Source: a virus. Taken from it: a stretch of 23,746 nt of DNA. Position numbers and translations under genes: made by a program. Numbering within the stretch: position 1 is the stretch's first letter; each line of letters begins with the position of its first letter. Under the pieces are notes generated by a model, which made no database searches, was not told the DNA's origin, and saw only the letters and a list, made by a program, of their open reading frames with translations. The stretch spans positions 1 to 23,746 of the IMG/VR virus record IMGVR_UViG_3300046007_006792, one strand, 5' to 3'. Shown in pieces: positions 1 through 23,746 of this stretch.

Positions 1-2
1 TT

Positions 3-1784
3 CTCACCGTTACATCAGGTGCAACATTCGGCATCACTGACCATTCAGGTGTTGCCCGATTTGCCGCAGGTGTTACAGCATCAAGAATAGATGTGATTAA
101 TGATTTGAAAGTTGTTGGTGGGACTGAAATTAATGGTCATGTAACCATCAATAGAGGGTTAACTATTGGCGGTGGCGGTGGAGTATTGAATCCTCTTGGT
201 GGAATATCAGGTGTGACATTTACTCAAACCACCGATACAACGGGTGTTGCACGGTTCAATGGTGGTGCAACAGCATCAACCCTTGATGTCACAAACGCTG
301 CACGATTCAATGGTGGTGCAACAGCATCAACCCTTGATGTCACAAACGCTGCACGGTTTAATGGTGGTGCAACAGCGTCTGCACTAAATGTCACAGGTGT
401 TTCACGCTTGAGTGCAGGAGTTGCGCAAGTAACCACAATCCAAAGCAACAATATAGAACAAGTAAAAGTGGGTATTCCTGTTGGAGTGCTTATAGCAGGA
501 ACCACACAAGCAGGACTTCAGTTGTTGTCTGATGATGGAGTTGGAGGAAACTATTCAACTACTTTCCAAACAGCCACACTATCAGCAAATCGCACCATCA
601 ATCTTCCGGACGATAGTGGGACCGCTGCGCTCACAAAGGGAACGGTTTGGCGGCTGAACGGAATCACAGGCGGCATCACGCTCAACCAAGGTGCAAACAT
701 CACCATTACCTCGTCCGTTGCAGGCGGCATAACCATTGCGTCAACCGCATCAGGTGGCGGTGGTGGTGCGCTCACAGCAGATGCAAACATTTGGACGGCT
801 ACCCAATACTTCAATGCAGGGTTCTCTGCTGCAAGTGGAGTGACATTTACGGGAACGGTCGCTGCAAACGGCGGATTGACCGCATCCACGCTTGATGTTT
901 CAGGAAACACGAGAATCACAGGCAGCATAACTGCAACTCAAGGATTCACATTCGGGTCTGGTACAACTTTCTTGGCATTCTATCCAGACACAGCAGCAAA
1001 TAATGGTGGTGTTTATCAGCGTCAGGGCATATTTCAGTTGGGTGGATCCTCTTTTAATGACATCGGTTCTGCGTCATTCATAATCAACCCAAACACCGAA
1101 ACCCACGGTCTGTATGGCAATTTTAGAATTACTACAGATCAGACTTATCAAGCCGCGCAGAACACACTTTCTCTCAACATCAGCCCATCACACACAGGCA
1201 GACCGCTTCGTGTTGTTCAAGGTGCAACCACCATAGCGGGAATAGAGCCAAGCGGGTTCCTTATTGGTGCGGGACTGAATCCTGCAATAACAGTAACTGG
1301 TCTTGGCGGATTGACAATAGGCGGAAGCCCTATTGGTTTCAGCAATTTGGGTCTGCGCCTGTCCCACACAAACAGCATGGCAGGAGCATTCTCCTCCGTT
1401 GACACTTTTGCTGCCGATCTTGGAGGCACTCCCACCCGCCTTGACTTCAACAACCTCACCATTGTGGGCGGCAGCGGCGTGGCAATAGGTTCAGGTGCAC
1501 TCAACGCCCGAACAAGCGGATACACCCTTACTGCAACCGACAACGGCAAGGTGGTTACATTTAACTCTGCAAGCGCGTTGGTGTGCGGTGTGGACACCGC
1601 AGCGGGAGCCACAGGTTTCTCCTGCACAGTCATTCAGTTGGGAACAGGTGGCGTGCGGTTTGCGAGCAGCGGCGTGACGCTCAACAGTTACAGTGGGCTT
1701 ACCCTTGCAGGACAACACGCTGCGGCATCTCTTGTGTGCTACCAGACAAACGTGTTTAATGTAAGCGGAAACCTCACGCCATGA
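3..1784 (+). CDS. Tail fibre / virion adhesin protein, 5' end outside window
   Basis: The frame is open to the left edge. Codons before the GTG at 93 continue the same repeat pattern (GVARFAAGVTASRIDVIND), so GTG93 is internal and the gene is 5'-truncated. The visible part is about 594 residues rich in Gly, Thr, Ser, Ala and Asn, with no catalytic motif. Near its start are 17-residue repeats of the type ARFNGGATASTLDVTNA. Further on come beta-rich stretches with more ASTLDVSG-like elements. The last ~90 residues (TLTATDNGKVVTF... to NVSGNLTP) resemble a small C-terminal domain I know from phage fibre and head-decoration proteins, with a TGFSCTVIQLGTGGVRF core. Likely role: trimeric, extended, receptor-contacting fibre. 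It overlaps the next gene by 4 nt (ATGA), which suggests coupled translation of two adhesion proteins. Family type is fairly sure; the exact structural position is unknown. Confidence 0.75.
   Translation, partial: LTVTSGATFGITDHSGVARFAAGVTASRIDVINDLKVVGGTEINGHVTINRGLTIGGGGGVLNPLGGISGVTFTQTTDTTGVARFNGGATASTLDVTNAARFNGGATASTLDVTNAARFNGGATASALNVTGVSRLSAGVAQVTTIQSNNIEQVKVGIPVGVLIAGTTQAGLQLLSDDGVGGNYSTTFQTATLSANRTINLPDDSGTAALTKGTVWRLNGITGGITLNQGANITITSSVAGGITIASTASGGGGGALTADANIWTATQYFNAGFSAASGVTFTGTVAANGGLTASTLDVSGNTRITGSITATQGFTFGSGTTFLAFYPDTAANNGGVYQRQGIFQLGGSSFNDIGSASFIINPNTETHGLYGNFRITTDQTYQAAQNTLSLNISPSHTGRPLRVVQGATTIAGIEPSGFLIGAGLNPAITVTGLGGLTIGGSPIGFSNLGLRLSHTNSMAGAFSSVDTFAADLGGTPTRLDFNNLTIVGGSGVAIGSGALNARTSGYTLTATDNGKVVTFNSASALVCGVDTAAGATGFSCTVIQLGTGGVRFASSGVTLNSYSGLTLAGQHAAASLVCYQTNVFNVSGNLTP
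249..401 (+). repeat. 51-bp tandem repeat in tail fibre gene
   Basis: Units 249-299 and 300-350 differ at a single base (acggttc versus acgattc). Unit 351-401 is recognisable but diverged in its second half. Older copies of the same 17-codon pattern flank them at about 54-104 and 402-452. Each unit encodes ARFNGG(A)TAS-type sequence, in frame, so copy-number change would lengthen or shorten the fibre without a frameshift. Confidence 0.9.
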
Positions 1785-3943
1785 TTCTGCCATCTGCAAG
1801 CGGATTCCGCAACAACTACGGTCCTGCTATCCTCACATGGGGACAGAACACCAATGGTGAGGTAGGAAACGGAACAACCAGAGATGTGAGAAATCCATTC
1901 AGAATGGGTGGCAATCTACGATGGAAAACCAGTTCTTCTGGTGTAAATTTTGGAACAGCAATACGGGAAAACGGAACCCTGTGGGCATGGGGCAACAACA
2001 CAACAGGACGGTTGGGGCTGAACGACACAACTAGCAGATCCTCTCCCGTTCAAATTGGAACTGCCACAGATTGGTCTATTGTTGATTCGGGTGGTGGACA
2101 CTCTATAGCAATAAAAACAGGAGGATCGTTGTGGGTATGGGGGAATGGATCCCAAGGACAACTTGGCGACGGCACCACAACAAGCAAATCATCGCCTATT
2201 CAGATTGGAAGCGAAACAGATTGGACTGCTGTTTCTGTTGGTGGACAGCACTCATTGGCTATTCGTGGAGGCGGTCTGTGGTCATGGGGATCAAATGTTA
2301 GCGGTCAATTGGGTCTTGGTGATAATACCCTAAGAAACTCACCAGTTCGGGTTGGTCTTGGAAGCGATTGGCTATTGGTGGAGGCAGGTGAAACGCAAAG
2401 TTTTGCAATCAAGACAGATGGAACCCTGTGGGCATGGGGTGCAAATACATTCGGTCGTTTAGGGTTGAATGACGGCACAACACGATCATCACCTGTTCAG
2501 ATTGGCACAAACACTTGGAGAACGGTCAGTTCAACGTATAGGCACACCATTGCAATCAGATCGGACGGAACCCTGTGGGCATGGGGATACGGAAACAGGG
2601 GACGATTGGGAGATGGTGCTGCCACAAACAGATCTTCTCCTGTTCAGATAGGAACACGAACAGATTGGCTTTCTGCATTTGCGGGTTTCTACAACAGTTT
2701 TGCTATCACCACAGACGGAACCCTGTGGGCATGGGGATACAATATCCGATACAAGTTTGGCACGGTGAACTCCACAATAAAATCTCCAATACGTATGAGC
2801 GAAACATCCGATTGGAGCAGCGGTCAAATGCTCAAGTTTACAAACAATTGCATTTCGCTAAAAACTGATGGAACCATGTGGGGATGGGGAGCAAACGGTA
2901 GTGGTATATTGGGGTTGGGAGATACTGTAAGCAGATCCTCTCCTACACAAATAGGGAGCGGAAACGATTGGTCTACTGTTAGATGCGGAAATGTGCACAC
3001 GCACGCAGTAAAAACAGGAAATTCCATGTGGGCGTGGGGAACAAACAACAATACTCAGTTGGGATTGGGTGATGCAACTAATCGCTCATCCCCTGTTCAG
3101 GTTGGAGCACTAACTGATTGGAGACTGCCCATACAAGCATCAACAAGCACATTGGCAATAAAGACCAACAATACTCTGTGGGCAGTCGGAGGCGCAAACG
3201 CAAACGGAGTATTGGGATTGGGAGATGCGACTGCCCGTTCATCACCAGTACAAGTTGGAGGGCTGAACAATTGGAGCACTGGTTCTGGTGGTCCTACTCA
3301 TGTTTTGGCAATAAAGACAGACGGAACGCTGTGGGCATGGGGACTTGGTGCCAATGGTCGTTTAGGAGATGGTGCTGCCACAACCAGATCATCTCCTGTG
3401 CAGATAGGAACAGGCACTTCTTGGTTGTCTGTGAGTGCAGGTGGAGCATTCTCATTCGCAATACGAAGCGTTACGGTTTCTAGCGGAACTCTGTGGGCAT
3501 GGGGTTATGGTTCCCGAGGACGTTTGGGAACTGGCGATACAACATCCAGATCATCTCCTGTTCAGGTTGGAACAGACACCAACTGGAATAGCGTTTCGGC
3601 AGGATCAGCACAGACATTTGCAACAAAGAGTGATGGAACCCTATGGGCATGGGGCGTAGGGGCATTCGCTGCATTAGGGTTAAATGAACCAAACACAAGT
3701 CTAGGCGACAGATCCTCTCCTGTTCAGATCGGAACCGATACGGATTGGGCATTTGTAAATTCACACTTCTACAATACCATAGGGGTAAAGACAGACGGCA
3801 GAATGTTTGGATGGGGAAGAGGATACGACCAAGTTCTGCTCACTGAAGTGTTTTTTCAAAGATCTTCACCAGTTCAAGTAAGTAGTCTTGCGGGTTGGAA
3901 ACAAGTTTCTTCTTATGGTTCTGGAATAGCCATCCGCAGATAA
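1781..3943 (+). CDS. RCC1-repeat (beta-propeller) tail/adhesion protein
   Basis: The product has 720 residues and consists almost wholly of RCC1-type repeats. Each carries a core like DGTLWAWGxNxxGxLG followed by GD(G/A)TTxRSSPVQIG and a W...S.G...fAI strand. I count 14 W-x-W-G-type cores (two degenerate, LWAVGG and MFGWGR), about 51 residues apart. RCC1 repeats build seven-bladed beta-propellers in which each repeat gives one blade, so 14 repeats would fit two propellers. There is no signal peptide or enzyme motif. The ATG overlaps the TGA of the fibre gene (ATGA), so it is probably translated and assembled with it. RCC1-repeat proteins occur near tail genes in marine phages, and a role as receptor-binding or fibre-tip protein is inferred. 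Base use (GGA, AGA, AAC-rich) differs by eye from the genes downstream. Confidence 0.85.
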   Translation: MILPSASGFRNNYGPAILTWGQNTNGEVGNGTTRDVRNPFRMGGNLRWKTSSSGVNFGTAIRENGTLWAWGNNTTGRLGLNDTTSRSSPVQIGTATDWSIVDSGGGHSIAIKTGGSLWVWGNGSQGQLGDGTTTSKSSPIQIGSETDWTAVSVGGQHSLAIRGGGLWSWGSNVSGQLGLGDNTLRNSPVRVGLGSDWLLVEAGETQSFAIKTDGTLWAWGANTFGRLGLNDGTTRSSPVQIGTNTWRTVSSTYRHTIAIRSDGTLWAWGYGNRGRLGDGAATNRSSPVQIGTRTDWLSAFAGFYNSFAITTDGTLWAWGYNIRYKFGTVNSTIKSPIRMSETSDWSSGQMLKFTNNCISLKTDGTMWGWGANGSGILGLGDTVSRSSPTQIGSGNDWSTVRCGNVHTHAVKTGNSMWAWGTNNNTQLGLGDATNRSSPVQVGALTDWRLPIQASTSTLAIKTNNTLWAVGGANANGVLGLGDATARSSPVQVGGLNNWSTGSGGPTHVLAIKTDGTLWAWGLGANGRLGDGAATTRSSPVQIGTGTSWLSVSAGGAFSFAIRSVTVSSGTLWAWGYGSRGRLGTGDTTSRSSPVQVGTDTNWNSVSAGSAQTFATKSDGTLWAWGVGAFAALGLNEPNTSLGDRSSPVQIGTDTDWAFVNSHFYNTIGVKTDGRMFGWGRGYDQVLLTEVFFQRSSPVQVSSLAGWKQVSSYGSGIAIRR
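1836..3900 (+). repeat. ~150-bp imperfect tandem repeats coding RCC1 blades
   Basis: About 14 in-frame units. The best-conserved stretch is the block GGAACCCTGTGGGCATGGGG, identical or nearly so in several units (about 1974, 2430, 2569 and 2719, with variants elsewhere), together with an (A)GATC(C/A)TCTCCTGTTCAGAT-like block. Such homogenised DNA suggests repeat expansion or recombination between units. Confidence 0.8.
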
Positions 3944-3971
3944 CCCATACATACATCATGGAGTATTCATT

Positions 3972-5768
3972 ATGAGCAAAACAGTGCATTTCTTGGCAGG
4001 TCTTCCCCGCAGCGGTTCAACAGTCCTCTCTTCGTTGCTGTCGCAACATCCGCAGATCCATTCCACAACCACCAGCGGACTCATAGATCTTATGGGTGCG
4101 CTGTGCATGGCATGGGAATCGTCCCCTGCGGTCCACACGCAAAAGACAGACAAGGACGAGGCATACGCACTCCTGAAGTCCGTGATGGACACCAAGTATC
4201 AAGGCACTACTAAGCCTATTGTTGTAGACAAGAGCCGTGGGTGGGCGAACCCGCAGATCATGAATACGTTGGAAAAGGTGATTGGTCAGAAGCCGAAGAT
4301 CATTTCAACTGTTCGTCACCCTGCGGACTGCGCTGCGTCCTTTGTTCGGTTGGCAAATCCGCAAGATCTTCAAGGGTTCCTTTCCAATTCCCAACTGGTG
4401 GAACACCTGAAGAACTCGTATGCCACACTCTACAACGGCTACAAGGAGAATCCCGACTGCTTCCTGTTCGTGGACTACGACGATCTCCTGTCCCATCCAC
4501 AGGCACAAATGGATCGCATTCACGCATTCCTTGGAGTGGAGCCGCACACATACAATTTCAACTCGCTTGATACCCAAGTGGTTGCAGAGCGAGATGATGA
4601 GGTGTGGGGCATTCCCAATCTCCACAAGATCGGTTCACGCCTTGAGCGGCAACACTCCCGCACTGCACGGGAAATATTGGGATACCACTACGACAACTAC
4701 GATCCGCCGAAGTTTTGGAAGGGCGAGTCGTTTGAGAACGTGAAGCCCAAGAAGATTGACCGCTCGGTGCGCCTGTCCATGCAGGGCAAGGCAAAGCAGG
4801 CATACAAACTCATCTGCGAGGCACACAAGGAAAATCCTGTGTGCAACAAGATTGCGTTTAACATGGGGTGGTTTGCATTGGGGCAGAACCGATTGCAGGA
4901 GGGTATGGCATACCTTTCACGGGGTCGCTACGAGCGGTGCTTTGGAAACCCCAAGCCTCCTGTGCCAACTCAAATTTGGGACGGCAAGAGCATGGGCACC
5001 ATTCTCTACTACCTTGAGGGCGGGCTTGGCGACCAGATTCACGCTCTCCGCTACATCAAGGACATTAACCGCCGTGGCTGTGATGTGATTGTGGCGTGCT
5101 CGCCTGAACTGTTTCCTGTTGTGCGGTGCTGCGAAGGCGTAAAGACAATCGTGCAGCACGAAGCGGCAGGCGGTGTGTATCACGATTGGTGGGTTCCTGC
5201 AATGTCGGTGCTTCTGCCTCTTGGCTACGAGTATCCCGACATCAGCGGCAAGCCGTATATCCCAAGGATCTCCGTGCCCAAGAACGGCAAGAAGCCCACC
5301 ATTGGAATACGGTGGTGGGGCAACCCAAAGTTTGAACACGAACAGAACCGCCGTTTCCCTCTCAAGCCGTTCTTCAAGGCATTTGAGGGGATTGACGCTG
5401 ACTTTGTGTGCCTGCAACGGGACGAGGGAGCGGATGAGGCTCCACCGTGGATGCGGAGGGTGCGGTTGGATTCGTGGGAAGACACCCGTGCAGAACTGTC
5501 AAAGTGCGATTTGGTGGTGTCGTCATGCACAAGCATTGCCCACATGAGTGGCGCAATGGGAATAGATACATGGATCATCGTGCCTGTGCTCCACTACTAC
5601 CTGTGGGCAGTGCCTGGAAACCAGACACCATACTACGATTCCGTTCGGCTGTTCAGGCAGACCAAATACGGATCGTGGAGCGCACCGATGAGCGAACTGA
5701 AAACGGAACTGAACGCAAGATACAGCAAGAAGGAGACTGAAAATGGCAAACTATTGGGTGCGTGTTGA
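3972..5768 (+). CDS. Sulfotransferase - TPR - glycosyltransferase fusion protein
   Basis: A 598-residue protein with three parts. Residues 1-245 look like a PAPS-dependent sulfotransferase: the 5'-phosphosulfate loop is LPRSGST (11-17), and a 3'-phosphate-binding region, STVRHPADCAASFVR, lies at 112-126. Residues ~265-325 resemble a TPR hairpin linker (AFNMGWFALGQNRLQEGMAYLSRGR). Residues ~340-590 resemble a GT-B glycosyltransferase of the heptosyltransferase/TPR-associated type, with GGLGDQIHALRYIKD (350-364), GIRWWGNP and a late CDLVVSSCTSIAHMSGAMG segment. A GGAG at 3960-3963 precedes the ATG by 8 nt. Predicted action: sulfation of, and sugar transfer to, a glycan or protein. The acceptor is unknown. 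The position directly behind fibre genes and before more transferases suggests modification of virion fibres or of the host surface. The end overlaps the next gene by 26 nt. Confidence 0.8.
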   Translation: MSKTVHFLAGLPRSGSTVLSSLLSQHPQIHSTTTSGLIDLMGALCMAWESSPAVHTQKTDKDEAYALLKSVMDTKYQGTTKPIVVDKSRGWANPQIMNTLEKVIGQKPKIISTVRHPADCAASFVRLANPQDLQGFLSNSQLVEHLKNSYATLYNGYKENPDCFLFVDYDDLLSHPQAQMDRIHAFLGVEPHTYNFNSLDTQVVAERDDEVWGIPNLHKIGSRLERQHSRTAREILGYHYDNYDPPKFWKGESFENVKPKKIDRSVRLSMQGKAKQAYKLICEAHKENPVCNKIAFNMGWFALGQNRLQEGMAYLSRGRYERCFGNPKPPVPTQIWDGKSMGTILYYLEGGLGDQIHALRYIKDINRRGCDVIVACSPELFPVVRCCEGVKTIVQHEAAGGVYHDWWVPAMSVLLPLGYEYPDISGKPYIPRISVPKNGKKPTIGIRWWGNPKFEHEQNRRFPLKPFFKAFEGIDADFVCLQRDEGADEAPPWMRRVRLDSWEDTRAELSKCDLVVSSCTSIAHMSGAMGIDTWIIVPVLHYYLWAVPGNQTPYYDSVRLFRQTKYGSWSAPMSELKTELNARYSKKETENGKLLGAC

Positions 5769-6171
5769 AAACGGCGTGGTGGTTGAGTGTCTCAGTTACA
5801 ACCCTAACACGGAAGGCGATTGGCGTGAAGCAGTGGATGTGCCTGCCAACCCCATTCCAAACCGACAGATTGTGGAAGGTCACTATTTTGACATCACGAA
5901 GACTCCTGTGGAGGTTGTGTGGGGCGTGAAGGACTTGAGCGTTGAAGACCGCAAGGAAACCATACTGATGGAAATCACGCAGGCAGAGCGACAGGCAATA
6001 CGTCAAGAGGTTGAGAAAGAGATGAACTGCTCTTGCTCTTCCGATGGCGAATGCTGTGTTGACACGCTCACCGAAAACATCGCATCGCTGCGGCAGAAAC
6101 GGGAGCAGGTTGCCGTGCTGACCACTCATGAGGAAGTGGATCAGTATATGATCGCAAACGGTCTGCTGTGA
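5743..6171 (+). CDS. Hypothetical protein with Cys cluster and coiled coil
   Basis: 142 residues, no family firmly recognised. The N-terminus (MANYWVRVENGVVVECLSYNP) resembles the opening beta-hairpin of small proteins often found beside phage tail fibre genes (pattern: xYaVIeNGvVvN). Residues ~66-95 are a charged helix. A compact Cys cluster, CSCSSDGECC (Cys 96, 98, 104, 105), lies in the middle and could bind metal. A second helix runs to the C-terminus. An AAGGAG lies 5' of the ATG inside the end of the upstream gene, supporting this start and translational coupling. The TGA overlaps the GTG of the next gene. It could be a fibre accessory or chaperone, but this is a guess from position. 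Confidence 0.65.
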   Translation: MANYWVRVENGVVVECLSYNPNTEGDWREAVDVPANPIPNRQIVEGHYFDITKTPVEVVWGVKDLSVEDRKETILMEITQAERQAIRQEVEKEMNCSCSSDGECCVDTLTENIASLRQKREQVAVLTTHEEVDQYMIANGLL

Positions 6172-6956
6172 GAGTAGCGTTCACAATCATCCACAACGGG
6201 TTGCACCATCTGCACCACAATGATCAGCACCGCAAGATACTGAACGCGTGTGACTATTGGGTGGTAGTGGAAGGTGCGGCGCGTTCCAACGGCAGCACAC
6301 AGTGGTGCAAGGAGTTTCCTCCGCATCTTCACCGCAAAGGGAGCAGCATTGACGGCACGGTAGAGTTTTTGCGCGGATTGGCAAACACCGAATCCAAGTT
6401 GGTGTTCGTGGAGTCTAATGGATTTTGGGCTTCCAAGGACGAGCAGGTAAACCGTGCAACCGATGCTGTTCGCGCTATTACCTCCAAGTGCTTTCTGTGG
6501 CAGATAGACGCAGATGAGCAGTGGGAAGAGAGTGCGATGAGTGCAGCAGAGGAGGAGTTGGTGCGCAAGGGTGCAAAGGCAGGATGCTTTCGTGCAGATT
6601 GCCGAGTGGGGCAGAACCTACGGGCAATCGGAGAATGGGGCGAGGCACGCACCTACGGCTACACGCGGTTGTGGAATTGGGAAGGCGAGCGGTTCATCTG
6701 CCATGAGCCTCCCGTGATTGAAGGGCAGATGGGCGTGGATCCCACAATGCTCTCGCCCACGTTTACACACTACAACTACTATTTTGAACAGGATGTGGCA
6801 TTCAAAAACGAGTGGTATGGTGGGCATGAGGGCATACTTGAGCGGTGGAAACACATCAACTCGCTCCACCCAAGATTCTTTCCACTGCACATTTCAAATC
6901 TCATAACAGGCGAGTGGGGCAGGACAAGCAGTTCCATCGTGTATTGCGGAGAGTAG
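6168..6956 (+). CDS. GT-A-like glycosyltransferase
   Basis: 262 residues starting at a GTG that overlaps the preceding stop (GTGA). No better ATG is in frame nearby. The opening strand MRVAFTIIHNG and CDYWVVVEG, the stretch SKLVFVESNGFWASKDEQVNRA, and then FLWQIDADEQW (109-119) follow the order of GT-A transferases: a nucleotide-sugar-binding first half, then a DxD-type motif (Asp114, Asp116) for metal and UDP/GDP-sugar. His-rich HHLHHND at 13-19 is unusual. No transmembrane segment is evident, so it probably acts in the cytoplasm. The neighbours (sulfotransferase/glycosyltransferase upstream, methyltransferases downstream) suggest one glycan-building cassette. Sugar and acceptor cannot be told from sequence. 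Confidence 0.7.
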   Translation: MRVAFTIIHNGLHHLHHNDQHRKILNACDYWVVVEGAARSNGSTQWCKEFPPHLHRKGSSIDGTVEFLRGLANTESKLVFVESNGFWASKDEQVNRATDAVRAITSKCFLWQIDADEQWEESAMSAAEEELVRKGAKAGCFRADCRVGQNLRAIGEWGEARTYGYTRLWNWEGERFICHEPPVIEGQMGVDPTMLSPTFTHYNYYFEQDVAFKNEWYGGHEGILERWKHINSLHPRFFPLHISNLITGEWGRTSSSIVYCGE

Positions 6957-6957
6957 C

Positions 6958-7584
6958 ATGGAAGAGCGCGGACAAATCTGCATGGGAACTCCCTTTGGGG
7001 ACAAGTTATATGAGTTGTGCTTCTGCAATCCATTTGTGAAAACAGTTGTTGAGATTGGAACATGGAGAGGGCTTGGCAGCACCGAGTGCATTATTCGTGG
7101 GCTTTCCGATTCCAAGAGGGAGAACGTGAAGTTCATCAGTCTTGAAGCGGATCCGCGTATGCACGCAACCGCAACCGCAGCGTGGAGCAGCAACCTTCCG
7201 CCGTGGGCAGAACTGCTGTGCGGAAGAATCGTCAATCCCGAAGACATGGATGACAGCGATTTGGGATCAGGGCATCCCGATGAGCGGCTGTGGTTTGATC
7301 AGGATCTACGGGCATTCCGTCAATGCCCAAACGTATTGAATCGCATTCCGCAACAGATAGATTTCCTGTTCCTTGACGGCGGCGAGTTTTCCACTTATGC
7401 AGAATACACCAAACTGAAAGATCGGTGCGTGTTCGTGGGGTTGGACGACACTACTTGCAGAAAGTGCAGACGCATCAGGGAGGAGATACTTTCTCAACCA
7501 CAATGCTATGAGATATTGCTGGACAACCCGTGGTATCGCAACGGCGTGATGATATACAGGAACAAGACTGATGAAATGGTATAA
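6958..7584 (+). CDS. SAM-dependent methyltransferase-like protein
   Basis: 208 residues. Motif I of class I methyltransferases is visible as VVEIGTWRGLGS (30-41), followed by an acidic end of the second strand (FISLEADPR, 59-67) that normally binds the ribose of SAM. IDFLFLDGGEFSTYAEY looks like the fourth strand and acidic loop seen in methyltransferases of the sugar/lipopolysaccharide-modifying type (FIDGxHxY-like), here with DGGEFSTY. It begins one base after the TAG of the glycosyltransferase and overlaps the next gene by 14 nt, so it belongs to the same transcript. Probable role: O-methylation of a sugar or small molecule. The substrate is unknown, and catalysis should not be assumed from motif I alone. 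Confidence 0.65.
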   Translation: MEERGQICMGTPFGDKLYELCFCNPFVKTVVEIGTWRGLGSTECIIRGLSDSKRENVKFISLEADPRMHATATAAWSSNLPPWAELLCGRIVNPEDMDDSDLGSGHPDERLWFDQDLRAFRQCPNVLNRIPQQIDFLFLDGGEFSTYAEYTKLKDRCVFVGLDDTTCRKCRRIREEILSQPQCYEILLDNPWYRNGVMIYRNKTDEMV

Positions 7585-8083
7585 CGGTCCATCGTGCGCA
7601 GGATACTGCGAGAGCAATACCCGAAGATTTGATTCCCTTCGCGGGCTTCAGTTCTCTTCTCTTCTTGATGTGGGATCAGGACCGTGCAGACTGCACACAT
7701 GGCTACAGGCAAACGGAATGGATTGCCACTACGAGGCAGTTGACATACGCGCTGATGCGCTGTCCCTGTGTTCGTGCAAAACATATGCAGAGATTCCCGC
7801 AGACGGAAAATACGATGCGGTGTGTCTGTTCGGAACTTGCGGATTTACAAATGATCAAACACAAGAGTTTCAGAAATCCCTACTAGTATCTCTCATTTAC
7901 AAATCCCTTCCCTTGACTGTAAAATACTTGGTGTTCAGCGGCATCCGCGATTCGGTAAATGATCCGCATCTTGTAAAGTATTCGGAGAGGGAGTTTGTCC
8001 AAACTGTGGAAAGTGTGTGCGCAAACTACACCATAGACGCACGATCCGATCCGTCTGAATGGATTGCTGTCTGCTACGTGTAA
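7571..8083 (+). CDS. SAM-dependent methyltransferase-like protein
   Basis: 170 residues, short for a class I methyltransferase. Motif I is clear: LLDVGSGPCRLHTWL (31-45), with YEAVDIRADAL after it as the acidic strand-2 end and YDAVCLFGTCGFTND as a strand-4 region. The C-terminal part (VKYLVFSGIRD...) could form strands 5-7. It overlaps the upstream methyltransferase gene by 14 nt but shows no obvious sequence similarity to it beyond the fold motif. It is the last gene of the modification run; after it comes a non-coding gap with a promoter. The acceptor may be a glycan, protein or metabolite. Confidence 0.65.
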   Translation: MKWYNGPSCAGYCESNTRRFDSLRGLQFSSLLDVGSGPCRLHTWLQANGMDCHYEAVDIRADALSLCSCKTYAEIPADGKYDAVCLFGTCGFTNDQTQEFQKSLLVSLIYKSLPLTVKYLVFSGIRDSVNDPHLVKYSEREFVQTVESVCANYTIDARSDPSEWIAVCYV

Positions 8084-8113
8084 ACAAAAAATAAGAACTG
8101 CGGAGAATGAGGG

Positions 8114-8142
8114 TTGACTCATCGGGCAACCCAATACATACT
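8114..8142 (+). promoter_or_regulatory. Sigma70-like promoter for nrdJ
   Basis: TTGACT (8114-8119, 5/6 match to -35), a 17-nt spacer, then CATACT (8137-8142, 4/6 match to -10). It lies in the only real gap of this region, 30 nt before nrdJ. An inverted repeat GGGTTG/CAACCC (8111-8116 / 8127-8132) overlaps the -35 and spacer and could be an operator or an RNA hairpin on read-through transcripts. The strong AAGGAG at 8160-8165 serves the nrdJ ATG. Confidence 0.5.
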
Positions 8143-8172
8143 CTGCTTATCAAAACAACAAGGAGATAACTC

Positions 8173-10092
8173 ATGAAGCGACTGCCCACTCTTTACCAGG
8201 ATTTCATTCACCTTTCGCGCTACTCTCGTTGGCTTGAAGACGAGAAGCGCAGGGAATCGTGGGAGGAGACAGTGGATCGCTACTTCCGTTTCTTTGATGA
8301 GCATTTCGCGGAGAAGGGCGTGAAGGTTCAGAAGACGGTGCGGGACGAACTCCGCAACGCAATCCTCAATCTGGAGATTATGCCGTCCATGCGTTCGCTC
8401 ATGACCGCAGGCGAGGCACTGAAGCGCGACAACACCGCTGGCTACAACTGCTCGTATGTGGCAGTGAACAAGGTGCGTGCGTTTGACGAGATCCTATACG
8501 TTCTCATGTGCGGCACAGGTGTGGGCTTTTCCGTGGAGCGGCAGTATGTGGAGAAACTGCCCACCATTGCTGAGACTTTCACGCAGTCCGACACCGTGAT
8601 CGTGGTGAAGGACTCCAAGGAAGGTTGGGCAAAGGCGTATCGCGAACTGGTGTCTCTCCTTATTGGCGGTCAGGTTCCGCAATGGGACATGAGCAAGATT
8701 CGCCCCGCAGGAGCGCGACTGAAGACATTCGGTGGTCGCGCAAGCGGTCCCCGTCCGCTAGACGAACTGTTCCGCTTCACCACCGACACATTCAAGCGAG
8801 CAGCAGGACGCAAACTCACATCCATTGAGTGCCACGACATTGTGTGCAAGATTGCAGAGATCGTTGTGGTTGGTGGAGTGCGCCGTTCCGCTCTCATCTC
8901 CCTGTCCAATCTCACAGACGAGCGTATGCGTGAGGCAAAGACAGGGCAGTGGTGGCTTGAGAATCCGCAGCGTGCCCTTGCAAACAACTCCGTGGCATAC
9001 AAGGAGAAGCCCGACATCGGCGTGTTCATGGAGGAGTGGCTTTCGCTCTACAAGAGCAAGAGCGGCGAGCGCGGCATCTTCAACCGCCAAGCGGCACAGA
9101 AGACTGTTGCAAAGTTGGGTGATCGTCGTGATCCGTCATACGAGTTCGGCACCAATCCGTGTTCGGAGATCATTCTCCGCGACAAGGAGTTCTGCAACCT
9201 GAGCGAAGTGGTTGTGCGTCCGCATGACACGGAGGAGTCCCTCGCTCGCAAGGTTCGTCTTGCTGCGATACTTGGAACGTGGCAGGCATCACTCACCCAC
9301 TTCCCGTATCTCAGCAGCGAGTGGAGCAAGAACTGCGAGGAAGAGGCACTGCTTGGCGTTTCGCTCACAGGCATCATGGACAACGCGCTCATGCGGACAC
9401 GGGGTCACGCGCTGAACGGACTGTTGGAGCGGTTGCGTGGCGAAGCCGTGGGCGCGAACAAGGAGTGGGCAAAGCGGATCGGCATCAACCCTGCCGCTGC
9501 CATCACGTGCATCAAGCCCAGCGGAACGGTTTCGCAGTTGACCGATGCAGCCAGCGGCATCCACGCTCGCCACTCTGAATACTACATCCGCACCGTTCGT
9601 GCAGACCGCAAGGATCCCATGTGCCAGTTCATGATTGACAAGGGCATCCCTGCCGAGCCGTGTGTGATGCGCCCCGATCACACAATGGTGTTCTCGTTCC
9701 CCATGCGAGCCACGGGATCAGTTACGCGCAACGATCTTACCGCTATTCAGCAGTTGGAGTTGTGGTTGGATTACCAGCGGCATTGGTGCGAGCACAAGCC
9801 AAGCATCACTGTCACTGTGCGTGAGCATGAGTGGATGGATGTGGGTGCATGGGTCTACGCGCACTTTGACGAGATCAGCGGCATCTCTTTCCTCCCCCAC
9901 TCCGACCACACGTATCAGCAGGCTCCATACCAAGACTGCACAAAGGAGCAGTATGAGACAGCGGCAGCGAAACTGCCTGACGAGATTGATTGGAGCGAGT
10001 TGAGCACTTACGAAAAGACCGACAGCACCGTGGGCACACAGACTTTTGCGTGCAGCGGAGACAAGTGCGAAGTGGTTGACCTGACTACATAA
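8173..10092 (+). CDS. nrdJ: Adenosylcobalamin-dependent (class II) ribonucleotide reductase
   Basis: 639 residues. It reduces ribonucleotides (probably triphosphates) to deoxyribonucleotides for phage DNA synthesis, using a radical from coenzyme B12 and no oxygen. Key residues match the Lactobacillus leichmannii monomeric enzyme by pattern and spacing: Cys93 in YNCSYV and Cys341 as the active-site thiol pair, Cys330 in NPCSEI as radical cysteine with Asn328 and Glu332, and the C-terminal shuttle pair Cys627/Cys632 (CSGDKC). Spacings 330-341 (11) and 627-632 (5) equal those of the known enzyme (408-419, 731-736). CIKPSGTVSQL (446-456) is a conserved substrate-binding loop. It is about 100 residues shorter than the 739-residue bacterial protein, a compact viral form. 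It has its own promoter, a strong AAGGAG 7 nt before ATG, and a terminator behind, so it is a single-gene unit. No intein or split is seen. Confidence 0.95.
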   Translation: MKRLPTLYQDFIHLSRYSRWLEDEKRRESWEETVDRYFRFFDEHFAEKGVKVQKTVRDELRNAILNLEIMPSMRSLMTAGEALKRDNTAGYNCSYVAVNKVRAFDEILYVLMCGTGVGFSVERQYVEKLPTIAETFTQSDTVIVVKDSKEGWAKAYRELVSLLIGGQVPQWDMSKIRPAGARLKTFGGRASGPRPLDELFRFTTDTFKRAAGRKLTSIECHDIVCKIAEIVVVGGVRRSALISLSNLTDERMREAKTGQWWLENPQRALANNSVAYKEKPDIGVFMEEWLSLYKSKSGERGIFNRQAAQKTVAKLGDRRDPSYEFGTNPCSEIILRDKEFCNLSEVVVRPHDTEESLARKVRLAAILGTWQASLTHFPYLSSEWSKNCEEEALLGVSLTGIMDNALMRTRGHALNGLLERLRGEAVGANKEWAKRIGINPAAAITCIKPSGTVSQLTDAASGIHARHSEYYIRTVRADRKDPMCQFMIDKGIPAEPCVMRPDHTMVFSFPMRATGSVTRNDLTAIQQLELWLDYQRHWCEHKPSITVTVREHEWMDVGAWVYAHFDEISGISFLPHSDHTYQQAPYQDCTKEQYETAAAKLPDEIDWSELSTYEKTDSTVGTQTFACSGDKCEVVDLTT

Positions 10093-10098
10093 TATTGA

Positions 10099-10116
10099 GC
10101 CTGTTCCCAAACAGGC
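10099..10116 (+). other. RNA hairpin 1 after nrdJ
   Basis: GCCTGT / ACAGGC perfect 6-bp stem with a TCCCAA loop, starting 7 nt after the nrdJ stop codon. It is followed by AAAA rather than a T-run, so it is not a terminator by itself on this strand. It may protect the 3' end of the transcript. Confidence 0.5.
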
Positions 10117-10130
10117 AAAATAGACACCCC

Positions 10131-10151
10131 ACAGGAGATCGTATCTCCTGT
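10131..10151 (+). other. RNA hairpin 2 after nrdJ
   Basis: ACAGGAGA / TCTCCTGT perfect 8-bp stem around a TCGTA loop, with no T-run behind. It is the second of three closely spaced hairpins. The left arm contains AGGAGA, a Shine-Dalgarno-like string with no start codon at suitable spacing. Confidence 0.5.
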
Positions 10152-10154
10152 CCG

Positions 10155-10184
10155 ACCCCCGTGAAGTGCGGGGGTTTCTTTTTT
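10155..10184 (+). terminator. Strong Rho-independent terminator of nrdJ
   Basis: ACCCCCG / CGGGGGT, a perfect 7-bp G+C-rich stem with a 7-nt loop (TGAAGTG), directly followed by TTCTTTTTT. It ends transcription between nrdJ and the protease gene, so the protease needs its own promoter. Confidence 0.92.
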
Positions 10185-10217
10185 GAAAATCTGGCAATTT
10201 TGGTTTCGGGGAGTCCA

Positions 10218-10225
10218 CTAAATAT
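10218..10225 (+). promoter_or_regulatory. T4-late-promoter-like box CTAAATAT before protease gene
   Basis: CTAAATAT, resembling the T4 late promoter consensus TATAAATA, sits 4 nt before the ATG of the lipoprotein protease and 33 nt after the terminator. The same box in the same spacing lies before the RuvC-like gene. Confidence 0.5.
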
Positions 10226-10229
10226 TTGC

Positions 10230-11012
10230 ATGAAGAGCCGCGCTGTCCAGCCTCTTCTCACTGCCCTTGCACTCGTCCTAGCAGCCTGTGCAACGCCTGT
10301 CCCGCCTACACTAGAAGCCCCAATCCCGCCACAGGCTCCCGCTGAGAGCCGTCCGTGGCTCAAGGGGTGGACGATCATACCCCCAACAGAACATAGCGCA
10401 ATAGGATGCCTTCTTTCAGAGGAAGAGGGGATGATCGGCAGCGGTATTTTAATCGCTCCCCGTGTGGTGCTCACGGCAGGGCACTGCACAGACGGAAAGA
10501 ACAGACCTCACTATTTTTCAACAGGGGGCGGATGCTATCCCATTTATAAAATAGTTACACATCCACTTTACAAAGTGAACGGACAAATCGTGGTGGACGC
10601 AGCACTCGTGTTTCTGACGGCAGACTGCCCCGAAACGCCTGTTGCGCTCCACCACGCCAACGAAGACGTTTCCCGCTACGACTACCTCACGGTGGTGGGA
10701 TACGGCGGCGGGATCAAGAAGATCAGCAACCCTGGTGTGTTTTGGTGCTACGGTGTTCTTGCCGACGAGCCGTTCTCTCTACGTTTCCTCACCATTGACG
10801 GCACGGCATGGTTTGGCGACTCAGGCGGTGCAATACTGAACACCAAAGGCGAACTGGTTGGGGTCACCTCTGCCATCCTGTCTGACAGGGGACGGATCTT
10901 TGAGAATATTGGTGTGCGGATTCAGATGATCCGCGTGTGGATACACCACACACTCAATCAGCAGGATCCCGCTCTACTTCTGCTTCCAGAGCAGTACCGA
11001 CAGGGGGAGTAG
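10230..11012 (+). CDS. Secreted lipoprotein trypsin-like serine protease
   Basis: 260 residues. The N-terminus is a lipoprotein signal: KSR, a hydrophobic run LLTALALVLAA, then Cys20 in LAAC (Ala at +2, which in enterobacteria sends a lipoprotein to the outer membrane), and a Pro-rich linker to ~40. The rest is an S1 chymotrypsin-fold protease: GSGILIAPRVVLTAGHC with His85, VVDAALVFL with Asp123 and WFGDSGGAIL with Ser198. The order and spacing of the catalytic triad are as expected. The frame is open back to 10095, but that stretch runs through the terminator, so ATG10230 is chosen. There is no Shine-Dalgarno; a CTAAATAT box ends 4 nt before the ATG. The 3' end overlaps an antisense gene by 59 nt. 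Possible roles: lysis, cell-surface protein or receptor cleavage, or superinfection exclusion. Confidence 0.85.
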   Translation: MKSRAVQPLLTALALVLAACATPVPPTLEAPIPPQAPAESRPWLKGWTIIPPTEHSAIGCLLSEEEGMIGSGILIAPRVVLTAGHCTDGKNRPHYFSTGGGCYPIYKIVTHPLYKVNGQIVVDAALVFLTADCPETPVALHHANEDVSRYDYLTVVGYGGGIKKISNPGVFWCYGVLADEPFSLRFLTIDGTAWFGDSGGAILNTKGELVGVTSAILSDRGRIFENIGVRIQMIRVWIHHTLNQQDPALLLLPEQYRQGE

Positions 11013-11205
11013 TATTAGCAGGAGCAGCAGGCACAACAGCAAGACGCTTCTCCAGTTCTCCCTTTTCCTTTTGGGCAATCCGCAGTTTGGCTTCAAGCAC
11101 AAGGACTTGAGCGGTGAGTTCGTTCACCTTCTCGTGGAGAAGCGGAATAAGAACAGTCTCGTTGTAGTTTTCGCTGACCATGTTAGGAATCATTGGTGGG
11201 ATCAT
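10954..11205 (-). CDS. Small coiled-coil protein, tail-spike chaperone-tail-like
   Basis: 83 residues. Residues ~12-52 form a heptad-patterned helix (NETVLIPLLHEKVNELTAQV and on), then a Pro/Ala-rich tail. The segment YNETVLIPLLHEKVNEL resembles the C-terminal helix of S74-type intramolecular chaperones of tail spikes (Y...LIPLL..AIKEL...). The stretch before it, with the autocleavage Ser/Lys, is absent, so it would be only the trimerising tail of such a domain. AAGGAG at 11215-11220 (reverse strand) is 9 nt before the ATG, good evidence of translation. It overlaps the protease gene tail to tail by 59 nt and diverges from the RuvC gene. Function unknown. Confidence 0.6.
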   Translation of the reverse strand: MIPPMIPNMVSENYNETVLIPLLHEKVNELTAQVLVLEAKLRIAQKEKGELEKRLAVVPAAPANTTPPVGTALEAEVERDPAD

Positions 11206-11237
11206 GATGTAAATCTCCTTTGCTGTATGTATATGCC

Positions 11238-11245
11238 CTAAATAC
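11238..11245 (+). promoter_or_regulatory. T4-late-promoter-like box CTAAATAC before RuvC-like gene
   Basis: CTAAATAC followed by CTGT and ATG. This matches the arrangement before the protease gene (CTAAATAT, TTGC, ATG), giving a shared string CTAAATAYYTGYATG. A start of transcription ~10 nt downstream would leave almost no leader. Confidence 0.5.
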
Positions 11246-11249
11246 CTGT

Positions 11250-11828
11250 ATGCTGATAGCAGGAATTGACTATTCTCTTTGTGGTCCTGCGGTGTGCCTG
11301 TTCAAGCCCTCCGCGACGGGGAGGTTCTGCCATCAGGACTGCTCGTTCTTCTTTCTCACAAACAACAAGCGACAGTCAGAAATACGATACACAAACATCT
11401 TTGGTGAGCGGTTGAACGATTGGGACTCGGACGAGCACCGCTACGAGACAATCGCGGATTGGGCAACGGACATCGTGATGGGCTGCACCCATGTTGCGCT
11501 TGAGGGATACGCGTTCGGTGCAAGCGGTCGGGTATTTCAGATCGCGGAGAACACGGGTGTCCTCAAATACAAACTGTACCAGTTGGGCATTCCCGTCACC
11601 GTGATGCCGCCCACCGAGGTGAAGAAATACGCCACAGGCAAGGGCAATGCAGACAAGAATGCCATGTATACCGCGTGGATCAACGAGACAGGGGTGAGTC
11701 TGAAGTCCATGCTTACACCCAACAAGAGCGACAGCGTGAGTCCCGTGTCAGACATCGTGGACGCGTATTTCATCTGCAAGAAACTGCACGGCTCCTTGCA
11801 GGAAACCAAGATAGAGGATGAAGACTAG
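11250..11828 (+). CDS. RuvC-like Holliday junction resolvase
   Basis: 192 residues from the ATG at 11250. An in-frame TTG at 11220 would add ten residues, but it lies under the Shine-Dalgarno of the opposite gene. The RNase-H-like fold of RuvC is seen in IAGIDYSLCGPAV (Asp7), HVALEGYAFG (Glu85), VKKYATGKGNADKNAM (124-139, typical of RuvC and close phage relatives) and SDIVDAYFI (Asp168, Asp171). These supply the four-acid metal site. Role: cutting branched DNA before packaging, the job done in T4 by endonuclease VII. There is no Shine-Dalgarno; it has a CTAAATAC box as upstream signal. It ends convergently with the lipoprotein gene, sharing CTAG at 11825-11828. Confidence 0.85.
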   Translation: MLIAGIDYSLCGPAVCLFKPSATGRFCHQDCSFFFLTNNKRQSEIRYTNIFGERLNDWDSDEHRYETIADWATDIVMGCTHVALEGYAFGASGRVFQIAENTGVLKYKLYQLGIPVTVMPPTEVKKYATGKGNADKNAMYTAWINETGVSLKSMLTPNKSDSVSPVSDIVDAYFICKKLHGSLQETKIEDED

Positions 11829-12109
11829 CGAGCGGTGGTTTTCTTGCGGCGTGGGGTCTTGCCCTTTGCAGCAAGTGTTGACTTCCGCTTGGAGATGAAC
11901 TCACGCCATGCCCATGCAAGGGCAAGAGCAAGCACAGGCAGATACCACAGGATCCAACCCCAATTGAAAGAGGTGGAGTTGTTCACAATGTTGTGGCGCA
12001 GCCCTTGAATGATGGGACTCTCCTTGATGTGATCGTCAGACACGATTCGTGGTGCGCTGTCGCACGCAACAAGCAGGAGGGGAAGCAGTAGTGCGTAGAT
12101 TCGGTTCAT
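11825..12109 (-). CDS. Small membrane lipoprotein, spanin-like
   Basis: 94 residues. A lipoprotein signal (MNRIYALLLPLLLVAC, Cys16) is followed by ~33 periplasmic residues, one transmembrane helix (GWILWYLPVLALALAWAW, ~51-68) and a strongly basic tail (KGKTPRRKKTT). N-terminal lipid plus C-terminal membrane helix is the build of unimolecular spanins, which join outer and inner membranes in the last lysis step. However, the periplasmic part is very short, and Asp at +2 after the lipid Cys would keep it in the inner membrane in enterobacteria. AAGGAG lies 9 nt before the ATG. It directly follows the holin gene (11-nt gap), which supports a lysis role. No endolysin is in the window. Confidence 0.65.
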   Translation of the reverse strand: MNRIYALLLPLLLVACDSAPRIVSDDHIKESPIIQGLRHNIVNNSTSFNWGWILWYLPVLALALAWAWREFISKRKSTLAAKGKTPRRKKTTAR

Positions 12110-12120
12110 GGTGTAACTCC

Positions 12121-12561
12121 TTATGACTTGTTCGCTGCGGCAGCACTGCCGAAGTAGAAGCCGACGATGCTCACGAGAATCTGCCGTGTCTCGGACGCGA
12201 ACAGGAACCCGTTTACCTCAACAAAATACTTGCGGGTAGTCTGCGGGAACAGCCCGAACAGCCCCTCTGGTTGGGTTGCGTCCACCTCAACAAAGGTGGG
12301 CAAGCCAAAGAACGGCAGGATGAATGGGGCAAGCAGTGTTGCAAACAGCACGGACAGCACGATCAGTTGACGGATTCCCTTGCCCACATCAAGGGGAACA
12401 CGCTGCGCGGCTTTGTCTTGGTTCTCTGTGGTGCGCTTGTTTGCGTCCATCAGACGCGTGAACATTTCCTTCTGATCCTGCGACTTCTGTGCCATGTAAC
12501 GGAACAGGAATCCAGTGGCAGCACCACCAACGAGCGAAATCAATTCAGGTGTAAACGGCAT
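12121..12561 (-). CDS. Holin (3-TM, gene-transfer-agent type)
   Basis: 146 residues. An N-terminal segment with Gly-rich GGAATGFLF (5-22) may be a membrane helix. A charged coiled helix (24-62) follows, then a strong helix RQLIVLSVLFATLLAPFILP (64-83), a loop with FGLFPQTTRKYFVEVNGF, and a third helix ILVSIVGFYFGSAAAA (128-143). This matches the layout of the 3-TM holins I know from gene transfer agents and marine phages. It makes inner-membrane holes that release endolysin. AAAGGA at proper spacing and a CTAAATAC box (12581-12588) precede the ATG, so it may be transcribed separately from the structural genes upstream. Confidence 0.75.
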   Translation of the reverse strand: MPFTPELISLVGGAATGFLFRYMAQKSQDQKEMFTRLMDANKRTTENQDKAAQRVPLDVGKGIRQLIVLSVLFATLLAPFILPFFGLPTFVEVDATQPEGLFGLFPQTTRKYFVEVNGFLFASETRQILVSIVGFYFGSAAAANKS

Positions 12562-12580
12562 AGTGTAATCCTTTCACAAA

Positions 12581-12588
12581 GTATTTAG
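12581..12588 (-). promoter_or_regulatory. CTAAATAC box before holin gene
   Basis: Reverse strand CTAAATAC, 19 nt before the holin ATG and containing the TAA stop of the preceding small gene. The stop codon partly explains the match, so confidence is limited, but it sits in the short spacer where a late promoter for holin and lipoprotein would be placed. Confidence 0.4.
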
Positions 12589-12770
12589 ACGCTCTTTCGT
12601 CGCCTCTTGAGCATTTTGGGCTTGTTCTTGGCAGGAACAGGGGGGAAATCGGGCGGCAAACCAGCAATATTTGAACCGCTGGCAGTGTTCACGGGTGGAT
12701 TGTTCACCACTGGAGGGGGGAACTGCTCGCCAATGAAAGACGAGAACGGCTTGAGTTTACGGTTGTCCAT
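12585..12770 (-). CDS. Small proline-rich hypothetical protein
   Basis: 61 residues from ATG at 12770, chosen because GGAGG (12776-12780) lies 5 nt upstream. A longer in-frame start at 12830 lies deep in the preceding gene. The sequence begins MDNRKLKPFSSFIGEQF, is Pro/Asn-rich in the middle (PPPVVNNPPVNTA, PPDFPPVPAKNK) and ends in a basic tail (KMLKRRRKSV). No known domain. It overlaps the end of the beta-rich structural gene by 14 nt. It may be a minor virion peptide or linker. Confidence 0.6.
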   Translation of the reverse strand: MDNRKLKPFSSFIGEQFPPPVVNNPPVNTASGSNIAGLPPDFPPVPAKNKPKMLKRRRKSV

Positions 12771-13728
12771 ATGTGCCTCCTCCAAAGACCATGAAGTGGA
12801 TGCGTTCGGTGCGTCCATTTTGGTAAGCAACCGATTGCAGAGTCCATTGGTTGTTTGACGCTCCTGCTGTTGTCTGCTTTCGCGACTCTATCCTGAAACC
12901 GCTTCGCGTCTTGAATTTGTTGTTTTGACCAGCACGAACCATCAAATATGAGAATTCGTTAGAAGAACTTATGGAACTAGTAACCACGGTGTCTTGTGTG
13001 CTTTCGTTCTCGCCGCTAAGAATGACGCAGTAGTTTGTGTTGTTGAGGGGCTTGGTGAAAGTAATGTCAAAAACAGAGTTTGCACCAGCAGAAACACCGA
13101 ACACGTTGTACGAGTTTTCAACATACGCGGCAACAGGAGTAGAATTTCCACGAGCAGGAGGTATCACTACCGTTCCGTATGCGGTGGCAGTCCTCTTGGA
13201 CAGAAGATTGGTCAGGTGTGAGTTGTATGTTGCTCCTGTTGCGCCGTACCCGCTTGCACCTGGAACGGTTGCATACGTGGTTCCCGTGACAGAGAATGCC
13301 CTGTTATCCTGTGAAAACGAGAAAGCAGCAAATCCTATTCTGAGAGTGTTTGCAGCGGGATCTCCAAAGGTTGCCGTTCCTCCTGCCAAACTTGTGGAGT
13401 AATTGAATGTATTGAATTCAAATCCTGCACTCCTGCCTAATGCAGTGCTGCCTGCTATATTTGTAATTCTAGAACACGCAAGGGGATAGTTTGTGTCGTC
13501 ACAGCATTCAGGGGTTGACACTACCACATACGCGTTGCTTGAAAAGCGAGAAGACGCAGAAAAGGTGACTCCGAACCTGCCGTTTGAGATTTTCTTGAAA
13601 TCGGCAACATTGGAGTTGTCTATTACCGTGGGAGTTGCAGGCGTGGTTACTCCAAGATATCCCCACGCATCGCACATGGGCAGGGAAACAGGAGTGGAAG
13701 TATAAGATGAGGAGGAATAATGGCTCAC
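12757..13728 (-). CDS. Beta-rich putative virion protein, two related domains
   Basis: 323 residues, rich in Ser, Thr, Asn, Gly and aromatic residues, starting at GTG13728 inside GTGA shared with the preceding stop. Two halves share a pattern: FGVTF........NAYVVVS followed by SAGFEFNTF...LRIGFAAFSF in the first, and FDITFTKPLNNTNYCVILSG followed by RSGFRIESR...RIHFMVFGGG in the second. The same pattern occurs once in the neighbouring 166-residue protein. Cys-Cys (ECCDD) and other Cys residues occur in the first half. No enzyme motif or signal peptide. Most likely a fibre, decoration or baseplate-periphery protein. Family not named. Confidence 0.65.
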   Translation of the reverse strand: MSHYSSSSYTSTPVSLPMCDAWGYLGVTTPATPTVIDNSNVADFKKISNGRFGVTFSASSRFSSNAYVVVSTPECCDDTNYPLACSRITNIAGSTALGRSAGFEFNTFNYSTSLAGGTATFGDPAANTLRIGFAAFSFSQDNRAFSVTGTTYATVPGASGYGATGATYNSHLTNLLSKRTATAYGTVVIPPARGNSTPVAAYVENSYNVFGVSAGANSVFDITFTKPLNNTNYCVILSGENESTQDTVVTSSISSSNEFSYLMVRAGQNNKFKTRSGFRIESRKQTTAGASNNQWTLQSVAYQNGRTERIHFMVFGGGTYGQP

Positions 13729-14225
13729 AGAACAACTACTCCTATGTTTGCTGCCGCTAGACCAACTCCTGCATTAGTGTTCATTCGCAATCCCAATATT
13801 CTGTTGTTCTCTGCTGCTTGTGCTCCACCTGTACGAACAACGCCAGTACGAACCCAAAAAGATGTAGTGGTCTTTGGAAACTTAGAAGAGTTCAACACAT
13901 GAGCATAGGTAGGTCTTTGATCTGCACTGCTGTCCCTGTAAAACTGCAAGAACACCTTGTATTTGTTGTCGCGCATGGGAGTGATGAATGAAAACTTGAG
14001 AGCACCAGACTCCACAAGATCAGTTGTAGTGACAGGAACGTTTACCCCACCACTTGTCTGTGTCTCCAAATCAAGATACAAGTTGTAACCATCAATAAAA
14101 TTAACTACATCAAAGGCGGCTTGAGTCCCCGCTGCCGCGTAGTTCCTGCCTGTGAGACACCACGCCTTCACAGACGCGTTGTGCCCAAACAGCACGGAAG
14201 GGATTGCACTGCCGATTGCGCTCAT
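13725..14225 (-). CDS. Beta-rich putative virion protein, single domain
   Basis: 166 residues. The segment FSFITPMRDNKYKVFLQFYRD, then SFWVRTGVVRTG and the final RILGLRM...IGVVVL, follows the pattern of each half of the adjacent 323-residue protein, so the two genes probably arose by duplication. The opening MSAIGSAIPSVLFGHNASVKAWC is Ala/Ser-rich. ATG14225 overlaps the preceding stop (ATGA), with AGGAG 8 nt upstream. Role inferred from composition and neighbours: minor structural or adhesion protein. Confidence 0.65.
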   Translation of the reverse strand: MSAIGSAIPSVLFGHNASVKAWCLTGRNYAAAGTQAAFDVVNFIDGYNLYLDLETQTSGGVNVPVTTTDLVESGALKFSFITPMRDNKYKVFLQFYRDSSADQRPTYAHVLNSSKFPKTTTSFWVRTGVVRTGGAQAAENNRILGLRMNTNAGVGLAAANIGVVVL

Positions 14226-14608
14226 CTAATGCTCCTAAGTATCTGCCCCATCTTGCCGTCAAATGGAATGTTATCCACAACGATTCCATCAAACACGGTC
14301 CCTTCCTGTATGTATTCCAAATACAGGAGGACTGTCTTCAGGGCAGAATGGGTTTCGCGATCCAACTTGAAAAACAGCATCCGAGCAGCAGGCGTGCGCC
14401 CAAACACGTTTCCAAGCACCACAATGTGGTTCAGTAGCAGGATGGTGCGGAGATTGCCGCTGCGCACGTAACGCTTGAGCAACCGCTTCACGTACTTGAT
14501 CTTGCACAGATCATCGTTGAACTCAGCCATGCCCATGCAATCGGGATTGGTGTAGTTCCCCATTGCGTATAGCATGAAGTTATCACGAGTCAACGTCTTG
14601 AATTCCAT
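14222..14608 (-). CDS. Conserved T4-like marine-phage protein, unknown function
   Basis: 128 residues from ATG14608; a TTG two codons earlier is also possible. The opening MEFKTLTRDNFMLYAMGNYTNP, then IKYVKRLLKRYVRSG, LLLNHIVVLGNVFG and RMLFFKLDRE, resembles a small mostly helical protein that I recall as conserved in T4-like cyanophages. No catalytic motif is visible. It lies between basic core-like proteins and the beta-rich virion proteins in one coupled row. No clear Shine-Dalgarno is seen, and the gap to the preceding stop is only 15 nt, so it may be translated by re-initiation. Confidence 0.7.
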   Translation of the reverse strand: MEFKTLTRDNFMLYAMGNYTNPDCMGMAEFNDDLCKIKYVKRLLKRYVRSGNLRTILLLNHIVVLGNVFGRTPAARMLFFKLDRETHSALKTVLLYLEYIQEGTVFDGIVVDNIPFDGKMGQILRSIR

Positions 14609-14623
14609 GATCAAAAGCGGATG

Positions 14624-16120
14624 TCACTTTGCCTTCTTGTGGAGCCGCTTGCCCTTCTTGGTTGGATCGGCAATGTTGTCGCCTGGATTTGGAACCTGTA
14701 GAGGAAGACCTGTGGTGAACTCAAGGTTTGCTTCTTCCTTTTGCATACGAGCAGCACGTTGAACAGCGGCAGCGCGTGCTGAACCACCCTTTACGCGTGC
14801 TCGCTGATCCCAATCCATTTTTGCAATCTTAGGATCATGCTTCGGGAACTTTGCCTCAGCGCGACGTTGGTTGGTCTTTTCCTGCTCCGCAGACAGTTTG
14901 GAAACAACTCCCTTCATCTTCTTGATGCTTGCTTGAGCCTCTGGTGTGTCTTTTGTATAACCACTGCGAATGTTTGCTGCCTTGTAGCCCAAGCGGTTCT
15001 GCAAGCGGCGAATCTTTGCGGTCTTGCCTTCTTCAACAACCTCTGCCTCTTCCTTCACGGGCTTCTTCTTTGCGCGGAGCAGTTTGAAATCCTGCGAGTC
15101 CAACCGCTTGTTCTTGTTGACATCTAGTTTCTGTTGATTGCCCACAAGACCTTCCTTCACGGTTTTCTTCGCCTTTGCTGATGCCTTCTCTTTTGCCTTC
15201 TTTGCCTCACGCGCACGCTTGGCTTCTGCACGCTCCTGCTTTGCAATCCTTGCCCATGCCTCGCGTGAAGTCTCAAAGCCGCCGCCCCACGACTCCTCCA
15301 TGCTCTCCTTCATGACATCCTTCGGGTAAAGGACATTCAGCACTCCACCGCTGCCTTCAATGGAGATTGCCTTCCATGACTTGCCCTTCAGGTCAGACGA
15401 AATCATCGTGTTGATGGTTGCGGGAAGTACATTCTTTCCCTTGACTAACTTCTGCATGATCACCTTATCGCTTGGACTAATGACAACAACGGTGAACGGT
15501 GCTTGTGAGTCAGATAGCGTCTTCACTCCCGTGAGTATGCGCTTGTACCTGATCTTGTCCTCCTGCAAGTCCTCGCCCTCTACCTCTTCCATGCCAGCCT
15601 CACGCCACTCGCTGATCACATCAGTCTCCTCCTCTACACTCTCCTCCATCTGTCCCTGCTCCCGTTCCGAGAGCGATGCGCTCACGCGGAACAACCCGTC
15701 CTCTGCGCGCTCAATCTCCGCAGAGAGGATGAACTCGCGGAAACCATCCATCGTGTTTGCCTTGCCGTCCATGCGGACTGCACCTGTGAGCGCGTCAAAA
15801 CCGTCAACGCGACCGTAGCGGGTCACGGTGAGGGTAACGTTGCCCACGCCACCGTCCTGCCACAGATACGGGGTCCACGGGAAGTCAAGCATGAGGATGT
15901 TCAGGCGGGTCTTGATCTTCAGGAATGCCTCACCTGGATGAAGATACGTGCCACGGCTGATGGCATTGAGCATTGCATTTACGCGCCCGATCATCTCTGC
16001 GTCGTAGCGCATCGGACCATCGGTGTGAATGTCGCGGTTAGGGTAGCCTGTGAGAACCTCACGATACTCGTTCTCGTTCAGTTCGTTGCGGAAATCCTTG
16101 AATCGCTTGCTGTCTTTCAT
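14624..16120 (-). CDS. Large basic protein with EF-hand-like loop, prohead-core-like
   Basis: 498 residues. A folded N-terminal part (to ~150) has beta strands such as GNVTLTVTRYGRVDGFDAL. Then come an acidic linker (MEESVEEETDV), a second small domain (~190-270, PFTVVVISPSDKVIMQKLVKG) and a Lys/Ala-rich helical region (285-325). A 12-residue EF-hand-like loop, DVNKNKRLDSQD (333-344), follows, with acids or Asn at positions 1, 3, 5, 9 and 12 but Lys instead of Gly at 6. Next are the KKPVKEEAEVVEEG motif and a long basic tail ending KRLHKKAK. The charge layout resembles scaffold/core or DNA-binding virion proteins. SD-like AGAGG lies before the ATG. Function unknown. Confidence 0.6.
   Translation of the reverse strand: MKDSKRFKDFRNELNENEYREVLTGYPNRDIHTDGPMRYDAEMIGRVNAMLNAISRGTYLHPGEAFLKIKTRLNILMLDFPWTPYLWQDGGVGNVTLTVTRYGRVDGFDALTGAVRMDGKANTMDGFREFILSAEIERAEDGLFRVSASLSEREQGQMEESVEEETDVISEWREAGMEEVEGEDLQEDKIRYKRILTGVKTLSDSQAPFTVVVISPSDKVIMQKLVKGKNVLPATINTMISSDLKGKSWKAISIEGSGGVLNVLYPKDVMKESMEESWGGGFETSREAWARIAKQERAEAKRAREAKKAKEKASAKAKKTVKEGLVGNQQKLDVNKNKRLDSQDFKLLRAKKKPVKEEAEVVEEGKTAKIRRLQNRLGYKAANIRSGYTKDTPEAQASIKKMKGVVSKLSAEQEKTNQRRAEAKFPKHDPKIAKMDWDQRARVKGGSARAAAVQRAARMQKEEANLEFTTGLPLQVPNPGDNIADPTKKGKRLHKKAK
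15040..15067 (-). repeat. 28-bp direct repeat, copy 1 (KKPVKEEAE motif)
   Basis: Identical over 28 bases to 16557-16584 in the neighbouring gene, in the same reading frame, coding KKPVKEEAE. Looser relatives lie at about 15151-15170 (KKTVKEG) and 16373-16392 (RKPVKEA). Confidence 0.8.
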
Positions 16121-16134
16121 GTGTTTGCCTCTGC

Positions 16135-17526
16135 TTACTCTGTTGTGGAATCTGAACGGTAATCGGCATCGGTGGCTCGTCTGCTGCCGGTGCCTGCCTT
16201 CTTGCGCCTATCCTTTGCCCAATACATCTTTCCGGTCTTGGGATCCTGCCGAGCCATTGGGTGCATAGAACCACGCGTTGGAGGAATGGGCTTCTTGATC
16301 TCTGCTGCGTGCTTTGCGTATTCGTCCTTTGCCTTCTTTAGTCGCGCTTGGGCAGCGGATCCTTCCCACCGTGCTTCCTTTACGGGCTTCCTCTTTGCTC
16401 CAAATGGTCTAAGCGTGTCACGTGCTACCTGCATATTTGCGCGAATGTCCTCTGGTGTGACGTTGTGCTTTGCGGGATCCTTCATGGCTTTCTTGCCCCA
16501 ACGAATGGCGGCAAGTGCTTCCTTGCGCGACGGAACGGCAGAGCCTTCATCTATTTCCTCTGCCTCTTCCTTCACGGGCTTCTTGCCTGTGATGGAGGAC
16601 CACTTCTGTGTTTTGTTCCATGCTGCGTGACGCTTACGCTTCTCGTCTTCCTCGCCACGGCGTGCCTCTGAAGCGGACTTTGCAAGTGCATTCAACTCAG
16701 ACTGCGACTTGCCTTGCCACCATGCCTTGCCTTGGGCAGCGGCACCCCATGCTTCGTCCAAGCCCTTGCTGAAGTCAAAGAATGTCTTGCACTCGTTCGT
16801 GCTCTTCCATCCGCCGCCCTGCTCGTTATACCACTTCACTGCCCACCCGTTGGCGTAGGCAGACGGATACACATCAAACTTGGAGCGTGCCTTGCTCTTT
16901 GCCCGTGCCCACAGATCAGGCTTCGTGGGCACGTTCTTCTCCACCAGTTCGGTTGCGTCTTCATGGAGGAGAAGTTCTGCAATGCTCTCCGCATTGGGAA
17001 CCTCAAATGACTCCTCCATCTCCTCCTTGCCAAGAGTCTGCTTGAACGCGTTGAACAGCACAGGCGAACCAGTAATCTTCTTCACCATAGAGTCCATCAT
17101 GTCAATCATCATGTCGCGGTATACCTTGGACGCGCTCATGCCCTTTGCGGTGGCAGGAGACTTTAGTGCGCGACGGGCAGCAACCACATCCTTCTTCTTT
17201 ACCAATCCGCTGCGGAGCAGTGTCTTTGCGCGCTCTTCCTCCACCCCTTCAATCACCGTGGCAGGCTCCTTGCCAAGCGTATTACGGAGAGCGGTGTACA
17301 GCATCTTGTTGTTCAGAACACGATCCACAACGTCAACAAGGATCTCCTGCATGAGCATACGGTAGGCAGGGTTCTTCATTGCGCGATCAGGATCTGCAAA
17401 AAGGGTCTGTGCGCGGCGCACGTTGTTCTTGGAGACAAGACCCATGCGCAGAAGGGTGTTCAGTTTGGATGTTACAGCACTGCTCTTACCATGTGGTTCC
17501 ATGAGGGGATTCTCCTGTTGTCCCAT
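16135..17526 (-). CDS. Basic conserved phage protein with duplicated helical N-terminus
   Basis: 463 residues. Residues 22-86 and 101-167 are a tandem duplication: LNTLLRMGLVSKNNVRRA...LYTALRNTLGKE against KTLLRSGLVKKKDVVAA...LFNAFKQTLGKE. The middle holds KFDVYPSAYANGWAVKWY (216-233), a strongly conserved motif of a small domain in marine phage and giant-virus proteins (from memory DUF5872). Then come KKPVKEEAEEIDEG, a second RKPVKEA, and a basic tail. IDE/GS and VIE/GV fit the cleavage rule of T4-type prohead protease (I/L-x-E then G/A), so processing is possible. ATG17526 overlaps the previous TAA (TAATG). Probably a head-associated, core or DNA-binding protein; no enzyme motif. Confidence 0.65.
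   Translation of the reverse strand: MGQQENPLMEPHGKSSAVTSKLNTLLRMGLVSKNNVRRAQTLFADPDRAMKNPAYRMLMQEILVDVVDRVLNNKMLYTALRNTLGKEPATVIEGVEEERAKTLLRSGLVKKKDVVAARRALKSPATAKGMSASKVYRDMMIDMMDSMVKKITGSPVLFNAFKQTLGKEEMEESFEVPNAESIAELLLHEDATELVEKNVPTKPDLWARAKSKARSKFDVYPSAYANGWAVKWYNEQGGGWKSTNECKTFFDFSKGLDEAWGAAAQGKAWWQGKSQSELNALAKSASEARRGEEDEKRKRHAAWNKTQKWSSITGKKPVKEEAEEIDEGSAVPSRKEALAAIRWGKKAMKDPAKHNVTPEDIRANMQVARDTLRPFGAKRKPVKEARWEGSAAQARLKKAKDEYAKHAAEIKKPIPPTRGSMHPMARQDPKTGKMYWAKDRRKKAGTGSRRATDADYRSDSTTE
16557..16584 (-). repeat. 28-bp direct repeat, copy 2 (KKPVKEEAE motif)
   Basis: Exact second copy of 15040-15067, 1.5 kb away in the adjacent gene and same frame. Confidence 0.8.
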
Positions 17527-17969
17527 TATTTAGGTTTCTTGAGGTGGCTAGTCATGCGGGGCGGGTTGCCTTTTCCGCTCCGTTGGGTTTCAGGCTCCAC
17601 CCGCCTTTTTTGAATTACCGCGCTCTTGCGCTCGGTGGGGGTCATTTCACCCACGGTTTCGGGGGTTTTCTCGCTTACCTTGCGTGACGGGCGGCACTTG
17701 GGATACTTGCCCTTTGAGGTGTCGCCCCTGCCGCACGGTGGATACTGCCCTGTCTCCGGATCCTTTTTTCCGCCGATGTTCACCCACTTCTCCTTGAACC
17801 ACCTGTCAAGGCTCTCGTCTATGGCACAGGGTGGGGTCTTGAACCGCTTGTTGTGCTTGGAGAAGCCGTCTTTCTGACCAGGTGTGGGTGGTCGCCGCTT
17901 GTGCTTGTCGCTCTCAAGGAGTCTGTGAGCAGCAGCGGAATGAATGCCGTGGAAGTCTATGTCTTTCAT
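17526..17969 (-). CDS. Small basic conserved phage protein (WFKEKWV domain)
   Basis: 147 residues. The core LDRWFKEKWVNIGGKKD...YPPCGRGDTSKGKYPKCRPSRK, with a conserved Cys pair, is one I recall from marine phages and large DNA viruses (from memory DUF6321), usually beside KFDVYPSAYA-type domains as here. The two Cys plus basic residues could bind metal or nucleic acid. The flanks are Lys/Arg/Pro-rich and probably disordered. ATG17969 overlaps the stop of the nucleotidyltransferase gene (ATGA) and the TAA overlaps the next ATG. Function unknown. Confidence 0.65.
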   Translation of the reverse strand: MKDIDFHGIHSAAAHRLLESDKHKRRPPTPGQKDGFSKHNKRFKTPPCAIDESLDRWFKEKWVNIGGKKDPETGQYPPCGRGDTSKGKYPKCRPSRKVSEKTPETVGEMTPTERKSAVIQKRRVEPETQRSGKGNPPRMTSHLKKPK

Positions 17970-18562
17970 TTAATCCCCATTGCCTTTCTCAAGTCTAGAA
18001 ACAGATCCCGCACATCTGATGCGTTCACGGAACGCGGCATACCTTTTACAAAAGTCTTGAAGTCCCCTGCGGCTACGGCGGCGCGCATCTTACTTGCGCT
18101 CATGCCTGTCACGCCCTGCGCGTCAGGATCACGTTGTCCTGCGCTCACCACATTGAAACTGCTCAGTTTCAATTTATCCTTTCCGCTCTTTTTCATAAAA
18201 TCCTGAAACTTCTTGTATTCGCCCACGCGATCCTGACCACCGATGAGATAAACGTTGTCGTATCCCCTTTCTGCCAACCAATACAACATATCAACTGGCG
18301 ATTTGATGGTGTCCACATCCTGAAAGTTACCCTTTGGAAAGAATCGCTTCAGCCACTTGAACTTTTGCCGTGGCGTGAGAGGATTCTTTTTGGGGTCGTT
18401 GGTGCGACTGCTGAACATGGCATAGTCTGCCTTTAGTTTCTGCGCAGTCTCCACCACCTTGTCAACGAGCAGTTGATGACCGATGGTTGGTGGCTGAAAG
18501 CGTCCAAAGGCAACCACGATGGATTTGCCCTGTCGCGAGTTATTGCTAACTTTTTTTGCCAC
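17966..18562 (-). CDS. NMN-adenylyltransferase-like nucleotidyltransferase
   Basis: 198 residues. AFGRFQPPTIGHQLLVDKV (18-36) is the HxGH-class nucleotide-binding motif (TIGH, His29), and VTGMSASKMRAAV (151-163) matches the C-terminal ISxSxxR motif (Arg160). With LIGGQDR (107-112) this is a cytidylyltransferase-superfamily enzyme, closest in look to archaeal/NadR-type NMN adenylyltransferases, which join NMN and ATP into NAD. Other members use FMN or sugar and lipid phosphates. It starts at GTG18562; the Shine-Dalgarno GGAGGTGATC (18567-18576) is fully complementary to the usual 16S 3' end over ten bases, so strong translation is expected. Overlaps the next gene by 4 nt. Substrate not proven. 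Confidence 0.8.
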   Translation of the reverse strand: MAKKVSNNSRQGKSIVVAFGRFQPPTIGHQLLVDKVVETAQKLKADYAMFSSRTNDPKKNPLTPRQKFKWLKRFFPKGNFQDVDTIKSPVDMLYWLAERGYDNVYLIGGQDRVGEYKKFQDFMKKSGKDKLKLSSFNVVSAGQRDPDAQGVTGMSASKMRAAVAAGDFKTFVKGMPRSVNASDVRDLFLDLRKAMGIK

Positions 18563-18566
18563 TACG

Positions 18567-18576
18567 GATCACCTCC
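18567..18576 (-). promoter_or_regulatory. Extended Shine-Dalgarno GGAGGTGATC
   Basis: Ten-base match to the anti-Shine-Dalgarno end of 16S rRNA, 9 nt (from the GGAGG core) before the GTG start at 18562. It fixes the GTG as start, and it is the strongest ribosome site I found here. Confidence 0.8.
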
Positions 18577-18606
18577 CCAAATGCACCACAGACCACCAAC
18601 TGCCCG

Positions 18607-19815
18607 TTAGTCCTTTTTCCAAGACTTCGCAAGCGTGAAGTTTGCTCGCGAGAAGTCAAGACGATCTACGAGTTTTACTGCCTTGTTGCTCAGACGGTCA
18701 ATCGCAACGAATCCTTCGGGTGCAGTGGACTTGTAGCCTTTGCCGTCCCGCACGAATGTTCCGATGCCGCTTCCCAATGACTCCAGTTTGCTCACGATGA
18801 GCAGTTTCATCTGCGTCAACGAATTATGTAGGGCGAATACCCGATTGACTCCGTTGCGGTTGCGCTTGATCCACTCCATGCTTGGCGTGGGTTTTGTGCT
18901 CGGTGTCTTTCGTGCTGCCTTTGCCTTTTCACTCATGAACCGCAGAAGATCGTTAGCGTCTGCCTGTGCGCTTGTCTTGCCGTTGCGGACAAGATCGTTC
19001 ACGTATGTCTTCATGGGTGCACGAACACCTTCATTCGTGGAGATCTGCCGCAGAATGGGACGGAGAGCAAGCGCGTCACGCATCACAGTCGCGATGTTGC
19101 GCTCCATCACCTTCTGATCTGCGGGAGAGAACAACCCATTGCCTCCACCTGTCTTGAGAGTTGCGTTGTCATACCACACGTTGCGCGACTTCTTCAATCC
19201 GCTTAGATCAGGATTGAACCGTGCAGACAGCGACTGCAACGAATCGCCCTCGTATGCGGTGTGGAACACTATACCGATCTTTGCTGCGGAGATCCGCTTG
19301 CCCAATGCACTGCTTGGTTCCACCGCGTAGGTGATGGTGTTTGGTCTGAACGTAATGTAGTTCTTGCCGTCAATCCGCTCGCGGTTCAGACTGCCGTGAT
19401 CAAACATGAGATCACCTTGAAGTATTCCCGTGATGCCCAAGCCTTTGAGATACTTCAAAGCCAGTTTCAGTTTGGTGTTCAATCCCTCGTTTGGGTGGTT
19501 TGCGTCAATGTCCGCATCCGTGTAGTTGATCTTGGGTGTGACGTTGAACACGCTCTTCGTGCCCACGAAGAACTTGCCGTTGGACGGATCCCGACCGCAG
19601 ATGATTGCTGGCGCACCGTCCCACTTCACTGTGATGTCAAAACCTTGCGGCTCGTTCGCGCTGAGAGTCTCTATCACGCCACGAATGGACTTGATTGCGC
19701 GCTGAAAGCCCCCGTAGCCGTCGTTCAGGATCTCGTCCTCAAGATGCTCCAAGTGGACATTCTTGCCCTCGGAGGACTTGACGGCTTCGGTGAGATGGTT
19801 CTTGAAGTTCTTCAT
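18607..19815 (-). CDS. KWDG nucleotidyltransferase/ligase-like protein, possible internal protein
   Basis: 402 residues from ATG19815, which overlaps the previous TAA (TAATG). A start six codons earlier is less likely. It belongs to a family conserved in T4-like cyanophages (from memory DUF6267). Motifs follow the order of the DNA/RNA ligase-type nucleotidyltransferases: ITVKWDGAPAIICG with Lys64-x-Asp-Gly (motif I), ILQGDLMF (131-138, like motif III) and GIVFHT (181-186, like motif IV). The leader MKNFKNHLTE then Ala11 copies the capsid-targeting peptide of T4 internal proteins (MKTYQEFIAE then A), cut after Glu10. The protein may thus be packaged in the head and injected. The C-terminal half is helical and basic. 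Activity is inferred, not established. Confidence 0.7.
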   Translation of the reverse strand: MKNFKNHLTEAVKSSEGKNVHLEHLEDEILNDGYGGFQRAIKSIRGVIETLSANEPQGFDITVKWDGAPAIICGRDPSNGKFFVGTKSVFNVTPKINYTDADIDANHPNEGLNTKLKLALKYLKGLGITGILQGDLMFDHGSLNRERIDGKNYITFRPNTITYAVEPSSALGKRISAAKIGIVFHTAYEGDSLQSLSARFNPDLSGLKKSRNVWYDNATLKTGGGNGLFSPADQKVMERNIATVMRDALALRPILRQISTNEGVRAPMKTYVNDLVRNGKTSAQADANDLLRFMSEKAKAARKTPSTKPTPSMEWIKRNRNGVNRVFALHNSLTQMKLLIVSKLESLGSGIGTFVRDGKGYKSTAPEGFVAIDRLSNKAVKLVDRLDFSRANFTLAKSWKKD

Positions 19816-20867
19816 TAGCCTACAATCATCCATCGGGTTCTGTATGCTCGCGGGAATATTCCTATTCTGAATCCAGTAATCGTGGTTCCAAATGGAGTCT
19901 TTGCTCCACGACCAGTTGCCAAACGCGCACCAAACACAGGGTGATACGGATTTGTCTTTTCTGGAACTGTCCCGTTCTCAATCATGTGTGAGAACGTCAC
20001 CCTTCCGTCCGATGATATGTTCACATCTCCCTGTGCCAAGATGTTTACATTATCTAGACCATATTTCTTTCCGTAATCCTGCCCATACATGGAATGGCGA
20101 ATTATATCCGTGTCTTTTATTTCTTCTTTGTGTTCTTCCAACTGCTTCATCTCAACCATCATTTGCAGCCGTTTGAAAAATGACTTGGTTTCCTTGTGAT
20201 TCCAAATAAGATCGGAAGTCTTCTCGGAAATGCCAGAATAGTTTTGGAAATCCTTCGCGGACTTGCCCATCTTGTATGAAATGAAAAATGAGGGATACAG
20301 TTTCTTTCCGTCCTTGCTCACAATCACGTAGTCAGTCTTTGGCTCCTTGCCCACCACTGCAACAACACCCACCGCGTTCTCTATCTTGAACTTCCCTATT
20401 CTGAGGTTGATACCGTTGCTAGACTTGGTGACTGCCTCCAACTTGCGATTGAAGTCGGATATGCCCTCTATGTCAGACTTCTCCTTCAGAGTCTTGGGCA
20501 AACGCTTGCTACCCGCAAACGCGGAGTCCACCTCACGCAAATCAGAAGTGTCCATCTCGTTCAGGTTGAGTTTTCCCAAAATGCCGTAGTAGACTGTGCC
20601 GCCCTTGTCGTTCGTCTTTGTTCCAGATGAGCCTTTGGGCTTCACTATCAAGGAGTATCCAGCGAATTGAACCTCTGTTCTCTTGGACTTTACCTTGCCC
20701 TTGAATGCCTTTGCCCAAAAGGAGGCAATGACTTCACGATCAGATGTGTCGCGAGTAGGAACCTCAAGGCGCACGGTTCTGCCCAAGTCAACAACGCTCT
20801 CTTTTGAGTATTTCTTAGAGAGTTCTTTGATGAACTTGTCTTTGCTTACTGCAACTGGTTGTGGCAT
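19815..20867 (-). CDS. Conserved hypothetical phage protein
   Basis: 350 residues, family not firmly recognised. The N-terminal third (MPQPVAVSKDKFIKELSKKY...) is basic and alpha/beta. The middle holds PKTDYVIVSKDGKKLYPSFFISYKMG followed by DFQNYSGISEKTSDLIWNHKETKSFF. Asp, then S-Y-K at the end of the next strand, is faintly like a PD-(D/E)XK nuclease core, but the usual Glu is missing, so this is weak. The C-terminal part has GQDYGKKYGLDNVNILAQG and a Gly/Arg-rich end. It has its own CTAAATAC box and a hairpin leader, and its stop overlaps the start of the KWDG protein (TAATG), so the two are likely made together. Confidence 0.6.
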   Translation of the reverse strand: MPQPVAVSKDKFIKELSKKYSKESVVDLGRTVRLEVPTRDTSDREVIASFWAKAFKGKVKSKRTEVQFAGYSLIVKPKGSSGTKTNDKGGTVYYGILGKLNLNEMDTSDLREVDSAFAGSKRLPKTLKEKSDIEGISDFNRKLEAVTKSSNGINLRIGKFKIENAVGVVAVVGKEPKTDYVIVSKDGKKLYPSFFISYKMGKSAKDFQNYSGISEKTSDLIWNHKETKSFFKRLQMMVEMKQLEEHKEEIKDTDIIRHSMYGQDYGKKYGLDNVNILAQGDVNISSDGRVTFSHMIENGTVPEKTNPYHPVFGARLATGRGAKTPFGTTITGFRIGIFPRAYRTRWMIVG

Positions 20868-20870
20868 AAT

Positions 20871-20888
20871 CGGTAAGTGTCCTTACCG
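20871..20888 (-). promoter_or_regulatory. 5'-UTR hairpin covering the ribosome site
   Basis: CGGTAAG / CTTACCG, a perfect 7-bp stem with a 4-nt loop, lies between the CTAAATAC box and the ATG at 20867. The only Shine-Dalgarno-like string, AAGGA, is in the stem and loop, so pairing would hide it from ribosomes. Confidence 0.55.
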
Positions 20889-20895
20889 TATTTAG
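20888..20895 (-). promoter_or_regulatory. CTAAATAC box (late-promoter-like) inside the - strand block
   Basis: Reverse strand CTAAATAC in the 30-nt gap after the exonuclease gene (stop 20898-20900) and before the 350-residue protein. This is one of the few real gaps in the block, as expected for an internal late promoter. Confidence 0.5.
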
Positions 20896-20897
20896 TT

Positions 20898-21575
20898 CTA
20901 TGCTACAGCCTTGGGCTGCTCTGAACGATACAGCCGTATTGCCTCCACCAAATCCTCTACATAGTCCATTGGGTTAGCCGTGAATACCTGCGCCATTCCC
21001 TCAGACTCCACGCCGATGATAATTGCGATCTGCGGAAGGGCAATTCCTGTGCGATCCTGCCACATGAGGGAGTATGCGGTTGCCTGCATGAAGTAGTCGT
21101 GTATCGCGTCCTCGGACTTTGGGTGGTTGGACGATTTGAAGTCAATGACCGAAGGTATGCCATCGTACTCCCCGATGCAATCCGTTCTGCCTGCAAGACC
21201 AACCTTTGCTGACCATAGTGGGACTTCAATGGCGAACACCCTGCCAATGCGGTCAATGTCCTCTTGCATTGAGATGAACAGATCCACTTCCGATGTCCCA
21301 GACGATTCGGCAAGCGTAGCATTCGTGAGATCGTTGCGGATATACGACTCAATAATGGAGTGCAGCCGCGTTCCTCGTGCCAATACTCGCTTTGATTCAT
21401 CGGGATTATCTCGCCTCCACTTTGCAAAGAATGCTCGCTTCTTCCACCCTGTCACCGTGGTAACAGATGGGAACCTGCCTTCGGGTGTGACGTATCGCCG
21501 CGAACCGTCCTCTGCCTGCACAGTGGTGATGTCCCCGTCTACATTCACGAACTCATGATGAAAACGTTTCATCAT
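20898..21575 (-). CDS. PD-(D/E)XK exonuclease, MGME1/RecB-like
   Basis: 225 residues. The pattern FPSVTTVTGWKKR (35-47), RGTRLHSIIE with His72, FAIEVPLWSAKVGLAGRTDCIG with Glu117 and Asp132, VIDFKSS with Asp145 and Lys147, and DYFMQATAYSLMW with Gln164 and Tyr168 is that of RecB-type nucleases related to mitochondrial exonuclease MGME1 and Cas4, found widely in marine phages. All metal-site residues are present. Likely role: single-strand DNA exonuclease in phage recombination, replication or end processing. It starts at ATG21575, whose A is the last base of the previous TAA (TAATG). A second ATG directly follows. It lacks the four-Cys Fe-S cluster of Cas4. Confidence 0.85.
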   Translation of the reverse strand: MMKRFHHEFVNVDGDITTVQAEDGSRRYVTPEGRFPSVTTVTGWKKRAFFAKWRRDNPDESKRVLARGTRLHSIIESYIRNDLTNATLAESSGTSEVDLFISMQEDIDRIGRVFAIEVPLWSAKVGLAGRTDCIGEYDGIPSVIDFKSSNHPKSEDAIHDYFMQATAYSLMWQDRTGIALPQIAIIIGVESEGMAQVFTANPMDYVEDLVEAIRLYRSEQPKAVA

Positions 21576-21757
21576 TACTCTTCAGGCTTCTCTTCCACAA
21601 CCTCAGCCCCTTCAGGCATCTCTTCCGCCGCCTTCGGTTCTGTTGGTTTCTTCACGGGCGTTTGATTGCGGTTCTGCCACGCGTTAGCAGCCTTCCACTC
21701 GGGGTTGTTCTGCTGATTCTGCTGCACCCACGCAAGATAATTTCTCATGTTTGTCAT
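21575..21757 (-). CDS. Small acidic-tailed hypothetical protein (60 aa)
   Basis: The start at 21757 is fixed by AAGGAGG 9-10 nt upstream; longer in-frame readings lie inside the preceding gene. The first half is Asn/Gln/Trp-rich (MRNYLAWVQQNQQNNPEWKAA). The second half is TPVKKPTEPK followed by a run of Glu (EEMPEGAEVVEEKPEE), reminiscent of the KPVKEE...VVEEG motif in the basic proteins downstream. Probably unfolded in part. No known family. Overlaps the exonuclease start by one base. Confidence 0.65.
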   Translation of the reverse strand: MTNMRNYLAWVQQNQQNNPEWKAANAWQNRNQTPVKKPTEPKAAEEMPEGAEVVEEKPEE

Positions 21758-21771
21758 AGTGTGTCTCCTCC

Positions 21772-22608
21772 TTATGTAGTCGTGTCGTCTGCAATACTTG
21801 AATTCTCTTCCCACATTTGGGAGTAGTCCCGCATTAGTTGGTCGCAGTCTGCCAAATATGAAGTGGAGAACTTGCAGAAATCCTCCCATATTTGAGCAGT
21901 GAACGGATTGTCTCCACCCAAGCGCACCAGCGCAGGCATGGCAATGGCAGTGCAGAATTCCTGAATATGCGCGTAGCGAGTGTCAAAGCCGTGTTCCTTG
22001 CTCTGCCGCCGCTTCAGTTCCCCGAGCGCAGACTCAAACGCGTGGGCATCATCGCTGTTCAACCACAGGAGCGAATCGGTTGCAGACTCAAGAAGCGACT
22101 CCACACAGTCCGCTGCGGTCTTGCGCAAGCGGTAGTCGCACTCTTCCTTCAGCGCAACAAACTCCATCGGACTGCACCGCTCGTTCAGCCACCTCAGCAC
22201 ATCGGCACGGCTGTAGAAGTCTATCTCTCCATTCTTCTCGCGGATGAAATCAGTGTTTCCCATTGCCGCAGCGAACACGCATATAGTTTGAAACTGCGAC
22301 TTTGCGCTCATGGACTCCACGAACACCGATTGGCTCTTGTGCGTCCATCCGCGTGACAGGTTCCAATACTTGGGCTTGAAGCGCAGCCCCGTGTCCTCCG
22401 TGAACACGGTAAGCACGCATGGGGTGTAACGCTCTGCCAAGTTGCTGATGATGGCAGCGGACAGTTGCGTGTCGGAGTGCGGTTGAATCCTGCACCACAG
22501 CGACAGCGTGTCTTGCGGATTGGAATACGAGAACGATACGTGCGCTGATCCGTTCAGCGACTTCACCTTGACCGATCCACCACTCTCGGTCGCATAATGC
22601 TCAATCAT
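21772..22608 (-). CDS. Hypothetical protein, 278 residues
   Basis: No family recognised. The first ~100 residues look like a beta-rich domain (GGSVKVKSLNGSAHVSFSYSN, TLSLWCRIQPHSD, PCVLTVFTEDTGLRFKPKYW). The rest is mainly helical with several Cys and Trp, e.g. FYSRADVLRWLNERCSPMEFVALKEECDYRLRK. No signal peptide or membrane helix. GAGGT lies upstream of ATG22608, three bases after the stop of the core-like gene. Codon use resembles the neighbours, so it is a normal resident of this operon. Confidence 0.65.
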   Translation of the reverse strand: MIEHYATESGGSVKVKSLNGSAHVSFSYSNPQDTLSLWCRIQPHSDTQLSAAIISNLAERYTPCVLTVFTEDTGLRFKPKYWNLSRGWTHKSQSVFVESMSAKSQFQTICVFAAAMGNTDFIREKNGEIDFYSRADVLRWLNERCSPMEFVALKEECDYRLRKTAADCVESLLESATDSLLWLNSDDAHAFESALGELKRRQSKEHGFDTRYAHIQEFCTAIAMPALVRLGGDNPFTAQIWEDFCKFSTSYLADCDQLMRDYSQMWEENSSIADDTTT

Positions 22609-22611
22609 GAT

Positions 22612-23157
22612 CTACCTCTTCTTTTTGGGTCGGAGTCCAAACGTCAATCGCTTGCGCATGGAGAGTTTACGCTTCCGTCGTGCGGTTGCACGCTTTCCAC
22701 GTGACTTACGTGCGCTGCGCTTCGCACGGAGTTTCATCTTTCGGAGTTGCGATGCCTGACGGCGAACGCAAGTGCGCGGACCAGTTTTCTTCATGCCTGG
22801 TGCGCACTTGAAGATGATCTTCTTCCTGCCCTTGCGCACCACGATCTTGCGCTTTGCGGCAATCTCGTTGAGCATCTCGCTCTGTATCTCAAACTCTTCC
22901 TCTATCTCGTCGTCCTCGTCCACCTCAACGGTGATGTCCGCTTCTTCCACCGGATCAAGGATGTAGATCACGCCGTCGCGCTCTTCCCAATCAACCCCAT
23001 TGTCCTCAAGATACGCAACAATGTCTTCGTGGGAGAAGTTGGGCATATCAAGCACGATCTGCTCCTCCGTGAGTTGGGCATCAAACTCCTCGTGGATCAT
23101 GCGCTGCAACGACGCAAATGCGTGGTCGCGTAGTTCTTTGAATGGCTTGTATTCCAT
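22612..23157 (-). CDS. Prohead-core-like protein, acidic middle and basic tail
   Basis: 181 residues in three parts: a helical N-terminus (PFKELRDHAFASLQRMIHEEF), a very acidic stretch (~70-95, EVDEDDEIEEEFE), and from ~103 a very basic part with VRKGRKKIIFKCAPGMKKTGPRTCV (Cys118, Cys130) followed by an Arg/Lys-rich tail. The C-x-PG...C-V box plus basic tail is one I recall in phage proteins annotated as prohead core (gp67/gp68-like). MLNE/IA (95-100) loosely fits T4-type prohead protease sites. It would act inside the assembling head. It follows the 170-residue gene by 3 nt with only a weak ribosome site, suggesting coupling. Confidence 0.65.
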   Translation of the reverse strand: MEYKPFKELRDHAFASLQRMIHEEFDAQLTEEQIVLDMPNFSHEDIVAYLEDNGVDWEERDGVIYILDPVEEADITVEVDEDDEIEEEFEIQSEMLNEIAAKRKIVVRKGRKKIIFKCAPGMKKTGPRTCVRRQASQLRKMKLRAKRSARKSRGKRATARRKRKLSMRKRLTFGLRPKKKR

Positions 23158-23160
23158 GCT

Positions 23161-23673
23161 TTACTCGCTGATGCAGATCCATCCGACATCGGTGAAGTCT
23201 GCGCTTTCCCAAATCATGTCGTTGCCGTGATCCAAGACGATGCGGCGGTTTGCTGCGTTCACTACCTGAAGCCCTGTGCCGCTCTTCACCAACTCTACCA
23301 CCGTATCGCCAACCATCAAGACCACTTCTCCGTATTTCATCATTTTCTTTACCTTCTTGCTCACCTCTGTGCCGCCCTTCTTGCCGTATATCTCAAACGT
23401 GGTGCCCACAGGCTTCGCGTCCACGATACGTAGGAGATCGTCTGCTGTTGCAAGATTGCCCTGCACTGCCGCTGCTGATGCACCGAAACCTTTACGTGCC
23501 TTCACGATATTTCCAAAGCGGTCGGTCTTGCGCTGTGCAAGAGGCTGCGCTGCCTTCGCAAAGCGCGGATCTGTATTTGAATCTTCGGGTGCGGCAATCT
23601 TCGGCTTCTTGTAGCGGAGTTTTGCCTCGTTTAGTTGTGCCAATATGCGCTCGCTCTTGCTTTCCATTTTCAT
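23161..23673 (-). CDS. Hypothetical protein with prohead-cleavage-like leader
   Basis: 170 residues from ATG23673; a second ATG two codons later (23667) has better spacing (9 nt) to the AAGGAG. The N-terminus ERILAQLNE then AKLRYKKPK fits a T4-type head-protease site (L-x-E then A). Residues ~75-165 look like a small beta-barrel (GEVVLMVGDTVVELVKSGTGLQVVNAANRRIVL). The reading frame stays open upstream to the window edge (basic KAGTGDTKRAAQPKSGKANASKEK), so a longer gene is possible. Another frame there ends in a TGA overlapping ATG23673. Family unknown. Confidence 0.55.
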   Translation of the reverse strand: MKMESKSERILAQLNEAKLRYKKPKIAAPEDSNTDPRFAKAAQPLAQRKTDRFGNIVKARKGFGASAAAVQGNLATADDLLRIVDAKPVGTTFEIYGKKGGTEVSKKVKKMMKYGEVVLMVGDTVVELVKSGTGLQVVNAANRRIVLDHGNDMIWESADFTDVGWICISE

Positions 23674-23746
23674 TTTCTCCTTTGACGCGTTTGCTTTGCC
23701 ACTTTTCGGTTGTGCTGCACGCTTCGTATCACCGGTCCCCGCTTTC

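Follow-up and report, generated by a model that had tools for sequence, protein, structure and literature searches.

What is known of how phages lyse cells and inactivate receptors comes from a few model hosts and involves holins, endolysins, spanins and small binding lipoproteins; we know of no counterpart among the known lysis systems for a lysis or release function that is proteolytic. Phage spanins and outer-membrane lysis proteins are late, lipidated and located in the envelope, as the protein described here is predicted to be, and a common purpose is possible; spanins, however, have no protease domain with which to act on the outer membrane, and no homology to this protein was seen. Llp of phage T5 and Cor of T1-like phages are likewise phage-encoded outer-membrane lipoproteins acting at the envelope (PMC9586334), but are small receptor binders without an enzymatic domain, whereas the protein studied here, encoded in a 23,746-nt stretch of viral DNA (positions 1 to 23,746 of IMG/VR record IMGVR_UViG_3300046007_006792; hereafter “the window”), has 260 aa, a protease domain and late-type control. 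With that size and domain, and with a late-type promoter box, it was not accepted as an Llp/Cor-type exclusion lipoprotein. Among enzymes, the S1 peptidases of Pfam families PF00089 and PF13365 have the two-barrel fold, the His-Asp-Ser triad and the GDSGG motif in common with it, but the nearest solved S1 structures are only ~20% identical to it and differ in that the window protein has a lipobox, a Pro-rich tether and phage late-type control. The HtrA proteases DegP, DegQ and DegS, which provide the best single-sequence PDB matches, share a Trypsin_2-type core, but are periplasmic and either soluble or transmembrane (TM), whereas the window protein carries a lipobox and no PDZ domain; membership of HtrA/DegP was rejected on the missing PDZ domain and a score of 26.9 bits against an NCBIfam cut-off of 416. 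The PHROG 9683 “protease” aligns over residues 10-220 (E=2.4e-8) and is remote. In the open-licence literature searched, we found no trypsin-like protease described as both lipidated and encoded by a phage, nor any case of receptors being removed by proteolysis. The enzyme family and the lipoprotein targeting are of known kinds; what was found neither in these papers nor, by tblastn, among the isolate phages is their combination in a late-type gene that is near-core to a clade of phages, together with a fold replacement.

The gene occupies exactly the coordinates given by the first-pass annotation for a serine protease of family S1 (10230..11012, + strand; ATG at 10230, TAG at 11010-11012), and its product is laid out, from the N- to the C-terminus, as a basic start, a hydrophobic stretch, a lipobox, a Pro-rich linker and a chymotrypsin-fold domain. 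The lipobox L17-A18-A19-C20 (10278..10289, +) follows the hydrophobic stretch, and LAAC at residues 17-20 satisfies the pattern [LVI][ASTVI][GAS]C of a type-II signal peptide. From Cys20 to the protease domain runs the Pro-rich linker (residues 21-46; 10290..10367, +), which is of low model confidence, its residues 25-36 being disordered with pLDDT values below 50 in the AlphaFold model. The codons for the catalytic His85 (in VLTAGHC; 10482..10484), Asp123 (10596..10598) and Ser198 (in GDSGG; 10821..10823), all on the + strand, correspond to residues that are invariant in a 39-sequence alignment of the protease family. The full triad that had been claimed was placed correctly, and the clean lipobox is there as well; Cys20, His85, Asp123 and Ser198 are all kept in 111 of the 112 protease copies collected by way of neighbouring genes, i.e., not baited by the protease itself. 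The protein matches Pfam Trypsin (PF00089; 1.5e-12, 48.3 bits against a curated cut-off of 20.6) and Trypsin_2 (PF13365; 2.2e-11, 45.1 bits against 27.6), and its AlphaFold model, for which the 39-sequence alignment served as input, has a mean pLDDT of 84, with at least 90 for 154 residues. Foldseek searches with this model returned S1-type proteases throughout (probability 1.00, TM 0.55-0.66, ~20% identity), the nearest solved folds including granzyme M, protein C, exfoliative toxin A and the Spl proteases. By profile, by triad and GDSGG motif and by its double-barrel model, the window protein thus belongs to peptidase family S1 and is a predicted protease. Sorting to the outer membrane is predicted from the residue at +2 after the lipobox Cys, which is Ala in the window protein and other than Asp in 39 of 41 non-redundant loci, the rule applied being that of E. 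coli.

The strong terminator and the separate late-type box that had been noted ahead of the gene were both located, and both are conserved upstream of orthologues beyond chance. The intrinsic terminator (10154-10176, annotated as 10154..10186, +; 10-bp stem, T-rich tail) lies between the genes for a ribonucleotide reductase (RNR) and the protease, and the T4-late-type promoter box CTAAATA (10218..10224, +) ends 5 nt before the protease ATG. The late promoter of T4 and KVP40 is TATAAATA and that of a T4-like cyanophage is NATAAATA (PMC2984593). A box of the TATAAATA/NATAAATA type is thus found just 5' of the gene and kept in its orthologues, as seen in T4-like late units: in the orthologue set selected by the VLTAGHC motif, a TANATA box is present at most 30 nt upstream in 52 of 52 distinct upstream regions (random 30-mers, 3.5%), its TAAATA form in 42 of the 52 (random 30-mers, 1.7%), and a terminator-like hairpin ~40-95 nt upstream in 39 of 57 regions, as compared with 3 of 285 shuffles. 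The T4 late promoter box sits at -13 to -6, and if the same placement applies here, the transcript would start at the protease ATG or within a few nt of it, i.e., as a nearly leaderless mRNA. The box of the downstream RuvC gene (11238-11244) likewise lies only 5 nt before its ATG, and such spacing would make the mRNAs of both genes leaderless or nearly so.

Upstream of the terminator lies the RNR gene, adenosylcobalamin-dependent by its matches (8173..10092, +; phrog_367, 5.9e-195; TIGR02505, 9.4e-94), and downstream of the protease a RuvC-like resolvase (11250..11828, +; phrog_159, 5.9e-32) with its own CTAAATA box, which is directly downstream of the protease in most protease loci as well. 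A small convergent ORF with a coiled-coil look (10954..11205, -; 83 aa) overlaps the 3'-terminal 59 nt of the protease gene and is present in 11 close relatives. Beyond RuvC, the usual order continues with the convergent genes C6 and C3, or with C5. C6 is a small lipoprotein (LLVAC) with a C-terminal TM segment and a spanin-like architecture (11825..12109, - in the window; 22 loci), the product having a weak Rz-like match (phrog_3198, E=0.0064); C5, a larger lipoprotein with a coiled coil and several TM segments, replaces C6 at the same place in other loci, and both are candidate single-protein spanins. C3 is a conserved multi-TM protein of holin-like look (12121..12561, - in the window), which matches phrog_38283 (2.8e-17), a phrog of unknown function, returned no match in a Pfam search and, at 79-91% identity in the 80 loci fetched out of 204 found, makes a good marker for the phage clade. 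Pfam and PHROG searches of the neighbouring membrane proteins gave no firm lysis family call, and no endolysin was found in the window, so the first-pass placement of the gene beside lysis genes is no more than plausible, by the architecture of the neighbours. Relatives show further envelope-directed genes around the protease, i.e., a porin-like beta-barrel and a secreted Gly/Tyr-rich protein in addition to the lipoproteins and TM proteins. The porin-like beta-barrel (C11, 382 aa) is found upstream of the protease in a marine subclade (13 loci; ~1.8 to 0.7 kb upstream in L012), and the small secreted Gly/Tyr-rich protein (C15) is encoded, in other loci, upstream of the protease within its gene cluster (L003; 11 loci).

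Among isolate phages, the protease has no close sequence relative: a tblastn search of the window protein against 50,697 phage records gave no relative beyond weak DegP-like and unannotated matches (best E=2e-3, DegP-like), and a search of the isolate phages with a diverged family member gave only weak matches that were DegP-like or unannotated. In the isolates Cr30, Mosig and DLP_6, RNR and RuvC are close together, with no annotated protease there. A scan of IMG/VR with the window protein alone yielded one relative contig (92% identical over 4.3 kb), and a DNA-pattern scan for VLTAGHC yielded 108 stretches, 76 of which encode family members (28-96% identical to the window protein). As the latter set favours copies whose His motif is intact, frequencies and triad conservation were taken from sets anchored on neighbours, for which the multi-TM gene (g12121) and RuvC served as baits. 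With the multi-TM bait, the protease was present in 61 of the 67 loci with enough flank; both baits combined, with partly overlapping contigs, gave 112 loci with the protease, seven with a subtilisin and 13 with neither, several of the 13 either representing another type of T4-like gene order or having some other gene at this position. The one copy departing from the conserved pattern above (L277:3765-4127, -) is a protease gene fragment whose frame is lost, apparently a broken copy or a sequencing error. Judged from these sequences, the gene, whose address tag and late switch are conserved, is near-core to a large, widespread aquatic clade of T4-like phages that are uncultured, and the view of it as isolated and odd in a lytic phage gives way to that of a standard component of the clade, normally directly upstream of RuvC. 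The protease gene beside RuvC could also serve as a marker for finding these phages in metagenomes.

The closest relatives are not host genes lacking phage counterparts, the outcome that would have spoken against the first-pass reading; the search for the same gene in related phage genomes gave more than 70 orthologues in uncultured T4-like phage contigs, whereas homologues in bacteria are distant and match over part of the protein only (best 4e-9), the best match of the family profile in Planctomycetota being 4.6e-24. In a quick maximum-likelihood tree, 60 phage family members form one group apart from the bacterial homologues (SH-aLRT 86), and unrelated trypsins from other viral contigs are placed elsewhere, most of them among bacteria. 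Ten protease pairs gave dN/dS values of 0.07-0.29, i.e., purifying selection, and over 41 non-redundant loci the distances of protease and RuvC correlate (Mantel r 0.65, a value reached in none of 2000 permutations).

In five contigs (L217, L218, L219, L234 and L240), the place between RNR and RuvC is taken by a subtilisin-family protease of 480 aa (Pfam Peptidase_S8, 5.4e-43; e.g., L217:5712-7154 and L234:4017-5459, both -), also behind its own TATAAATA box. On either side, the genes are still close orthologues, with the RNR 85-88% identical to that of the window, and a small ORF similar to window 10954-11205 adjoins the subtilisin version too. As an unrelated protease fills the same slot behind a TATAAATA box, extracytoplasmic proteolysis is suggested to be what selection keeps there, and since an unrelated fold can do duty in the slot, the activity would probably be fairly broad and not devoted to cutting a single phage protein with which it co-evolved. 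The swap is no proof of the same location or function: the five contigs are one lineage (94-100% nt identity) and thus one event, and the stand-in, a putative protease, has Glu (VIETGV) at the catalytic Asp position in all five and is without a lipobox. In the lineage of L258/L307, the slot is empty and RNR and RuvC are directly adjacent, and since neither protease is present there, the function is dispensable in some phages. Still, nearly all of these viruses carry the protease and one branch has swapped in an unrelated one at the same spot, for which reason they appear to depend on proteolysis in the envelope of the cell as infection ends.

The first-pass designation of a phage-encoded, outer-membrane-type lipoprotein serine protease is, therefore, upheld by a phage gene with an S1 fold, a lipobox and late-type control. 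As to its role, the reading we prefer, tentatively and at slightly less than even odds, is that of a late, outer-membrane-tethered envelope protease that may aid virion release, as a lysis aid and/or by receptor removal. Its own late promoter would drive its synthesis alongside that of the virion proteins; after Sec export and lipidation of Cys20, the protease would be sorted to the outer membrane and stay there on its flexible linker, from where it could cut proteins of the host envelope or surface as infection ends. The envelope would thereby be weakened for lysis and/or receptors destroyed on the dying cell and on what is left of it, allowing progeny to be released without being re-adsorbed. 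Consistent with such a role are the fold and triad, the lipobox, the late unit, the selection, the near-core status, the fold swap and the envelope-directed neighbours. Against it stand the “lysis” neighbours being assigned by architecture only, the lack of an endolysin in the window, the Glu and the missing lipobox of the subtilisin stand-in, whose swap was a single event, and the empty slot of L258/L307. If the release role is true, proteolysis joins the phage exit toolbox.

The same protease, surface-exposed or facing the periplasm, might serve only for receptor shaving and superinfection exclusion, removing the receptor of the phage itself and thereby keeping other phages as well as progeny from adsorbing to the infected cell or to pieces of it, with lysis unaffected. 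That phage outer-membrane lipoproteins inactivating receptors are known (Llp of T5 and Cor of T1-like phages; PMC9586334), and that a porin-like outer-membrane protein is encoded in the same cluster in one marine subclade, as if the surface were remodelled, lend this possibility some weight, and we regard it as unlikely but worth keeping in view. Llp and Cor are small receptor binders, however, not enzymes, the fold replacement is easier to reconcile with broad proteolysis than with a precise cut in a receptor, and superinfection-exclusion proteins are made early by many phages (PMC9586334), whereas a late-type box precedes the gene in every one of the distinct upstream regions. The predicted late timing thus disfavours classical exclusion and fits release, and timing and neighbours together speak for a role in release as infection ends rather than in the early exclusion of superinfecting phages.

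Improbable, in our estimate, is a counter-defence role, in which the protease would degrade defence factors of the periplasm or cell surface, or else host proteases, that would damage progeny or set off abortive responses; the predicted envelope location would suit it, and there are weak matches to protease domains in defence-related models, which show a shared fold only, but late expression comes late for defence against incoming DNA. Anti-defence genes are, moreover, usually patchy in distribution, unlike this one, which is near-universal in one clade over 30-45% identity. We would attach equally little likelihood to a processing protease carrying out a specific maturation step of lysis on an envelope protein of the phage (e.g., a spanin-like lipoprotein or a secreted protein): the conserved lipobox/TM neighbours (C5/C6) downstream of RuvC could be its substrates and the triad is strictly conserved, but a subtilisin can occupy the slot with the flanking genes still close orthologues, which argues against a specific, co-evolved cut. 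That the gene was picked up from a host not long ago and plays no part in infection is very improbable, for although trypsin-fold proteases are common in bacteria, Planctomycetota included, such a stray pickup is countered by the single phage clade in the quick tree, the purifying selection and co-divergence with RuvC, the dedicated conserved late unit and the near-core distribution.

The reading of the phage as a lytic T4-like one rests on its relatives, since the T4 Gp23 capsid gene was found in four of the 15 contigs searched, including 126-kb and 135-kb ones carrying the protease, and other window genes have relatives in cyanophages, Melnitz, Mosig and Cr30. Because of the porin-like neighbour in the marine subclade and the tail of the subtilisin, Planctomycetota are likely hosts for part of the clade, and for the phage of the window itself we infer such a host from these relatives only. 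In a comparison that sampled Planctomycetota and Pseudomonadota, homologues of the porin-like protein were found in 78 of 294 planctomycete genomes (best 1.7e-26, 37% over most of the length) and five of 299 Pseudomonadota genomes (best 2.4e-8). The C-terminal tail of the subtilisin looks dockerin-like by eye, is not called as a dockerin by Pfam and has weak matches in two of 199 planctomycete and none of 200 Pseudomonadota genomes, which is suggestive only. That the whole T4-like clade, probably of Planctomycetota, exits by way of a dedicated, late, outer-membrane-tethered “release protease” with interchangeable trypsin and subtilisin folds is a bolder proposition, and a rather doubtful one at present; the release role, if true, would give a way into the question of how phages cope with planctomycete envelopes, which are unusual. 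Elsewhere in the window, a 720-aa protein with RCC1-type repeats (1781-3943, +; Pfam RCC1, 3.6e-105), unusual in a phage, is possibly a tail-fibre or adhesion part, and the row of ORFs at 3972-8083 (+), with a sulfotransferase-like one (phrog_27463), two weakly methyltransferase-like ones and others of no known kind, is a possible surface- or glycan-modifying cluster.
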